Assembly (NCBI RefSeq): GCF_029948125.1
Contig: NZ_JASAMB010000006.1
Coordinates: 124,001-188,000, forward strand
Reading direction: 5' to 3'
Origin: Catellatospora sp. KI3
GTDB taxonomy: Bacteria; Actinomycetota; Actinomycetes; Mycobacteriales; Micromonosporaceae
DNA length: 64,000 bases
Below the pieces are notes generated by a model. The model was not told where the DNA came from and made no database searches. It was given only the letters and a program-made list of their open reading frames with translations. Below, piece after piece: positions 1 through 64,000 of this stretch. Position 1 is the stretch's first letter; the number at the start of each line of letters is the position of its first letter. The translations under genes were made by a program, and so were the position numbers.

Positions 1-1112
1 GCGCCCTGCACCCGAACGCCGAGATCGTCCTCGGCAACGGCGTCGTCATCGACCCGAAGGTGCTGCTCGCCGAGATCGACGGCCTGGCCGAGCGCGGCGT
101 CGACGTCTCGCGCCTGCTCATCTCGGCCGACGCGCACCTGGTCATGCCGCACCACCGCGCGCTGGACCGCGTCGTGGAGCGCTACCTGGGCAACGCCCGC
201 ATCGGCACCACCGGCCGCGGCATCGGCCCCGCGTACGGCGACAAGGTCGCCCGCATGGGCATCCGGGTGCAGGACCTGCTCGACCCGGGCATCCTCCGGC
301 AGAAGCTGGAGCTGGTGCTGCGCGAGAAGAACCAGATCCTGTTCAAGGTGTACAACCGCAAGGGCTTCGACGTCGACGCCGTCGTCGAGGAGTACCTGAC
401 GTACGCGGAGCGGCTCAAGCCGTACATCGCCGACACGCGGCTGATCCTTAACAAGGCCCTGGAAGAGGGCAAGACCGTGTTCATGGAGGGCGCCCAGGCG
501 ACCCTGCTCGACCTCGACCACGGCACCTACCCGTTCGTGACCTCGTCGAACCCGACCGCGGGCGGCGCCTGCGTCGGCAGCGGCATCCCGCCGACCCGGA
601 TCACCTCGGTCATCGGCGTCATCAAGGCGTACACCACGCGCGTCGGCGCCGGCCCGTTCCCCACGGAGCTGAACGACGAGATGGGCGAGCACCTCCGCAA
701 GACCGGCGGCGAGTACGGCACCACCACCGGCCGCCCCCGCCGCTGCGGCTGGTTCGACGCCGTCATCGGCCGCTACGCCGTCCGCGTCAACGGCCTCACC
801 GACCTGGTCCTCACCAAACTCGACATCCTCAGCGGCCTCGACCAGGTCGCCATCTGCGTCGGCTACGACGTCGACGGTGAGCGCTACGACGAGATGCCCA
901 TGACCCAGACCGCCTTCCACCACGCCAAACCCATCTACGAGTGGATGCCCGGCTGGTGGGAGGACATCTCCAAGATCCGCGACTTCAACGAGCTCCCAGA
1001 GAACACCCAGCGCTACATCGAACGCCTGGAAACCCTCTGCGGCACCCGCATCAGCATGATCGGCGTAGGCCCCGGCCGCGAAGAAAACGTCCTCCGCCAC
1101 CCCCTCCTCTAA
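1..1112 (+). CDS. purA: Adenylosuccinate synthetase (5' end outside window)
   Basis: Joins IMP and aspartate with GTP to form adenylosuccinate, the first step from IMP to AMP. The reading frame is open from base 3 ([18 protein letters not shown]...), so the N-terminal P-loop and catalytic Asp/His lie upstream of the window. Visible family blocks are the [10 protein letters not shown] loop, the [14 protein letters not shown] segment, [17 protein letters not shown] and the C-terminal GVGPGREE followed by HPLL. One oddity is [16 protein letters not shown], where most homologues I recall have EGAQGTLLD. A second is [10 protein letters not shown], where TGAGIGPTRI is usual. The rest of the protein is well conserved, so it is probably functional. 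purD follows after one intervening gene. Confidence 0.97.
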
Positions 1113-1150
1113 CCCCCACCCGCCCTGCCCCACCCCACCCCCGCTATAGC

Positions 1151-1210
1151 CCGTTGATCATGAACTTATGGCACGGCTCGACGGCGTGTCCTGTGCACAG
1201 GTTCCTGATC
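1151..1210 (+). repeat. Left 60-bp inverted repeat flanking the DUF559 gene
   Basis: Bases 1151-1210 match the reverse complement of 2212-2271 at 57 of 60 positions. Each copy is itself a partial dyad: its ends (GTTGATCATGAAC and GTTCCTGATCAAC) pair at 12 of 13 positions. The pair brackets the 1274-2203 gene exactly, one copy before the start and one after the stop. Confidence 0.9.
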
Positions 1211-1273
1211 AACGGGCGGGTTATCCACAGGGTTTTGCACAGGGGTTGAGCGGGCCGCTCGCTGTGGGCGAGG

Positions 1274-2203
1274 TTGTTCGTCATGCTCGCAGTGCAACGA
1301 CTGGTGGAACGGCAGGACGGGCTGATCACCGCGGCTCAGTGTCGTGAGTTGCGGTTGTCGACCGGGCAGGTCAAGTGGTACCTGCGCCATGGGCTGTGGC
1401 GGGTGATCAGTCGTGGCGTCTACCTGGTGGACGCGGACATCAAGGGTGATGCGCCACCGGGCGCCAGGGCGATGGTCCGGGCCGCGGTACTGACCGGCGG
1501 TCCGCACGCGGTCGCCGTGCTGGAAAGCGCCGCAGTCATCCACGGTCTGCACGGTCTGCGGCTTGACGGCCGGTTGCATGTCAGCCTGCCCGGGAAGCTG
1601 GCGGTGCCCAGGCGGCTCGGCGATACCAGCGTCGTGCCGCACCAGCTCACGCTGGCCGAGGGCGAGGTGATGACCGTGGACGGAATCGCCGTCACCACGC
1701 CGCTGCGTACCGTCGCTGATCTGATGCTCAAGGTCGATCGGCTGGCGGCGGTGTCCGTGCTCGACTCGGCCCTCCATCAGGGACTGTTCACCGAGGACGA
1801 TTTCCCGCGACTGCACGGTGCGCTCGACGGTCGGCGCGGGGCTGTCCGCGCCCGCACCTGGGTCGATCTTGCCGACGGCCTCGCCGAATCGCCGTTGGAG
1901 ACCCGGTCTCGGCTGCGTTGCGTCGACGGCAAGGTGCCGCCCGACGAACTGCAGGCGGTGATAGTCGACTCCGTCGGCGTGGCGATCGCACGGGTGGACC
2001 TCCTGTGGCGCTCGGCGCGGCTCATCGGTGAAGCCGACGGCGGCGAGGTCCACGAGCGGCCCGAGGCGGTGTTCCGTGACCGGGAACGGCAGAACGCGTT
2101 GGTGAACGCCGGTTACCGCGTGATCCGGTTCACGTGGCGGGACACCCTCGATGCTCGGACCATCCCGGCGATCGTGCGCCGTGCCCTCGCCTGGCCGACA
2201 TGA
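1274..2203 (+). CDS. AbiEi-type winged-helix / DUF559 (Vsr-like fold) protein
   Basis: The protein has 309 residues. Residues 1-60 resemble the AbiEi/type IV antitoxin N-terminal DNA-binding region (ERQDGLITAAQCRELRLS... LRHGLWRVISRGVYL). Residues 210-305 resemble DUF559, a PD-(D/E)XK fold related to very-short-patch-repair endonucleases: an Glu in SPLETRSRLR, then ARVDLLW, GEADGGEVH, and a C-terminal RERQNALVNAGYRVIRFTW block. The usual Lys of the E-x-K signature is not evident (GEADGG), so catalytic competence is uncertain. Such proteins occur in many copies in actinomycetes and have no settled function. Start: ATG-like codon at 1274; MLAVQRLVER four codons in (1283) is an equally good start. 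It sits between purA and purD inside a pair of inverted repeats, which suggests a mobile or selfish cassette. That is inference. Confidence 0.75.
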   Translation: MFVMLAVQRLVERQDGLITAAQCRELRLSTGQVKWYLRHGLWRVISRGVYLVDADIKGDAPPGARAMVRAAVLTGGPHAVAVLESAAVIHGLHGLRLDGRLHVSLPGKLAVPRRLGDTSVVPHQLTLAEGEVMTVDGIAVTTPLRTVADLMLKVDRLAAVSVLDSALHQGLFTEDDFPRLHGALDGRRGAVRARTWVDLADGLAESPLETRSRLRCVDGKVPPDELQAVIVDSVGVAIARVDLLWRSARLIGEADGGEVHERPEAVFRDRERQNALVNAGYRVIRFTWRDTLDARTIPAIVRRALAWPT

Positions 2204-2211
2204 GCGAAGTC

Positions 2212-2271
2212 GATCAGGAAGCTGTGCACGGGACACACCGTCGAGCCGTGCCATAAGTTCATGATCAACGG
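2212..2271 (-). repeat. Right 60-bp inverted repeat flanking the DUF559 gene
   Basis: Reverse-complement partner of 1151-1210 with 3 mismatches in 60 bases. It begins 8 bases after the DUF559 stop codon and ends 18 bases before the purD start, so it occupies the purD leader almost completely. Confidence 0.9.
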
Positions 2272-2289
2272 GAAAGGTAGGGTGGGGGG

Positions 2290-3534
2290 GTGCGGGTATT
2301 GGTGGTTGGTGGGGGTGGGCGGGAGCACGCCCTGGTGTTGGGGTTGGTGCGGGATCCGCAGGTGACGGCCGTTATCGCGGCGCCGGGGAATCCGGGGATC
2401 GCGGAGGTGGCGCAGGTTCGGGCCATCGACCCGATGCGGGTTGAGGAAGTGGCTCGGCTTGCCGTCGAGGTCGAGGCGGATCTTGTCGTGGTGGGGCCGG
2501 AGGCGCCGTTGGTGGCGGGGGCGGCTGACGCGGTACGGGCCAAGGGGATCCCGGTGTTCGGGCCCTCGGCCGCGGCGGCGCGGATCGAGGGGTCGAAGGA
2601 CTTCGCCAAGCAGATCATGGTGCGGGCAGGGGTGCCGACCGCCCGCGCGTACACCTGCACCACGGCCGACGAGGTCGCGCACGCGCTGGACACGTTCGGG
2701 GCGCCGTACGTCGTCAAGGATGACGGGCTGGCCGCGGGCAAGGGTGTCGTGGTGACCGAGGACCGCGACGCGGCGCTGCGGCACGCGGCAGGCTGCGCCC
2801 GCGTGGTCGTCGAGGAGTTCCTCGACGGGCCCGAGGTGTCGCTGTTCGTGGTGACCGACGGCGAGAACGCCCGCCCGCTGCTGCCCGCGCAGGACTTCAA
2901 GCGGATCGGCGACGGCGACACCGGCCCGAACACGGGCGGCATGGGCGCGTACGCGCCGCTGCCGTGGGCGCCGCCGGAGCTGGTCGACCACGTCATGGAG
3001 ACGGTGGTGCACCCGACGCTGCGGCAGATGCGCGCCGAGGGGTACCGGTTCGAGGGCCTGCTCTACGTCGGACTGGCCATCACCAAGGCCGGCCCGAAGG
3101 TGATCGAGTTCAACTGCCGCTTCGGCGACCCGGAGACGCAGTCGGTGCTGGCGCTGCTGGAGACGCCGCTGGGCGGCCTGCTGCACGCCGCCGCCACGCA
3201 CACCCTGGCCGAGCACCCGGAGCTGCACTGGGCCGACGGCTCGGCGGTGACGGTCGTGGTGGCCGGTGCGGGGTATCCGGAGCAGGCGCGTACCGGCGAC
3301 GCGATCAGCGGGGCCGAGGGACTGATCCACGCGGGCACCGTCCGCGACGGGCACGGGGTGCTGCGCTCGTCCGGCGGCCGGGTGCTGTGCGCGACCGCGA
3401 CCGGCCACGACCTGGCCGCGGCCCGCGCCGCCGCGTACGAGCTGGCGGCGCAGGTCGACCTGCCGGGCGGGCAGTACCGCACCGACATCGCGCTGGCGGC
3501 CCAGGAGGGCCGGGTCGTCTCCCCCTGGTCCTGA
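2290..3534 (+). CDS. purD: Phosphoribosylamine-glycine ligase (GAR synthetase)
   Basis: ATP-grasp enzyme that condenses phosphoribosylamine with glycine, step two of de novo purine synthesis. It has 414 residues, close to the usual length. Motifs: MRVLVVGGGGREHAL at the N-terminus (preATP-grasp), VVGPEAPLVAGAADAVRAKG, FGPSAAAARIEGSKDFAK, KDDGLAAGKGVVV (ATP binding), and GLLYVGLAIT followed by IEFNCRFGDPETQ (metal-binding Glu/Asn). The C-terminal rudiment hybrid domain ends with GGQYRTDIA. The GTG start at 2290 follows a G-rich Shine-Dalgarno tract lying just after the right inverted repeat of the DUF559 cassette. Expression may therefore depend on sequence brought by that cassette. Confidence 0.97.
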   Translation: MRVLVVGGGGREHALVLGLVRDPQVTAVIAAPGNPGIAEVAQVRAIDPMRVEEVARLAVEVEADLVVVGPEAPLVAGAADAVRAKGIPVFGPSAAAARIEGSKDFAKQIMVRAGVPTARAYTCTTADEVAHALDTFGAPYVVKDDGLAAGKGVVVTEDRDAALRHAAGCARVVVEEFLDGPEVSLFVVTDGENARPLLPAQDFKRIGDGDTGPNTGGMGAYAPLPWAPPELVDHVMETVVHPTLRQMRAEGYRFEGLLYVGLAITKAGPKVIEFNCRFGDPETQSVLALLETPLGGLLHAAATHTLAEHPELHWADGSAVTVVVAGAGYPEQARTGDAISGAEGLIHAGTVRDGHGVLRSSGGRVLCATATGHDLAAARAAAYELAAQVDLPGGQYRTDIALAAQEGRVVSPWS

Positions 3535-3547
3535 CCGGACCCGCAGG

Positions 3548-5122
3548 TCACCCCCGCAGCAGGCGGGGGATGACCTTGCCGGTGGCGGTACGGGGCAGTT
3601 CGCTCAGGAAGTGCACGTCCCGGGGCACGCTGAACCGGGCCAGGTAGTGGCGCACGTACTCGCGTACCTCGTCGCCGCTGAGCTCCTGGCCCGGGTGCAG
3701 CACCAGGTACGCGGCCAGGCGCTGGCCGTACTGCGCGTCGGGGACGCCGACGACGGCGACCTCGCGCACCTGCGGCAGCCGGGACAGCAGCTCCTCGACC
3801 GGGCGCGGGAACACGTTCTCGCCGCCGGAGACGACCATGTCGTCGGCGCGGCCGTCGACGTAGAGCAGGCCGGTGGAGTCGAGGTGGCCCAGGTCGCCGG
3901 TGGCCAGCAGCCCGTCGCGCAGGTCCTCGGCGCCGGAGGTGTGCGTGTACCCCTCGAACAGCATCTCGTTGCCGACGTGGATCTGCCCGACCTCGCCGGT
4001 CGGCACGGGGCGGCCGAACGGGTCCAGGACCGCGACCCGGGTGCCGTGCGGCGGCCGCCCGGCGGTCCCCGGATCGGTACGCAGGTCGGCGGGGGTGGCG
4101 ATGGAGGCCCAGGAGGCCTCGGTGGAGCCGTACAGGTTGTAGAGGCAGTCGCCCCACTCGTCCATGAACCGCTTGGCCAGGCTGCCCGGCATCGCCGAAC
4201 CGCTGACGGCGACGATGCGCGGCGGGTGCTGCGGCACGGCCCCGGCCTCCATCAGGCGCTGCAGCATCACCGGCACGGCGAACAGGGCGGTGCAGCCGTA
4301 CTCGTCGATCGCGGCCGCCGTGGCGGCGGGGTCGAAGCGGCGCTGGAGCACCACCGTGGCGCGCATGGCCAGGGCGAGCTGCAGCGCCGCGTACCCCCAG
4401 GTGTGGAACAGGGGCGCGGCGATCAGCACCCGCTCGCCGCCGAAGTCGCGCCCGCGCGGCGAGGCGTGCAGCGGGATCCGGTCGATGATCGAGACCAGCG
4501 GGCCGAAACCCCGGGGGATCGGCCGCCGCGCACCCTTGGGCGCGCCGGTGGTCCCTGAGGTGAGCACGATGGTACGGCCGGAGCGGCTGACCTCGCCCCA
4601 CCGGTCCTGCGGCGGCGTGTGCGCGATCAGCGCCTCCAGCGCGGCCTCGTCCAGGCGCTCGCACCCGGCCGTGGCCGCGACCGGCGCGAACTCGCGGTCG
4701 TGCACCAGCAGGCGCAGCTCCTGCTGCTGCGTGACCGCCGCGAGCTGCGGCGCGGACAGCGCGACGTTGACCAGCACCGCGTCGGCGCCGATCAGGGAGC
4801 AGGCGACCATCGTCTCGATCAGCCCGGCGTGGTTGCGGCACAGCAGCCCGACCCGGTCGCCGGGGCGGATGCCGCGGGTGGCGGACAGGGCGTGGGCGAG
4901 GCGCTGCGAGCGGTGCAGCAGCTGGCGGTAGGTGACGGGGCCGCGCTGCTCGTCGAGTACGGCGACGCGCTGGGGGTCGCGGGCCTCGGCGGCGCGCAGC
5001 TCGCCGGCGAGGGTGAAGCCCCAGCGGCGCAGGGTGTTGAGCTGGTCGGCGACCCGGTTGGGGGAACCGGGGCGCAGCAGGCCGCGCCGGGCCAGGGTTC
5101 GGACGATGAAGAGCAGGTCCAC
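3548..5122 (-). CDS. Acyl-CoA synthetase (AMP-binding, FadD-type)
   Basis: ANL-superfamily ligase of 524 residues that activates a fatty or other carboxylic acid to its CoA thioester through an acyl-adenylate. The P-loop reads IVLTSGTTGAPKGAR near residue 190. The A5-like motif is LYNLYGSTEASWASIATP near 330. The adenylate-binding Asp follows in LLATGDLGHLDSTGLLYVDGRADD, and the C-terminal lid carries GGENVFPRPVEELL and the catalytic Lys in PRTATGKVIPR. It is transcribed toward purD, leaving a 13-base gap. Its upstream region carries a TTACC..GGTAA dyad (5165-5178) like those near the TetR and thiolase genes. The substrate cannot be read from sequence; long or medium chain is a guess from context. 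Confidence 0.9.
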   Translation of the reverse strand: MDLLFIVRTLARRGLLRPGSPNRVADQLNTLRRWGFTLAGELRAAEARDPQRVAVLDEQRGPVTYRQLLHRSQRLAHALSATRGIRPGDRVGLLCRNHAGLIETMVACSLIGADAVLVNVALSAPQLAAVTQQQELRLLVHDREFAPVAATAGCERLDEAALEALIAHTPPQDRWGEVSRSGRTIVLTSGTTGAPKGARRPIPRGFGPLVSIIDRIPLHASPRGRDFGGERVLIAAPLFHTWGYAALQLALAMRATVVLQRRFDPAATAAAIDEYGCTALFAVPVMLQRLMEAGAVPQHPPRIVAVSGSAMPGSLAKRFMDEWGDCLYNLYGSTEASWASIATPADLRTDPGTAGRPPHGTRVAVLDPFGRPVPTGEVGQIHVGNEMLFEGYTHTSGAEDLRDGLLATGDLGHLDSTGLLYVDGRADDMVVSGGENVFPRPVEELLSRLPQVREVAVVGVPDAQYGQRLAAYLVLHPGQELSGDEVREYVRHYLARFSVPRDVHFLSELPRTATGKVIPRLLRG

Positions 5123-5164
5123 CGTTGGCCGCCTCTCCTGGGACCGTCTGGGTTGCCCGTGACA

Positions 5165-5178
5165 TTACCCGCCGGTAA
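5165..5178. promoter_or_regulatory. Candidate TetR-type operator upstream of acyl-CoA synthetase
   Basis: TTACC-CGCC-GGTAA has perfect 5-bp arms and lies 42 bases upstream of the acyl-CoA synthetase start. It shares the TTAC..GTAA frame with the dyads at 7013-7026 and 27437-27456. Confidence 0.5.
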
Positions 5179-5214
5179 CTAGTGTGTGAAGCCGCCCCGG
5201 CTGTGATTTAAATC

Positions 5215-5273
5215 GACGCTGGCCTATCCAGTAGACGGAAATCCGAAAACCGTCTTCTGGATAGGCCAGCGTC
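5215..5273. repeat. Palindromic intergenic repeat, family B, copy 1
   Basis: A 24-bp stem (5215-5238 against 5250-5273, one mismatch) with an 11-base loop. The outer arm is GACGCTGGCCTATCCA. It is flanked by TTTAAATC on the left and AATAAAA on the right. The copy at 58411-58480 is homologous in the opposite orientation, including the TTTAAATCGACG flank; 25227-25291 is a more diverged copy. It lies between two convergent-lipid genes' ends and may also act as a transcription terminator. Confidence 0.85.
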
Positions 5274-5301
5274 AATAAAAGGGGCAGGGGGTGGGGCGTG
5301 G

Positions 5302-6522
5302 TCAGCGGAGGGAGGCACCGGTGATGGCGCGGGCGATGACCAGGCGCTGGATCTCGCTCGTACCCTCGAAGATGGTGTAGATCTTCGCGTCGCGGTACCA
5401 CCGCTCCACCGGGTGTTCACGCAGGTAGCCGGCGCCGCCCAGGATCTGCAGCGCCTTCTCGGTGACCGACACCGCCGTCTCGCCCGCCTTGAGCTTGGAC
5501 ATCGAGCCCTCGCCCGCCTCGAACGGCCGGTTGTTGCGGCCCATCCACGCCGCCCGCCAGACCAGCAGCCGGGCCGCGTCGATCTCCATCTTCATGTCGG
5601 CCAGCGCGAACGCGACCGCCTGGTTCTCCACGATCGGCTTGCCGAACTGGACCCGGCCCTTGGCGTACTCCAGCGCGTACTCGTACGCCGCCCGCGCGAT
5701 GCCCAGGGCCTGGGCGCCGACGGCGGGGCGGGACAGCTCGAAGGTGCGCATCGAGGCCTGGCCGGAGGAGCGCTTGCCGGAGCGGGCGCGGTCGAGGCGG
5801 GCGTCGAGGGCGTCCTTGCCGCCGAGCAGGCAGCGGCCGGGCACGCGTACCTCGTCGAGGAAGACGTCGGCGGTGTGCGAGGCGCGGATGCCGAGCTTGC
5901 GCAGCTTGCGGGCGGTGCTCAGGCCCTTGGTGCCCGGCGGGATGACGAAGCCGGCCTGGCCGCGCGAGCCGAGCGTCGGGTCGACCACGGCGGTGACGAC
6001 GTGGACGTTGGCGATGCCGCCGTTGGTGGCGTACGCCTTCTGACCCGTGATGATCCACTCGTCGGCGGCCTCGTCGTACACGGCGCGGGTGCGCATGGCG
6101 CCCACGTCGGAACCGGCCTCGGGCTCGGTGGAGCAGAACGCGGCGACCTTCGGGTCGTCGGCGGTGCCGAAGCACTGCGGCACCCACTCGGCCATCTGGT
6201 CCGGCGTACCGCTGCCGAAGATGCCCGCGACCGCCAGCGACGTGCCCATGATGGCCAGCCCGATGCCCGCGTCACCCCAGAACAATTCCTCGCTGGCGAT
6301 GCACATGGACAGGCCGCTCGGGTCGGCCCACAGGTTCGCCAGGAACTCGAAGTCGTATAGGCCGATCTTGGCGGCCTCCTGGATGACGGGCCAGGGGGTC
6401 TCTTCCCGCTCATCCCACTCGGCCGCGGCCGGGCGCACGACCTCGCTGGCGAAGCCGTGCACCCAGTCCCGCAGCTCCCGCTGCTCCTCGCTGAGGTCGA
6501 GGGAAAACTCGAGCGAGGACAT
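5302..6522 (-). CDS. Acyl-CoA dehydrogenase
   Basis: FAD-dependent flavoenzyme of 406 residues that introduces the alpha-beta double bond in beta-oxidation. It shows the three-domain ACAD layout. Substrate/FAD loop: STEPEAGSDVGAMRTRA near residue 130. Middle beta domain: IRASHTADVFLDEVRVPG. C-terminal helical domain: GKPIVENQAVAFALADM, then QILGGAGYLREHPVERWYRD and FEGTSEIQRLVIARAI, whose first Glu is the position of the catalytic base in short/medium-chain enzymes. It precedes the 5' end of no other gene; its own start lies 3 bases after the SCP2 stop, so SCP2 and ACAD form one operon read on the minus strand. Confidence 0.95.
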   Translation of the reverse strand: MSSLEFSLDLSEEQRELRDWVHGFASEVVRPAAAEWDEREETPWPVIQEAAKIGLYDFEFLANLWADPSGLSMCIASEELFWGDAGIGLAIMGTSLAVAGIFGSGTPDQMAEWVPQCFGTADDPKVAAFCSTEPEAGSDVGAMRTRAVYDEAADEWIITGQKAYATNGGIANVHVVTAVVDPTLGSRGQAGFVIPPGTKGLSTARKLRKLGIRASHTADVFLDEVRVPGRCLLGGKDALDARLDRARSGKRSSGQASMRTFELSRPAVGAQALGIARAAYEYALEYAKGRVQFGKPIVENQAVAFALADMKMEIDAARLLVWRAAWMGRNNRPFEAGEGSMSKLKAGETAVSVTEKALQILGGAGYLREHPVERWYRDAKIYTIFEGTSEIQRLVIARAITGASLR

Positions 6523-6525
6523 GTC

Positions 6526-6978
6526 CTAGGCCTTCGGGATGTTGAAGAGGTTCGCGATGTTGGCGGCGAGCGCCAGGTCGCCCTTGGCCTTGAGCTTGCC
6601 GGTCATGAACATCATGACGGGGTTGCCGTTGCCCGAGACGACCTTGAGGAAGTCCGCGGGGCCGACGGTGATGGCGAGCTTGGGCTCCTTGACCGGGGAC
6701 GGCGACAGCACGCAGGTGCCGTCGGCGATGGTCAGCTCGTACGTGTCCGAGCCGCCGCCCGCTCCGCCGGTGATGATCCAGTGGATCACGGCGTTGGTGT
6801 TCCCGGCCCGCTCCGGGCGGAACAGGGCGGGCATCCGGCCGAAGATCTCGTCGAGGATCTTGCCGCGCAGCTCGCCGCTGAGCACCTCGTTGAGCTGCGC
6901 GTCCGACGCCGACTTCACCATCTGGGCGAAGGCCTGGGGGTCGAGGTTGCTGTAGTCGGACAGGTCGATCTCGGACAT
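6526..6978 (-). CDS. SCP2 sterol-binding domain protein
   Basis: 150-residue protein made of a single SCP2-like lipid-binding fold. It has the typical GRIPALFRPERAG-type entry (here FGRMPALFRPERAG), a WIITGG strand and a hydrophobic C-terminal half (PADFLKVVSG, MMFMTGKLKAKGDLALAANI). Such domains bind acyl-CoA or sterol-like lipids and often accompany beta-oxidation genes. The ATG at 6978 is preceded by a GGAGG-containing leader. The stop lies 3 bases upstream of the acyl-CoA dehydrogenase start, so the two are co-transcribed. The divergent TetR gene shares the 77-base intergenic region, which contains the 7013-7036 dyads. Confidence 0.9.
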   Translation of the reverse strand: MSEIDLSDYSNLDPQAFAQMVKSASDAQLNEVLSGELRGKILDEIFGRMPALFRPERAGNTNAVIHWIITGGAGGGSDTYELTIADGTCVLSPSPVKEPKLAITVGPADFLKVVSGNGNPVMMFMTGKLKAKGDLALAANIANLFNIPKA

Positions 6979-7012
6979 GATGTGTCCTCCGATACCTCAG
7001 GAGCCAATAAAC

Positions 7013-7036
7013 TTACGCGTGCGTAACCTTACGTAA
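7013..7036. promoter_or_regulatory. Candidate TetR operator between SCP2 and tetR genes
   Basis: TTACGC-GT-GCGTAA (7013-7026) is a perfect 6-bp-arm dyad, followed at once by TTACGTAA (7029-7036). Both lie between the divergent starts at 6978 and 7056, where autoregulation by the TetR protein would be expected. Confidence 0.6.
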
Positions 7037-7055
7037 CAGTAGATAGGCTGGCAAG

Positions 7056-7700
7056 GTGCAGAGCAGACGAGTCCCCCGAGGCGGCAGAGTCCCGCGCGCC
7101 GAGCGTGAGCAGCAGATGCTCGACGCGGCGGTGCAGGTCTTCTCCCGCCGCGGCTTCCACGCGGCCAACATGGACGAGATCGCCGAGCTGTCGGGCGTGT
7201 CCAAGCCGATGGTCTACGCGTACCTCGGCACGAAGGAAGAACTGTTCGTCGCCTGCCTGCAGCGCGAGTCGATGCGGCTGGTCGACAACCTCCAGGCGGC
7301 CGCCGATCCCACGCTGCCGCCCGACCAGCAGCTGTGGCAGGGCATGCGGGGGTTCTTCGAGTTCGTCGGGGCGCACCGCGACGGCTGGTCGGTCCTCTAC
7401 CGCCAGGCGCGCAACCAGCACCCGTTCTCCGTGGTGGTCAACGCGATGCGGGAGACCGTGCTGGAGGTGATCACCGACCGGCTCGACGCCGCCGTACGCG
7501 CGGAGGGGCGCCAGGCGAAATCAGAGGACATCACCGCGATGGCGCTGACGCTGGTCGGCGCGAGCGAGTCACTGGCGGACTGGCTCGCCGACCATCCCGA
7601 GGAGGACGCCGGCCGCACCGCGACCCGCCTCATGAACGCGGTCTGGCTCGGTGCTGAGCAGCTGCTGCGCGGCGAGCTGTGGCGCCCTGGTCAGGAGTAG
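7056..7700 (+). CDS. TetR/AcrR family regulator
   Basis: 214-residue repressor-type regulator. Residues 15-60 form the TetR helix-turn-helix (RAEREQQMLDAAVQVFSRRG, then MDEIAELSGVSKPMVYAYLG). The remainder is a helical ligand-binding domain ending LRGELWRPG. The GTG start at 7056 follows AAG and is 20 bases after the TTACGTAA dyad. Divergence from an SCP2/acyl-CoA dehydrogenase operon points to an acyl-CoA or fatty-acid-derived ligand; this is inferred from context only. Similar TTAC..GTAA dyads upstream of the acyl-CoA synthetase and at the fabG/thiolase divergence suggest a wider regulon, although another regulator of the same family could bind those. Confidence 0.9.
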   Translation: MQSRRVPRGGRVPRAEREQQMLDAAVQVFSRRGFHAANMDEIAELSGVSKPMVYAYLGTKEELFVACLQRESMRLVDNLQAAADPTLPPDQQLWQGMRGFFEFVGAHRDGWSVLYRQARNQHPFSVVVNAMRETVLEVITDRLDAAVRAEGRQAKSEDITAMALTLVGASESLADWLADHPEEDAGRTATRLMNAVWLGAEQLLRGELWRPGQE

Positions 7701-7719
7701 TCCGCCATCGCGCCCCAGC

Positions 7720-7777
7720 GCGTTGAGAAGGGGCCCTTCTACCACGTAAAGCGATAAGAAGGGTCCCTTCCTTGCGC
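7720..7777. repeat. Palindromic intergenic repeat, family C, copy 1
   Basis: Two inverted AAGGGsCCCTT cores (GAAGGGGCCCTTC and GAAGGGTCCCTTC) sit around a central ACGTAAAGCGATAA. The sequence is homologous to the reverse complement of 37951-38011, including the shared AAAGCGATAAGAAGGG. It occupies the gap between the convergent tetR and lipoprotein genes, and could form a hairpin that terminates both transcripts. Confidence 0.85.
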
Positions 7778-7789
7778 CTGAACGGCGGG

Positions 7790-8374
7790 TCAGCTGGCCG
7801 CGGGGCTGGCGCTGGGGCGCAGCACCGCGCAGGCCTCCATCGCCTTGACCACGGCCGGGTCGGCGGTGGACAGCTGCTGGCCCTGCTGGAATTGCACGCC
7901 GTGCTCGGCCAGGCAGTTGCGGTACGCCGCGTTGGCGCCGTTGTCGCGCCCGCCGTTGCGGAAGCCGTTGCCGCCGGGGCCGAACGAGGGCCGTACCGAG
8001 GCGCATGCCTCCTGTGCCTTCTGCCAGGCCTCCTGGGTGACGCCCTCGGGCAGGAAGTTCCCGCCGGGGAAGCCGCCGCCGGGCTGGCCGCTGGGGCGTA
8101 CGCGGTCGGTCGGGAACGCGGTCGGGAAGCCGGTCGGTCGCGCGGTCGGCCGCCCGCTGGCGTTGCCCCGGCCGCCGAAGCCGCCGCCGAAGTTGTCCGG
8201 CAGCGTGATCCCCTGCTGCTTCAAGCAGTCGGTGTACGCCGCCATCGGGTTGCCGCCGGTGTCGCCGCTCGCGGCCGGCTCGTCGCTCGAACCGCAGGCG
8301 GACAGGCCCACCAGCGCGGTCGCGGCCGCGGCGAACACCGCCACGCCGAGACGCGGACGTGTCATCAGCTTCAT
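7790..8374 (-). CDS. Cys-containing secreted lipoprotein with internal duplication
   Basis: About 194 residues beginning MKLMTRPRLG; GTG at 8386 is an alternative start. The signal peptide ends in a lipobox (VGLSAC), so it should be anchored to the outer face of the membrane. Two copies of one unit are visible. Unit 1 has AYTDCLKQQGITLP and, after a Gly/Pro-rich spacer, KAQEACASVRPS. Unit 2 has AYRNCLAEHGVQF and KAMEACAVLRPS. The conserved Cys pair in each unit probably forms a disulfide. It is divergent from the first HlyD-type adaptor gene, and I infer a role with that efflux module. No enzymatic motif is visible. Confidence 0.75.
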   Translation of the reverse strand: MKLMTRPRLGVAVFAAAATALVGLSACGSSDEPAASGDTGGNPMAAYTDCLKQQGITLPDNFGGGFGGRGNASGRPTARPTGFPTAFPTDRVRPSGQPGGGFPGGNFLPEGVTQEAWQKAQEACASVRPSFGPGGNGFRNGGRDNGANAAYRNCLAEHGVQFQQGQQLSTADPAVVKAMEACAVLRPSASPAAS

Positions 8375-8447
8375 CACGCCCCACACCTTCGGCCATCCGC
8401 CTCGACACTCCCTCGACCGAACCTCAGAGCACCCTCGGAGTCGCGAG

Positions 8448-8477
8448 TTCTGAGCTGACTCCGAGGTCGGGTGGAGG
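8448..8477 (+). promoter_or_regulatory. Candidate response-regulator site (three 11-bp-spaced repeats)
   Basis: TTCTGAGC (8448), CTCCGAGG (8459) and GGTGGAGG (8470) start exactly 11 bases apart, upstream of the adaptor gene at 8512. A CCTCGGAGT/ACTCCGAGG inverted pair (8433-8441 and 8458-8466) is also present, facing the divergent lipoprotein gene. The same periodic motif occurs at 9761-9790 and 12474-12503. Confidence 0.5.
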
Positions 8478-8511
8478 GATCACCGAGCGGGGCCCTGGAC
8501 ACTGCCCGACC

Positions 8512-9756
8512 ATGACGTTCGTTGTGCGCAAGAAGCGGCGCGGCCTGCTCGTCGCGGCCGGACTGGTCGCGGTGGCCGCGGTCGCGGCGGGTGCGGTGCT
8601 GCTGCTCGACACCGATGACGCCGCCTCCACACCGCCCGCGACGGTCCAGGTCAAGCGCGGCGACGTCACGGCATCCGTGGCCGCCTCGGGCAAGGTCGCC
8701 CCGGTAGCCACGCGCGAGCTCGGCTTCACCCTGTCCGGCACGCTGACCTCGGTGACCGTCAAGCCCGGTGACGAGGTGACGCCCGGCGAGGTGCTCGCCG
8801 CGATCGACCCTGCCGACGCCCAGGCCGCCGTCGCCGACGCGACCAACGCGCTCAGCCAGGCCCGGCAGGCGCTGACTGACGCCGAGGACGCCGCCGACGC
8901 CTCGGCCGCGGCGAAGGCGTCGGCCGCCGCGTGCGCCTCGGCGGCCGCGAAGGCCGCCGCCCTGTCCACCAGGACCAGCCCCAGCCCGAGCCCGAGCCCG
9001 AGTACGTCGGCGACCGTCGCGCCGTCGGCGTCGGCCTCTCCCCGCGCGTCGTCCGCTCCACGCCCGTCGGCGAGCTCCGGCGGCGGCTGCGGCACCACCG
9101 GCGGGTCCAGCGGCGGCGGCTCGACCGGCGGCGGTCGCGGCAGCGGCGGCGACGCCATCTACAGCGCCCAGGTCTCGGTGAACAAGGCCGAGCAGACGCT
9201 GGCCCGGGCCGAGCGCGAGCTGGCCGGTACGGAGATCACCGCGCCGGTCGCGGCCAAGGTGCTCACCGTCTCCGGCCGGGCCGGCGACGAGGTGCGCTCG
9301 GGCACGTTCATCACCCTGGGGGTGGTCGAGCAGATGATGGTCCAGGCGCAGTTCGCCGAGGCCGACGCGGTGACCCTGGCGGTCGGCCAGCAGGCCACGG
9401 TCACGCTCGCCAACCGCCCCGGCGAGACGCTGCCGATGACCGTGAGCCAGACGGCGGCGACCAGCACCTCCTCCGGCTCGTTGGTGCGGTACGAGGTGCT
9501 GCTGTCCTTCGACGGCTCGCCCGAGGGCCTGCTCATCGGCCAGAGCGCCACCGCCGCAGTGGTGCTGAACAGGGCCGAGAGCGTGCTCTACCTGCCCCAG
9601 TCGGCGGTCCGGGTGACCGGCAGCGGCACCGGCGAGGTCAAGCTCGTCGACGGCCAGGTGCGCCCGGTGACCGTGGGCCTGCGCGGCGACGGCAACGTCG
9701 AGATCGTCGCCGGGCTCGACGCGGGCGACACGGTACGGCTGAACGCCCGCTCATAG
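8512..9756 (+). CDS. HlyD/MacA-type periplasmic adaptor (efflux subunit), Ser/Pro-rich insert
   Basis: 414-residue membrane-fusion-type protein. It has an N-terminal membrane anchor (residues 10-32) and a barrel-sandwich half (TLTSVTVKPGDEVTPGEVLAAIDP). A long helical hairpin follows (residues 100-150 and 220-250), then the second lipoyl half (ITAPVAAKVLTVSGRAGDEV) and a C-terminal beta-barrel. The tip of the hairpin is replaced by a low-complexity Ala/Ser/Pro and Gly/Ser stretch (about residues 150-220), containing PSPSPSPSTS. The MTFVVRKKRR start at 8512 was chosen because the upstream in-frame extension is not protein-like. No exporter gene is directly adjacent; the ABC exporter lies at 13.7-15.6 kb. 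It probably works with that exporter or an unlinked one. Confidence 0.88.
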   Translation: MTFVVRKKRRGLLVAAGLVAVAAVAAGAVLLLDTDDAASTPPATVQVKRGDVTASVAASGKVAPVATRELGFTLSGTLTSVTVKPGDEVTPGEVLAAIDPADAQAAVADATNALSQARQALTDAEDAADASAAAKASAAACASAAAKAAALSTRTSPSPSPSPSTSATVAPSASASPRASSAPRPSASSGGGCGTTGGSSGGGSTGGGRGSGGDAIYSAQVSVNKAEQTLARAERELAGTEITAPVAAKVLTVSGRAGDEVRSGTFITLGVVEQMMVQAQFAEADAVTLAVGQQATVTLANRPGETLPMTVSQTAATSTSSGSLVRYEVLLSFDGSPEGLLIGQSATAAVVLNRAESVLYLPQSAVRVTGSGTGEVKLVDGQVRPVTVGLRGDGNVEIVAGLDAGDTVRLNARS

Positions 9757-9760
9757 ACCA

Positions 9761-9790
9761 CTCCCACGCTGCTCCCAGGGTTCTCCGAGG
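9761..9790 (+). promoter_or_regulatory. Candidate autoregulatory site: three direct repeats, 11-bp period
   Basis: CTCCCACG (9761), CTCCCAGG (9772) and CTCCGAGG (9783) start exactly 11 bases apart, with a further TTCCCAGG at 9809. The array lies just upstream of the response-regulator gene. Direct repeats at about one helical turn are the usual site architecture for OmpR/PhoB-family regulators. Confidence 0.6.
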
Positions 9791-9843
9791 TGGCGGGCGT
9801 ACATCTGGTTCCCAGGTAGCGTGGACAGAACGTGGAGGCCGCA

Positions 9844-10578
9844 GTGACACAGCCGGAACGCACCCGGACCAAGGTGCTGGTCGTCGATGACGAGACCAAC
9901 ATCTGCGCCCTCCTGTCGGCCACGCTCCGGCTGGTGGAGTTCGACGTCCGGGTCGCGCACAACGGGCGGGACGCGCTCATCACGGCCGAGGACTTCGACC
10001 CCGACCTGGTCGTCCTCGACGTGATGCTGCCGGACCTGGACGGCTTCGAGGTGGCCCGGCGGCTGCGCTCGGAGGCCCGCGCCCAGGACGGCAACCTGGT
10101 CCCGGTGCTGTTCCTGACCGCCCGCCACTCGGTCGAGGACCGCATCTCCGGCCTGACCATCGGTGCCGACGACTACGTCACCAAGCCGTTCAGCCTGGAG
10201 GAGGTCGTGCTGCGGATCCGCGCCATCCTGCGCCGCAGCCGCCCCGGCGGCGAGCAGGCCGACAGCGGGGTGCTGCGCTACGCCGACCTGGAGCTGCACG
10301 AGGACGCGCACGAGGTGCGCCGCGGCGGCAAGCTCATCGACCTGTCCCCGACCGAGTTCAACCTGCTCCGCTACCTGCTGGTCAACGCGGGCCGGGTGGT
10401 GTCCAAGGCGCAGATCCTGGACCGGGTGTGGAGCTACGACTTCGGCGGCGACGGCCGCATCGTCGAGTCGTACGTCTACTACCTGCGTAAGAAGGTCGAC
10501 AAGTGGGATCCGCCGCTGATCCACACCGTCCGCGGCGTCGGGTACGCCCTGCGGCTGCCCCGGGGTGCGCAGGAGTGA
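9844..10578 (+). CDS. OmpR/PhoB-family response regulator
   Basis: About 244 residues. Receiver domain: VLVVDDETNICALL, phospho-acceptor Asp in DLVVLDVMLPDLDGFE (near residue 56), FLTARHSVEDRISGLTIGADD and the switch Lys in DYVTKPFS. The C-terminal winged helix (residues 140-240) includes DLSPTEFNLLRYLLVNAGRVVSKAQILDRVW and the YVYYLRKKVD recognition region. GTG at 9844 is preferred over 9832 because GGAGG at 9834-9838 is correctly spaced for it. The stop overlaps the histidine kinase GTG start (GTGA), indicating translational coupling. The promoter carries 11-bp direct repeats repeated at two nearby adaptor genes, so autoregulation is likely. Confidence 0.95.
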   Translation: MTQPERTRTKVLVVDDETNICALLSATLRLVEFDVRVAHNGRDALITAEDFDPDLVVLDVMLPDLDGFEVARRLRSEARAQDGNLVPVLFLTARHSVEDRISGLTIGADDYVTKPFSLEEVVLRIRAILRRSRPGGEQADSGVLRYADLELHEDAHEVRRGGKLIDLSPTEFNLLRYLLVNAGRVVSKAQILDRVWSYDFGGDGRIVESYVYYLRKKVDKWDPPLIHTVRGVGYALRLPRGAQE

Positions 10579-12143
10579 TCCGCTCGCTGGCCCGGCCGCC
10601 GTGGCGCCGGTGGACGCTGCGTACCCGGATGGTCGTCGCGGTCGTCGGCCTGGCCGCCCTCGCCCTGGTCGTCACCAACCTCGCCGCCACCACCACGCTC
10701 AAGCACTACCTGGTCCAGCAGCTCGACAACGACATCCGGCGGTTCGGCGGCGCGCCCGGCTTCGGCGGGTTCGGCAGCGGCAACCGTCCCCAACCGACGG
10801 CGACACCCAGCACCTCGACGGAGACCGGCCGGGGCGGGCCCGGCGGTTACAGCGACCGCTTCCCGCCGGGCCTGTCGGACGTCGCCCTGTGGACCTTCGA
10901 CCGCAACGGCGAATCGCCCCGCTACGAGTCGTTCACCGGGCTCCTCCAGTCCGAGGCTCCGCAGTTCGGCAGAGGCGACGAGATCAAGCAGCTGCGCCAG
11001 AACACGCCGTTCACCGTCTCCAGCCCCTCCGGTGACGAGTTCCGGGCCATCGTCCGGCAGTCCCCCGACGGCAACTACCGCATCGCCGTCGGCTCGCTGA
11101 GCCGGGTCGAGGGCACCACCGACCTGCTGCTGTTCGGCGGGCTCGCGGTCAGCGCGCTGGTGCTGCTGCTGCTCGGCTTCGGCGCGCACCGGCTGGTGCG
11201 CATCGGTCTGCGCCCGCTCACCGAGATGGAGGAGGCGGCGGCGCACATCGCGGGCGGCGACCTGACCGCCCGGGTGCCCAGCCCCGATCCGCACACCGAG
11301 CCGGGGCGCCTCGGACTCGCGCTGAACACCATGCTGGGCCGGATCGAGTCCGCGGTGACCGCGCGTACCGAGTCCGAGCAGCGGCTGCGGCAGTTCCTCG
11401 CCGACGCCTCGCACGAGCTGCGCACCCCGCTGACCTCGATCCGGGGCTTCGCCGAGCTGTACCGGCGCGGCGGCGCCCCGCCCGGCCCGGAGCTGGACGA
11501 GACGATGTCCCGCATCGAGCAGGAGGCGTCCCGGATGGGCCTGCTCGTGGAGGACCTGCTGCTGCTCGCGGCGCTGGACGAGGAGCGCCCGCTGCAGCGC
11601 GGCCGGGTCGACCTGCTCGTCGTCGGCGCCGACACGGTCCGCGACGCGCACGTACGCAGCCCGCAGCGCAACGTCGAACTGGACGGCTTCGAGCCGGTGA
11701 CCGTGCTCGGCGACGAGCACCGGCTGCGGCAGGTGGCCACGAACCTGGTCGCCAACGCGCTCCAGCACACCCCGCAGAGTGCCCGGATCACACTGCACGT
11801 GTCGCGGCGCGATGACGACGACGACCGGGAGCGGTTCGAGCTGCCGGTGCACCGCGACCCGCTGCCCGTGGTGGCGGCAGTCGGCGCCGACCTGCCCGAG
11901 GGCATGCCGCTGGCCGTGGTCGAGGTGACCGACACCGGGCCCGGGGTGCCGCTGGAGCACGCCGAGCGCATCTTCGAACGCCTCTACCGGGCCGATCCGC
12001 ACCGGGCCCGCAGCCACGGCGGGGCCGGACTCGGCCTGGCCATCGCGACGGCGATCGTGCAGTCGCACGGTGGCCGGATCGAACTCGCCACCGCCCCGGG
12101 CGCCGGCTCGACCTTCCGCGTCCTGCTCCCGCTTGCTACTTGA
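10575..12143 (+). CDS. Sensor histidine kinase
   Basis: About 522 residues. TM1 (residues 18-38) is followed by an extracytoplasmic sensor of about 150 residues with a Gly/Pro-rich stretch, then TM2 near residue 185. A HAMP domain (residues 205-260) leads to the HisKA dimerisation helix with the phospho-acceptor His in FLADASHELRTPLTSIRGF. The HATPase_c domain has the N-box NLVANALQH, G1 VEVTDTGPGVP and G2 HGGAGLGLAIA. The GTG start overlaps the regulator stop. Its own stop codon (12141-12143) falls inside the first of two 21-bp direct repeats around a long hairpin. The sensed signal is unknown; cell-envelope or antimicrobial-peptide stress fits the exporter context. Confidence 0.95.
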   Translation: MIRSLARPPWRRWTLRTRMVVAVVGLAALALVVTNLAATTTLKHYLVQQLDNDIRRFGGAPGFGGFGSGNRPQPTATPSTSTETGRGGPGGYSDRFPPGLSDVALWTFDRNGESPRYESFTGLLQSEAPQFGRGDEIKQLRQNTPFTVSSPSGDEFRAIVRQSPDGNYRIAVGSLSRVEGTTDLLLFGGLAVSALVLLLLGFGAHRLVRIGLRPLTEMEEAAAHIAGGDLTARVPSPDPHTEPGRLGLALNTMLGRIESAVTARTESEQRLRQFLADASHELRTPLTSIRGFAELYRRGGAPPGPELDETMSRIEQEASRMGLLVEDLLLLAALDEERPLQRGRVDLLVVGADTVRDAHVRSPQRNVELDGFEPVTVLGDEHRLRQVATNLVANALQHTPQSARITLHVSRRDDDDDRERFELPVHRDPLPVVAAVGADLPEGMPLAVVEVTDTGPGVPLEHAERIFERLYRADPHRARSHGGAGLGLAIATAIVQSHGGRIELATAPGAGSTFRVLLPLAT

Positions 12144-12224
12144 CGCGCATCAGCGGCCTCGTTTGATACCTACAGGGCCTGTAGGTATCAAACGAGGCTC
12201 CGTTTGCTACTTAACGCGCATCAG
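12133..12224. repeat. 43-bp palindrome between 21-bp direct repeats
   Basis: Arms 12156-12176 and 12178-12198 are perfect 21-bp reverse complements separated by one base. The flanks TTGCTACTTGACGCGCATCAG (12133-12153) and 12204-12224 are direct repeats with one mismatch, 71 bases apart. The kinase stop codon is inside the left repeat. The arrangement looks like a small inserted palindromic element with a duplicated flank; it could also terminate the kinase transcript. Confidence 0.85.
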
Positions 12225-12248
12225 ATGTATGTCACCGAGTCGGCCGCT

Positions 12249-12446
12249 TCAGGCCGCGACTGCGGTGTACGGCCGGAACGCGATGTCCAGTTCGGCGTTC
12301 AACGCGGCGGCGAGCCGAGCCAGCAGTGGCACCGTGGGCGTCGCACCGCCCGACTCCAGGCGGGAGAGCTGCGGCTGCGTCATACCCGCACGCTCGGCCA
12401 GCTCTGCCTGCGTCAAACCTAGTTCGATCCGCCGGTCGTGATCGAC
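12249..12446 (-). pseudogene. N-terminally truncated XRE/HigA-like antitoxin remnant
   Basis: The minus-strand frame reads an XRE helix-turn-helix: LGLTQAELAERAGMTQPQLS, then RLESG, ATPTVPLLARLAAALNA and a stop at 12249-12251. This resembles HigA-type antitoxins. The residues before LGLTQ (VDHDRRIE) are shorter than in homologues, and no ATG/GTG/TTG with a ribosome site opens the frame, so it looks decayed at its 5' end. No toxin gene is adjacent. Confidence 0.6.
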
Positions 12447-12473
12447 AAAGGTGCCGGACCGGAGCGGCTGGGA

Positions 12474-12503
12474 TTCCGAGGTGGCTCCGAGGTTCGTGGG
12501 AGG
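12474..12503 (+). promoter_or_regulatory. Candidate response-regulator site upstream of exporter operon
   Basis: TTCCGAGG (12474), CTCCGAGG (12485) and GTGGGAGG (12496) start 11 bases apart, upstream of the adaptor-ATPase-permease operon. They match the arrays at 8448 and 9761 in motif, period and orientation. Confidence 0.55.
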
Positions 12504-12527
12504 TGGCGCTCAGAGGGTGCCGCGACG

Positions 12528-13694
12528 ATGCTCGCCATGCGATTCTGGCGAGCTGTCCCGCTCGGGCGGACCGCGCTGCTCAACAGCGCTCTGGTGCTGG
12601 TGCTGGTAGGCGGCGGCGTCTGGGCCTATTTCATGATCAATGGCGACGGTACGCCGGCCGCGGCGACGACCGTACGCACGGTGGCCGTGGCGCAGGGCAA
12701 GGTGACCGCGACGGTGACCGCCGACGGCACCGTGGCCTCGGCCAACACCATGTCGGCCGACTTCACCACGGCCGGCACCGTCACCGCGATCAAGGTGAAG
12801 GTCGGCGACCGGGTCGCCAAGGGCGCCACGCTGGCGACGGTCGACGCGACCGAGGTGACCGAGAACCTGGCCACCGCCAGGCGCAACCGCAGCGCGGCCG
12901 CCGAGGCGCTGGACCGGGCCGAGGACGGCGGCGACGACAGCTCGATCGCCAACGCCGAGAACCAGCTCGACCAGGCCGACGCCGCCGTGAAGTCGGCGCA
13001 GCGGGCCGTGGACGGCACGGTGCTCAAGGCCCCGATGGCCGGGACCGTGGTCGCGATCAGCGGCGCGGTCGGCGGCTCGTCGGGCGGCTCCGGCGGCGGC
13101 AGCGGTTCGAGCAGCGGCTCCTCCTCAGGGTTCGTGCAGCTGGCGGACCTGACGAAGCTGAAGGTGTCGGCCAGCGTGGCCGAGGCCGACGCCACCCGGC
13201 TCAAGCTGGACCAGGCCGCCACGGTCGCCTGGAACGCGCTCAGCGGCGTGACCGCCACCGGCCGGGTCACCGCGATCTCGCCGACGGCGAGCTCCGGCAA
13301 CACGGTGGCGTACCCGATCGAGGTGGCGCTGGACAGCATCCCGGAGGGGACCCGGCTCGGGCAGACGGTGAGCCTGACCGTGACCGTCGACGAGGTCGAC
13401 GGCGCGGTGTACGTGCCCGCGGCTGCGGTCAAGACGGCTGGTGGCCGTACCACGGTGACGGTGGTGGCCAACGGGGTGCAGGAGACGCGGGCGGTGCAGA
13501 TCGGGCTCAAGGGCGACTCGTACACGGTGATCGTGTCGGGGCTGGAGGTCGGTGAGCAGGTCGTGCTCGCGACCGTCACCAGCACGACCAACAACCAGCA
13601 GTTCCCCGGCGGCGGTCCGGGCGGGTTCACCGGCGGTGGCTTCGGCGGCGGTCCGGGCACCGGCGGCACCGGTACGAACCGGGGCACCCGATGA
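12528..13694 (+). CDS. HlyD/MacA-type adaptor of an ABC exporter
   Basis: 388-residue periplasmic adaptor protein. Membrane anchor at residues 15-38 (LNSALVLVLVGGGVWAYFMI). The barrel-sandwich halves are VTAIKVKVGDRVAKGATLATVD and LKAPMAGTVVAISG, flanking a short hairpin (residues 110-160). A Gly/Ser linker (GGSSGGSGGGSGSSSG) interrupts the lipoyl region, and a Gly-rich C-terminal tail ends the protein. ATG at 12528 or 12537 can start it. The stop overlaps the ATPase start (ATGA at 13691-13694). It pairs with the ATPase and permease that follow, like MacA in MacAB, but Gram-positive systems lack the outer-membrane channel. Likely substrates are peptides, lipids or drugs. Confidence 0.92.
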   Translation: MLAMRFWRAVPLGRTALLNSALVLVLVGGGVWAYFMINGDGTPAAATTVRTVAVAQGKVTATVTADGTVASANTMSADFTTAGTVTAIKVKVGDRVAKGATLATVDATEVTENLATARRNRSAAAEALDRAEDGGDDSSIANAENQLDQADAAVKSAQRAVDGTVLKAPMAGTVVAISGAVGGSSGGSGGGSGSSSGSSSGFVQLADLTKLKVSASVAEADATRLKLDQAATVAWNALSGVTATGRVTAISPTASSGNTVAYPIEVALDSIPEGTRLGQTVSLTVTVDEVDGAVYVPAAAVKTAGGRTTVTVVANGVQETRAVQIGLKGDSYTVIVSGLEVGEQVVLATVTSTTNNQQFPGGGPGGFTGGGFGGGPGTGGTGTNRGTR

Positions 13695-14419
13695 GCCGCC
13701 CGGTCCTGGAGGTGCAGGACATCGTCAAGACCTACGGCGAGGGCGAGGCCACCGTGCACGCCCTGGCCGGGGTCACCCTCACTGTCGAGCGCGGCGAGTA
13801 CCTGGCCATCATGGGCTCGTCCGGCTCCGGCAAGTCCACGCTGATGAACATCCTCGGCTGCCTGGACGTGCCCAGCTCGGGCACGTACCGGCTGGACGGG
13901 GTGGACGTCAGCGAGCTGAACGAGGCGCAGCTGGCGCTGGTGCGCAACCGGCGCATCGGGTTCGTGTTCCAGTCGTTCAACCTGATCCCGCGTACGAGTG
14001 CGCTGGCCAACGTGGAGCTGCCGCTGGCGTACCAGGGCGTGAAGCCCGCGGCCCGCCGCGAACGGGCCCTGGCCGCACTCGACCTGGTCGGCCTGGCGAA
14101 CCGGGCCGAGCACGACCCGAACCAGCTCTCCGGCGGCCAGCAGCAGCGCGTCGCCGTGGCGCGGGCGCTGGTCAGCGAGCCGGCGCTGCTGCTGGCCGAC
14201 GAGCCCACCGGCAACCTGGACAGCAAGTCGACCCGGGACGTGCTCGCGATCCTCGACTCGCTCAACAACGAGGGCCGCACCGTCGTGCTGATCACGCACG
14301 AGGACGAGGTGGCCGCGCACGCCCGGCGGGTGATCCGGCTGGTCGACGGCCAGATCGTCCAGGACGTGCGCAACCGGCCGCTGGACGCGGCCCGGATTCG
14401 AGAGGAGGTCGGAGCGTGA
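13691..14419 (+). CDS. ABC transporter ATP-binding protein (MacB/LolD type)
   Basis: 242-residue nucleotide-binding subunit of the exporter. Walker A is GSSGSGKSTLMN, the Q-loop region is FVFQSFNLIPRTSA, the signature is LSGGQQQRVAVARAL, Walker B is LLLADEPTGNLDS, and the switch His is in VVLITHEDEV. The family (MacB, LolD, FtsE) drives mechanotransmission-type exporters. It overlaps the adaptor by 4 bases upstream and the permease by 4 bases downstream (GTGA), so the three are translated as one unit. Confidence 0.96.
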   Translation: MSRPVLEVQDIVKTYGEGEATVHALAGVTLTVERGEYLAIMGSSGSGKSTLMNILGCLDVPSSGTYRLDGVDVSELNEAQLALVRNRRIGFVFQSFNLIPRTSALANVELPLAYQGVKPAARRERALAALDLVGLANRAEHDPNQLSGGQQQRVAVARALVSEPALLLADEPTGNLDSKSTRDVLAILDSLNNEGRTVVLITHEDEVAAHARRVIRLVDGQIVQDVRNRPLDAARIREEVGA

Positions 14420-15618
14420 GCTTCTGGGAGGTGTTCAAGTTCGCGGTGCGGGGCGTGTCCGCCAACAAGCTGCGCTCCGGCCTGACCGTGCTCGGCATCC
14501 TGATCGGCGTCGCGGCGGTGATCCTGCTGGTCGCGGTCGGCAACGGCTCGGCCAAGTCGGTCGAGGACAGCCTCAAGGCGCTGGGCACCAACACGCTGCA
14601 GGTGCAGGGCGGGCGCGGCGGCGCGACCGGCTACCGCACCGACCTGACCCTCGACATCGTCAAGGCGCTGCAGGACAAGGAGTCCGCGCCGGACGTCAAG
14701 AGCGTCTCGCCGGTCGTCAGCAGCTCGCAGACGGTCACCTTCGGCGACACCTCGTACGACGTGAACCAGGTGATCGGCACGTACCCGTCGTACTTCGAGG
14801 CCTCCAACAGCAAGGTGGGGACCGGGGGCGGGTTCACCGATGAGGACGTGGACCAGGCGTCCCGGGTGGCCGTGATCGGGGCGACCACCGCGTCGGAGGT
14901 GTTCGGCACGGTCGACCCGGTCGGGCAGCAGATCGGCATCGGCGGGCAGATCTTCTCCGTGGTCGGCGTACTGGAGAAGAAGGGCTCGACCGGCTTCAAC
15001 GACCCCGACGACGTGGTGATCGCGCCGCTGTCGGCGGTGCAGCGGGCGCTCACCGGCTACGGACCGGTCTCGTCGATCACCGTCGAGGCGGTGAACGCGG
15101 ACGCGGTCGCCTCGGCCAAGGCTGAGATCACGTCGATCCTGAACGCGAAGATGCACGTGGCGGAAGGGGCGCGCAGTACGCCGTACCAGATCCGGGACGC
15201 CTCCCAGCTGCTGGCGACCCGGACCGAGACCGCCGAGACCTTCACCGTGCTGCTGGGGGCGGTCGCCGGGATCAGCCTCGTGGTCGGCGGCATCGGCATC
15301 ACCAACATCATGATGGTGTCGGTGACCGAACGTACCCGCGAGATCGGTATCCGCAAGGCGCTCGGCGCACCGCGCCGGGTGATCCTGACCCAGTTCCTCA
15401 TCGAGGCGACGCTGCTCAGTCTCGCGGGCGGCGGATTGGGCGTCGGCGCCGCCCTGATCGGCGGCAACTTCAAGATCGTGGGCATCCAGCCCGTCATCGT
15501 GCCCAGCTCGGTGCTGCTGGCACTGGGCGTGTGCGTGGCGATCGGCCTGTTCTTCGGCAGCTACCCGGCCAGCCGCGCGGCCGGCCTGCGGCCCATCGAC
15601 GCACTCCGGTACGAGTAA
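14416..15618 (+). CDS. MacB-like ABC transporter permease
   Basis: 400-residue permease. The N-terminal amphipathic helix and TM1 are FKFAVRGVSANKLRSGLTVL followed by GILIGVAAVILLVAVGNG. A large extracytoplasmic MacB_PCD domain follows (about residues 50-260), and the C-terminal FtsX domain has three membrane segments (VLLGAVAGISLVVGGIGITN; LAGGGLGVGAALIGG; VLLALGVCVAIGLFFG). TERTREIGIRKALGA is the typical FtsX coupling segment. The GTG start at 14416 overlaps the ATPase stop. It forms an adaptor/ATPase/permease exporter downstream of the two-component system, and is probably induced by it. Confidence 0.95.
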   Translation: MSFWEVFKFAVRGVSANKLRSGLTVLGILIGVAAVILLVAVGNGSAKSVEDSLKALGTNTLQVQGGRGGATGYRTDLTLDIVKALQDKESAPDVKSVSPVVSSSQTVTFGDTSYDVNQVIGTYPSYFEASNSKVGTGGGFTDEDVDQASRVAVIGATTASEVFGTVDPVGQQIGIGGQIFSVVGVLEKKGSTGFNDPDDVVIAPLSAVQRALTGYGPVSSITVEAVNADAVASAKAEITSILNAKMHVAEGARSTPYQIRDASQLLATRTETAETFTVLLGAVAGISLVVGGIGITNIMMVSVTERTREIGIRKALGAPRRVILTQFLIEATLLSLAGGGLGVGAALIGGNFKIVGIQPVIVPSSVLLALGVCVAIGLFFGSYPASRAAGLRPIDALRYE

Positions 15619-15631
15619 GGGAGCACCTGAG

Positions 15632-16198
15632 ATGAAGCACGCGATCCGCGACGAAGCGCGGACGGAGCCGGTGGACGGGCGGACCGAGCCGATGGACGAC
15701 CTGATGGTCGGCCTGGCCCGGGCCAGGCGCGGGCCGCTGCTCACCCGCGGCACCGGGGCACTGCTCGGGCTGGTGCTGATGTGCGGCGGCTTCCTGGCCG
15801 GCGTACAGGTGCAGCAGCACTTCGGCACCTCGGCCGGGTCGGCCGCATCGGCCGGCGGAGCCGGAGCCAACCGGGCGGGGGCCCGGGGCGGGTTCACCGG
15901 GCAGGGCCTGCCCGGCGGGTTCCCGGGCGCGGGGCAGAACGGCGGCCAGACCGGCACCGGGAACGGGCAGGCGGCGGGCAGCTCGGTCACCGGGAAGATC
16001 AAGCTGATCGACGGGAGCACGGTGTACGTGGAGACCGCCGACGGCCAGATCGTCACCATCAAGACCAGCGGCACCACCACGGTGCAGAACGCCACCAAGG
16101 TCGACCTGACCAAGCTGAAGGCCGGCACCCAGGTCACCATCCAGGGCACCACCCAGAACGACACCCTCACGGCGACCTCGATCACCGCCACGAAGTGA
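15632..16198 (+). CDS. Membrane-anchored DUF5666-like protein
   Basis: 188 residues: a cytoplasmic N-terminus of about 45 residues, one membrane span (GALLGLVLMCGGFLAGVQV), a Gly/Ala/Gln-rich linker, and a C-terminal beta domain (residues 120-188). That domain includes GKIKLIDGSTVYVETADGQ and LKAGTQVTIQGTTQ and resembles the DUF5666 small-barrel repeat. It starts 13 bases after the permease stop with a GGGAGCACC leader, so it is probably the last gene of the exporter operon. Its function is unknown; an accessory to the adaptor or a substrate-binding role is speculation. A family C repeat follows its stop. Confidence 0.8.
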   Translation: MKHAIRDEARTEPVDGRTEPMDDLMVGLARARRGPLLTRGTGALLGLVLMCGGFLAGVQVQQHFGTSAGSAASAGGAGANRAGARGGFTGQGLPGGFPGAGQNGGQTGTGNGQAAGSSVTGKIKLIDGSTVYVETADGQIVTIKTSGTTTVQNATKVDLTKLKAGTQVTIQGTTQNDTLTATSITATK

Positions 16199-16199
16199 C

Positions 16200-16252
16200 G
16201 TTAGGAAGGGCCCCTTTTACATCGGATTCCGATAATAAGGGGCCCTTCCTTA
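16200..16252. repeat. Palindromic intergenic repeat, family C, copy 2
   Basis: AGGAAGGGCCCCTTTT and AAGGGGCCCTTCCT arms surround ACATCGGATTCCGATAAT. The layout matches copies at 7720 and 37951, with a different centre. It fills the gap between the convergent DUF5666-like and DUF885 genes. Confidence 0.85.
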
Positions 16253-16259
16253 TCCCGGG

Positions 16260-17930
16260 TCAGAGGCGGGCGAGGGCCTTGCGGAGGGGGTCCAGGCCGA
16301 GGGCGCCCAGATCGAGCGCGTCGGAGTGGAACTGCCGCAGGTCGAACGCCGCACCCTTGCGCGCCCTCGCGTCATCCCGCGCCTGCAGCCAGATCCGCTC
16401 GCCGACCTTGTACGACGGCGCCTGCCCCGGCCAGCCCAGGTACCGGTTCAGCTCGAACCGCAGCTGCTCGTCCCCGATGCGGCAGTGCGCGCGCAGGAAC
16501 TCCCAGCCCAGCTCGGGCGTCCAGCGCTCGCCCGGGTGGAACCCGAACGGGTTGTCGCGCGGGATCTCCAGCTCCAGGTGCATGCCGATGTCGACGATGA
16601 CGCGCGCGGCGCGGAACGCCTGCCCGTCGAGCATGCCGAGCTTGTCGGCCGGGTCGGCCAGGTAGCCCAGGTCGTCCATGAGCCGCTCGGAGTACAGCGC
16701 CCAGCCCTCGCCGTGGCCGGAGCACCAGCACAGCAGCCGCTGCCAGCGGTTGAGCTTCTCCGCGTTGTAGACGGCCTGGCCCACCTGCAGGTGGTGGCCG
16801 GGCGCGCCCTCGTGGTAGACCGTGGTCACCTCACGCCAGGTGGAGAACTCGTCCACGCCCGCGGGCACCGCCCACCACATCCGGCCGGGGCGCGTGAAGT
16901 CCTCGCTCGGGCCGGTGTAGTAGATGCCGCCGTCGCTGGTCGGGGCGATGCGGCACTCGATGCGCTGGATCGCCTCCGGGATGTCGAAGTGGGTGCCGTT
17001 GAGGTCGGAGACGGCCTTCTCCGCCAGCTGCTGCATCCACTCGCGGAACTTCTCCTTGCCCTGGATCAGGTACCTGGGGTCCTGGTCCAGCTTCGCCACG
17101 GCCTCGTCGATCGAGGCACCCGGCCCGACGATGCGCGCCGACACCCCGCGCATCTCGTTCTCCAGCCGGTGCAGCTCCTCGAAGCCCCACGCGTACGTCT
17201 CGTCCAGGTCGACCTTCGCGCCGAGGAAGAACTGCGAGGCCAGCTCGTAGCGCTCGCGCCCGGCCGCCTCCTTCTCCCGGCCGTAGGGCGCCAGCTCCTC
17301 GCGCAGGAACCGGCCGAAGGCGGCGGTGGCCTCGTTGGCGGCGGCCGCGCTGCGGTCGAGTTCGGTACGCAGCGCGCCCGTGGCCTCGATCCGGCCCGCG
17401 AGCCCCAGGTAGAAGTCGTCCCCGGTGGCGCTGGTCCACACGTCGCACTGCCCGGCGACCTCGATGAGCTGCTTGCGCGCGCTGACCCGCCCGGCCTTCG
17501 CGTCGGCCAGCAGGGTCTGCCGGTACTGCGCCAGGGCGTGCGGGAAGCCCGCGAGCCGCTTGGCGATGTCCGACGCCGCCTCCTCGCCCTCGGTCGGCAT
17601 CAGGTCCAGCACGCCGCGCATGCTGTGCAGGGCGCTGGCGATGACATTGATGTCGCTGGTCACCTCGCCGGCGTCGTAGCGCGCGAGGGCCAGGCCCAGC
17701 CGCTCGACCATCGCCTCCTTGGCCACGAACTCGCGCTGGTCCTGCGGTTCGAGCGCGTTCAGCTCCGTCAGGGTGCGCCGGTCGAGGTCGGCCTGTGCCG
17801 CGAACCCGTCGAGGGAGAGGTCATCCAGCTTGTCGTCATATCCGCTGATACCGACGTAGGTGGCGCCCGTGGGGCTCAGCGGCGCCCACTCGTCCACATA
17901 CCGCTCGGCCAGGTCATCAACACGTCCCAT
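16260..17930 (-). CDS. DUF885 family protein (putative zinc metallopeptidase)
   Basis: 556 residues spanning the whole DUF885 family length. Near residue 377 is the gluzincin-type site EVTTVYHEGAPGHHLQVGQ (HExxxHH-like), followed by a downstream Glu-containing segment (CSGHGEGWALYSERLMDDLG). No signal peptide is present, so it is probably cytoplasmic. Start: ATG at 17930 (MGRVDDLAERYVDEWA) preceded by GGGAGG. Homologues are annotated as uncharacterised or as carboxypeptidase-like; the substrate is unknown. It is convergent with the exporter operon and divergent from the EamA transporter. Confidence 0.9.
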   Translation of the reverse strand: MGRVDDLAERYVDEWAPLSPTGATYVGISGYDDKLDDLSLDGFAAQADLDRRTLTELNALEPQDQREFVAKEAMVERLGLALARYDAGEVTSDINVIASALHSMRGVLDLMPTEGEEAASDIAKRLAGFPHALAQYRQTLLADAKAGRVSARKQLIEVAGQCDVWTSATGDDFYLGLAGRIEATGALRTELDRSAAAANEATAAFGRFLREELAPYGREKEAAGRERYELASQFFLGAKVDLDETYAWGFEELHRLENEMRGVSARIVGPGASIDEAVAKLDQDPRYLIQGKEKFREWMQQLAEKAVSDLNGTHFDIPEAIQRIECRIAPTSDGGIYYTGPSEDFTRPGRMWWAVPAGVDEFSTWREVTTVYHEGAPGHHLQVGQAVYNAEKLNRWQRLLCWCSGHGEGWALYSERLMDDLGYLADPADKLGMLDGQAFRAARVIVDIGMHLELEIPRDNPFGFHPGERWTPELGWEFLRAHCRIGDEQLRFELNRYLGWPGQAPSYKVGERIWLQARDDARARKGAAFDLRQFHSDALDLGALGLDPLRKALARL

Positions 17931-18041
17931 GGGAGGAACCTAGCCGACGGGGCCGCGCTGTCGCAGGCGAGTTAGGCGTGGCGGGAATTCGCGGTACGGC
18001 GTCCGTAACCCGCTGGCGACGGTGCGCCGATCTCTGGCAGT

Positions 18042-19019
18042 GTGTCAGGGGTGAACACCGCCATCGCTCCTGACACTTCGACGTCGGCCACTGCTGCCTC
18101 TGCCTGGGTGCCGGCGTTCGCGGCCAACGCCGTGATCTGGGGCTCCAGCTTCATCTTCATCAAGATGGGCGTCGCCGAACTGCACCCGACCTGGGTGGCG
18201 GCCGGCCGCATCACCATCGGCGCGCTGACCCTGCTCGCGATCATGCTGGTCACCGGGGCGCGGCTGCCGCGCGACCGCGGGCTGTGGGCGCACATGCTGG
18301 TCCCGGGCGTGGTGGGCGTCGCGCTGCCGTTCACCCTGTTCGGGTACGGCGAGGAGCGGGTCGACAGCCTCGTGGCGGGTATCTGGAACGCCACCACCGC
18401 ACTGTGGGTGCTCCCCTTCGCGGTGCTGGTGTTCCGCACCGAGAAGTTCACCACCCGGGCCGCGGTCGGGCTCGGACTCGGCTTCGCCGGTGTGCTGACG
18501 GTGCTCGGCTTCTGGCACTCCGACGGCTCGTCCTCGCTGGTGGGGCAGCTCATGTGCGGCGCGGCGGCGATGTGCTACGGCGTGTCCATCCCGTACCTGA
18601 AGCGCTTCGTCACCGGGCGGGGCACCGCCTCGGGCGTGTCGCTGGCCGCCGCACAGACCATCGTCGCCTCGGTCGCCTCGGTGCTCGCCGCCCTGCTGAT
18701 CTCGGGCGCCCCGACAGCGCCGGCCGACCTGTCCTGGCAGGCCATCGGCGCGGTGGCGGCGCTGGGCGTGTTCGGCAGCGGCATCGCGTTCGCGCTGAAC
18801 ATGCGGGTCATCTCCACCAAGGGCGCCTCCACCGCCGCGTACGTGACGTACCTGGTGCCGGTGGTCGCCACGCTGCTCGGCATCGTCGTACTGGACGAGT
18901 CCCTGCACTGGAACCAGCCCGTCGGCGCCCTCATCGTCCTGCTCGGCGTCGCCATCGCCCAGGGCGCCTTCTCCGCTCTCCGCGCCCGCCGACCCGCCCC
19001 CGGCGTATCCCGTTCGTGA
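18042..19019 (+). CDS. EamA/DMT-superfamily transporter
   Basis: 325-residue integral membrane protein with ten predicted spans in two EamA repeats (residues 25-150 and 175-310). The first repeat opens ANAVIWGSSFIFIKMGVAEL, the usual RhaT/EamA entry. The second ends VVATLLGIVVLDESLHWNQP, the typical E-containing loop of DMT exporters. Probably exports a small metabolite; the substrate cannot be told. Start choice is between GTG 18042 and GTG 18051, neither with a strong ribosome site. The TGA stop lies in a tandem CGTTCGTGAT repeat that begins the next intergenic element. Confidence 0.92.
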   Translation: MSGVNTAIAPDTSTSATAASAWVPAFAANAVIWGSSFIFIKMGVAELHPTWVAAGRITIGALTLLAIMLVTGARLPRDRGLWAHMLVPGVVGVALPFTLFGYGEERVDSLVAGIWNATTALWVLPFAVLVFRTEKFTTRAAVGLGLGFAGVLTVLGFWHSDGSSSLVGQLMCGAAAMCYGVSIPYLKRFVTGRGTASGVSLAAAQTIVASVASVLAALLISGAPTAPADLSWQAIGAVAALGVFGSGIAFALNMRVISTKGASTAAYVTYLVPVVATLLGIVVLDESLHWNQPVGALIVLLGVAIAQGAFSALRARRPAPGVSRS

Positions 19020-19151
19020 TCGTTCGTGACCCGCGGCAGCAGGCCACGTGCCTGAGCTGACCCCACACAGCGGGCCAGGGCCTCGATGATCGCGGTTTGG
19101 GGTCGCTTTCTCAGTTCCAGGTCGAGTTGATGACCTGGGACAACGATCACG
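19014..19151. repeat. Candidate MITE-like intergenic element with 10-bp terminal inverted repeats
   Basis: CGTGATCGTT at the left end pairs with AACGATCACG at the right end. Inside is a CCAGGTC-GAGTTGAT-GACCTGG hairpin. The left end overlaps the EamA stop codon. No open reading frame is present. Identification as a mobile element is inference from structure only. Confidence 0.4.
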
Positions 19152-19155
19152 GGTC

Positions 19156-19275
19156 GAATCGGTGCCAAGATCGCCACTAGTGGTCATTTCGCTGCGCGCG
19201 TCAGGGACCGAAGCTGCGGTTTTGCCCGCTGACAGCGGTCAACTGCAACAGCAGTCGCTGAAGATCGCGACCTGC
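19156..19275. repeat. Intergenic repeat-like segment
   Basis: Bounded by CCAAGATCGC and TGAAGATCGCG, with a CCGCTG-A-CAGCGG dyad and an ACTAGT palindrome inside. The segment resembles non-coding repeats I have seen in Micromonosporaceae genomes, but there is no second copy in this window. No gene is visible between 19020 and 19295. Confidence 0.35.
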
Positions 19276-19295
19276 GTGCACCCGCCGGGCAAGGG

Positions 19296-20081
19296 TCAGC
19301 GGGAGCGGGTCCAGGCGAGTAGGGCGTCGGCAGGGAGCGTGTTGACGACGCGGTCGGGCGTGATGCCGGCGGCGGTGGCGCGGGCGCAGCCGTTGGGTAG
19401 CCAGTCGAGCTGGGCCGTCGCGTGGGCGTCGGTGTTGACGGCGAAGCGGAGGCCGTCGACCTGGGCGGCCTTGCGCAGCAGGTTCGACGGCGGGTCGAGG
19501 CGGTCCGGGCGGCAGTTGATCTCGATGGCCTTGCCGTGTACGGCGGCGGCGGCGAACACCGCGTCGGCGTCGAAGCTGCTCGGGGCGCGGCGGCGCGGTG
19601 TCGCCCGGCCGCCGGAGTGCCGGGCGTCGGTGACCACGGGCAGCTTGCGTCCGGTGCAGTGGCCCAGGATGTCGAGGTTCGGGTCGGCCAGGGCGCGCAG
19701 CATGCGGCGGGTCATCCTGGCACGGTCCAGCTTCAGCTCGCTGTGCACCGAGCCGACCACGACGTCGAGCCGCGCCAGGAGTTCGGCCTCCTGGTCCAGT
19801 GAGCCGTCGGGCAGGATGTCCACCTCGATCCCGGTGAGCACCCGGAAGCCGGTGCCCGCCAGGGCGGCGTTCACCGCGGCCACGGCGTCGAGCTGGCGGG
19901 CCAGCCGCTGCGGGGTCAGCCCGTTGGCGATGGTCAGCCGGGGCGAGTGGTCGGTCAGCACCACGTAGTCGTGGCCGAGCGCGGCCGCGGCCGCCACCAT
20001 CGCCTCGATCGGATCGGCGCCGTCGGACCAGTCGGTGTGCACGTGGCAGTCGCCCTTCAGCGCCGCCCGCAGCTCCTCCAC
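19296..20081 (-). CDS. PHP-domain phosphoesterase
   Basis: 261-residue protein formed by a single PHP (polymerase and histidinol phosphatase) domain. Metal-ligand motifs are KGDCHVHTDWSDGADP (HxH), VVLTDHSPR, LTGIEVDIL, VVGSVHSELK, ILGHCTGRK, and AVNTDAHATAQLDWL near the C-terminus. The motif set matches the PHP domain appended to family X DNA polymerases (YcdX/PolX-like). Homologues in actinobacteria usually carry an N-terminal helix-hairpin-helix region of 60-80 residues. Here an in-frame TAA lies three codons upstream of the GTG start, so that part is absent. It is a likely metal-dependent phosphatase or nuclease of unknown substrate. Confidence 0.88.
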   Translation of the reverse strand: MEELRAALKGDCHVHTDWSDGADPIEAMVAAAAALGHDYVVLTDHSPRLTIANGLTPQRLARQLDAVAAVNAALAGTGFRVLTGIEVDILPDGSLDQEAELLARLDVVVGSVHSELKLDRARMTRRMLRALADPNLDILGHCTGRKLPVVTDARHSGGRATPRRRAPSSFDADAVFAAAAVHGKAIEINCRPDRLDPPSNLLRKAAQVDGLRFAVNTDAHATAQLDWLPNGCARATAAGITPDRVVNTLPADALLAWTRSR

Positions 20082-20210
20082 CGGTGCAGGTTAGCCCAGG
20101 CCGCGGGGCTGGCGCTGGTCGCGGCCCACATTGGAGGATTGTCGGTGTCTCCGGCGGCGCGGTAGTGTCCGCAGGCCGCGCGGTGGTCGGCGCGGCATGG
20201 GGAGGAAGAC

Positions 20211-21161
20211 ATGCCGGTTGAACCCATGCCGACGGGAGAGTATCGAGTGATCCAGCAGCGTACGGCCGCCCCGACGGAGGCGTCGGCGGTCGCCGCCACG
20301 GTCGACTACAGCGCACCGGAGCAGTCCGAGACGCTGACCGTGGGCGACTTCCGGCTGCTCGCCATGGTGGTCGGCGCCGCCGGTGCGGGTGCCATCGCGG
20401 CTACCAGCGATGACCACACGATGGTGTTCCTGCTGCTGGCGGCGCTGCTCGGCGCCGCGGCCGGGGAGGCGTTCGGCTTCGGGCTGTCCCGGTGGGCGGA
20501 GGTGGTCCGGCTGCACCGGGTGGTGCGCTGGCGGGTGTGGCTGTCGGTGCTGACCGTGCTGGTGATCGCCTGCACGCTGGTGGCGCTGACGCCGGTGCTG
20601 GTGCCGGGCACCCCCGGCACGAACAACCTCACCGAGCGCGGCATCGGCCTGTCGGCGGTGGCGATCGGCGGCGGCCTCAGCTCGGCGGCGACCCTGGCGG
20701 CGGTGAAGCAGGTGGCGTCGTTCCGGTTGGCGGGCACCCCGGGGCAGCAGCTCGACGCGCTGCTGCGGCTGCGCACGATGTGCACCCGCATGCTCAGCCA
20801 GCTCGGCATCCTGGTGCTGCTGGTGATGGGCGTGAACGCGGCCGCGACCGGCTTCGGGGCCAAGCTCGACACCGGCGTGGTGCTCTTCTCCGGCGTCGTG
20901 GCCTCGTTCGTGGTGGGCACCATGTACACCCCGACGGCGGCGATGCTGCGCCGCCGCGGCGCGCTGTTCATGGCCGAGCACTTCTCGCTGGCCGACGTGC
21001 CCGCCGCCGAGCTGGTCGACGCCGCCGAGAACAAGGCGAAGCTGGAGAAGATGCTCGGGCTGGACCAGACGACCATCGGTGAGCTCAAGGCGGCGCTGGT
21101 GGTGCTGTCGCCGATCGTGGTCGGCCTGATCGCCACGACCCTGCAGCAGTACATCAAATAG
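20211..21161 (+). CDS. Conserved-looking membrane protein of unknown function
   Basis: 316 residues. A hydrophilic N-terminus of about 45 residues is followed by at least six membrane segments: LLAMVVGAAGAGAIAAT; MVFLLLAALLGAAAGEAFGF; VWLSVLTVLVIACTLVALTP; a helix around GIGLSAVAIGGGL; LGILVLLVMGVNAAATGF; VVLFSGVVASFVVGTMYTPT. A short charged helix (AENKAKLEKMLG) precedes a final C-terminal span (LVVLSPIVVGLIATTLQQYI). ATG at 20211 has a strong GGGGAGG ribosome site. I recognise no family. It is monocistronic, with its own hairpin terminator 3 bases after the stop. Confidence 0.8.
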   Translation: MPVEPMPTGEYRVIQQRTAAPTEASAVAATVDYSAPEQSETLTVGDFRLLAMVVGAAGAGAIAATSDDHTMVFLLLAALLGAAAGEAFGFGLSRWAEVVRLHRVVRWRVWLSVLTVLVIACTLVALTPVLVPGTPGTNNLTERGIGLSAVAIGGGLSSAATLAAVKQVASFRLAGTPGQQLDALLRLRTMCTRMLSQLGILVLLVMGVNAAATGFGAKLDTGVVLFSGVVASFVVGTMYTPTAAMLRRRGALFMAEHFSLADVPAAELVDAAENKAKLEKMLGLDQTTIGELKAALVVLSPIVVGLIATTLQQYIK

Positions 21162-21163
21162 CG

Positions 21164-21198
21164 AACGGTCGCCGGGCCCACCGGGCTCGGCGACCGTT
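21164..21198 (+). terminator. Hairpin terminator after membrane-protein gene
   Basis: A 16-bp stem with one G-T pair and an ACC loop (outer arms AACGGTCGCC/GGCGACCGTT), ending in TTTC. It lies immediately after the 21161 stop and before the convergent gene end at 21209, so it may serve both. Confidence 0.8.
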
Positions 21199-21208
21199 TC
21201 ACGTACCG

Positions 21209-22396
21209 CTACCAGCTGATGCCCAGCCCCTGCGGGGACACCAGGTTGAACAGGGCGAACCGCCGCTGGGTGCTGCCGTTCACCGCCGTGTACGCGCCAC
21301 CGGCGACGACCTGCCCCAGCTGCTCGCTGGCCCGCAGCGCGATGACCCCGACCGAGCCGTTGCCGTTGGCGGTCCAGTCGAGCAGGTTCCCGCTCCCCGC
21401 GCTGACCGCGGCCAGCTTGACCCGCCGGATGGACCCGTCGATGCAGACGCCCTTGGGCCCGGTCGCGGCGCTGCGGCACACGTTGTCGTAGTGGCCGCCG
21501 AGGTAGACCACGTCGTCGAGCACCGCGATCGCCTGTACGTCGCCGTCGGTGGTCACGGTCCAGCGGACGTTACCGGCGGTGTCCATGGCGCTGGCGCGGC
21601 CGCCGGTGCCGTCGATCCCGGCGTAGACGCTGCTGCCGCTGACCGTGATGTCGTGCACCATCGCGCTGATGTGCGACCAGAAGCCGAGGTCGACCGCGCC
21701 GGTAGCCGGGTCGAGCGCGGCCATCTTCGCGGTGCCGCGCAGGCCGTTGACCGAGCTGAACTTGCCGCCGAGGTAGACCCGGCCGGGTGTGTACAGCACG
21801 GCGCGCACGACGTCGTTGAGCTTCGGGTTCCAGTTCAGGTCGAGCGCCCCGGTGTTCAGGTCGAAGGCCGCCACTCCGCGCCGGGTGTGCCCGTCCACCA
21901 CGGCGAAGGAGCCGCCGAGGTAGAGCCGTCCGCCGCCGACGGAGACGTCGTACGGCCGGCCGCTGGAGATGCTGTGTTTGAAGGTGGACTGCAGCACGCC
22001 GGAGTGGTTGACCTTGGCGAGGCTGTCCCGGCTGGACCCGTTGACGGACTGGAAGTCCCCGGCCAGGTACACGCCGTCGCTGTCGGTGGCGATGGCCCGG
22101 ACCATGCCGTCGACCTTGGGGTTCCACGGCAGCAGGGCGCCCGTGCGGGCGTTGACCGCCGCGACCCGCGACCGGCTGACGGTGCTGCCGCCGACCGTCG
22201 CGGCGGTGAAGTCGCCGCCGACGTAGATGGTGTCGCCCCAGTAGGTGGTGGCGTGAACCTCCCCGTTGAAGGTCACCGACGGGCTGGGCTTGGGGTTGAC
22301 CGGGGCGGCGAGTGTGGCCGCGCCGGTGAGCGGGGCGAGCAGTGCGCCGAGCACTGCCGTCACCGCGATACTACGCAAAGTAGGGCGTTTGAGCAC
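21209..22396 (-). CDS. Secreted beta-propeller-like repeat protein
   Basis: 395 residues with a signal peptide (LRSIAVTAVLGALLAPLTGAA, cleavage near residue 31). The rest is a series of about 45-residue repeats, each with a YVGGDF- or YLGGxF-type strand followed by VNG and an AAVNARTGALLPWNP-type strand. Examples are IYVGGDFTAATVGG, VYLAGDFQSVNGSS, LYLGGSFAVVDGHT, VYLGGKFSSVNG and VYLGGHYDNVC. This is the delta-60/PQQ-like repeat pattern of secreted actinobacterial propeller proteins. A lone Cys pair (VCRSAATGPKGVCIDGS) may form a disulfide. It is divergent from tyrA. No catalytic motif is seen; cell-surface or extracellular binding is the best guess. Confidence 0.8.
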   Translation of the reverse strand: MLKRPTLRSIAVTAVLGALLAPLTGAATLAAPVNPKPSPSVTFNGEVHATTYWGDTIYVGGDFTAATVGGSTVSRSRVAAVNARTGALLPWNPKVDGMVRAIATDSDGVYLAGDFQSVNGSSRDSLAKVNHSGVLQSTFKHSISSGRPYDVSVGGGRLYLGGSFAVVDGHTRRGVAAFDLNTGALDLNWNPKLNDVVRAVLYTPGRVYLGGKFSSVNGLRGTAKMAALDPATGAVDLGFWSHISAMVHDITVSGSSVYAGIDGTGGRASAMDTAGNVRWTVTTDGDVQAIAVLDDVVYLGGHYDNVCRSAATGPKGVCIDGSIRRVKLAAVSAGSGNLLDWTANGNGSVGVIALRASEQLGQVVAGGAYTAVNGSTQRRFALFNLVSPQGLGISW

Positions 22397-22458
22397 GTCA
22401 TGCCCAACGAGGCAGGCACCGGGCCGACGCTGGCTGCGCGGTGTGGCAGGCTGCCCAC

Positions 22459-23454
22459 GTGAACATCGCCGTCATCGGACTCGGTCTCATCGGCGGGTCG
22501 CTGCTGCGGGCCCTGGCCGCCGCCGGGCACCACGTGCTCGGTTTCGACGCCGACCCGGCCGTGCGGGCCACCGCGCGTACCGCGGCGGCCCGGGTGCCCG
22601 CCGACCAGCGGTGGCAGGTCACCGCGACGATCCGCGACGCGGCGGCCGACGCCGACCTGGTGGTGCTCGCCGTGCCGCTGCCCGCGCTGGACGACGTGCT
22701 GGACGCGCTGGTCGCCAGCGGCTTCCACGGCCTGATCACGGACGTGACCTCGGTGAAGGGCCCGGTACGGGAGGCGGTGGCGCGGCGGCTGCGCATGGCC
22801 GCGAACCCGCTCGCCGGGTTCGTCGGCGGCCACCCGATGGCGGGCCGGGAGACGTCCGGCTTCGCCGCGGCCGACCCGGCCCTGTTCACCGGCTGCGCCT
22901 GGGTGCTGTGCCTGGACGAGGCGTCGGCGGTGGACGACTGGCTGACCCTGGCCGGGCTGCTCACCGAGCTCGGCGCCCGGGTGGTGCCCTCGACCAGCGC
23001 CGAGCACGACCGCGCCGTGGCCGTGATCAGCCACGTGCCGCACCTGCTGGCGCTGGCGCTGGCCGCCGCCGCGGCGACCGATCCGCTGGCGCTGACGCTG
23101 GGCGCGGGCTCGTTCCGGGACGGCAGCCGGGTGGCGGGGGCGCCGCCGGAGCTGACCGCGGCGATGTGCAGCGGCAACACCGAGGCGGTGCAGCACGCGC
23201 TGGCCGACGTGCAGCGGCGGCTGGACGAGGCGGCCAAGGCGATGGAGGCCCGCGACCCGTTCCGGGCGGTACGTGACTGGGCGCTGGAGGGCCACTCGGC
23301 CCGTACGGCGTGGCCGCCCGCGCCCGGTCGGCCCGAGCAGCTGCCGGTGCGGGCGGAGACCCTGCTGCGGCTGGGGCAGGCCGGGGGCTGGATCACCGCG
23401 GTGGCGGCCGATCGCCGTACCGTGACGGCGTTTCTGCCGGTTGAAGGGGCGTGA
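22459..23454 (+). CDS. tyrA: Prephenate dehydrogenase
   Basis: 331-residue NAD(P)-dependent TyrA-type enzyme converting prephenate to 4-hydroxyphenylpyruvate for tyrosine synthesis. The Rossmann motif is at the very N-terminus (NIAVIGLGLIGGSLLRAL). It is followed by ADLVVLAVPLPALDDV, TDVTSVKGPV (catalytic Ser region) and GGHPMAGRETSGF (His/Gly substrate loop). The C-terminal dimerisation domain includes VVPSTSAEHDRAVAVISHVPHL in two blocks and GSFRDGSRVAG. The GTG at 22459 places the dinucleotide fold at residue 2, as usual; the frame is open to GTG 22441. The stop overlaps the next small membrane gene (GTGA). Confidence 0.93.
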   Translation: MNIAVIGLGLIGGSLLRALAAAGHHVLGFDADPAVRATARTAAARVPADQRWQVTATIRDAAADADLVVLAVPLPALDDVLDALVASGFHGLITDVTSVKGPVREAVARRLRMAANPLAGFVGGHPMAGRETSGFAAADPALFTGCAWVLCLDEASAVDDWLTLAGLLTELGARVVPSTSAEHDRAVAVISHVPHLLALALAAAAATDPLALTLGAGSFRDGSRVAGAPPELTAAMCSGNTEAVQHALADVQRRLDEAAKAMEARDPFRAVRDWALEGHSARTAWPPAPGRPEQLPVRAETLLRLGQAGGWITAVAADRRTVTAFLPVEGA

Positions 23455-23759
23455 CCCAGCCTCGGACGCGCCCTGTCCTGCGTGAGCCCCATCCCGTGCG
23501 GCCGTGGGCCGTGGTCGTCGGCGCGCTGGCCACCGGGGTGTGGCTGCTGGCGTTCGGCCTGTTCGGGATCACCATCAGCGGATACGTGGGCTGGACGGTG
23601 GCGGCCGGGATGGCCGCCTGGCTGGTCTCGTACGCCCTGCTCAGGTTCGGTGATCGGGGCGTGGCGGTCGGCGTGGCCGCCGCGGTCGGCGTCGGCTGGA
23701 CGGCGGCGGCGCTGTCCGTGGTCTTCGAGTGGATCCGCCGCGGCGCCTGGCCACTCTGA
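23451..23759 (+). CDS. Small membrane protein (DUF2537-like)
   Basis: 102 residues. A short basic/Pro-rich N-terminus precedes three membrane spans (AVVVGALATGVWLLAFGLFG; GWTVAAGMAAWLVSYALL; GVAVGVAAAVGVGWTAAALS). The GTG start overlaps the tyrA stop, so it is translationally coupled to it. The position after tyrA and the three-span layout resemble DUF2537 proteins of actinobacteria, but the assignment is tentative. No function is known. Confidence 0.75.
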   Translation: MTQPRTRPVLREPHPVRPWAVVVGALATGVWLLAFGLFGITISGYVGWTVAAGMAAWLVSYALLRFGDRGVAVGVAAAVGVGWTAAALSVVFEWIRRGAWPL

Positions 23760-24223
23760 GTGAGCTTTCGTTAAGACCTCGCTACGGCGCCGACGGCGGC
23801 ACGGGCCTGAGATGCACAGGTCACGGTGTGTCGTGGAGCAACCGCGTTGGCGGACTTGACGGAGGTCACACTCGCGCGGCACGCTCGCCTGTATGTGGAC
23901 GCTGCAGCAGCTCGACCCCGACCGTAGCCGCCGTCGGCTACAGCTGCTCGCCGCGCTGTCCGGAGGCGGAGCGGCGCGCGAGCGGGTGCTGCCGTCGACC
24001 GGGCGCCGGATTCCGTCCGGCGCGGCCCGCGGCCGGATGCCGAAAGCCTCGGCCGACCGGGTCCGCGAGCTGATCGCGATGCGTCGGCGACTGGCGGGCT
24101 GACTGGTCGTTGTCAGAACAGGGCCGTCGACGGCCCTCGGCCGGCTCCGCCGCCAGCTGACGACAGCCTCGCCGAGGTCGGGTGACTCGGCTGATGCACA
24201 TATCGACACCATTTGGGGGGACC
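23760..24223. other. 464-base region with at most one small gene
   Basis: Between the small membrane gene and the tadA pair I see only the 69-codon frame at 23893-24102. A TTGACGGAGGTCAC segment near 23856 contains a possible -35-like hexamer. No hairpin with a T-run and no RNA gene was recognised. The end of the region is the leader of the 24224 gene, with a GGGGGGA ribosome site. Confidence 0.5.
23893..24102 (+). CDS. Candidate small basic protein
   Basis: A 69-residue frame beginning MWTLQQLDPDRSRRRLQLLA, rich in Arg, with third-position GC as high as neighbouring real genes. It has no recognisable domain. The ribosome site is weak. It could encode a small nucleic-acid-associated protein or be a chance frame in GC-rich DNA. 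Confidence 0.35.
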   Translation: MWTLQQLDPDRSRRRLQLLAALSGGGAARERVLPSTGRRIPSGAARGRMPKASADRVRELIAMRRRLAG

Positions 24224-24736
24224 GTGTCGTATTTCGCCGCCGCGGTGGTCCGCGGCCGGTCCGGATGGGCCGCCAGTGAACTCGATCTGCACGACGCCGC
24301 CGATGTGGACGAGGTCGCGGACCTGCTCCGCGAGGCCGAGCCCAACGCGGCCGTGCACCTGATGTTCGTCGAGTCCGACGACGCATACCTGGTGATCATG
24401 CGGTTGGACGAGGGCGAGGACCTGCGCATCTTCGGCTCCGACTCCGCGTTCGCCGACGAGTCCCGCCTCGGGAAGCTGCTGCTCGGCGAGGTCGAGACGC
24501 CGGTGGTGGAGATCGAGGAGAGCGGCTCGGGCGACGCCGACGATGACGACCGCCCTGCCGCCGACCCCGTCGCCGACCCGGTCGGCGACGCCGACCTGCT
24601 TGCCGACCTGGGCGTCTCCGCGCACAAGCTGCTGGCCCTGTGCGCGACCGACGGGCTGATGCCCGCCGACGTGACCGCCGAGGTCTGCCAGGCGATCGGC
24701 TGCGGGGACGAGGTCGAGGAGCTGCGCGAGTCTTGA
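24224..24736 (+). CDS. tRNA adenosine deaminase-associated protein
   Basis: 170 residues starting MSYFAAAVVRGRSGWAASEL. GTG at 24224 is chosen because GGGGGGA stands 3-9 bases upstream and homologues start at the same point. It has an alpha/beta N-terminal half (VHLMFVESDDAYLVIMRLDE), an acidic Asp/Glu-rich linker (residues 115-145) and a C-terminal helical part with LLALCATDGLMPADVTAEVC. In actinobacteria this family is found next to tadA and named only by that association. Its stop overlaps the tadA TTG start. Confidence 0.88.
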   Translation: MSYFAAAVVRGRSGWAASELDLHDAADVDEVADLLREAEPNAAVHLMFVESDDAYLVIMRLDEGEDLRIFGSDSAFADESRLGKLLLGEVETPVVEIEESGSGDADDDDRPAADPVADPVGDADLLADLGVSAHKLLALCATDGLMPADVTAEVCQAIGCGDEVEELRES

Positions 24737-25230
24737 TCGCCCGGGCCGGGCACGAGGCGTGGATGCGGCGTGCCCTGGAGGTCGCCGCAGGCTGCGCCGA
24801 TACCGCCGACGTGCCGGTCGGCGCGGTGGTCTACGCGCCGGACGGCACCGAGCTGGCGATCGGCCGCAACGAACGCGAGGCGGCCCACGATCCGACCGCG
24901 CACGCCGAGATCCTGGCGCTGCGCGCGGCCGCCGCGCGCCGGGGCGAGTGGCGCCTGGACGGCTGCACCCTGGTCGTGACGCTGGAGCCGTGCACCATGT
25001 GCGCGGGGGCGATCGTGCTCGCCCGCATCGCCACGGTGGTGTTCGGCGCCTGGGAGCCGAAGACCGGCGCCGCCGGATCGCTCTGGGACGTGCTGCGCGA
25101 CCGGCGCCTCAACCACCGCCCCGAGGTCTACTCCGGCGTACTGGCCGACGAGTCCGCCACCCTCCTCCGCTCCTTCTTCACCCCGGACCGCGGCCTTGCT
25201 TCGCCGCCGGTCCAGCGCCGTCTTCAATAG
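24733..25230 (+). CDS. tadA: tRNA-specific adenosine deaminase
   Basis: 165-residue zinc deaminase converting A34 to inosine in tRNA-Arg(ACG). Zinc motifs: PTAHAEILAL (His and catalytic Glu) and LEPCTMCAGAIV (PCxxC). DVPVGAVVYAPDG and SLWDVLRDRRLNHRPEV are typical TadA blocks. The TTG at 24733 overlaps the upstream stop (TTGA) and implies coupling; ATG 24763 is the alternative start. The UAG stop (25228-25230) lies inside the left arm of a family B repeat. The last codons (VQRRLQ) may thus be altered relative to homologues. Confidence 0.93.
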   Translation: MIARAGHEAWMRRALEVAAGCADTADVPVGAVVYAPDGTELAIGRNEREAAHDPTAHAEILALRAAAARRGEWRLDGCTLVVTLEPCTMCAGAIVLARIATVVFGAWEPKTGAAGSLWDVLRDRRLNHRPEVYSGVLADESATLLRSFFTPDRGLASPPVQRRLQ

Positions 25231-25291
25231 ACGTTGGCCTATGACGTTGAAGATGATCTTCGAAAATCCGACGCAATGGGCCAGCGTCTAT
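25227..25291. repeat. Palindromic intergenic repeat, family B, copy 2 (diverged)
   Basis: Outer arms ATAGACGTTGGCC (25227-25239) and GGCCAGCGTCTAT (25279-25291) pair at 12 of 13 positions and share the ACGCTGGCC end of copies at 5215 and 58411. A small GAAGAT-GATCTTC dyad lies inside. The tadA stop codon is within the left arm. Confidence 0.75.
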
Positions 25292-25319
25292 GCGAGGCGC
25301 GGGCGCGCCGGCGCCGTCC

Positions 25320-26129
25320 TCAGGTGCGCGGGGTGATGGTGCCCGCGAGGTAGGGCTTGGCGGACTTCGCGTCGCGGAGGGTGAAGGCGCGGCCGGTGTA
25401 GGTGAAGCCGACCGTGGCCGGGAGCAGGATCGGGAGCTTGAAGGAGACTTCCGCGGCGTACGCCTGCGGCAGGCGCCCCGCCAGCGCGGCCAGGCAGCGC
25501 GCCTTGCTCCACATCCCGTGCGCGATCGGCCGGGGGAACCCGAACACCTTCGCCCCCAGCCACGACGTGTGGATCGGGTTGTGGTCCCCGGACACGGCCG
25601 CGTACGCCCCGCCGATCGACGCCGGCACCCGCCATACCGCGTGCGGCGCCGCCACCGATCCGTCCTCGCGCGGCGGCCTCGCCTCCCGGGCCGCCCCGTC
25701 CGACGGCCCGCGCCGCAGGTACGTCGACACGTCCCGCCAGACCTCCACGCCGTCCACGGACGCCGTCGTGATCACGTCGTACTGCCTGCCGCGGGGGTGT
25801 TCACGCAGGTCGGCGGCGTGCACCGTGAGGTCGAGCCGGTCGTCGGCGGTCAGCGGCCGGGTCTGCTCGATCCGGTTGGCCACGTGCACCCCGCCGACCA
25901 CCGGGAACGGGAAGTCGCGCCGGGTCATCAGGTCGAGCTGCAGCGGGAAGCCGAGCACGTGCGGGTATGTCAGCGGCAGCTCGTCGCCCAGCCGGAACCC
26001 GCACACCCGCTGGTAGCGGGCCAGGTGGTCGCGGTCGACCGAGACCGAGGCGCCGACGGTGTCCTCGGGCAGCGTGCTCGGGCGCGGGAACGGTGCCAGC
26101 GACAGCGCGGCGCGCAGCATGCTCGGCAT
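25320..26129 (-). CDS. MaoC-family double-hotdog (R)-hydratase-like protein
   Basis: 269 residues with two hotdog halves. The hydratase-2 signature is in the C-terminal half: AAVSGDHNPIHTSWLGAKVFGF followed by RPIAHGMWSKAR, with catalytic Asp and His in D-x(4)-H order. The N-terminal half is a degenerate hotdog (YPHVLGFPLQLDLMTRRDFP). Family members hydrate enoyl-CoA or enoyl-ACP in lipid metabolism. It begins one base before the FabG stop, so it is the second gene of a two-gene operon controlled from the 27437-27456 dyad. Confidence 0.9.
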   Translation of the reverse strand: MPSMLRAALSLAPFPRPSTLPEDTVGASVSVDRDHLARYQRVCGFRLGDELPLTYPHVLGFPLQLDLMTRRDFPFPVVGGVHVANRIEQTRPLTADDRLDLTVHAADLREHPRGRQYDVITTASVDGVEVWRDVSTYLRRGPSDGAAREARPPREDGSVAAPHAVWRVPASIGGAYAAVSGDHNPIHTSWLGAKVFGFPRPIAHGMWSKARCLAALAGRLPQAYAAEVSFKLPILLPATVGFTYTGRAFTLRDAKSAKPYLAGTITPRT

Positions 26130-26130
26130 G

Positions 26131-27429
26131 TCAGGCCCCCAGCAGCGACTGGCCGCAGACGCGGACCACGTTGCCGGTGACGTTCGCGGAGCCGGGCGCG
26201 GCGAACCAGGCGACCGTCTCGGCGACGTCGACCGGCAGGCCGCCCTGGGAAAGGCTGTTCATGCGCCGTCCGGCCTCGCGGATCACCATCGGCATCTTCG
26301 CGGTCATCGCGGTCTCGATGAAGCCCGGTGCGACGGCGTTGACGGTGATGCCCTGCTCGGCGAGGGCCGGGGCCAGCGCCCGTACCCACCCGATGACCCC
26401 GGCCTTGCTGGCGGCGTAGTTGGTCTGGCCCCGGTTGCCGGCCACGCCCGCGATCGAGGCGACGCCGACGATCCGCCCGCCCGCCGGGATGAGCCCCTCG
26501 GCCAGCAGCACGTCGGTGACGTGCGTGGGCGCGATCAGGTTGACCCGCAGCACGCTGTCCCAGCGGGTGCGGTCCATGTTCGCCAGCGTCTTGTCCCGGG
26601 TGATGCCCGCGTTGTGCACCACGACGTCGATCCGGCCGTGCCGCTCGCGCAGGTGGTCGGCGAGCTTGCGCGCCGCGTCGGCCCCGGTCAGGTCCAGCTG
26701 GTACGCCTCACCGCGCACCTCGTTGGCGACCTTGGCCAGGTCCTCGCCCGCCGCGGGCACGTCCAGGCAGACCACGTGCGCGCCGTCGCGGGCCAGCACC
26801 CGGGCCATCGCGGCGCCGATGCCCCGCGCGGCACCCGTGACCAGGGCGATCTTCCCGGTGAGGTCACCGCCGACCGGGGCCGGGGTGGCGTCCACGGTCA
26901 CCGTCTGCCCGCTCACGTACGCCGACTTGGCCGACAGCAGGAACTCCAGCGTCGCGCGCAGCGCGGCGGTGTCGGCGGCCGGGTGCACCCGGACCAGCTG
27001 GGCGGTGGTGCCGCGGCCGAACTCCTTGCCGACGCTGCGCACGAACCCGTCGAGGGCCTGCTGCGCGGCGGCGCGCGCCGGGTCGGTGAGCAGCTGCGGC
27101 GGCAGCCCGAGCACGATGACCCGCCCGGCGGGGGTGAGGCTGCGCGCGACCGGGTGGAAGAAGTCGTACAGCGCCTGCAGGCCGGCCGGGGAGGTGATGC
27201 CGGTCGCGTCGAAGACGAGGCCGTGGTACTTCTCCGCCTCGGCGGCGCCGAGCAGCTTGCCCAGGCCCTCGGCGCGCGGGCCGTCGGACGGGCCGACCAG
27301 CACCGGTCCGGGGATGAGCGCGTCCCCGGCCTTGAACCGCGGCAGCTTCGGCGGATTCGGCAGGCCGAGCCGCTTGACTATCGCCCGACCCGCGCCTGAC
27401 CTTGCGAAGCTTGTGTAACGATCGCTCAT
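26131..27429 (-). CDS. High-molecular-weight 3-oxoacyl-(ACP/CoA) reductase, FabG4-like
   Basis: 432 residues. The N-terminal 200 residues form a degenerate Rossmann-like half. The C-terminal half is a complete short-chain dehydrogenase: ALVTGAARGIGAAMARVLA (TGxxxGIG), VVHNAGITRDKTLANMD, GVASIAGVAGNRGQTNYAASK with the Ser-Tyr-Lys triad, and VNAVAPGFIETAMT. This matches the mycobacterial FabG4 type, an NADH-dependent reductase acting on long-chain 3-oxoacyl-CoA. ATG at 27429 lies 8 bases from the operator dyad. With MaoC and the divergent thiolase it provides hydratase, reductase and thiolase steps, either in degradation or in elongation. Confidence 0.93.
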   Translation of the reverse strand: MSDRYTSFARSGAGRAIVKRLGLPNPPKLPRFKAGDALIPGPVLVGPSDGPRAEGLGKLLGAAEAEKYHGLVFDATGITSPAGLQALYDFFHPVARSLTPAGRVIVLGLPPQLLTDPARAAAQQALDGFVRSVGKEFGRGTTAQLVRVHPAADTAALRATLEFLLSAKSAYVSGQTVTVDATPAPVGGDLTGKIALVTGAARGIGAAMARVLARDGAHVVCLDVPAAGEDLAKVANEVRGEAYQLDLTGADAARKLADHLRERHGRIDVVVHNAGITRDKTLANMDRTRWDSVLRVNLIAPTHVTDVLLAEGLIPAGGRIVGVASIAGVAGNRGQTNYAASKAGVIGWVRALAPALAEQGITVNAVAPGFIETAMTAKMPMVIREAGRRMNSLSQGGLPVDVAETVAWFAAPGSANVTGNVVRVCGQSLLGA

Positions 27430-27436
27430 GCGGTAG

Positions 27437-27456
27437 ACCTTACTCGCGAGTAAGGT
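27437..27456. promoter_or_regulatory. Perfect 20-bp operator between fabG4-like and thiolase genes
   Basis: ACCTTACTCG|CGAGTAAGGT is a perfect palindrome in the 46-base gap between divergent starts at 27429 and 27476. Its TTAC..GTAA core is shared with 7013-7026 and 5165-5178, suggesting a TetR-type regulator of lipid metabolism. Confidence 0.75.
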
Positions 27457-27475
27457 TAGACACCAGGAGGCTGTT

Positions 27476-28738
27476 GTGACTGATCAGGTGCGCCGGGTAG
27501 CCGTCATCGGCGGTAACCGCATCCCGTTCGCCCGCTCCAACAGCCGCTACGCCAAGGCCTCCAACCAGGACATGCTCACCGCGGCGCTGGACGGGCTGAT
27601 CGCCCGGTTCGGGCTGGCCGGGCAGCGGGTCGGCGAGGTCGCCGCGGGCGCGGTGCTCAAGCACTCACGCGACTTCAACCTGACCCGCGAATCGGTGCTG
27701 GGCACGGGCCTCGACCCGGCTACGCCCGCCGTCGACCTGCAGCAGGCCTGCGGGACGGGGCTGCAGGCGATCACGTACATCGCCAACAAGATCGCGCTGG
27801 GGCAGCTGGAGTCGGGGATCGGCGGCGGCGTCGACACCACCTCCGACGCGCCGCTGGCGCTCAACGAGCAGTTCCGGCGGGTGCTGCTGCGGCTCAACAA
27901 CGCGCGTACCACCGGCGAGCGGTTGAAGGCGGCGATGATGCTGCGGCCGCTGCAGCCGTTCCAGCCGGAGATCCCGCGCAACTCCGAGCCGCGTACCGGG
28001 CTGTCGATGGGCGAGCACGCCGCGCTCACCGCCGAGCGGTGGCAGATCAGCCGGGCCGACCAGGACGAGCTGGCGCTGGACTCACACCGCAAGCTGGCCG
28101 CCGCGTACGAGGCGGGCTTCTTCGACGACCTGCTCACGCCGTACCTCGGCCTCACCCGCGACCAGAACCTGCGGCCGGACAGTTCCCTGGAGAAGCTCGG
28201 CACCCTCAAGCCCGTGTACGGCCTGCGCGGCGCCAACCCGACCATGACCGCCGGCAACTCCACCCCGCTCACCGACGGCGCGGCGGTCGTGCTGCTCGGC
28301 ACCGAGGAGTGGGCCCGCGAGCGCAACCTGCCGGTGCTGGCGCACTTCGTCACCGCGCAGACCGCCGCCGTCGACTTCGTGCACGGCGATCCCGAGCCGG
28401 AGGGCCTGCTCATGGCCCCGGTCTACGCCGTGCCCCAGCTGCTGGGCCGCCTCGGCCTGAAACTGCAGGACTTCGACCTGTACGAGATCCACGAGGCGTT
28501 CGCCTCGCAGGTCCTGGCCACCCTCGCCGCCTGGGAGGCCAACGGCCTCGGCGCCGTCGACCGCGCCAAGCTCAACGTCAACGGCTCGTCGCTGGCGGCC
28601 GGCCACCCGTTCGCCGCCACCGGCGGCCGCATCGTCGCCACGGCCGCGAAGCTGCTCGCCCAGCGCGGCGGCGGCCGCGCCCTCATCTCCATCTGCGCCG
28701 CCGGCGGCCAGGGCGTAGCAGCCGTCCTCGAACGCTGA
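27476..28738 (+). CDS. Acetyl-CoA C-acyltransferase (thiolase)
   Basis: 420 residues covering both thiolase halves. The nucleophile Cys is in DLQQACGTGLQAITYIAN near residue 95. The C-terminal signatures are YEIHEAFASQVLATLAA, LNVNGSSLAAGHPFAATGGR and the second Cys in ISICAAGGQGVAAV. It condenses or cleaves acyl-CoA units; the NSRYAKASNQDMLTAALDGL entry resembles trifunctional-type FadI enzymes. GTG at 27476 follows AGGAGG by 5 bases. It is divergent from the FabG4-MaoC operon across one operator, so all three are probably co-regulated. Confidence 0.94.
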   Translation: MTDQVRRVAVIGGNRIPFARSNSRYAKASNQDMLTAALDGLIARFGLAGQRVGEVAAGAVLKHSRDFNLTRESVLGTGLDPATPAVDLQQACGTGLQAITYIANKIALGQLESGIGGGVDTTSDAPLALNEQFRRVLLRLNNARTTGERLKAAMMLRPLQPFQPEIPRNSEPRTGLSMGEHAALTAERWQISRADQDELALDSHRKLAAAYEAGFFDDLLTPYLGLTRDQNLRPDSSLEKLGTLKPVYGLRGANPTMTAGNSTPLTDGAAVVLLGTEEWARERNLPVLAHFVTAQTAAVDFVHGDPEPEGLLMAPVYAVPQLLGRLGLKLQDFDLYEIHEAFASQVLATLAAWEANGLGAVDRAKLNVNGSSLAAGHPFAATGGRIVATAAKLLAQRGGGRALISICAAGGQGVAAVLER

Positions 28739-28766
28739 CCCCCGCCCCCGGGCCGGGCCGTGGGCC

Positions 28767-28844
28767 AAGATCGCGCAAGTTGCCGGGCAATCGGGGGTAT
28801 GACGGTGCGAGATAAGCCTGATCGCCCGGCAACTTCGATGATCT
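28767..28844. repeat. Palindromic intergenic repeat, family D
   Basis: Perfect 12-bp arms AAGTTGCCGGGC (28777-28788) and GCCCGGCAACTT (28824-28835) are extended outward by AAGATCGCGC and CGATGATCT, with a 35-base centre. It lies between the thiolase stop and purB and could overlap the purB promoter. Confidence 0.75.
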
Positions 28845-28868
28845 AGCGTGCGTGCGAGAATGAGGTAC

Positions 28869-30299
28869 GTGACGAAGCCCCAGGTGCCGAACGTTCTTGC
28901 CACCCGATACGCCTCTGCTGAACTGGTCTCGCTGTGGTCGCCCGAGGAGAAGGTGCGCGCCGAGCGGCGCCTGTGGCTGGCGGTGCTGCGGGCCCAGCGC
29001 GACCTCGGCATCGCGCTGCCCGACGGCGTGATCGAGTCGTACGAGCGGGTGCTGGACACCGTCGACCTGGACTCGATCGCCGCCCGCGAGCGGGTCACCC
29101 GCCATGACGTGAAGGCCCGCATCGAGGAGTTCAGCGAGCTGGCCGGGCACGAGCACATCCACAAGGGAATGACCTCGCGCGACCTCACCGAGAACGTCGA
29201 GCAGCTGCAGATCCGCGACTCGCTGCTGCTGGTCCGCGACCGGATGGTGTCGGCGCTGACCCGCCTGGCCGCCCGCGCGACCGAGTACGACGCGTTGATC
29301 ATGACCGGCCGCTCGCACAATGTCGCGGCGCAGGCCACCACGCTGGGCAAGCGGTTCGCCTCGGCGGCGCAGGAGCTGCTCATCGCGTACGAGCGCATCG
29401 AGGAGCTGATCGCCCGCTACCCCCTGCGCGGCATCAAGGGCCCGGTCGGCACCGCCGCCGACCAGCTCGACCTGTTCGACGGCGACGCCGCCAAGGTCGC
29501 CGAGCTGGAGCGCCGCGTCGCCGGGCACCTGGGCTTCCAGCGGGTGCTGGACAGCGTGGGCCAGGTCTACCCGCGCTCGCTCGACTTCGACGTGCTCAGC
29601 GCGCTGGCGCAGGCGGCGGCGGCGCCGTCGAGCCTGGCTACGACGATCCGGCTGATGGTGGGCCAGGAGCTGGCCACCGAGGGCTTCAAGGCGGGCCAGG
29701 TCGGCTCGTCGGCGATGCCGCACAAGATGAACACGCGCTCCAGCGAGCGGATCAACGGCCTGGCCGTGATCGTGCGGGGGTATGTGGGTATGGCCGGTGA
29801 ACTGGCCGGCGACCAGTGGAACGAGGGCGACGTCTCCTGCTCGGTGGTGCGCCGGGTGGCCCTGCCGGACGCGTTCTTCGCCCTGGACGGCCTGTTCCAG
29901 ACGTTCCTGACCGTGCTCGACGAGTTCGGCGCGTACCCGGCCGTGATCAACCGGGAGCTGGACCGCTACCTGCCGTTCCTGGCCACCACGAAGGTGCTGG
30001 TCGGCGCGGTCAAGAAGGGCGTCGGCCGGGAGACCGCGCACGAGGCGATCAAGGAGCACGCGGTGGGCGTGGCGCTGGCCATGCGCGAACGGGGCCAGGC
30101 CGACAACGACCTGTTCGAGCGGCTCGCCGCCGACGTGCGGCTGGGCCTGAGCCGGGCCGAGATCGACGCGCTGACCGCCGACCGGGCCGCCTTCGTGGGC
30201 GCGGCGTCGGCGCAGGTGGCAGCCGTGGTGGCGCAGGTGGAGAAGATCGCGGCACAGCACCCGGCGGCCGCGGCGTACGTGCCGGGCGCGATCCTCTGA
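28869..30299 (+). CDS. purB: Adenylosuccinate lyase
   Basis: 476-residue fumarase-superfamily enzyme acting twice in purine synthesis (SAICAR to AICAR, adenylosuccinate to AMP). Blocks visible: NVLATRYASAELVSLWSPEEK; ERVTRHDVKARIEEF; GMTSRDLTENVEQLQIRDS; the catalytic loop signature GSSAMPHKMNTRSSERINGL near residue 275. The GTG start at 28869 is favoured by the GAGG stretch at 28862-28865; ATG 28860 is in frame. It uses a longer form than Bacillus PurB, as is usual for actinobacteria. A hairpin terminator follows. Confidence 0.96.
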   Translation: MTKPQVPNVLATRYASAELVSLWSPEEKVRAERRLWLAVLRAQRDLGIALPDGVIESYERVLDTVDLDSIAARERVTRHDVKARIEEFSELAGHEHIHKGMTSRDLTENVEQLQIRDSLLLVRDRMVSALTRLAARATEYDALIMTGRSHNVAAQATTLGKRFASAAQELLIAYERIEELIARYPLRGIKGPVGTAADQLDLFDGDAAKVAELERRVAGHLGFQRVLDSVGQVYPRSLDFDVLSALAQAAAAPSSLATTIRLMVGQELATEGFKAGQVGSSAMPHKMNTRSSERINGLAVIVRGYVGMAGELAGDQWNEGDVSCSVVRRVALPDAFFALDGLFQTFLTVLDEFGAYPAVINRELDRYLPFLATTKVLVGAVKKGVGRETAHEAIKEHAVGVALAMRERGQADNDLFERLAADVRLGLSRAEIDALTADRAAFVGAASAQVAAVVAQVEKIAAQHPAAAAYVPGAIL

Positions 30300-30308
30300 C
30301 GAACCCGC

Positions 30309-30341
30309 GGTCCGCGCCCGCCGTCGCGGCAGGCGCGGACC
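30309..30341 (+). terminator. Hairpin after purB
   Basis: GGTCCGCGCC and GGCGCGGACC form a perfect 10-bp stem with an inner CGCC..CGGCA partial stem. It sits between the convergent ends of purB and the TM2 gene. Confidence 0.65.
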
Positions 30342-30348
30342 GGTGCCG

Positions 30349-30834
30349 TCAGGGCCGCAGGGGACGGCCCTGGCCGTCGACCGGGTTGCCCGCGAGCATG
30401 ATGATGCCGTCGATGACGAACCACAGCCAGATGGCGCCATAGATCAGGAACGGGATGAACAGCACGAAGATGTTCAGGAAGATCCCGCACCAGAACGAGA
30501 TCCAGCCGACGACCGACGCGCAGATCTGCAGGATGCCGATGGTGTTGTGCCCGGCGTAGAGGCGGCCGATCCCGCCCAGGCCCATGAAGAAGCCGGGCAG
30601 CAGCTGGAGCAGGCCCGCGGCGACCTTGCTCTTGTCGGAGACCCCCGGTCCGCCCGGGTAGCCCGAGGTCGCGTAGCCCCCCACCGAGGCCGGGGCGATG
30701 GCGTACGGCTGGTAGGGGTCGGGCTGGTACGCCTCGAGCTGGTGCGGGGTCGGCTGGTACGGGTCTGCTTGAGCCGGTTCCTGGTGGTACGGGGTCGGCT
30801 GGTACGGGTCCGGCTGAGGTGGCGGATACGTCAT
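30349..30834 (-). CDS. TM2-domain membrane protein with Tyr/Pro-rich N-terminus
   Basis: 161 residues. The cytoplasmic N-terminus (residues 1-65) contains DPYQPTP-type repeats. The C-terminal TM2 domain has SKVAAGLLQLLPGFFMGLGG, GRLYAGHNTIGILQI and two membrane hairpins ending WLWFVIDGIIMLAG. Start MTYPPPQPDPYQ at 30834; the open frame extends further but upstream residues are not family-like. TM2 proteins have no firm bacterial function. Confidence 0.85.
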   Translation of the reverse strand: MTYPPPQPDPYQPTPYHQEPAQADPYQPTPHQLEAYQPDPYQPYAIAPASVGGYATSGYPGGPGVSDKSKVAAGLLQLLPGFFMGLGGIGRLYAGHNTIGILQICASVVGWISFWCGIFLNIFVLFIPFLIYGAIWLWFVIDGIIMLAGNPVDGQGRPLRP

Positions 30835-30897
30835 GTGCTGACCGTATCGAGCTCGCTCCAGCCGCGCCTCCACCCGTATGGCTGAGAAGATCGGCCT

Positions 30898-31500
30898 GTG
30901 GAGTTCCTTACCGCACTTTTAGTGGCATTCGTGGCCATCTTCCCGGTCGAGCTGCCGGACAAGACCTTCGTGGCGACGCTGGTGCTGAGCACCCGCTACC
31001 CGCCGCTGCCCACCTGGCTGGGGGTGGTGGCGGCGTTCGGGGTGCAGTGTGTGATCGCGGTGCTGGCCGGGGCCCTGCTGACGAAGCTGCCGACGCGGCC
31101 GGTGCAGTTCGTCGCGGCCGCGCTGTTCCTGGTCGGGGCGGTGGTCCTGGCCCGCGGCGCGCGCAACGCCGACGCCGAGGAGAAGGCGCAGGAGGAGGAG
31201 TTCGGCGCGAAGGTCGTCGAGCCCAAGCGGGGCTGGCGGGCGGCGGTGGCGAGCTTCCTGGTGCTGTTCACGGCCGAGTGGGGCGATCTGTCCCAGTTCC
31301 TCATCGCGGGCCTGGTCGCCCGGGGCAACCCGGCGCTGCCCACGTTCCTGGGCGGCTGGGCGGGGCTGGCGGCCGTCTCGGGCCTGGCGGTGCTGCTCGG
31401 CCGCTGGTTGCTGAAACGGGTGCGGCTGGCCGTCATCCGTTACATCGGCGCCTCGGTCTGCGCCGTTCTCGCCGTCGTGACCTTGGTCTCAGCGCTGTGA
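30898..31500 (+). CDS. GDT1/TMEM165-type cation transporter
   Basis: 200-residue, six-span membrane protein with two UPF0016 repeats. The first signature is VELPDKTFVATL, the second is TAEWGDLSQFLIAGL; they correspond to the family's E-x-G-D-[KR]-[TS] pair. Each deviates (Pro for Gly in the first, Leu for Lys/Arg in the second). A charged cytoplasmic loop (NADAEEKAQEEEFGAK) separates the halves. The family carries Mn2+ or Ca2+ in exchange for protons. GTG at 30898 starts it. It lies between purB and purSQL, without an obvious functional link. Confidence 0.85.
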   Translation: MEFLTALLVAFVAIFPVELPDKTFVATLVLSTRYPPLPTWLGVVAAFGVQCVIAVLAGALLTKLPTRPVQFVAAALFLVGAVVLARGARNADAEEKAQEEEFGAKVVEPKRGWRAAVASFLVLFTAEWGDLSQFLIAGLVARGNPALPTFLGGWAGLAAVSGLAVLLGRWLLKRVRLAVIRYIGASVCAVLAVVTLVSAL

Positions 31501-31704
31501 CGTGAGTGAAAACGTGAGGTCATTGCGGGTGCCCGGAATTCGTCGTGGATCCGACGACCGGTAATCTGTGGGTGCCCGTGGCGGACAGGCAGACTACCGC
31601 GTCGGAGTCAGGTGCAGCCTGCGACACCGTGCGAATTGCGGCGTCGGAATAGGGCCATTGCCTGCGACGCCGTGTGTGTCACCGAAATAGTCAGGAGTTT
31701 CCCC

Positions 31705-31947
31705 GTGGCTCGCGTCGTGGTGGACGTCATGCTAAAGCCCGAGATCCTCGACCCGCAGGGGCAGGCTGTCGCGAACGCGCTGCCCCGACTTGGCGTCAAC
31801 GACGTCGCCTCGGTGCGGATCGGTCGACGTGTCGAGATCGACTTCGCCGGTGAGGTGGACCTGGAGCGTGCCCGCGAGATCGCGGACAAGCTGCTGGCCA
31901 ACCCGGTGATCGAGGACTACGAGATCAGGGTCGTCGAAGCGGTATGA
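31705..31947 (+). CDS. purS: Phosphoribosylformylglycinamidine synthase subunit PurS
   Basis: 80-residue PurS, the small subunit that holds PurQ and PurL together in the FGAM synthase complex. It starts [20 protein letters not shown] and ends [13 protein letters not shown], typical for the family. GTG at 31705 is chosen for its AGGAG ribosome site and family length; the frame is open upstream. It overlaps purQ by 4 bases (ATGA). The 204 bases upstream hold two GCCTGCGACrCCGTG direct repeats (near 31616 and 31659) of unknown meaning. Confidence 0.96.
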
Positions 31948-32623
31948 AGATCGGTGTGGTGACCTTCCCCGGTTCGCTGGACGACGGGGACGCGGCGCGC
32001 GCCGCACGCATCGCCGGTGCCGAGGTGGTTCGGCTCTGGCACGCCGACCCGGACCTGCACGGCGTCGACGCCGTGGTGCTCCCGGGCGGCTTCTCCTACG
32101 GTGACTACCTGCGCTGCGGCGCCATCGCCCGGTTCGCCCCGGTGATGGAGACGATCTCCGCGGCCGCCCGCGACGGCATGCCGGTCATGGGCATCTGCAA
32201 CGGCTTCCAGATCCTGTGTGAGGCCCACCTGCTGCCCGGCGCGCTGACCCGCAACCAGCACCTGCACTTCCGCAACCGGGACCAGTGGCTGCGCATCGAG
32301 AACAGCGACACCGCGTGGACCAACCACTTCACCCCGGGCCAGGAGATCCTGATCCCGGTGAAGAACGGTGAGGGCTGCTACGTCGCCGACCAGCGCACGC
32401 TGGACGAGCTGGAGGCCAACGGCCAGATCGTCGCGCGCTACATCCAGGGCAACCCGAACGGCTCGACCCGCGACATCGCGGCCGTCCGCAACACGGCCGG
32501 CAACGTGCTGGGCATCATGCCCCATCCGGAGCACGCCGTCGAAGCGCTGACCGGCCCGTCGCTGGACGGCCTCGGATTCTTCTCCTCGGTGCTCAAGCAC
32601 CTGGCCGGCGTGGGGGTGCCCGC

Positions 32624-32627
<4 letters not shown>
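31944..32627 (+). CDS. purQ: FGAM synthase, glutaminase subunit PurQ
   Basis: 227-residue class I glutamine amidotransferase supplying ammonia to PurL. The nucleophile Cys is in [20 protein letters not shown] (near residue 86), and the His/Glu pair is in [11 protein letters not shown] near the C-terminus. The N-terminus reads [23 protein letters not shown] at 31944 overlaps the purS stop, and the PurQ stop overlaps the purL ATG, so purSQL is one coupled unit. Confidence 0.97.
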
Positions 32628-35071
<2,444 letters not shown>

Positions 35072-35093
35072 TCCCGCGAGTGGTTCGAGGACC

Positions 35094-35141
35094 CGGGCCA
35101 CACCGCATGGGGTGTACGTACACCCGATGAGGTGTGGCCCG
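35094..35141. terminator. Double-palindrome terminator after purL
   Basis: CGGGCCACACC and GGTGTGGCCCG arms enclose GGGTGTACGTACACCC, itself a perfect 16-bp palindrome. It sits between convergent purL and the GT51-like gene and can fold on either strand. Confidence 0.75.
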
Positions 35142-35150
35142 TGTTCCGTT

Positions 35151-35831
35151 TCAGGCGGGGCGGCCGGTCGGGTCGGGGTTGAAGAACCCCAGCGCGTGGG
35201 CCTCGGCGTCGGTCAGCCAGCCGTGCTGGACCATGCGCTGCACGATCTCGCCCTTGCGCTGGGCCGCCTCCTGCTCGCCGATCGCCGCCCCGCCCAGCGG
35301 CGACAGGCGCCCGGCCAGCAGCACCGCCTCCGCCGTGGTCAGCGTCGCCGGCTCATGGTCGGTGAGGTCGTGCACCGCCGACGCCACGCCGACCACGCCG
35401 GGTGCGAACTCGGCCGAGTTCAGATAGCAGCCCAGGATCTCGTTGCGGCTGTACCGCGCCTCCAGCTTGTCGGCCATGATGCGCCCGCGCCAGCTGCCGT
35501 CGGAGTCCACCGAGCGGTCGCGGATCATCGCCGCGAGGCAGCCGAGCGTGATCGGCGAGGCGTGCAGCGGCGAGCGCTGCTCGTAGAAGTCCCCGTCGAC
35601 CGCGGCGACGAACGCCAGCCGTGCCTGGGGCGACATCAGCGCTATGTTCACCTGCGGATTCGCCGGCCGGAAGTCCTCCAGGTGCGGGACGGGCACGGAG
35701 TCGTAGTAGAAGCTGGCCGCGACGGCACCCGCACCGGTCAGCGCCAGCACCCCCAGCAGGCCGCCCGCGATCGCCCGGCGCTTGACGTAGCGCCGGGGCA
35801 GAGGTGGTTGCTCCAGCTCGATATCGGTCAC
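35151..35831 (-). CDS. Degenerate GT51 (penicillin-binding transglycosylase-like) membrane protein
   Basis: 226 residues. A cytoplasmic N-terminus with RRYVKRR is followed by a single membrane span (AIAGGLLGVLALTGAGAVAASF) and one GT51-like domain. The region VAAVDGDFYEQRSPLHASPITL corresponds to the donor-site Glu motif (EDxxFxxHxG) but has Asp for Glu and lost the His-Gly. RIMADKLEARYSRNEILGCYLN matches the second motif (KxxE..LE..xSKxEILExYLN) well. TTAEAVLLAGRLSPL matches the late helix. No transpeptidase domain follows. Probably catalytically inactive, perhaps a regulator of peptidoglycan polymerases; this is inference. Confidence 0.7.
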   Translation of the reverse strand: MTDIELEQPPLPRRYVKRRAIAGGLLGVLALTGAGAVAASFYYDSVPVPHLEDFRPANPQVNIALMSPQARLAFVAAVDGDFYEQRSPLHASPITLGCLAAMIRDRSVDSDGSWRGRIMADKLEARYSRNEILGCYLNSAEFAPGVVGVASAVHDLTDHEPATLTTAEAVLLAGRLSPLGGAAIGEQEAAQRKGEIVQRMVQHGWLTDAEAHALGFFNPDPTGRPA

Positions 35832-35906
35832 TACGCCACGGTACGGGCAGCCGTCACGTCCCGATCTCAGCGATATGGACGAATCCGATCGGCCCCGTGA
35901 CCGGCG

Positions 35907-36347
35907 TCAACGCAGCAGGGCGCGGGGTCCGGGGCCCTCACCGGACCGGACGTCGCCGGGGTTGTGCAGCTTGCAGCTCTGCAGCGACAGGCAGCCGCAG
36001 CCGATGCAGCCGTCCAGGGTGTCCCGCAGCCGCTCCAGCAGGGCGATCTTGCCGTCCAGTTCGGTACGCCAGTGCGCCGACAGCCGGGCCCAGTCGGCCT
36101 TGGTCGGGGTGCGGCCCTCGGGCAGGTCGGCCAGGGCGGTGCTGATGCGCTCCAGCGACACGCCCACCTGCTGCGCGATCCGGATGAAGGAGACCCGGCG
36201 CAGCTCGCTGCGCTCGTACCGGCGCTGGTTGCCGCCGGTGCGCACGGAGTGGATCAGGCCGCGCTGCTCGTAGAAGCGCAGCGCCGAGGGGGCGACGCCG
36301 CTGCGGGCGGACAGCTCGCCGATGGTCAGCATCACAGTCGAAGGCAC
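35907..36347 (-). CDS. soxR: SoxR-type [2Fe-2S] MerR regulator
   Basis: 146 residues. The MerR winged helix is at the N-terminus (LTIGELSARSGVAPSALRFY, EQRGLIHSVRTGGNQRRYER). A dimerisation helix follows, then the Fe-S motif CIGCGCLSLQSC (C-x2-C-x-C-x5-C), then a short tail. SoxR senses redox-active compounds and, in actinomycetes, often controls efflux and oxidoreductase genes. GTG 36347 or ATG 36332 can start it. It is divergent from the split transketolase genes across a 49-base gap holding the 36367-36388 dyad. Confidence 0.93.
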   Translation of the reverse strand: MPSTVMLTIGELSARSGVAPSALRFYEQRGLIHSVRTGGNQRRYERSELRRVSFIRIAQQVGVSLERISTALADLPEGRTPTKADWARLSAHWRTELDGKIALLERLRDTLDGCIGCGCLSLQSCKLHNPGDVRSGEGPGPRALLR

Positions 36348-36366
36348 CCCGTACCGCCCTTGAGTT

Positions 36367-36388
36367 CAAGTGCACTTTAACTTGCACT
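36367..36388. promoter_or_regulatory. Candidate SoxR operator
   Basis: CAAGTGCACTTTAACTTGCACT contains nested dyads: CAAGT/ACTTG and AGTGCA/TGCACT. It lies between the divergent soxR and transketolase starts, where MerR-family proteins normally bind. Confidence 0.5.
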
Positions 36389-36396
36389 CTACTCGT

Positions 36397-37074
36397 ATGG
36401 CTGTTGCTGATGTCGAACCGCTGCTCAAGCGGCTGACGGGGGACGAGAAGCACGCGCCGAGCGCGTTCTCGACCCTGGACGTGATCTGGGTGCTCTACGA
36501 CCGGGTGCTGCGGGTCGACCCGGCGCGACCGGACGACCCCGACCGGGACCGCTTCCTGCTCTCCAAGGGCCACGGCCCGGCCGCATATTACGCAGTACTG
36601 GCCGCCAAGGGGTTCGTTCCGCACGAGTGGCTCGACGATCTGGCCGGGCCGGACAGCCCGCTCGGGCACCACCCGGACCGGCTGCGCGTGCCCGGCGTCG
36701 AGATCAGCTCCGGCTCACTCGGCCACGGCCTCGGGCTCGGCGTCGGCACCGCACTCGGCCTGCGCGCCCAGGGCCGCCTCGACCCGCGCGTCTACGTCCT
36801 GCTCGGCGACGCCGAACTCGACGAGGGCAGCAACCACGAGGCCATCGCGTACGCCGGGGCGACCGGCCTGGACGCGGTCACCGCCGTCGTCGTCGACAAC
36901 GACTCCGCCTCGCTGGGCTGGCCCGGCGGCATAGCCTCGCGGTTCCAGGTGCACGGCTGGTCGGCGGTGACCGTCGACGGCCGCGACCACGACGCCATCC
37001 ACGCCGGCCTGCGGGCCGCCCGCCCCCGCCGACCGCACGCGGTCGTCGCCCGGGTCGAGCCGAAGGGGAGCTGA
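36397..37074 (+). CDS. Transketolase-like, N-terminal (TPP-binding) subunit
   Basis: 225 residues from MAVADVEPLLKRL. It contains the TPP pyrophosphate-binding half: DRFLLSKGHGPAAYYAVLAA, GSLGHGLGLGVGTALGLRAQ and the GDG-type motif YVLLGDAELDEGSNHEAIAY ending in a VDND segment. The canonical GDGE is GDAE here. The other half is encoded 3 bases downstream, as in archaeal and some bacterial split transketolases. The pair may transfer two-carbon units among sugars or ketoses, or make a specialised 1-deoxy or amino sugar. Divergence from soxR suggests a redox-stress link. Confidence 0.88.
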   Translation: MAVADVEPLLKRLTGDEKHAPSAFSTLDVIWVLYDRVLRVDPARPDDPDRDRFLLSKGHGPAAYYAVLAAKGFVPHEWLDDLAGPDSPLGHHPDRLRVPGVEISSGSLGHGLGLGVGTALGLRAQGRLDPRVYVLLGDAELDEGSNHEAIAYAGATGLDAVTAVVVDNDSASLGWPGGIASRFQVHGWSAVTVDGRDHDAIHAGLRAARPRRPHAVVARVEPKGS

Positions 37075-37077
37075 GAG

Positions 37078-37950
37078 ATGCGCCAGGCATTCACCGACAC
37101 CATGACCGACCTGCTGAACGAAGACCCGCGTACGGCGCTGGTGCTGGCCGACATCTCGGCGGCCGCGTTCGAGCCGATGCGGCGCGCCCACCCCGACCGG
37201 GTGCTCAACGTCGGCATCCGCGAGCAGCTCATGATCGGCATCGCGGGCGGGCTCGCCCTGACCGGGCTGCGGCCGGTCGCGCACAGCTACGCCACCTTCG
37301 TCGTCGACCGGGCGTACGAGCAGATCAAGCTCGACCTGGGCCACCAGGGTGTCGGAGCGGTGCTGGTCAGCGTCGGCGCCTCCTACGACGGGGCGGAGAT
37401 GGGCTACACGCACATGTCGCCGATGGACGTGTCACTGATCGACACGCTGCCCGGCTGGACCGTGCGCGTACCCGGGCACCCCGGCGAGGTCGGACCGCTG
37501 CTGCGCGCCGCCGCCGCCACCGACGACCCGGTTTACCTGCGCCTGTCCACCCAGGTCAACGACATCGCGTACGCCGAGGCGGAGCTGCTGCGGCCGGTGC
37601 GCCGGGGCGGCGGGCCGCTGGTCGTCGCGGTCGGGCCGATGCTCGCGCCGGTGCTCGCGGCCACCGCGGGGCTCGACGTGACTGTGGCGTACACGCACAC
37701 CGTCCGGCCGTTCGACACGAACGGGCTGCGCGCCCTGGCCGCGACCGGCGAAGTGGTGCTCGTCGAGCCGTATCTGGCGGGGACGTCGGCGCACGTCGTC
37801 AGCGCCGCGCTGGCCGACCGGCCGCACCGGCTGCTCAGCCTGGGTGTGGGGCGGCGGGATCTGCACGCGTACGGCAGCCCGGCCGACCACGCGCGCTGGC
37901 ACGGCCTCGACCCTGCCGCGCTGCGCGCGGCCGTCGCCGCCTGGGCTTAG
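37078..37950 (+). CDS. Transketolase-like, C-terminal (pyrimidine-binding) subunit
   Basis: 290 residues. The catalytic Glu that activates TPP is in RVLNVGIREQLMIGIAGGLA near residue 49. HSYATFVVDRAYEQIKLDL and GYTHMSPMDVSLIDTLPGW are typical of the pyrimidine domain. A C-terminal transketolase domain follows, smaller than usual, with VVAVGPMLAPVLAA and VRPFDTNGLRAL. It starts 3 bases after the partner's stop with a GGGGAG ribosome site. The stop is immediately followed by a family C repeat. Confidence 0.88.
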   Translation: MRQAFTDTMTDLLNEDPRTALVLADISAAAFEPMRRAHPDRVLNVGIREQLMIGIAGGLALTGLRPVAHSYATFVVDRAYEQIKLDLGHQGVGAVLVSVGASYDGAEMGYTHMSPMDVSLIDTLPGWTVRVPGHPGEVGPLLRAAAATDDPVYLRLSTQVNDIAYAEAELLRPVRRGGGPLVVAVGPMLAPVLAATAGLDVTVAYTHTVRPFDTNGLRALAATGEVVLVEPYLAGTSAHVVSAALADRPHRLLSLGVGRRDLHAYGSPADHARWHGLDPAALRAAVAAWA

Positions 37951-38011
37951 CGCGGAAAGGAAGGGCCCCTTCTTATCGCTTTGCGAAGTAGAAGGGCCCC
38001 TTCCTAACGCG
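37951..38011. repeat. Palindromic intergenic repeat, family C, copy 3
   Basis: GGAAGGGCCCCTTC and GAAGGGCCCCTTCC surround TTATCGCTTTGCGAAGTA, with CGCGG/aaCGCG outer ends. Its reverse complement matches 7720-7777 almost base for base. It starts one base after the transketolase stop. Confidence 0.9.
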
Positions 38012-38012
38012 A

Positions 38013-38044
38013 AGCAGCCCCGGTCCGCGAGGACCGGGGCTGCT
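38013..38044. terminator. Hairpin terminator between transketolase and purM
   Basis: AGCAGCCCCGGTCC and GGACCGGGGCTGCT form a perfect 14-bp stem with a GCGA tetraloop. It lies 14 bases past the purM stop on the minus strand. Confidence 0.8.
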
Positions 38045-38057
38045 GGTCGCAGCGGAA

Positions 38058-39203
38058 CTAGCCGCGGGTGTACGAGCCGTGCATCTGGACCACGCCGGAG
38101 CCCTCGATGACCTCGCCGACCTGCCAGCACTCGACGCCGCGGCCGGTGAGCAGGGCCATCGCGCGGTCGGCGTCCTCGGGCGAGACCACTGTGAACATGC
38201 CGACGCCCATGTTGAACGTCGACTCCATGTCGTGGCCCTCGATCCGGCCCTTGCGCTGGATCAGGTCGAAGATCGGCTGCGGCGCCCACGAGGACCGGTC
38301 GCAGGTGGCGTCCATGTTCTTGGGCAGCACCCGGTTCAGGTTGCCGGGGATGCCGCCGCCAGTGACGTGCGCGAACGCGCGGACGTCGCACTCGGCGATC
38401 AGGCTCAGGCAGTCCTTGGCGTAGATCTTGGTGGGGGTGAGCAGCTCCTCACCGAGGGTCCGCTGGTCGCCCAGGTCCTCGATGACGCTGTCGAGCTTGA
38501 GCCGCGCCTGGCCCAGCAGCACGTGCCGCACCAGCGAGTAGCCGTTGGAGTGCAGGCCGGACGAGCGCATCGCGATCACCACGTCGCCGAGCTGGACCCG
38601 GTCGGGGCCGAGGATCTGGTCCTCCTCGACTACGCCGACGCCGTTGGCGGAGAGGTCGTACTCGTCCGGGCGCATCAGGCCGGGGTGCTCGGCCGTCTCG
38701 CCGCCCAGCAGCGCGCAGCCCGCGTAGCGGCAGCCGTCGGCGATACCGGCGCCGATCTCGGCGATCCGGTCCGGCACGACCTCGCCGCAGGCGATGTAGT
38801 CGAGCAGGAACAGCGGCTCCGCGCCACAGGCGACCAGGTCGTCGACGACCATCGCGACCAGGTCGATGCCGACCGTGTCGTGGATGTTCATCTGCTGCGC
38901 GATGGCGAGCTTCGTACCGACGCCGTCGGTCGAGGAGGCCAGCACCGGATTGCGGTACTTGGAGGTGTCCAGCTTGAACAGACCGGAGAAGCCGCCCAGG
39001 CCGCCCAGCACCTCGGGCCGGTGGGTGCGCTGCACCTTGTCCTTGAGCAGCTCGACCGCGCGGTCACCGGCGTCGATCGACACGCCCGCGTCGGCGTACG
39101 ACGAGCCCGTGCGTCGGCGGTTGCTGCTGCTGGCTGCCGTCCAGAGCTGACGGTCCCCGTCGGAGCCCTGCCCGGAGACTGGGCGCTCGGTCACGTGCGT
39201 CAC
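38058..39203 (-). CDS. purM: Phosphoribosylformylglycinamidine cyclo-ligase (AIR synthase)
   Basis: 381 residues; closes the imidazole ring to give AIR. N-terminal extension of about 35 residues, then SSYADAGVSIDAGDRAVELL. The ATP-binding PurM blocks are SSTDGVGTKLAIAQQMN, GIDLVAMVVDDLVACGAEPL and GCALLGGETAEHPGLM. C-terminal blocks include RSSGLHSNGYSLVRHVLL and HVTGGGIPGNLNRVLPKN. The GTG start at 39203 (MTHVTERPVSG) follows GGGGAGAGAAGA. It lies 87 bases downstream of purF on the same strand; purF-purM is a common actinobacterial pair. Confidence 0.96.
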   Translation of the reverse strand: MTHVTERPVSGQGSDGDRQLWTAASSSNRRRTGSSYADAGVSIDAGDRAVELLKDKVQRTHRPEVLGGLGGFSGLFKLDTSKYRNPVLASSTDGVGTKLAIAQQMNIHDTVGIDLVAMVVDDLVACGAEPLFLLDYIACGEVVPDRIAEIGAGIADGCRYAGCALLGGETAEHPGLMRPDEYDLSANGVGVVEEDQILGPDRVQLGDVVIAMRSSGLHSNGYSLVRHVLLGQARLKLDSVIEDLGDQRTLGEELLTPTKIYAKDCLSLIAECDVRAFAHVTGGGIPGNLNRVLPKNMDATCDRSSWAPQPIFDLIQRKGRIEGHDMESTFNMGVGMFTVVSPEDADRAMALLTGRGVECWQVGEVIEGSGVVQMHGSYTRG

Positions 39204-39290
39204 GGTCTTCTCTCCCCTTTGTTGCCGCGGCACCGCGCGCGTCGACGCGCGCGGCTCCGTGTCGATCGGCCGGTCCGCCCCGGCCGGGTG

Positions 39291-40826
<1,536 letters not shown>

Positions 40827-41032
40827 CCTGCTGCTCCTTGCGCTTGTCGCTTCAGTAGCTGTCACGCCCGGCGGACTTCGGCCGGCGTTCGATGGAGTGA
40901 GTCGGCAATGAGTCGGTGTCTGGGCGGCACTGACCGCCGCAGCTCAGTGTACGTGACTCGGCGGGGTCGCCGGACCGGCGGCCGCTGCACGAAAGGCGTG
41001 ACTGAACGACGGGTGTGACCGGAGTGACCGGA

Positions 41033-41389
41033 TTAGCAGATGGGGAAGAGAGCGGAGATATCCGCCCGAATGCCGCTGGCCCGGATCCGGCCGTCGGCTA
41101 CCGCTGTGTCCCATTCCACTCGTCCGGCCGCGAGTTGGAGAAAAGTGACCGGATCGGTCTCGACCAGGTTCGGCGGCGTGCCCCGGGTGTGTCTCGGCCC
41201 GTCGACGCACTGAATCGCACCGTATGGAGGAACCCGCACCTCCACCGAACGGCCAGGGGCTGACGTCGCAAGTCGGGCCAGGAGTGCCCTGACCGCATCG
41301 CGGAGTGTCAAACGGTCCGGCGCGACCCCGTTGGCCAGGCTCTCTAAGGCCTCGGCTATGGCTGGGAACTTTTCCGACGAGGGGGACAT
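41033..41389 (-). CDS. Sterol-carrier-family (SCP-like) small protein
   Basis: 118 residues beginning MSPSSEKFPAIAEALESLAN. Signature regions are GRSVEVRVPPYGAIQCVDGP, RHTRGTPPNLVETDPVTFLQ and a C-terminal GRIRASGIRADISALFPIC. These match the 'sterol carrier family protein' found beside purF in many actinobacteria. It probably binds a lipid or an unknown ligand; no catalytic residues are known. It reads toward purF with a 206-base gap that contains the purF leader. It is divergent from the YGQQ-tail gene. Confidence 0.85.
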   Translation of the reverse strand: MSPSSEKFPAIAEALESLANGVAPDRLTLRDAVRALLARLATSAPGRSVEVRVPPYGAIQCVDGPRHTRGTPPNLVETDPVTFLQLAAGRVEWDTAVADGRIRASGIRADISALFPIC

Positions 41390-41542
41390 AAACGGACGAT
41401 ACAACGTGACATCGGTTCGCTTCGGGGCGGCCCTGGGTCGCGCAACCCTTCCTTCGCAAGGCATAGTTGCGAGCGGTGTATTCCCGCAGCCCCCCAACCC
41501 CCCACCGCTGCGGGACATTGAGGAGCCTGGAAGGCGGTGGCC

Positions 41543-43414
41543 GTGACTACCCAGCGACGGTCCTGGTTGGCGCGCGTCGGAGTGGTAGCGCTGGTGTCGC
41601 TCGGCACTCTGGTGGGCGTCGCAGCCCCCGCGAGTGCCGCACCACAGTTGGACAGTGCGAGCCTCAGTGACGGCACGATCGACGTCGGCGCGACGACGAC
41701 GCTGACCTTCAAGATCAAGAACCCGGACGCCTCCGATGTGACGCTGACCATCGGCATCACCACCAGCGGCGGTGCGGCGACCTGCCAGACCGGGTGCGCG
41801 GTCACCAAGACGATCACGGCCGGTGGCGACACCGGCAACATGACCGCGAAGATCAAGGGCTCCCAGGCCGGCAACGTCAACGTCATGATCAAGGTCATGA
41901 CCGGCGGCGCCGAGACCCAGCTCGGGACCTACCCGCTGACGGTCGAGCAGGGCCAGCCCGCGGCGGAGACCGTGAGCAAGGTGTCGGGCAAGGTGGTCGA
42001 CATCCTGACCGGCAAGCCGATCAGCGGCGCGATCGTGATCCTGTCCGACGGCAACGGCAAGGACATGCCGTCGAAGCAGACCGGCACCGCGGGCACGTTC
42101 ACCTTCACGGGTTCGCAGCAGGCCCCGATCGCGCCCGGTCTGCTGGTCATCGCGGTCCAGAAGGACCCCTACGAGACTTTCTCGCAGTCGTACCAGGTCG
42201 GGGCGAACGCGTCGAAGACCGATATCCAGATCTCGCTGACGAACCCGGCGGCCATCGCCAGCGCGTCGGCGGCGGCGGCGCTGCCGAGTGCGAGCGAGGC
42301 GCTGCCGAGCGACGCGGCGTCGGAGGAGCCGGGCGGCGAGCAGACCGAGCCGACCACCGCTCCCGACGAGGGCGGCCTCGACGGCATGACCTGGATCATG
42401 ATCATCGTCGGCGGTCTGCTGGTGGCGCTCGGTATCGGCGCGATCGTGCTGCTCGTCGTGCGGCGCAACAACGATGACGACGACGATGAAGACGACGAGG
42501 ACGACGAGGACGACGACGAGCCGGTGCGCGGCCGTCCGCGCGGCGGTGCCGGCCAGCCGGTCCGCGCCGCGGCGGGCGGGTACGCCGGTGCCGGTGCGGG
42601 TGCCGCCGGCGGCACCTACGGCCGTCCCGCCGACCCGACCATGGTGGCCCGGCCCGGTGCCGACGCGGCCACGATGATGCACCGCCCCGGTGACTACGGC
42701 GTCCCGGCCCAGCGCGCCCCGCAGCAGTACGGTCAGCAGGGTCCGCAGCAGGGCCAGCAGCCGCCGTGGGGCCAGCAGCAGCAGGGCGGCTACGGCCAGC
42801 AGCAGGGGTACGGCCAGCAGCAGGGCGGCGCCTACGGCAGCCCCGCCGGCGGCTACGCGGGCGGCTCTCCGGTCGCGCCGACCAGCGGTTACGCGGGCGG
42901 CTCCCCGGTCGCCCCGACCAGCGGCTACGGCGGCCAGCAGGGCTACGGCGACTCCGGCTACGGCCAGCAGGGCTACGGTCAGCAGCAGCAGGGCGGCTAC
43001 GGCCAGCAGGGCGGCTACGGGCAGCAGCAGGGCGGGTACGGGCAGGGCCAGTACGACGAGCCGACCAGCTACGCCGGTCCGACCTCGGGCGCGGGCGGCG
43101 GCTACGGCGGCCAGCAGCCGGGGTACGGCCAGCAGCAGGGCGGGTACGGGCAGCAGGGCTACGGCCAGCAGGACCCGTACGGTCAGCAGGGTCAGCAGCC
43201 GGGCTACGGCCAGCAGCAGGGCTACGGTCAGGACCCCTACGGCAACGGCCAGCAGCAGGGCGGCGGCTACGACCCGTACGGTCAGCAGGGCCAGCAGCCG
43301 GGCTACGGCCAGCAGCAGGGCTACGGCCAGGACCCGTACGGCAGCCAGCAGGAGAACGGCTACGACGACCGCCGTGGCCGCGACGGCCGCCGGCTCGACT
43401 GGCTCGACGACTGA
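41543..43414 (+). CDS. Membrane protein with Ig-like/CarboxypepD-like ectodomain and YGQQ prion-like tail
   Basis: 623 residues. Signal peptide ([24 protein letters not shown]). Domain 1 is an Ig-like beta domain (residues 35-135). Domain 2 resembles a carboxypeptidase regulatory-like fold ([20 protein letters not shown]). A Ser/Ala/Glu spacer leads to one membrane span near residue 290-312 ([20 protein letters not shown]). Inside the cell follow RRNN, a run of 21 Asp/Glu, a Gly/Ala/Arg segment and about 220 residues made almost wholly of [16 protein letters not shown] repeats, ending [14 protein letters not shown]. Such tails resemble phase-separating low-complexity domains. GTG 41543 has GGAAGG 8 bases upstream; GTG 41537 is alternative. 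Function unknown. Confidence 0.8.
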
Positions 43415-43427
43415 TTCCAAGCAATGG

Positions 43428-43474
43428 GAAGGCGCCGACCCGCTCGCATCAGCGACGGGGTCGGCGCCTTCTTT
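43428..43474 (+). terminator. Strong intrinsic terminator after YGQQ-tail gene
   Basis: GAAGGCGCCGACCC and GGGTCGGCGCCTTC form a perfect 14-bp stem with a 16-base loop, followed by TTTC. It separates the YGQQ gene from the radical SAM gene and rules out a start for the latter at 43424. Confidence 0.85.
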
Positions 43475-43522
43475 CATGTACGCGGTGAAGACAAACTCCA
43501 GCGCGTTTGCTGCAATGGTCGC

Positions 43523-44662
43523 GTGGCCCTCGTCAACGGCATGCGAGGCCTCTCGCGGGTCCCCTCATACGTCGTCATGCAGCCCACGACCCTGTGCAAC
43601 CTGGACTGCGCCTACTGCTACCTGCCACTGCGGTCGGCCGACCGCCGGATGAGCGTGGCCGTGGCCCGCGCGGTCGCCGCCGACGGCAACGAGTGGGCCC
43701 GGCACGGCCGGTTCTCGGTGGTCTGGCACGCGGGCGAGCCGACGGCGGCCGGGCGTGAGCACCTGGCGGCGCTGATGGCGCCGTTCTCGGCCGGGGTGGA
43801 GCAGCACATCCAGACCAACGCCACGCTGATCGACGACGCCTGGTGCGAGTTCTTCGCCGCGCGGCGGCTGCGGGTGAGTGTGAGCGTCGACGGCCCGCCC
43901 GACTGCAACGACGACCGGGTCGACCGGGCCGGGCGTGCCGCGTACCCCCGGATCGAGCGCGGCATCGCGGCCCTGCGCCGCCACGGCCTGCCCTTCGCCG
44001 CCCTGTGCGTCGTCGCCGACCCGCGGCCGGGCCTGGCCGCCCGCCTCTACGACTACTTCCTCGACCTGGGCTGCGACACCCTCGGCATCAACGTGGAGGA
44101 GCGGGAGGGGGTCAACGGGCGCGACAACCGGCACGACGCGGCGGCCGTGCGGGCGTTCTGGGCCGAGCTGGCCGCGGCCTGGCGCGCCCGTCCCCGGCTG
44201 CACCTGCGCGAGCTGGAGTGGAGTCTGCGCTACCTGGACGCGGTGCTGAGCGGCACCGCCGACGACCTGCTGCCGCGTCAGCTGGACCCGATCCCGACCG
44301 TGGGCTGGGACGGCGCCGTGGTGCTGCTGTCGCCGGAGCTGGCCGGCTTCACCGACGCCGGGTACGGCGACTTCAGCAGCGGAAACGTCCTCGACCGGGG
44401 CCTGTCGGAGCTGCTGGCGCAGCCGACGGGAACCCGCTGGGTCGGTGAGTTCGTCCAGGGGGTGGAGGCGTGCCGGGCGAGCTGCCCGTACTTCGGCTTC
44501 TGCGGCGGCGGGCACGCGGCCAACCGCTACTTCGAGCACGGGCGGTTCGACGGGACAGAGACCGAGCACTGCCGCAACAGCAAGATCCACTTACTGGAGG
44601 GAGTGCTCGATCATGTCCGATCCACTCGACCTGGTGGTAGCCCAGATCCGCGACGTGCGTGA
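43523..44662 (+). CDS. Radical SAM/SPASM peptide maturase, cyclophane-forming (AmcB-like)
   Basis: 379 residues. The radical SAM cluster motif is at residues 25-32 (TLCNLDCAYCYLPL, C-x3-C-x2-C), after a VVMQPTTL strand. The barrel continues with WHAGEPTAAG (the GGEP-equivalent), HIQTNATLID and VSVDGPPDCNDDRVDR. The C-terminal SPASM region has Cys near 317, 321, 327 and 350 (CRASCPYFGFCGGGHAANRY ... EHCRNSK), which bind auxiliary clusters. This layout matches three-residue cyclophane-forming enzymes, and the partner peptide fits the family NCBI names AmcB. The start could be GTG 43523 or ATG 43541; neither has a clear ribosome site. Its 3' end overlaps the precursor gene by 50 bases. Confidence 0.9.
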   Translation: MALVNGMRGLSRVPSYVVMQPTTLCNLDCAYCYLPLRSADRRMSVAVARAVAADGNEWARHGRFSVVWHAGEPTAAGREHLAALMAPFSAGVEQHIQTNATLIDDAWCEFFAARRLRVSVSVDGPPDCNDDRVDRAGRAAYPRIERGIAALRRHGLPFAALCVVADPRPGLAARLYDYFLDLGCDTLGINVEEREGVNGRDNRHDAAAVRAFWAELAAAWRARPRLHLRELEWSLRYLDAVLSGTADDLLPRQLDPIPTVGWDGAVVLLSPELAGFTDAGYGDFSSGNVLDRGLSELLAQPTGTRWVGEFVQGVEACRASCPYFGFCGGGHAANRYFEHGRFDGTETEHCRNSKIHLLEGVLDHVRSTRPGGSPDPRRA

Positions 44663-44807
44663 CGAACTCGTTCCCCTGCTGGAGGAGGCGAGAGCAGCAC
44701 GACTGGCGCGTTCCGAAGAACCAGGCGCCGACAGCGGTGCTGTCTGCGCCTGGAACCACTTCGAGAACATCCCGACTTTCTTCAACTGGAACAATCGCCC
44801 GCGCTAG
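44613..44807 (+). CDS. RiPP precursor, multiple cyclophane type (AmcA-like)
   Basis: 64 residues. The leader (residues 1-44) is an amphipathic acidic helix: SDPLDLVVAQIRDVRDELVP then LLEEARAARLA. The core is VCAWNHFENIPTFFNWNNRP. It holds aromatic-x-Asn triplets F50-E-N52, F56-F-N58 and W59-N-N61, plus W47-N-H49; in three-residue cyclophane RiPPs the first aromatic ring is joined to the beta-carbon of the third residue. ATG at 44613 has GGAGGGAG upstream, inside the maturase gene. Precursor downstream of and overlapping its maturase is an unusual order. No protease or transporter gene is adjacent. Product and activity are unknown. Confidence 0.88.
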   Translation: MSDPLDLVVAQIRDVRDELVPLLEEARAARLARSEEPGADSGAVCAWNHFENIPTFFNWNNRPR

Positions 44808-44815
44808 CGGGCGAT
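44794..44815 (+). terminator. Hairpin at the precursor stop codon
   Basis: ATCGCCCGC-GCTA-GCGGGCGAT is a perfect 9-bp stem and the UAG stop (44805-44807) lies in its loop and right arm. It ends the RiPP operon and lies 14 bases before the convergent DUF3073 gene end. Confidence 0.7.
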
Positions 44816-44828
44816 ACGGCCAGGAAGA

Positions 44829-45077
44829 TCAGCGGCGGGGGGTCCAGTCCTTGCCGTCGTCATCGTCGTCATCATCATCGACGGCGTAGGCATCGTACGG
44901 GTCGTACGGATCCGGCTCGTCGTCGTGATCATCGGCTTTGCCGCTGCTGCCGCTGTCGCTGCTGAGATCGCTTCCCGCGAGCTCACGCTGCAAGGCGGCG
45001 AGGTCGGTGTTCGGGGAGTGGTACTTCAACTCCCGGGCCACCTTAGTCTGCTTGGCCTTAGCTCGGCCGCGCCCCAT
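44829..45077 (-). CDS. DUF3073 family protein
   Basis: 82 residues: a basic N-terminus (MGRGRAKAKQTKVARELKYH) and SPNTDLAALQREL, the DUF3073 core, followed by a Ser/Gly stretch and an acidic tail with eight consecutive Asp before GKDWTPRR. The family is restricted to actinobacteria and has no known function; the charge split suggests nucleic-acid or ribosome association. In Streptomyces it also sits between purM and vdh. The 250 bases upstream hold only the vdh terminator at 45282-45314. Confidence 0.9.
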   Translation of the reverse strand: MGRGRAKAKQTKVARELKYHSPNTDLAALQRELAGSDLSSDSGSSGKADDHDDEPDPYDPYDAYAVDDDDDDDDGKDWTPRR

Positions 45078-45281
45078 GGCCGACCCCCTCGCACATGAAT
45101 GACGGGGCTACCCGAAGGCGGGCCCCGATGACGTCAGACATCTCTCGTGGCTCATACGGTACATGGGAGGAGGCCACTTCGGCATCTCGGGTTGCCGGGT
45201 GTCTGGCAGCCCACGGGAACCTGTCCGTTTTATGACTTGTAAGGAGTATATCGCTCCCGGTTCATAACGGATCAGTATGAC

Positions 45282-45314
45282 GGCGCGGCCCCGGGGATCG
45301 CCCGGAGCCGCGCC
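45282..45314 (-). terminator. Terminator downstream of vdh
   Basis: GGCGCGGCCCCGGG and CCCGGAGCCGCGCC pair at 13 of 14 positions with a 5-base loop, 19 bases after the vdh stop on the minus strand. No gene is visible from 45078 to 45333 otherwise. Confidence 0.65.
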
Positions 45315-45333
45315 GCTGACCTGCTGAACCAGG

Positions 45334-46395
45334 CTAGACCCGGATCGTGCGCAGCCGGCCCACGTCGGCCATGCGCTGCTCGGCGAGCCGGTCCGCCGCG
45401 GTCGCCGGGGAGATCCCCTCGGTGTCGGCGAGCTCCAGCAGCCGCTGGGTCGTGTCGAAGATCTTCGTGGCGCGCAGCTTGGCCCGCTCGAAGTCGAAGC
45501 CCTCGATCTCGTCGGCGACCTGGATCACACCGCCGGCGTTGACCAGGTAGTCGGGCGCGTAGAGGATGCCGCGGTCCATCAGCAGCTTCTCCACGCCGGG
45601 GTGGGCCAGCTGGTTGTTGGCGGCACCGGCGACGATCTGGGCGCGCAGCGCCGGGACGGTGTCGTCGTCCAGGGCGCCGCCCAGCGCGCAGGGGGCGTAC
45701 ACGTCGATGTCGCTGGTGATCAGCGCGGTCGCGTCGGCGACCAGGCTCACCTGCGGGTGGGTCTCCTTCGCCCAGGCCAGCGCCTTCGGGCTGACGTCGG
45801 TCGCGACGACCTCGGCGCCGTCCTCGAGTAGGTGGGCGGTCAGGTACTTGCCGACCTTGCCCAGACCCGCGATGCCGACCCGGCGGCCGCGCAGCGAGGT
45901 GCTGCCCCAGCGGTGACCGGCCGCGGCGCGCATGCCCTGGAACACGCCCCAGGCGGTCAGGATGGAGGAGTCGCCGGCGCCGCCGTACTCGACGCTGCGG
46001 CCGGTGACGAAGCGGGTCTCGCGGGCCACCAGGTCCATGTCCTGCACGTAGGTGCCGACGTCGCAGGCGGTGTAGTAGCGGCCGTTCAGCGACTGCACGA
46101 AGCGCCCGTACGCCCGCAGCAGGGCCTCGGACTTGAGCTGGTCCGGGTCGCCCCAGATGACGGCCTTGCCGCCGCCGAGGTCGAGGCCGGCCAGGGCGTT
46201 CTTGTACGCCATGCCGCGGGACAGCTCCAGCACGTCGTGCAGGGCCTGCTCCTCCGTGGCGTAGGGGTAGAAGCGCGTGCCGCCCAGGGCGGGCCCGAGC
46301 GCGGTCGAGTAGATGCCGATGATGGCCTTCAGACCGCTGGCGCGGTCCTGGCAGAACACGACCTGTTCGTGACTGCCGTCGGTGAATACACCCAC
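45334..46395 (-). CDS. vdh: Valine (leucine/phenylalanine-type) dehydrogenase
   Basis: 353 residues; NAD-dependent oxidative deamination of branched-chain amino acids. Start GTG 46395 ([19 protein letters not shown]) has GGAG 6 bases upstream and matches homologues; the upstream open frame is not conserved. Catalytic and binding blocks: [40 protein letters not shown] (active Lys), [13 protein letters not shown], and the NAD fold [30 protein letters not shown] motif appears as [18 protein letters not shown], and [11 protein letters not shown] as [13 protein letters not shown]. It supplies branched-chain precursors; its placement one gene from bldC is shared with Streptomyces. Confidence 0.94.
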
Positions 46396-46517
46396 TGCTG
46401 GCTCCAAGGAGACGTCGCTGGCCCTTGTGAGGCCATGGCCGCCGGTCTTTCCGGAGGCTGGGAGACGCCCCGGTAGTGGCGCTCCCGCTGACAGCCTAAT
46501 CGTGGGAGGATCGCGAG

Positions 46518-47345
46518 GTGCCGTCACAGTTCGCCGCGTACCTGAGGGTGTACGAACCGCTCACCGCGTTCGGCCCCGAGCGGGAGCGGTTCTGGCGCCG
46601 ATACGTCGATGAGGGGCGGGCGGTGGGCGTGGCCGACGGCCCCGGCCGCCAGCGCGCCACGGTGCTGGAGGCGCTGGGCGCGAGCTGGTCCCGCCTGCCC
46701 GACCTGCCCGACGAGGCATACGTCATGTCCGGCCTCACCGGCCCGGCCGACGTCCCCCTCGTCTGCCCGTGGAACCTGCGGGTCCGGGTGGCCGAGGCGG
46801 CGCTGCAGGCGCGCGACGGGGTGCCGCAGGTGCTCGCCGACGCGTTCGTGCCCCCGGCGCTGGTCGGGCTCGCGCAGACCGTGGTGGAGCAGGTGCGGGC
46901 CGAGGACCGGATGCACGAGCAGGTGGCCACCTGGGGCGTGCCGCTGCGCTGGTTCGTGCTGGTCTCGCCGGCTGAGCGGGACCTGGTGCTCGAGCCGGGC
47001 CGACGGGTGCTGCGCTACCGCACGGAGATAGGAAAGGCCCGCCAGCGGGCGCACAAGGGGCTGCGGACGCTGCGCAAGACCCTGGGCGACGTGCCCATCA
47101 CCGAGTCGCTGCGGGAGACGGCGCGCTGGCTCGAATCGTTCCACCCCGGCTCGGTGGTGGAGCTGGACTACGGCGGCCTGACCGCGCTGCTGCCCGACGA
47201 CGCCCTGCGCGACGACGACTCGGTCGAGCTGGTCTCGACCGGCCTGGCCGGGCTCGAACGCGAGGACGGCGACGCGGCCACGGCGGCGTATGAGCAGCTC
47301 GTGCAGCGGTGGCGGGCGATCCAGTTGCTCGAACGAAGCAACTGA
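46518..47345 (+). CDS. Conserved actinobacterial protein of unknown function (between vdh and bldC)
   Basis: 275 residues starting [20 protein letters not shown]. Features are [58 protein letters not shown] and a C-terminal helical segment ([19 protein letters not shown]). No signal peptide or membrane span, and no recognised catalytic motif. It corresponds by position to the uncharacterised gene between vdh and bldC in Streptomyces coelicolor (SCO4090, from memory). GTG at 46518 follows GGGAGGATCGCGAG. Its persistent link to bldC suggests a developmental or metabolic regulatory link, untested. Confidence 0.82.
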
Positions 47346-47564
47346 CGCTACGCGGTGGTAGCGCCACCATGCGTGACATGAAGCTATGAAATTACTGTCT
47401 TCATGCCCTTAATGCGGACATGTCGTTCTTTCATCATCCGTCCATCCACGGACCTTCACCCGTTCGGCCCATGTCGGACATCGGGGACTAGCCGGACTAT
47501 GGGTAACGCGTTGGCCGGCGGGACCCCGGCCTACGTCTATAGGTACTTGTGGAGGAGTGACCGC

Positions 47565-47774
47565 ATGGCGTCGCGTACGCACGAACCAGAGCCCCTGCTC
47601 ACCCCGGCAGAGGTTGCGTCGATGTTCCGCGTCGACCCGAAGACCGTGACCCGGTGGGCCAAGGCGGGCAAGCTCAGCGCCATCCGGACGCTGGGTGGGC
47701 ACCGTCGCTACCGTGAGTCGGAGGTGCGTGCTCTGCTCCAGGGCCAGATCCCGCACCAGCGTCAGGGCGACTGA
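47565..47774 (+). CDS. bldC: BldC developmental transcriptional regulator (MerR-like)
   Basis: 69 residues: MASRTHEPEPLLTPAEVASM then FRVDPKTVTRWAKAGKLSAI and RTLGGHRRYRESEVRALLQG. This is a stand-alone MerR-type winged helix, which in Streptomyces binds head-to-tail on direct repeats and controls entry into development. ATG at 47565 is preceded by GGAGGAGTGACCGC. The 219 bases upstream form a long promoter region with a GGTGGTAGCGCCACC dyad near 47354. A very strong hairpin terminator follows. Confidence 0.96.
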   Translation: MASRTHEPEPLLTPAEVASMFRVDPKTVTRWAKAGKLSAIRTLGGHRRYRESEVRALLQGQIPHQRQGD

Positions 47775-47811
47775 CACAACTGAACAGCAAGGACCCCTTG
47801 ACTGAGGCGCC

Positions 47812-47851
47812 CTCCCGCACCGTCCCCCAACGGTGCAGGAGGGCGCCTCAG
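47812..47851 (+). terminator. Terminator after bldC
   Basis: CTGAGGCGCCCTCC and GGAGGGCGCCTCAG are perfect arms, extended inward by GCACCGT/ACGGTGC across one mismatch, with a CCCCC loop region. Confidence 0.85.
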
Positions 47852-47881
47852 TGTTGTCGGCGCCCGCCTCCGCGGGCGCGG

Positions 47882-47970
47882 CGATCGGCCTCTCAGCCGA
47901 CCGCATCGGCGCGTCGCTACATCGCTGCGCGATGCCACGCTCCTTCACCGATGCGGTCGGCGGCCGATCG
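47882..47970. repeat. Large inverted repeat between bldC and the ABC operon
   Basis: Outer arms CGATCGGCC (47882-47890) and GGCCGATCG (47962-47970) are perfect. Inner arms GCCGACCGCATCGG (47896-47909) and CCGATGCGGTCGGC (47948-47961) are perfect over 14 bp, offset by a 5-base bulge. A separate GCGCCCGC/GCGGGCGC hairpin precedes it at 47860-47879. Confidence 0.8.
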
Positions 47971-47987
47971 CGGGTCGGTGACCGGGG

Positions 47988-48671
47988 TCAAACCGCTGCG
48001 GGGACCAGGGCGCCGTCGCGGAGGGTCACTACCCGGTCGGCCATGTCCATGAGGGCGGGGTCGTGGGTGGCGACCAGGGCGGTCATGCCGCGGGCGTGGA
48101 CCAGGGCGCGGAGCAGGTCCATGATCTGGCGGCCGGTCTCCGAGTCGAGCTGACCGGTCGGCTCGTCGGCGATGAGCAGCTGCGGGTCGTTTGCCAGGGC
48201 GCGGGCCACGGCGACGCGCTGCTGCTGGCCGCCGGACAGCTCGTACGGCCGCTGGTTGGCGTGCGCGCCCACCCCGACCAGCTCCAGCAGCACCGACACG
48301 CGCTGCTCCCGCTCGGCGGCGGGCACCTTGGCCAGCCGCAGCGGCACGCCCACGTTCTCGGCGGCCGACAGGATCGGCACCAGGCCGAACGACTGGAACA
48401 CGAACCCGATGACGCTGCGGCGCAGCTTCACGAGCTGGTTCTCCGACGACGACGTCAGCTCCTGGCCGGCCACGAAGACCTTGCCCGAGGTCGGGCGGTC
48501 CAGGCCGCCGACCATGTTGAGCAGGGTGGTCTTGCCCGCACCGGAGCGGCCGCGGACGGCCACCAGCTCACCCTGCCCGGCCGTGAACGACACGTCGCGT
48601 ACGGCGTGCACCACCCGGTCGCCCTTGCCGAAGTCGCGGCACACCGACTCCACCCGTACCAGCTCAGCCAC
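47988..48671 (-). CDS. ABC transporter ATP-binding protein
   Basis: 227 residues. Walker A GRSGAGKTTLLNM, Q-loop FVFQSFGLVPILSA, signature LSGGQQQRVAVARALAND, Walker B LLIADEPTGQLDSETG and switch His in ALVATHDPALM. It belongs to the MacB/LolD/FtsE group that partners FtsX-fold permeases. Its start overlaps the second ATPase gene by 8 bases; the whole operon (two large permeases, two ATPases) runs on the minus strand from 55519. Two different ATPases suggest a heteromeric exporter, one per permease. Confidence 0.94.
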   Translation of the reverse strand: MAELVRVESVCRDFGKGDRVVHAVRDVSFTAGQGELVAVRGRSGAGKTTLLNMVGGLDRPTSGKVFVAGQELTSSSENQLVKLRRSVIGFVFQSFGLVPILSAAENVGVPLRLAKVPAAEREQRVSVLLELVGVGAHANQRPYELSGGQQQRVAVARALANDPQLLIADEPTGQLDSETGRQIMDLLRALVHARGMTALVATHDPALMDMADRVVTLRDGALVPAAV

Positions 48672-49662
48672 GGCGCACCTCCACGTGCTCGCTCTCCAAG
48701 TTCAGCTTCACCCGGTCCTTGAGCGCCAGCGCCTCCACGAAGGCGCCCGGCAGCTGCATCCGGCCGGCCCGGTCGAGCACCGCGTACTCCTCGGTCACCA
48801 GCTCGGTCTCGCCGTCCGCGGTCTGGCGGGAGGTGCGGCGCACCTCCGAGGCCAGGCGGCCGTCGCGGATGGCGACGGTGCGGCGTACCTGGCCGGCCAC
48901 GTTGTGGTCGTGGGTCACCACGACGACGGTCACGCCCAGCTCGGCGTTGATGGTCTGCAGCGCGCCGAAGACGTCCGCCGCGGTCGACTCGTCCAGCTCG
49001 CCGGTGGGCTCGTCGGCGAACAGCACCTCGGGCTCGTTGGCCACCGCCAGCGCCACCGCGACGCGCTGCTGCTCGCCGCCGGACATCTGCCCCGGCCGCC
49101 GCTGCGCGCAGTAGCCGACGCCGACCATGTCCAGCAGCTCCATCGCCCGCCGCCGGGCCGACCGGCCCGAGCGGACCCCGGCCAGCTGCATCGGGGTGAC
49201 GACGTTCTCCAGCGCGGTCAGGTACGGCAGCAGGTTGCGGCCGGTCTGCTGCCACACGAAGCCGACCATGCGCCGCCGGTACGACAGCCGCTTGCGGGCC
49301 GACATGGTGAGCAGGTCGTAGTCGCCGACCCGGGCGATGCCCGCGGTGGGCACGTCGAGGCCGGACAGGATGTTCAGCAGCGTCGACTTGCCCGAGCCGG
49401 ACGCCCCCACGATGGCCAGCAGCTCGCCCCGGTCGACGACCAGGTCCAGCCCCTGCAGCGCGACGACCTCGACGCCTTCGGTCTTGTAGATGCGGACCAG
49501 GCCGTCGCAGACCAGGTGGCCGCGCAGCCGGTCGGCTCCGCCCGCCCGGTCGGCGGCCCGCTGCGCGGCCCGCGCCTGCAGCGTCGCCAGGTCGGGTACG
49601 GAGTCGTCCCGTGCGGGTGCCCCAGCCGTGCCGGCGAGCCCCGTTCCGAGGTCAGTAGTCAT
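48664..49662 (-). CDS. ABC transporter ATP-binding protein with N- and C-terminal extensions
   Basis: 332 residues. A hydrophilic N-terminal extension (residues 1-50, Ala/Arg-rich) precedes the ATPase. Walker A is GASGSGKSTLLNIL, Q-loop FVWQQTGRNLLPYL, signature MSGGEQQRVAVALAVA, Walker B LFADEPTGELDEST, switch His VVVVTHDHNV. The signature has E for the first Q and lacks the usual ARAL ending. A C-terminal extension of about 80 residues (REYxVLDRAGRMQLPGAF-like, here EEYAVLDRAGRMQLP) carries a small beta segment. ATG at 49662 touches the upstream permease stop (TGATG). Confidence 0.92.
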   Translation of the reverse strand: MTTDLGTGLAGTAGAPARDDSVPDLATLQARAAQRAADRAGGADRLRGHLVCDGLVRIYKTEGVEVVALQGLDLVVDRGELLAIVGASGSGKSTLLNILSGLDVPTAGIARVGDYDLLTMSARKRLSYRRRMVGFVWQQTGRNLLPYLTALENVVTPMQLAGVRSGRSARRRAMELLDMVGVGYCAQRRPGQMSGGEQQRVAVALAVANEPEVLFADEPTGELDESTAADVFGALQTINAELGVTVVVVTHDHNVAGQVRRTVAIRDGRLASEVRRTSRQTADGETELVTEEYAVLDRAGRMQLPGAFVEALALKDRVKLNLESEHVEVRRG

Positions 49663-52325
49663 CAGCTGTCTCCCGCGTCGAAGGAACCCAGCCGCAGCAC
49701 CTCGCCGAGGCGCAGCCGCCGGTTGAACAGGGTCTCCACCAGCAGCGCCGTCAGCAGCCCGGCCAGCACCATGCCGACCGCGCCGGCGACGACCACCGGG
49801 TCGAGCCGCACACCCACGTCGAACCCGCCGGTGTACGTAGTCAGCCCCAGCGCCGGGGCCAGCAGCTGCGGCAGCGCCACGCCGACCAGCGCGCCGGTGA
49901 GCACCGCGACCGTCACCAGCGGCGCCAGCTCGACCAGCAGCAGGCGCCGGCCCTGGCCGCGGCTCAGGCCCATGGTGCGCAGGCGCGACAGCACCTGCCC
50001 TCGCGCCCGCGCCCCGGCCAGCACCGCGAACGCGACCGCCAGCAGGGCCAGCGACAGCCCGCCGAACGCGCCCACGCCGTAGGCGAAGGTCAGCACGCCG
50101 TTCACGCCGGTCTGCTCCAGCCCTTCCCGGTACCGGGCCCAGGTGTTCACCCGGGTGGTCAGGTCGGGGCCGCCGACGGGGCTGCCGATCGAGGTGACCC
50201 AGCGCAGCTGGCCCTCGTCTCCGGCCTTGACGATCGCCGCCTGGTCGGCGTGCCCCGCCACCAGGAAGCCGTTCGGGCTGATCACCTTGTCGCTGCGGAC
50301 GTCGAGCGCCTGCCACGGGATGACGATGAAGCTGGAGCTGTCGGGCAGGCCCGGGAAGCGGTCGACGACTCCGCCGACGCCGAACTCGTACACCCGGCCC
50401 TGGAGGTCGGCAGCGGCGCTGGTGTGGCCCTTGAACTGCTCGTACACCGAGGGTGAGAGCAGCGCCGGGGCCGGTCGGCCGGGTCGGGCGTCGACGAAGC
50501 CGGGCGGCAGGTCCAGATCGCGGCCGGAGTCGCGGATCACCTGGGCCAGCCTGGGCGCGTCGACGACCACCACGTAGAAGACGCCGAGCCGTTCGGCGCC
50601 GATCTCCTTGGAGGCGGTGACCGGGGTGGGCGGCTGCGCCAGCACCGGCGCGACCGACCGGACGCCCGGGACGGCCGCCAGCGCGTCGGCGGTGTCGGGG
50701 GCGAAGAAGAAGCCGTTCACGGACAGGTCGCCGGGGACCGCCTGGTCGGCCGCGCGGTCGCGACCCGCGTCGACCGTGCCGGAGACGCCGAGGCTGAACA
50801 CCGTGGTGCAGATCGCGACGACCAGCACCGCGATCGGGCCGACGGCGGCGGGGGCGGTGCGGCCGGAGCGGGCCAGCCCGAGGAAGCCCACGGCGCTGCG
50901 GCCGCGCGAGGCCAGTCGGCTGACCAGGCCCAGCGGCGCCGGGATCGCCCGCAGCGTGAGCACGGCGGCGCCCGCCGCCAGCAGGACCGGCACCGCGGCC
51001 AGGTAGACGTCGACGCTCTCGGCGGCGTCCAGGCCCCGGCGGCGCACCAGCCACACGCCCAGCGCACCGAGAACCAGCAGGCTCAGTTCGGCGGTGCGGC
51101 GCTTGGCGCCGACCTTCGACCCGGCCAGGTCCTCCCGCTCGCCGGAGAACGACAGCCGGCGCAGCGTCAGCATCGCGATCACCGGCATCGCCAGTACCGC
51201 GAGCAGTGCGAACAGCACCATCACGGTGAGCGTGTCGGCGGGGCGGCCCGGCAGCGCGGCACCGGCCAGCCCGCCGAGGACCGCGCCCGGCAGCACCACG
51301 GGCAGGACCTCGGCCAGCGTCCGGCCGCCGATCTCCAGCACCGAGCCGCCCCGGGCCCGCAGCAGCGCGAACTCGGACCGCCGCCGGGAGACCGCCAGCC
51401 GCGCCGCCAGCAGCACCAGGCCGGCCAGCGTCGCCAGCGTCCCGGCCTGCACCACCGCCAGCAGCGACTGCCCGGCGCGGGCGGCGTCGGCGAAGCGCGA
51501 CAGCGCGGTGTCCAGGCCGCCCTCCATCTGCGCCTCGATGCCCTGCGAGCGCGCCGCGTACAGGGCCGACACCATGCTGGGCAGCACCGCCATGTCCAGG
51601 TGCTCCGGGCCGACCCGGTAGCGCAGGTCGTACAGCGTCGGAACGTCTACGTAGTGGGCGCGGTCGACACCTGCCGTGTCGGTGAAGAAGATCGCCTGGA
51701 ACGCCTCGCCGTCGTCGCGCGGCTGGTAGGGCTTCAGCGCCAGCGCGGCGGTGTCCCAGAAGCCCGCCTTCGGGTCGACCGGCTCGACGATGCCGACGAC
51801 CTGGACGCCGCCCGCCGCGCCGAACCGGTAGCGGCTGCCCACCTGGTAGTGCAGCGCGGTGGCCTCGGCGGGGGTGATCACGATCTCGATCGGGAAGCCG
51901 GGTTCGTCCAGCGTCGCCGGCCAGCGTCCCTCGACCAGCCGGGTCTCCTGCTGCAGGCCGCTGGCGGCGCGCAGGCTGAACTGGGCCTTCGACGGCAGCC
52001 CGGTGTCGGTGGCCCACGACTCGGCCAGGTCGGTGTAGACCGTCCACCAGGACTGGCTGATCCGGTTGCGCAGGTCCGGGTAGAACACGTCCCGCTGCGA
52101 CTGGAGCCGGTTCGGCATGGTCCGGGTGGACCGGTTGGCCGGGAAGCCGCCCCGGTAGTTCACGTCCTTCACCAGGTACGGCAGGGACGCGACGCGGTCG
52201 CGCAGCGCCTGGTCGGTCAGGCCGTTGGCCACCCGCGGGGTGCCGATCACCAGCACCCCGGCCACCGCCGTGAGCAGCCCGAGCAGGACGAGCTGCCCGA
52301 GCGAAGCCCGCATCCGCCTTCTCAT
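49662..52325 (-). CDS. FtsX-like ABC permease (large)
   Basis: 887 residues. N-terminal span (LGQLVLLGLLTAVAGVLVI), a large ectodomain (residues 30-240), then a first FtsX domain (SLLAVVQAGTLATLAGLVLL, RRRSEFALLRARGGSVLEIG). Central spans include LAAVPVLLAAGAAVLTL. A second ectodomain is followed by the C-terminal FtsX domain (LSRLRTMGLSRGQGRRLLLV) ending in RLGEVLRLGSFDAGDS. The double-FtsX layout is that of actinobacterial macrolide/lipid-type exporters. ATG overlaps the stop of the preceding permease gene (ATGA), so the permeases are coupled. Confidence 0.9.
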   Translation of the reverse strand: MRRRMRASLGQLVLLGLLTAVAGVLVIGTPRVANGLTDQALRDRVASLPYLVKDVNYRGGFPANRSTRTMPNRLQSQRDVFYPDLRNRISQSWWTVYTDLAESWATDTGLPSKAQFSLRAASGLQQETRLVEGRWPATLDEPGFPIEIVITPAEATALHYQVGSRYRFGAAGGVQVVGIVEPVDPKAGFWDTAALALKPYQPRDDGEAFQAIFFTDTAGVDRAHYVDVPTLYDLRYRVGPEHLDMAVLPSMVSALYAARSQGIEAQMEGGLDTALSRFADAARAGQSLLAVVQAGTLATLAGLVLLAARLAVSRRRSEFALLRARGGSVLEIGGRTLAEVLPVVLPGAVLGGLAGAALPGRPADTLTVMVLFALLAVLAMPVIAMLTLRRLSFSGEREDLAGSKVGAKRRTAELSLLVLGALGVWLVRRRGLDAAESVDVYLAAVPVLLAAGAAVLTLRAIPAPLGLVSRLASRGRSAVGFLGLARSGRTAPAAVGPIAVLVVAICTTVFSLGVSGTVDAGRDRAADQAVPGDLSVNGFFFAPDTADALAAVPGVRSVAPVLAQPPTPVTASKEIGAERLGVFYVVVVDAPRLAQVIRDSGRDLDLPPGFVDARPGRPAPALLSPSVYEQFKGHTSAAADLQGRVYEFGVGGVVDRFPGLPDSSSFIVIPWQALDVRSDKVISPNGFLVAGHADQAAIVKAGDEGQLRWVTSIGSPVGGPDLTTRVNTWARYREGLEQTGVNGVLTFAYGVGAFGGLSLALLAVAFAVLAGARARGQVLSRLRTMGLSRGQGRRLLLVELAPLVTVAVLTGALVGVALPQLLAPALGLTTYTGGFDVGVRLDPVVVAGAVGMVLAGLLTALLVETLFNRRLRLGEVLRLGSFDAGDS

Positions 52326-55300
52326 CGGTCAGCTCCGATCCGCAGCTGTGCGGCGGCCAGCCGCTGCCGCATCGTGGTCGCGATCAGTCCGGCCATCGCC
52401 ATGGACAGCACCAGCAGCAGCGCGCTGGTGCCGAGCACCGGCAGCCAGTCGAGGCTGAGCAGCGGTGCGGGCACCGGCCGGGCGGCGCTCGGGGTCAGGA
52501 TGATCAGTGGTGCCATGGTCGCGGCCACGCCGATGCCCACGACCAGGCCGACGGTCACGCCCAGCCCGGCGAGGAACGCCTGCTCGACGATGAGCGCGCC
52601 GGCCAGCAGGCGCGGGCCGGCTCCGAGGGTGTGCAGCACGGCCAGCTCGCCGATGCGGCGCCGGGCGGTGGCCCGGACGTCGACGGCGACCCCGACCAGC
52701 GCCAGCGCGATGGCGCCGAGCGCCGCGATGAACAGGGCCAGGCGGGCGCCGACCCCGTACGGGTCGTGCCCGGCCTGGTCGGCCAGGGCCATCCGGTCGG
52801 TGACGCGCAGGTTGCTCAGCTGCCCGGCGGCGGCCGCGGTCGCGGCGTGCTGGGCCGGGTCGGTGGAAAGCCACCACTCCTGGGTGCCCTGGACGCCGCC
52901 GAACAGCTCGAAGTAGGCGGCACTCAGCGACGGCAGGTCGAGCAGCACCGCGGAGGTGTCGACGACGCCCGGCAGCGTCGGGACGGAGCCGACGATCTTC
53001 ACCCGCAGTTGCGCGCCGTGGAACCGGACCGTCGTGGTGCCGCCGACCTCCAGGTGCATGGCCTCCAGCGCGGCGGTGGTCGCCAGTGCGGGCACCGGGC
53101 TGTTCGGCATCGTCCGGGCGACCGTGGTGTGCAACGGCGGCGGGAAGCCCCCGCCCTGGTCCTCGCTCCGGGTGTACGCCACGGTCAGCCCGTCGGCGGT
53201 CGCCGCGTCGGCGGGCAGCGGGTGGGTGCCGTTGGGCGGGTTCTGGTACTGCCAGGGCGCCTCGGCGACCCGCAGCGACAGCGGCGCGGCCGTCCCGTTC
53301 GCGTCGACGGTGGCCAGGCCCTTGACGCTCCACTCGACGTCCACGCCGTACCCGGAGAAGCCGTCGATCATGAAACCGGCCAGGCCGACCGCGCCCGCGG
53401 GCACGGCCGCCTCGAACGGGGCCGGGGTGCCGTTGAGGGCCAGGTTGCTCAGCGCGACCCGGTAGGTCTGGCCGGACGCGCCGTAGAACACCGCGTCGGT
53501 GCTGCCACTGCCCTGCCCCAGCGCCGGCAGCGGCGCGCTGAACCGCAGCGTGCCCCGCAGCTTCGCGGTGCCCTCCGGCAGCTTCACGGCGGCCCCGGAC
53601 AGCCGGGCGTCAGCCAGGCGGCGCAGCAGCGCGGGCATGTCGCCGAGGTCCTCCCGCAGCTTGACCACGCCGGTCGCGGCCGCGCTGTCGATGGCGACCA
53701 GCGTCGACGGGGTCGACTTCTCTCCCAGCGGGATCGAGGTGCGCCACACCGGCAGCGCCGCGCGGACACCGGGCAGGGCGGCGAGCTCGGCGGTGCGCCC
53801 CGCCGGGTCGAAGCCGGACGCCTCGGTGAGCCGCAGGTCGGCCCCGGTGACCTGGTCGGCCTGGTCGTGGTTGGAGCGCTCGCCCGTGGCGGCCAGGGTC
53901 CAGGCCAGCGTGCTGACCGCGACGGCCAGCGCCAGCAGCAGCACCGGACCGGCGTGCGGGCGGCGTCCGGCCTGCCACATGCCGAGCTGGGTGGCGAACC
54001 ACGGCCGCCGGTCGAGCAGCCGCTCGATCAGGCGGGTCAGCGGGGGCAGCAGCCGCAGCGCGAGCACGGCGCCCGCGAGCACCCCGATCGGGGCGGCGGC
54101 GGCCAGCAGCGGGTCGATGCCGAGCTTGCCGCCGAGGCCGGCCAGCGGAGAGTCGTACTGCCGCAGCTGGAACCAGGCCAGCACGGCGAAGCCGATCAGG
54201 GCGAGGTCCGCCCCGGCGCGCTGGACCGCGGCGCCCCGGCTGGGGCGGGAGCGGGCGGCCAGGTCGGCCACGTACGTGCCGGCGGACTTGAGCGTGGGCA
54301 GCATCATCGCCAGCACGCAGCCCGCACCGGCGGCGAGGGCGACCAGCCATACCGCGGCCGTCAGCGAGCCGTCCGGGTGCAGGCCCACCTCGCGGAACAC
54401 GCCAAGCCCGCCGGTCCGGCCGAGCAGCAGCGTCGCCAGCGGCGGGGCCACCAGCACCGCGGGCAGCGCGACCAGCACCGCCTCCCGCGCGGCGAGCCCG
54501 GCGAGCTGGCCCCGGGCGGCGCCGCGGGCACGCAGCAGCGCCGTCTCGGGGCGCCGCTGCTCGGTCAGCAGGGCCGCCAGCAGCATCAGCGCGTATCCGC
54601 CGAGCACGACGGTCAGCAGCATCGGGGTGAGCAGCGCGGAGCGGCCGACCAGGTCGGCGGCCTTGAGCCGGTCCACCAGCCGGTCCAGGTTGGTGGTGGT
54701 CTGGCCGGAGTTGCCGAAGCCGACCGCCTTGGGCAGCTCGGTCAGGCCGGTCAGCGCGTTGCTGACCCGCACCAGCCCGGTCAGGTCCGATCCGGCCAGG
54801 CGCGGCTGCGCCACCCAGCCGGCGGCGCCGTTGGCAGCCCAGCCGCCGCCGAAGAAGTCGGCCCGGTCCAGCACCAGCGGTCCGTAGGTGGACCCGCCCA
54901 GGATCGAACCCTCGACCAGCTCCGGGGTGAGCAGCCAGTACGGGTCGTCGGCGTGCTCGGCGGTGAAGACGCCGGTGACGGTGACCTCGGTGACCTGGCC
55001 CGACCGCCGGTCGGTGACCGGCACCCGGTCGCCGGGCTGCACGTTCATGAGCCGGGCCGCCGCCTCGCCGAGGACCGCCTGCACCGGCGTGGAGCCGGGC
55101 ACCGCCCAGGCGCCGGCGCGCAGCTGGGCGTGCTCGGACAGCGCGTCGAGGAACATCACCTGCGCGAAGACCAGGCCGCCGGAGTCGGGCACGGCGCTGC
55201 CGGTGGCGCCGGTGAACTGGCGGCCGCTGGCGTAGCCCGCGCCGACCAGGTCCACCTGGGCACCGCCCAGGCCGTCGGCGAACCAGCCGCGGACCTTGGC

Positions 55301-55519
55301 GTCGGCGCCGGTCCAGGCGTCGCCGCTGCCGGCGGGGCCGCGGACCACGATGGACCGCTCGCTGGGCGGGGCGGCGGCGACCGCCGCCTGTCCACCCGCC
55401 TCGACCACGGCGCTGTTGTAGCTGACCAGACCCGCCAGCAGCACGGTCGCGATCAAGGCCGCGGCGGCGGCCGCCGCGAGCAGGCTCCTCGCGCTGTTGG
55501 CGCGACGCCAGACCAGCAT
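52322..55519 (-). CDS. FtsX-like ABC permease (very large)
   Basis: About 1065 residues from MLVWRRANSARSLL; GTG 55531 is alternative but GGGAGTGGAG supports 55519. The N-terminal span (LLAAAAAAALIATVLLAGLV) is followed by an ectodomain of about 200 residues. The first FtsX domain includes VVLGGYALMLLAALLTEQRR and PETALLRARGAARGQLAGLA. Several middle spans precede a second long ectodomain (residues 540-900) and a last FtsX domain with RRRIGELAVLHTLGAGPRLL. First gene of the four-gene export operon. The substrate is unknown; no peptide or biosynthesis gene is adjacent. Confidence 0.9.
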   Translation of the reverse strand: MLVWRRANSARSLLAAAAAAALIATVLLAGLVSYNSAVVEAGGQAAVAAAPPSERSIVVRGPAGSGDAWTGADAKVRGWFADGLGGAQVDLVGAGYASGRQFTGATGSAVPDSGGLVFAQVMFLDALSEHAQLRAGAWAVPGSTPVQAVLGEAAARLMNVQPGDRVPVTDRRSGQVTEVTVTGVFTAEHADDPYWLLTPELVEGSILGGSTYGPLVLDRADFFGGGWAANGAAGWVAQPRLAGSDLTGLVRVSNALTGLTELPKAVGFGNSGQTTTNLDRLVDRLKAADLVGRSALLTPMLLTVVLGGYALMLLAALLTEQRRPETALLRARGAARGQLAGLAAREAVLVALPAVLVAPPLATLLLGRTGGLGVFREVGLHPDGSLTAAVWLVALAAGAGCVLAMMLPTLKSAGTYVADLAARSRPSRGAAVQRAGADLALIGFAVLAWFQLRQYDSPLAGLGGKLGIDPLLAAAAPIGVLAGAVLALRLLPPLTRLIERLLDRRPWFATQLGMWQAGRRPHAGPVLLLALAVAVSTLAWTLAATGERSNHDQADQVTGADLRLTEASGFDPAGRTAELAALPGVRAALPVWRTSIPLGEKSTPSTLVAIDSAAATGVVKLREDLGDMPALLRRLADARLSGAAVKLPEGTAKLRGTLRFSAPLPALGQGSGSTDAVFYGASGQTYRVALSNLALNGTPAPFEAAVPAGAVGLAGFMIDGFSGYGVDVEWSVKGLATVDANGTAAPLSLRVAEAPWQYQNPPNGTHPLPADAATADGLTVAYTRSEDQGGGFPPPLHTTVARTMPNSPVPALATTAALEAMHLEVGGTTTVRFHGAQLRVKIVGSVPTLPGVVDTSAVLLDLPSLSAAYFELFGGVQGTQEWWLSTDPAQHAATAAAAGQLSNLRVTDRMALADQAGHDPYGVGARLALFIAALGAIALALVGVAVDVRATARRRIGELAVLHTLGAGPRLLAGALIVEQAFLAGLGVTVGLVVGIGVAATMAPLIILTPSAARPVPAPLLSLDWLPVLGTSALLLVLSMAMAGLIATTMRQRLAAAQLRIGADR

Positions 55520-55623
55520 CTCCACTCCCACGTTCGTCGGCTGTTGGCCGCTGTAGAGAGCCAGGACGATGCCGGAAAGGTTCGCGTGGGAACAACGGTC
55601 GTTACTCGAATGTGACAGCGCTC

Positions 55624-56226
55624 TCAGAGTCGATCAGGTAACCCCGCCGTCAACTGGGCGAAAGCGGACCGCCGGGCGGCGGCCAGGTCGGGGCTCAGCC
55701 CGGCCGCCCAGGACCACAGCGCGGTGTCCCAGGCGCCCTGCGCCGCCGCGGCCACCAGCAGCGGGTACGGGTGCGCCGCCGGCACCCCGCACCGCGCGCC
55801 CACGAACTGCGCCACCTGCTGCCGCAGCTCCTCGCTGAGCAGCAGGTACGTCTGCAGCAGCATCGGCTGCGCCTCGACCAGCCGCAGCCGGGCCCGGATC
55901 TGGGCCAGCTCCGCCGGGCCGGTCAGGTCGCCGGCCTCCAGCACGGCGCGCACGGAGGTCAGGGGCGCTTCGTCGGCGGGCCGGGTCAGCAGCGCCTCCC
56001 GCAGGTCGGCGACCCGCCGGTGCGCGACGTCGCCGAAGAGCACGTGCTGCTTGGACGAGAAGTAGCGGAAGAAGGTGCGCACCGAGACCCCGGCCGCCGC
56101 GGCGATCCCCTCGACCGTGGTGTCGTCGAAGCCGCGCCGCGCGAACAGCTCCAGCGCGGCCTCCTCGAGCGCCGCGCGGGTGTGCTCCTTGTGCTGCTCG
56201 CGCCGGTTCAGCACCCTGCCGCTCAT
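55624..56226 (-). CDS. TetR/AcrR family regulator
   Basis: 200 residues. HTH at residues 15-60 (HTRAALEEAALELFARRGFD, TTVEGIAAAAGVSVRTFFRY, FSSKQHVLFGD). The C-terminal ligand-binding half is Leu/Ala-rich. It is encoded 105 bases upstream of the export operon on the same strand, so it is likely either the operon's regulator or its first gene. ATGCC-GA-GGCAT lies 38 bases upstream of its start (56263-56274) and is a possible operator. Confidence 0.88.
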   Translation of the reverse strand: MSGRVLNRREQHKEHTRAALEEAALELFARRGFDDTTVEGIAAAAGVSVRTFFRYFSSKQHVLFGDVAHRRVADLREALLTRPADEAPLTSVRAVLEAGDLTGPAELAQIRARLRLVEAQPMLLQTYLLLSEELRQQVAQFVGARCGVPAAHPYPLLVAAAAQGAWDTALWSWAAGLSPDLAAARRSAFAQLTAGLPDRL

Positions 56227-56337
56227 TCACTCATCCTGCGTGCCCCCACCCGGGCAGTCAAAATGCCGAGGCATCGGCGGTTGTCGGCCGCTCGTTGCCA
56301 TTCGGAGCACAGACGGAGGATGGCAACGATTAAGGCC

Positions 56338-56379
56338 GCAGAGCCGATGCCGGGAAATGCAGAGCCGAGGCCGGGAAAG
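56338..56379. repeat. Two 21-bp tandem repeats upstream of the orphan/PrsW pair
   Basis: Units 56338-56358 and 56359-56379 differ at 2 of 21 positions (core GCAGAGCCGAkGCCGGGAAA). A GTTGCCAT/ATGGCAAC inverted pair (56294-56301 and 56320-56327) stands just before them. Location is the promoter region of the 56430 gene. Confidence 0.7.
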
Positions 56380-56429
56380 ATTGCTCGATATAGCGGCATT
56401 CAAGTCCTATGCCCGGTTAACGTCGGCTC

Positions 56430-56987
56430 ATGGTGGCGCACCGACTGCTGCGGAACCTGGCCGGCGGCACCGCGGTGCTGGCTGCCCTGCTGGTGGTCGT
56501 CTTCGGCCTGCCCGCGCTCAACCGGGCCGTCCCGAACGACCGCTCGCTGACCGGGCAGCAGCGCTACGAGGTAGGGGCGGGTGTCAGCGTCCAGCCGCCG
56601 CCCAGCGCCCGGATCGACGCGAGCAAGACCAGGCCAGGTGCCGACCGGGCCGCCGTGCTGTTCCTGCTCGGGGCGGTCCGCTACGCCATCGTGGTCACCC
56701 CGTTCGACGGGGGCATCGAGGACGCCGCCGGGCGCCTCCGGACGAAGATCAAAGCGACCCAGGGGTACCAGGTGACCGGCGACGAGGACGGGGTGCGCAC
56801 CGCCAGCGGCATCGACGGGCTCGCCGGGGGCTACACCGCGCCCGGCCGGTGCGGCAGGTACGCCGTGTTCCTCACCGGCGGCGTCTCCATCGAGGTGACC
56901 GTCAGCGGCGCGGAGTTCGAACTCGGCCAGGTCATCTCCGGCATCGACGCCAGCATCGACTCCATCGCCTACGGCGGTGGCCGGTGA
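56430..56987 (+). CDS. Secreted or membrane-anchored orphan protein coupled to PrsW-like protease
   Basis: 185 residues. One N-terminal membrane segment (GGTAVLAALLVVVFGLPALN) precedes an extracytoplasmic alpha/beta domain with VLFLLGAVRYAIVVTPFDGG, RLRTKIKATQGYQVTGDEDG and GYTAPGRCGRYAVFLTGG. I recognise no family. The stop overlaps the GTG of the PrsW-like gene (GTGA), so it is translated together with it. It might be a substrate or a partner of that protease. This rests only on coupling and topology. Confidence 0.75.
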   Translation: MVAHRLLRNLAGGTAVLAALLVVVFGLPALNRAVPNDRSLTGQQRYEVGAGVSVQPPPSARIDASKTRPGADRAAVLFLLGAVRYAIVVTPFDGGIEDAAGRLRTKIKATQGYQVTGDEDGVRTASGIDGLAGGYTAPGRCGRYAVFLTGGVSIEVTVSGAEFELGQVISGIDASIDSIAYGGGR

Positions 56988-58309
56988 CCGCGGTGGGGCA
57001 GACCGGGGGCAGGCGCTGGCGGTTCTCCGTACGCCCGACGCCACGCCCGGCGCGGGCGCTCAAGTCGCTCCAGCTGCCCGCGTTCTGGCTGCTCGGACTC
57101 ATCCTGCTGGCCGGGCTGGCGCGGCTGGGCGGCATCCTGCGCGCCGACCTGGCCAAGTATCCGGTGGCCACCACCAGCGCGATCATCCTCTTCGCCGTGT
57201 ACGCCATCCCGTTCTGGCTCTTCATCGCGTCGATGGACTTCCTCGAACGCGAGCCGCCGCTGCTCATGGCCACCGCGTTCGCCTGGGGCGGCGCCGTCGC
57301 CACCACCGCCGCCATCCCGGGCAACCAGGCCGTGCACGACCTGCTCGCGAAACTGATCTCCCCGGCCTTCGCCGCCACCTGGGGCCCGGCCATCGCCGGG
57401 CCGACCATCGAGGAGCTGCTCAAGGCGCTCGGCGTGGTCATGATCGTGCTGGTGGCCCGAAAACAGATCAACAGCGTGCTGGACGGGATGGTCTACGGCG
57501 CGCTGGTCGGGCTGGGCTTCCAGGTCGTCGAGGACATCGTGTACGCCGTCAACGCGGTCTCCGTCAGCGGCCGCGGCGACGGCGTCGGGCCGGTCGTGGC
57601 CACCTTCTTCCTGCGCGGCTTCCTGGCCGGGCTGTGGAGCCACACCCTGTTCACGGCACTGGCGGGCGCGGGCATCGCCTGGTTCCTCGTCCGCACCGAC
57701 AAGCCGGTCTGGTGGCGCGCGGGCGGCCTCGCGGTCGGCCTCGGCCTGGCCTGGCTCACCCACTTCATCTGGAACTCGCCCCTGTTCGCCGACGGCATCG
57801 GCTCCGGCGCGGCCGGGGTGCTGCTCGGCATGCTCGGCAAGGGCCTGCCCGCCCTGGTCATGGTGCTGGCGCTGGTCTGGGTGGCCCGGCACCGCGAGGC
57901 CCACTTCTACGTGGCGCACCTGGCCGCGCTGCACGATCCGGCCATCGCCACCCCGGGCGAGCTGCAGATCATGGGCCACGGGCACCTGCGGGCCGACGCG
58001 CGCCGGTACGGCAAGGCACGCTGCGGCCGGGCGGGTGAGCGCGCGGTACGGGGGCTGCAGACCGCCCAGGCCCGGCTGGCCGTCGAACTCAGCCGGGTCA
58101 GCCACCTCGACCCCGCCGACGCGCTGCTGATCTACTGCCGGGACGAGGTGCTGGCGCAGCGGCAGCGGCTGGTGGCCCTGGGCCATCCAGAGGCGATCGT
58201 GTCGCCGTGCCGCCCGGCGGTGCCGCGGATCGTGGTGCTCGGCGCGCTCGGGGCCGTCCTGCTGGTCCTGCTCATCTGGCAGGCCATCCGCTCCATGCAC
58301 GCCGCCTGA
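56984..58309 (+). CDS. PrsW-family intramembrane metalloprotease
   Basis: 441 residues with about eight spans. PrsW motifs: EE in AGPTIEELLKALGVVM near residue 147; GLGFQVVEDIVYAVNAV; the His in GLWSHTLFTALAGAGIAWF; and a last His in WLTHFIWNSPLF. These residues coordinate zinc in the PrsW/Abi superfamily. A cytoplasmic C-terminal region (residues 310-410) with ELQIMGHGHLRADARRYGKA is followed by a terminal span (VLGALGAVLLVLLIW). PrsW cleaves anti-sigma factors in Bacillus; no sigma or anti-sigma gene is adjacent here. GTG overlaps the previous stop. Confidence 0.9.
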   Translation: MTAVGQTGGRRWRFSVRPTPRPARALKSLQLPAFWLLGLILLAGLARLGGILRADLAKYPVATTSAIILFAVYAIPFWLFIASMDFLEREPPLLMATAFAWGGAVATTAAIPGNQAVHDLLAKLISPAFAATWGPAIAGPTIEELLKALGVVMIVLVARKQINSVLDGMVYGALVGLGFQVVEDIVYAVNAVSVSGRGDGVGPVVATFFLRGFLAGLWSHTLFTALAGAGIAWFLVRTDKPVWWRAGGLAVGLGLAWLTHFIWNSPLFADGIGSGAAGVLLGMLGKGLPALVMVLALVWVARHREAHFYVAHLAALHDPAIATPGELQIMGHGHLRADARRYGKARCGRAGERAVRGLQTAQARLAVELSRVSHLDPADALLIYCRDEVLAQRQRLVALGHPEAIVSPCRPAVPRIVVLGALGAVLLVLLIWQAIRSMHAA

Positions 58310-58320
58310 GCCGCACGGCC

Positions 58321-58480
58321 GCCCCGCCTTGCGTGAACGCCGACCCGAGCTGCACCCCGCCCCCGCCTCACATAAACGCTGGCCTGAGCTGCACCCCCGC
58401 CCCGCCTTACATAAACGCTGGCCTATCTAGAAGACGGATTTCGGAGAATCGTCTTCTAGATAGGCAAACGTCGATTTAAA
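58321..58480. repeat. Family B palindrome (copy 3) preceded by tandem degenerate half-copies
   Basis: 58421-58440 and 58447-58465 form a 19-bp stem with one bulge (GCCTATCTAGAAGACG arm). Before it, a unit of about 43 bases (CCGCCTyACATAAACGCTGGCC, then TGAGCTGCACC) occurs twice clearly, and a third time in degenerate form (GTGAACGCCGACCCGAGC). The palindrome and its TTTAAATCGACG flank match the reverse complement of 5215-5273. Nothing else occupies the gap between the PrsW-like gene and the DxDxDG gene. Confidence 0.8.
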
Positions 58481-58508
58481 GCGGGGCCGCTCGGGGCGGC
58501 GGGGAGGG

Positions 58509-58745
58509 TCAGGCCGGGGCGTGGCCGCCGTCGCCGTCCACAGTCGTCTCGGGGGTGCCGTCCTGGTCGAGGTCGACCAGGGTGATGTCCACCTTGCCGT
58601 CCAGGTCGGTGTCGAACTGGAACAGGTCGGCCTTGCCGTCGCCGTCGGTGTCCGACACCCACACGTCGGCCTTGCCGTCCTGGTTGGTGTCGCCGACGAT
58701 CAGGTCCCGGCGGTCGTCGCCGCGGGTCTCTACGGTCTCGCTCAT
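58509..58745 (-). CDS. Small protein of four DxDxDG (Ca2+-binding-like) repeats
   Basis: 78 residues. After an N-terminal MSETVETRGDDRRDLIVG come four repeats: DTNQDGKADVWVS, DTDGDGKADLFQF, DTDLDGKVDITLV and DLDQDGTPETTVD. Each has the D-x-[DN]-x-D-G loop of EF-hand, dockerin and thrombospondin-3-type Ca2+ binding sites. No signal peptide is present, so it is probably cytoplasmic or non-classically exported. ATG 58745 has AGAAGGAG upstream. It lies 36 bases downstream of the binding-protein gene and may be co-transcribed. Confidence 0.78.
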   Translation of the reverse strand: MSETVETRGDDRRDLIVGDTNQDGKADVWVSDTDGDGKADLFQFDTDLDGKVDITLVDLDQDGTPETTVDGDGGHAPA

Positions 58746-58781
58746 GAGTGCTCCTTCTCGGGATCCGGTGCGGTCAACACG

Positions 58782-60110
58782 TTAGTGCCGGATGGTCGCA
58801 CCCGCATCGACCAGGGCCTTGATCGCTTCGGCGGATTCGGCGTACCCGATGATCAGCACGCCGTCGGCCTTGAGCGGCGCGACCTCCTTGGCGATGGTCG
58901 CCAGCTCGGCCTTGTCCTTGACGGTGCCGTCGTCGTTGATCTGGTACGTGTACGCGTGGATGTCGGTCTCGCTGAGCCCGGCCTTGACCAGTTCCTTCTT
59001 GACGTCCTCGGTCAGCTTGGTGCCGTAGTTCGCCGCGTGCGCGATGATGGCGATCTTGCGGTCACCGTCGCGCAGCATCACGTCGGCGATGGCGCGGGCC
59101 TGCAGGATGTCCGAGGGCGCGGTACGGAAGTACAGCCCCTGGTCGTCGGCCGTGGTCAGCGACGCCGAGGTGTTCGACGGCGAGAACATGATCATGTTGT
59201 TCTTCACCGCGTCGGGCAGCGAGGCCAGGGCCACGCCGGAGGCGCCGGTGCCGATCAGGATCTGCACCCCGTTCGCGTGGTGCGAGGCGATCGTCTGCCT
59301 GGCGACCTTCGGGTCGGTGCCGTCGTTGCCGTCGATCCACTTGACGTCCTTGCCGAGCACGCCGCCCGCCGCGTTGATCTCCGCGATGGCCAGCGCCGCG
59401 CCCGCGTCCATCGGCTTGGTGATGAAGGACAGGGCGCCGGTCCTCGGCAGCAGGCCGCCGATGGTCAGCGGCGTCGACGACTTGGCGTTCGCGGCACCCC
59501 TCGGCAGGTCCTTCGAGGTCACGTCGCTCTCGTTGCCGGTGCCCAGGTACTCGGTCTTGCCGCTGTCGACCTGGTTGGTGGTGTCGAAGTGCAGCGTGGC
59601 GTACGTGGTGGTCGACGGCTCGCCCGCGTCGGTGAAGCCGTACTTCACCGTGACGCCCCGGTAGGCGATGTTGTCACCCTTGCGGGCGGCCTGCAGGCAC
59701 TGCGCGACCGTCTTGCACACGGCGCCGTCGGTCGTCACACCGTTGATGTACTTGGCGATGTCCGTGGCCTTGGTCGACCCGGCCTGCTGCGCGGCGAGCG
59801 CGCTGATGATGACCGCGTCATAGGTCTCCCCCGCGTAGGTGAAGTCCTTCAGGGTCGGGTCGATCGCCTTCAGCTTGCCCACGAACACAGCGTCCAGCGG
59901 CGTCAGCGGCAGCGTCCCCTTCATGCCCGCGAGCACGCCCGGGTGGTCGGCGAAGATGTCGCCGAACTCGTTGCTCATGTTGCCGTCGGTGCCGTAGAGA
60001 TACGCACCGAGGTACTCGGCGGCACGCGGGTCGTCCGCCTTGTTCGAGCACGCGGCGAGGGTGAGCAGCGATACGCAGGCGGCGGCTGCGACAGCGCGCG
60101 AGATACGCAT
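58782..60110 (-). CDS. Branched-chain-amino-acid-type (LivK) binding lipoprotein, halves in swapped order
   Basis: 442 residues. ATG 60110 (MRISRAVAAAAC) has GGAGG upstream; lipobox LTLAAC puts the lipid on Cys21. Peripla_BP_6 proteins normally open with a strand like TIGGLLPRTGALSF and close with an AYDAV-type lobe. Here residues 30-190 hold the normal C-terminal part (YLYGTDGNMSNEFGD, VLAGMKGTLPLTP, YAGETYDAVIISALAAQQAG, Cys132/138). Residues 214-442 hold the normal N-terminal part (IAEINAAGGVLGKDVKWIDG, MIMFSPSNTSASLTTADDQG, GVLIIGYAESAEAIKALVD), ending GATIRH. The order is thus circularly permuted. No permease or ATPase genes are adjacent. Ligand unknown. Confidence 0.85.
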   Translation of the reverse strand: MRISRAVAAAACVSLLTLAACSNKADDPRAAEYLGAYLYGTDGNMSNEFGDIFADHPGVLAGMKGTLPLTPLDAVFVGKLKAIDPTLKDFTYAGETYDAVIISALAAQQAGSTKATDIAKYINGVTTDGAVCKTVAQCLQAARKGDNIAYRGVTVKYGFTDAGEPSTTTYATLHFDTTNQVDSGKTEYLGTGNESDVTSKDLPRGAANAKSSTPLTIGGLLPRTGALSFITKPMDAGAALAIAEINAAGGVLGKDVKWIDGNDGTDPKVARQTIASHHANGVQILIGTGASGVALASLPDAVKNNMIMFSPSNTSASLTTADDQGLYFRTAPSDILQARAIADVMLRDGDRKIAIIAHAANYGTKLTEDVKKELVKAGLSETDIHAYTYQINDDGTVKDKAELATIAKEVAPLKADGVLIIGYAESAEAIKALVDAGATIRH

Positions 60111-60239
60111 GAGGGTGCCTCCATGGCCATGGTCCAACGGGCACCTTAGCGTTGTTCCCGGGATTGGGGGAGGGGGCGGTTACGTCCGTTGGGTGGCGAG
60201 TGCTCCGGTACGGTTGCCGCCGCCCGATAGGCTCCCAGC

Positions 60240-60632
60240 GTGACCGTCGATCCTGACTACGCGTTCGAAGACGCCGCTCTCATCCTTGACCAGGCACTGG
60301 CAGGCGACGGGAGGGCGGTGGCAGGAACCTTCGACGCGGTAGTGAAGCGGGAAGGGGCGTCCGGGGCGTACAACGTCGCCTGGTGCCTGGCCGGCGAGCT
60401 GGCCGGCGACGGCCTGCGGAAAGGCCCGTGGACGCTCGACTACCCCGAGATAGACGAGGCGCACTACGACGCCCGCTGGGTGGCCAGATTCGTCAGCGCG
60501 TACGTCAACGAGGATGAGCCGACCGGAGAAGCCCTGGTCGGAGCGGCACTCGCCGACGGCAGGCTGCCGGAATGCCTGCTCACCCTGGCCGGCTCGACGG
60601 TGGCGACCCTGCGCCGCCGCGAACTTCCCTGA
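60240..60632 (+). CDS. Small conserved-looking protein of unknown function
   Basis: 130 residues from GTG 60240: MTVDPDYAFEDAALILDQAL, then GAYNVAWCLAGELAGDG, WTLDYPEIDEAHYDARWVAR and FVSAYVNEDEPTGEALVGAA. All-helical, acidic, no signal peptide. I recognise no family. It stands alone between the binding-protein gene and the tRNA cluster. The third-position GC agrees with coding. Confidence 0.7.
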   Translation: MTVDPDYAFEDAALILDQALAGDGRAVAGTFDAVVKREGASGAYNVAWCLAGELAGDGLRKGPWTLDYPEIDEAHYDARWVARFVSAYVNEDEPTGEALVGAALADGRLPECLLTLAGSTVATLRRRELP

Positions 60633-60758
60633 AGGTCGCCGACGCCCGCGTCACGCTTCCGAGATTGCGACAGGTTCGGGGAAGGTGCTCGAATGCAGGC
60701 CAAGATTCCTGCGCTTTCCCCGAAACTGCACTCACGCGCCGACCTGACCCGGCATACG

Positions 60759-60808
60759 AAAAAGCCCCGAACCCGCTTCCTGAGATGACTCAGGCGCAGT
60801 TCGGGGCT
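60759..60808 (-). terminator. Terminator of the tRNA cluster
   Basis: AGCCCCGAAC/GTTCGGGGCT is a perfect 10-bp stem with an inner CCTGAG..CTCAGG stem. On the minus strand it is followed by a T-run (AAAAA at 60759-60763 on the plus strand). Confidence 0.85.
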
Positions 60809-60832
60809 GCAAAGCCCGGCGAAGAGCTTTGG

Positions 60833-60906
60833 TGGCCAGGGGCGGGGTCGAACCGCCGACCTTCCGATTTTCAGTCGGACGCTCGTACCAACTGAGCTAC
60901 CTGGCC
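60833..60906 (-). tRNA. tRNA-Phe (GAA)
   Basis: 74 bases. Acceptor GGCCAGG/CCTGGCC, discriminator A, and CCA encoded at 60830-60832. The anticodon stem TCCGA/TCGGA holds the loop CTGAAAA (anticodon GAA). T-loop TTCGACC is present. Confidence 0.97.
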
Positions 60907-60933
60907 GAACCCACCGAGGTGGTCTAGCAAAAG

Positions 60934-61007
60934 CGGTCCTGACGGGACTTGAACCCGCGACCTCCGCCTTGACAGGGCGGCGAGCACTCCGACTGCTCCA
61001 CAGGACC
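60934..61007 (-). tRNA. tRNA-Asp (GTC)
   Basis: 74 bases. Acceptor GGTCCTG/CAGGACC, discriminator G, no encoded CCA. Anticodon stem CCGCC/GGCGG with loop CTGTCAA (anticodon GTC). T-arm GCGGGTTCAAGTCCCGT. Confidence 0.97.
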
Positions 61008-61068
61008 TTGCTTGTCTTGCGCCTTGCTGTCTTGCTTCCGGGAGAGACCTTACCAGGTCTCCCGGTCG

Positions 61069-61141
61069 TGCCCCCAACGGGATTCGAACCCGTGCTACCG
61101 CCTTGAAAGGGCGGCGTCCTGGGCCGCTAGACGATGAGGGC
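61069..61141 (-). tRNA. tRNA-Glu (TTC)
   Basis: 73 bases. Acceptor GCCCTCA/TGGGGGC (one G-T pair), discriminator A, no encoded CCA. Anticodon stem CCGCC/GGCGG with loop CTTTCAA (anticodon TTC). Order on the minus strand is Glu-Asp-Phe, the usual actinobacterial trio. A CCGGGAGA..TCTCCCGG hairpin lies between Glu and Asp. Confidence 0.97.
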
Positions 61142-61297
61142 GGCCGCACCATCATTGCACAGTATTGCGGTGAACCCGCAGCTACTTATGCTCTGACGGT
61201 TTGTTGCTCCCATCCGGCCCCGCCGGAGGCTCGGAAAGCATATGTGACCAGCGGCCGTTCCGCCAAATCGGGGGTCGGGTCCGCCGTGGCGGGGCGT

Positions 61298-62089
61298 TCA
61301 GAGGGCGTCTGGCAGGCGTACGAGCCGGTACTTCGCGCGCAGCGTGGTGATGATCCGGGGCAGCGCGGCGAGGGTCTGCCCCCGGTCGCCGCCCCCGTCG
61401 TGCATGAGCACGACCGAGCTGGAGCGGGTCCCCCGGATCACCCGGTTGGCGATGGTGCCGGCGCCCGGCCGCCGCCAGTCCTGCGGGTCGACCGCCCAGT
61501 GCAGCGGGCTCATGCCCATGCTGCGGGCGACCCGGGTCGCGGTGATGGTCCAGTTTCCGCCCGGGTGCCGGAAGTACTTGATCGGTACGCCCGGGACGGC
61601 GGCGTGGATGGCGTCGTTGGTCCGCTGCAGGTTCGCCCGGACCTTCGCGGTCGACCAGGTGCCGAGCTTGAACTCGTGGTTCCAGCTGTGGTTGCACAGG
61701 GTGTGCCCCTCGGCCACGATCCGGCGGATCAGGTCCGGGTGGGCGGCGGCCTGCGAACCGATCACGCAGAAGGTGGCCTTGACCCCGCGCGCCTTGAGCG
61801 CGTCCAGGACCTTCGGCGTCCACGCGGACGGGCCGTCGTCGAAGGTCAGCGCGACGCCGCCGATGCCGGTGGTCCGCTGCAGGTTCATCTTCTCGGGGAT
61901 CGGCGACCGCTTGACCGTCGGCGACGCCGACGGACTCGCCGAAGGGCTCGGCGAGGGTGCGGCCGCGGTCGGTGACGCGCTGCGGGCCGCGGCGTCGTCG
62001 TCGCGGTCGCCGGTGCACGCGGACAGGGCGAGGGTGAGGCTGAGGCTGATCACCGCAGTGACCAGGCCGTGGCTGCGCCGTTGCGCCAT
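61298..62089 (-). CDS. Secreted polysaccharide deacetylase (NodB/CE4) lipoprotein
   Basis: 263 residues. Signal with lipobox (LALSAC), then a Ser/Pro/Ala linker (PSPSPSASPSASP). The NodB domain carries TFDDGPSAWTPKV (catalytic base and metal Asp), LCNHSWNHEF (metal His pair), FRHPGGNW (Arg) and VVLMHDGGGDRGQTL (catalytic His). It deacetylates N-acetylhexosamines of a surface polymer such as peptidoglycan, outside the membrane. ATG at 62089. The 156 bases between it and tRNA-Glu hold no feature I can name. Confidence 0.93.
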   Translation of the reverse strand: MAQRRSHGLVTAVISLSLTLALSACTGDRDDDAAARSASPTAAAPSPSPSASPSASPTVKRSPIPEKMNLQRTTGIGGVALTFDDGPSAWTPKVLDALKARGVKATFCVIGSQAAAHPDLIRRIVAEGHTLCNHSWNHEFKLGTWSTAKVRANLQRTNDAIHAAVPGVPIKYFRHPGGNWTITATRVARSMGMSPLHWAVDPQDWRRPGAGTIANRVIRGTRSSSVVLMHDGGGDRGQTLAALPRIITTLRAKYRLVRLPDAL

Positions 62090-62258
62090 GGCCGCTCCCG
62101 GGGGTGGAGTGGTGTCGCGGGCGGGAAGCCCCGGCGGTCCGCCGCGACGGCGACCACCGGCGACTGCTCACCAGCGGAGGGGAGCCCAGCGTGACACAGC
62201 GGCGCAGGCTCTGCCAGGGGACGGCCGATGAAGTCTCGGCGGATCGCCGGGGACGGGG

Positions 62259-62801
62259 CTAGGCGTTGTCCCCCAGCGCCACCTCGGTCACGCCGGCCAG
62301 CCAGGGGGCGAAGTCGTCCGGGCTGCGGCCGAGCCAGGCGCGCAGGTCGGCCGGGGAGATCCAGCGCAGCGCGGCGACCTCGGCCGGGTCGGGCCGGGGC
62401 GGTTCGGCGTCGGCGCCGAGGATGCCGAGCAGGACGTGGTCGTACTCGTCCTCGACCCGGCCGGTGTCCGGGTCGACGGCGCGGTAGCCGTACACCCCGA
62501 TCTCGGTGAGTTCGACGGAGCGCACGCCGACCTCCTCGGCCAGGCGGCGCGCGGCGGCCGTGACGACCGGCTCGCCGGGGGCCGGGTGGCCGCAGGTGGC
62601 GTTGGCCCAGCGCAGCGCGAACCGGGTCTTCACCGAGGCGCGCTGCTGCAGCAGCAGCCGCCCGGAGGCGTCCATCAGATGCACCGAGAAGGCGCGGTGC
62701 CTGGTGCCCGGGGCGCTGTGCGCCTGACTGACAGTGGCCTTGCCGCAGGCCGTGCCGTCGGCATCGACCAGTTCGACCAGGTCTTCTTCCCGTGACCTCA
62801 T
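62259..62801 (-). CDS. idi: Isopentenyl-diphosphate delta-isomerase (type I)
   Basis: 180-residue Nudix-fold enzyme interconverting IPP and DMAPP. Substrate and metal motifs are HRAFSVHLMD, LLLQQRASVKTRFALRWANA and TCGHPAPGEPVVTAAARRLA (catalytic Cys), and the acid residues in GRVEDEYDHVLLG. The block around the Cys reads NATCGHP; homologues have NTCCGHP or NSVCGHP. The ATG overlaps the crtI stop (ATGA), so it is the downstream gene of a carotenoid operon. Confidence 0.95.
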   Translation of the reverse strand: MRSREEDLVELVDADGTACGKATVSQAHSAPGTRHRAFSVHLMDASGRLLLQQRASVKTRFALRWANATCGHPAPGEPVVTAAARRLAEEVGVRSVELTEIGVYGYRAVDPDTGRVEDEYDHVLLGILGADAEPPRPDPAEVAALRWISPADLRAWLGRSPDDFAPWLAGVTEVALGDNA

Positions 62802-64000
62802 GAGCGCGCTCCGATCACCCGACGCGCGGCCGCCCTACCCGAGATCAGGACCATCGGTACTCCGACGCCGGGGCGCGTGCCGGACCCCGTGAACACCACA
62901 TTTGTCAGGGTCGGATGCAGGTTACCCGGCCGCAGGGGTCCGCTCTGCCGCAAGGTGTGCGCACTCGCGAACGGTGTGCCGAATGTCATACCCTGTCGGG
63001 CCCAGTCGTCGGGCGTGACCACATAGGACAAGGCCAGGTCGGCGCCCAGATCCAGGTAGCCGCGGGCCTCCAGGGTGGCCAGCAGCTCGCCGGCGTACCG
63101 GCGGCCTACCGGGCCGTCCCAGCGCACCGGCGCCGTCTTCAGGTTCGGCACCGGCACGGTCACCTGGTACGTCTGCCGCCCCGCCGGGGCCGCCCCCGGA
63201 TCGGTCCGGCTCGGGTTGGTGACCAGCACCGTCGGGTCGCTCATCAGCTCGCCCCGGTTGACCACCTCGTCGAACGTCCGCTGCCAGGACCGCCCGAAGT
63301 GCAGATTGTGGTGCGCGATCCGCTGGTAGCCGCCCCGGTCGTCCCGGGTGCCCAGGTGCAGCACCACGCACGAGGGCGCCGGCCGCAGCCGCCGCACCCG
63401 CGCCGGCGCCCCGCCCGGCAGCAGCCCGTACGCCGCGGGCAGGTCGGGATTCAGCACCACGGCGTCAGCGGTCAGCCGCTCCCCGTCCGCGGTGTGCACC
63501 GCCACCGCCCGGTCCCCTCGCGTCTCCACCCGCGTCACCTCCGTATGGAACCGGAAGCTCACCCCGTGCTTCTCCGCCGCCGCGGCCAGCGCCCTGGGCA
63601 CGGCGTTCATGCCGCCCCTCGGGTACCAGACCTCCGTCACCGTGTCGAGGTACGACGCGACCCGCGGGTCCCGCCCCGTCAGCAGGTTCCGGAAGGCGAA
63701 CAGGCGCTGCGTACGCGGATCGGCGAAGAAGTCGGTGAGCCGCCGCCGCGCGCCCTCGCTCGCCAGCGTGCGCCAGTGCCCGGCCGGATCACGCCGCTCG
63801 AACGACTGCAGCCGCCGCGCCCAGCGCAGGAACCGCAGGTAGCCCGCGGCCTCCTTGCCGCCGCAGAGGCGGGCGATCGCGGCCACCATCCGGTCGGGGT
63901 CGGCGTGCACGTCCAGCCTCGTCCCGTCGGGGAAGTGCGCCCGGTAGGCCGGGTCGAGGCGGATCAGCTCGATCCAGTCGTAGAGGTGCTCGCCGACCGC
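62798..64000 (-). CDS. crtI: Phytoene desaturase-family FAD oxidoreductase (5' end outside window)
   Basis: Frame is open to the window edge (AVGEHLYDWIELIRLDPAYR near the top), so the FAD-binding N-terminus is missing. Visible CrtI-family blocks: LDPAYRAHFPDGTRLDV, PRGGMNAVPRALAAAAEKHG, VVLNPDLPAAYGLLPGG and the C-terminal FTGSGTRPGVGVPMVLISGR. The family desaturates phytoene or related carotenoids at the membrane. The stop overlaps idi. A desaturase is likely, but a ketolase or isomerase of the same family cannot be excluded. Confidence 0.92.
   Translation of the reverse strand, partial: AVGEHLYDWIELIRLDPAYRAHFPDGTRLDVHADPDRMVAAIARLCGGKEAAGYLRFLRWARRLQSFERRDPAGHWRTLASEGARRRLTDFFADPRTQRLFAFRNLLTGRDPRVASYLDTVTEVWYPRGGMNAVPRALAAAAEKHGVSFRFHTEVTRVETRGDRAVAVHTADGERLTADAVVLNPDLPAAYGLLPGGAPARVRRLRPAPSCVVLHLGTRDDRGGYQRIAHHNLHFGRSWQRTFDEVVNRGELMSDPTVLVTNPSRTDPGAAPAGRQTYQVTVPVPNLKTAPVRWDGPVGRRYAGELLATLEARGYLDLGADLALSYVVTPDDWARQGMTFGTPFASAHTLRQSGPLRPGNLHPTLTNVVFTGSGTRPGVGVPMVLISGRAAARRVIGARS

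Follow-up and report, generated by a model that had tools for sequence, protein, structure and literature searches.

The closest described systems are the AmcA/AmcB pairs of the AMC triceptides, whose founding paper is presumably that of Phan and Morinaka 2022 (ACS Chem Biol 17:3284). In the parts of PMC11002830 available to us, the characterized triceptide enzymes join Trp C7 or Phe C4 to the Cβ of Asn or Asp, and OscB joins Trp or Phe to Asn or Asp. According to the available part of PMC12026744, dynobactin and darobactin are the only triceptides or related peptides with three-residue crosslinks whose activities are well understood. The pair in the window (the whole 64-kb stretch of DNA analyzed here, from a genome of 8.2 Mb in 96 contigs) resembles the AmcA/AmcB systems (NF041718, NF041722) in the cut-offs passed, the two-gene layout and the multiple C-terminal aromatic-x-Asn motifs. 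Nothing in the window departs from that family, and the window system is, as judged by family models, a member of the known AMC triceptides. The AmcA_3b systems (NF041723) share with it the purM-adjoining site, AmcB orthologues and three similarly spaced triplets, but differ by a core such as RPFEDAFPTFYQF[ST]N, and the window peptide reaches only 25.8 bits against the AmcA_3b cut-off of 65. The AmcA_1 systems (NF041721) are alike in having an AmcB-family maturase and a multi-triplet peptide; their core reads FDNRPTWDN.GKFDSRPGWDNWNKK in 17 forms among 28 sequences, and both AmcA_1 precursors that were scored (L009 and L162) exceed the AmcA_1 cut-off. At two AmcA_1 loci (L142 and L162), the maturases are 41-43% identical to the window AmcB, and neither purM nor DUF3073 was found there. 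The GrrM/OscB maturases (TIGR04261) are alike as radical SAM/SPASM enzymes, but their model gives the window enzyme 233.5 bits, under its cut-off of 310. The features of the locus are as follows.

43523..44662, + strand: amcB, predicted radical SAM/SPASM cyclophane-forming maturase; GTG start, 379 aa; NF041718 match
44613..44807, + strand: amcA, 64-aa AmcA precursor; ATG start, in a different frame from amcB; NF041722 match
44613..44738, + strand: AmcA leader, residues 1-42; divergent, pN/pS 0.55 (81 sequences)
44739..44804, + strand: AmcA core, residues 43-64, AVCAWNHFENIPTFFNWNNRPR; pN/pS 0.017 (81 sequences)
44760..44768, + strand: triplet 1, F50-E-N52, predicted ring; FEN in type 3a, FED or FSD in 3b-like cores, WTD in the g29 variant
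44778..44786, + strand: triplet 2, F56-F-N58, predicted ring; F[FY]N in type 3a, FYQ, FYE or FWE in 3b-like cores, FTE in the g29 variant
44787..44795, + strand: triplet 3, W59-N-N61, predicted ring; WNN in type 3a, F[ST]N in 3b-like cores, FSN in the g29 variant

On the + strand, the reading frame of amcB stays open between 43424 and its stop codon at 44662. Since the match to the AmcB model starts only with residue 43 of this longer ORF, the in-frame GTG at 43523 is a plausible start of amcB. NF041718 matched the maturase with 505 bits (E 1.1e-151; curated equivalog cut-off 425) and NF041722 (AmcA_3a) matched the peptide with 107.3 bits (cut-off 65). The AmcB/AmcA assignment, which the preliminary description had made with the advice to search both proteins against such models, is thus borne out by curated NCBIfam equivalog cut-offs on both sides, and its two-gene cyclophane RiPP locus at 43523..44807 is verified for both genes by ORFs and family models. 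A maturase outside the cyclophane-forming clades would, by that description, have refuted the assignment, and this was not the case: the two highest scores came from AmcB and, as second-best model, GrrM/OscB. The dynobactin and darobactin maturase models gave 107 and 73 bits, far under their cut-offs, and the model of the ranthipeptide maturase PapB gave 44 bits. Numbered from 43523, the radical SAM motif CNLDCAYC holds C25, C29 and C32, and the SPASM auxiliary-cluster cysteines, expected near residues 317-350, are present as C317, C321, C327 and C350. All seven Fe-S cysteines are invariant among 48 aligned maturases, one of which is a fusion and two of which are paralogues. The fold of AmcB is predicted with confidence (mean pLDDT 92.1, pTM 0.89), and the nearest solved folds are, in order, ChlB with leader, anSME (the anaerobic sulfatase maturase), 5why (a sactipeptide thioether maturase) and SuiB. 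By AmcB, the top named relative among the best 80 of 458 candidates is Catellatospora tritici (94%), which points to the genus Catellatospora in the family Micromonosporaceae.

amcA overlaps amcB by 50 nt in the window, in another frame. When the most upstream ATG is assumed to be the amcA start, the two genes overlap by 17-71 nt at all 80 named loci, and by 32 nt at 61 of them, which is likely explained by translational coupling. The leader has a stretch resembling L..LL.EA..AR..R.E, as judged by eye. Just 5' of the amcB GTG, at 43505-43519, lies GTTTGCTG[CG]AATGGT, which is common to the window and five Catellatospora loci; a promoter or a leaderless start at GTTTGCTG[CG]AATGGT is possible. 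At one further locus (L158, 1444-2730; G136, a genome assembled from a metagenome under the name Dactylosporangium sp.), amcB continues without a frame change into a terminus resembling that of AmcA, TYYNWNNRSR, and the core of this fusion has two triplets (shuffle P 0.17). A database search with this terminus yielded a single, identical protein, which came from a single metagenome-assembled genome. We set the fusion aside as evidence for the pairing of maturase and precursor, because it is a single protein from one such genome and may result from a frameshift error.

The tail of the window AmcA reads VCAWNHFENIPTFFNWNNRPR; the preliminary description had numbered W47, F50/N52, F56/N58 and W59/N61 correctly and left out the final Arg. 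AVCAWNHFENIPTF[FY]NWNNRPR makes up the 22 C-terminal residues in 79 of 81 sequences, with the end AVCAWNHFENIPTFYNWNNRPR in 71 and the F form in eight, and the two exceptions carry I53V and an extra Gln, respectively. The named loci are the best 80 of 458 candidates, so this sample favors core identity. Core extraction was keyed on CAWNH and failed at none of the loci, and a looser pattern gave the same tails in all 80. In a protein search limited to candidates that have exact words in common with the query, all 120 of the matches listed (of 174) carry CAWNHFENIPTF[FY]NWNNRPR. By NG86 proportions over the 81 sequences, the core has a pN of 0.0055 and a pS of 0.321 (pN/pS 0.017), and the leader a pN of 0.274 and a pS of 0.502 (pN/pS 0.55). 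The corresponding ratios are 0.30 for AmcB, 0.21 for PurF, 0.25 for PurM, 0.26 for the neighboring dehydrogenase, 0.27 for hyp275 and 0.36 for DUF3073, which makes the core about twelve times more constrained than the whole of PurF. The core pS of 0.32 is near the bottom of the neighbors' span of 0.31-0.42, and since it is within that span, it is mainly the peptide, not the DNA, that is held constant. Of 1836 segments of the same length in AmcB and the neighbors, 17 are equally conserved, 13 in PurM and four in PurF; constraint on the AmcA tail thus equals that on the best-conserved segments of these two enzymes. The tail of AmcA is under extreme purifying selection, and the leader is not. A 9-bp stem with a 4-base loop and no T run lies over the amcA stop codon (44794-44815), and visual comparison suggests that C. 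tritici (L044) retains a similar one. This hairpin (44794-44802 with 44807-44815) was rejected as the cause of core conservation: its downstream part differs in most of 40 sequences, and the synonymous divergence of the core falls inside the range of the neighbors, toward its lower limit.

The genes neighboring the pair in the window were compared by tblastn with the 80 named loci. DUF3073 lies downstream of amcA and convergent to it in all 80, purine genes occupy the opposite flank in 79, and purM is upstream of amcB on the same strand in 73; the purM-purF block is inverted in six (Catellatospora, Catelliglobosispora), and one locus is interrupted by a contig end. Twenty extra genomes, picked because AmcA_3a was missing, weak or worth checking, gave 21 new loci. 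By hand count, 19 of these are at the amc site, 17 next to purM and two contig-limited ones next to DUF3073 and the dehydrogenase, and the remaining two are paralogues. At four of the 17 purM-adjoining loci (g17, g6), bldC and hyp275 replace DUF3073 downstream. At an empty site (L163), purM and DUF3073 flank about 0.9 kb without an amcBA match; this interval carries an ORF that we read as acetyltransferase-like. In the window, the gaps beside the pair measure 108 bp upstream and 21 bp downstream, too small for another gene, and 3 kb farther downstream, at 47988-52325, are genes that we interpret as an ABC transporter. The ABC-like ATPase is near amcBA at only 12 of the 80 named loci; as the gaps leave no space for another gene, any removal of the leader and any export would likely depend on genes elsewhere. 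A strain-specific cluster with its own transporter and protease finds no support, on the same two observations.

Trees of AmcB, PurM, PurF, the dehydrogenase and hyp275 were built with FastTree for the 70 loci having all genes. None of the 21 strong AmcB splits (support of at least 0.95) conflicts with any of the four neighbor genes, whose own strong splits show no conflicts among themselves. AmcB has 32-39 of 67 splits in common with each neighbor, compared with 26-33 among the neighbors and 0.2 between label-shuffled AmcB and PurF, and the patristic correlation of AmcB with the neighbors is 0.87-0.90, the neighbors' own range being 0.76-0.93. amcB has descended at one site without strong conflict with its neighbors. 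A tree of the dehydrogenase with 38 rows, 26 with amcBA and 12 without (three short carrier rows were dropped by the program), places every carrier on one side of one branch, with one change against 10.4 for shuffled labels. The separating branch has an SH-aLRT of 80, from one gene, a short search and a midpoint root. The 12 rows lacking AmcB come from six of the nine AmcB-less genera; the tree does not include g5, g28 and g31, for which the retrieved sequence contained no dehydrogenase. The result fits a single gain at the base of a crown clade with no loss among the rows used, on the basis of one gene and a weakly supported branch.

AmcB exceeds its cut-off in 312 of 354 Micromonosporaceae genomes and AmcA_3a in 297, the latter once per genome among the matches listed, with G248 and G271 as exceptions. 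Counted by hand, the remaining 42 genomes consist of 38 in nine genera (g3, g5, g15, g16, g22, g28, g31, g36 and g41, one genome being assigned to g41 from an unlisted row) and four problem assemblies, of which G001 and G002 have partial matches on small contigs and G137 and G329 are 82 and 86% complete. In a sample of the order, 68 of 397 genomes match, every one of them in Micromonosporaceae. amcBA is a near-universal, single-site locus of this family. One genome (G352; 630 contigs, 94% complete) exceeds the AmcB cut-off solely via a paralogue, which shares 43% identity with the AmcB of the window, and showed no copy at the amc site; this counts against strict universality.

The diverged orthologues at the amc site bear directly on the ring pattern. 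Thirteen complete diverged cores could be read, apart from two truncated by contig ends and the L158 fusion. Ten are 3b-like, e.g. RPFEDAFPTFYQF[ST]N, RAFEDSFPTFYEFTN and RAFSDAFPTFWEFSN, and the two of these ten whose precursors were scored (L156 and L147) exceed the AmcA_3b cut-off. The other three, from all three genomes of genus g29 (L151, L152 and L155), read RWTDVFTTQFTEFSNRPR, with one extra Leu in L151. As the g29 precursor that was scored (L155) reaches 21.5 and 16.2 bits, under both the AmcA_3a and the AmcA_3b cut-offs of 65, the g29 core looks like an unmodeled third variant. All 13 keep three aromatic-x-(N/D/Q/E) triplets in the same arrangement: a first triplet, four to five residues (three in type 3a), two adjacent triplets and a short tail. 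In the window, the C-terminal core beside the maturase has the aromatic-x-x triplets FEN, FFN and WNN. Three aromatic-x-Asn triplets in one sequence are marginal by shuffling (P about 0.05), and allowing N/D/Q/E as the third residue gives P from 0.01 to 0.09 for single cores; the argument is carried by the family-model scores and the repeated, conserved pattern. The preliminary description had counted three or four possible rings. The triplets at F50, F56 and W59 have counterparts in all 13 diverged cores and W47-N-H49 in none, so that three rings are predicted, F50-N52, F56-N58 and W59-N61, and on these sequences three rings are a better prediction than four.

A fourth ring, from W47 to the Cβ of H49, is an alternative that the preliminary description had allowed for, and we regard it as rather unlikely. 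Within type 3a, CAWNH and hence W47-N-H49 are as invariant as the three triplets (81 of 81), and a Trp stands three residues before the first-triplet Phe (WRPF or WRAF) in six of the 13 diverged orthologues; in these six, however, the third residue is Pro or Ala (W-R-P or W-R-A), four others have P-R-P before the Phe (PRPF), and nothing equivalent is present in the three g29 cores. Trp is a standard first residue of triceptide motifs and links from His or Tyr to the Cβ of Ala are known, but His as a third residue is absent among the linkages in the available parts of PMC11002830. Cys45 is likewise present in 81 of 81 type-3a sequences, and the nearer solved folds include 5why, a maturase that makes sactipeptide thioethers; both would suit another type of link made by AmcB, e.g. 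an ether or a thioether via Cys45. Such chemistry seems very unlikely to us, since Cys45 has no counterpart in any of the 13 complete diverged cores at the amc site and the top model scores are those of cyclophane-forming families (AmcB 505 and GrrM/OscB 233 bits, against 44 for PapB). A different kind of alternative concerns the fate of the product: the modified peptide may be secreted as an antagonist, such as an antibiotic or a bacteriocin. The dynobactin and darobactin maturase models do match AmcB, if far under their cut-offs, the products of these systems are antibacterial according to the available parts of PMC11002830 and PMC9055067, and the window has its ABC transporter-like genes 3 kb from amcBA. 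Nevertheless, these transporter genes are near amcBA at only 12 of 80 loci, the gaps beside the pair in the window fit no further gene, and the core is nearly invariant across many genera. Weapons generally diversify, and we consider an antagonistic product doubtful.

A frozen core, a drifting leader, one inherited site and presence in most species fit a conserved cellular role better than an antibiotic, although conservation by itself is no proof of a housekeeping role. We favor, as the probable reading of these sequences, that AmcB staples AmcA into three rings and that the product has a conserved, housekeeping-type role. AmcA would be the likely substrate of AmcB and acquire three three-residue rings. 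By analogy with characterized triceptide maturases, reduced SAM would yield a 5'-deoxyadenosyl radical, which would remove a β hydrogen from the third residue of a triplet, here Asn; the Asn β carbon would then bond to the Phe or Trp ring two residues earlier, and the auxiliary cluster would accept the electron. Each ring would cost two hydrogens, 6 Da in total for three rings. The divergent N-terminal part may serve as a leader, cleaved by a protease encoded elsewhere, and the rigid tail may act in a cellular role common to Micromonosporaceae rather than as a variable antibiotic. In a more specific form, the three-ring peptide would have been gained once, at the base of the crown Micromonosporaceae, by insertion next to purM, and would have stayed almost unchanged across many genera because the tail with the rings has a fixed partner in the cell or its envelope; we hold the chances of this scenario to be evenly balanced. 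A signal, a morphogen or a peptide cofactor would be the candidate roles within it. If the peptide is such a housekeeping RiPP, the usual RiPP pattern is inverted, the core being frozen while the leader drifts.

A literature search, judged mostly by titles, returned no title evidently on this locus. Unless already contained in Phan and Morinaka 2022, the single inherited site with its likely single gain would be new, as would the orthologous relationship between the 3a, 3b-like and g29 cores and the intensity of the selection acting on the core. A triceptide at one fixed site in most species of a large family makes the purpose of such peptides testable. Furthermore, the natural series FEN/FYN/WNN, FED/FYQ/FTN and WTD/FTE/FSN provides a ready substrate set for the ring rule.

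Several further genes were observed around the pair and elsewhere in the genome. The amino-acid dehydrogenase at 45334-46527 on the - strand of the window is near amcBA at all 80 named loci and resembles the tryptophan dehydrogenase ScyB (341 bits, under the cut-off of 600). The + strand gene at 41537-43414 encodes a carboxypeptidase-regulatory-like domain followed by a long Gly/Tyr/Gln repeat tail, and a stretch like the first 300 residues of this protein, often with only 26-36% identity, is near purF at most named loci. The genome of the window also holds a second triceptide-like pair (G000:C19, ~79038-80105; L040:1468-2973). Its small upstream ORF, which no NCBIfam model matched, ends with DFSDWSQFNQWPQSW, and its maturase passes the GrrM/OscB cut-off of 310 with 387.6 bits.
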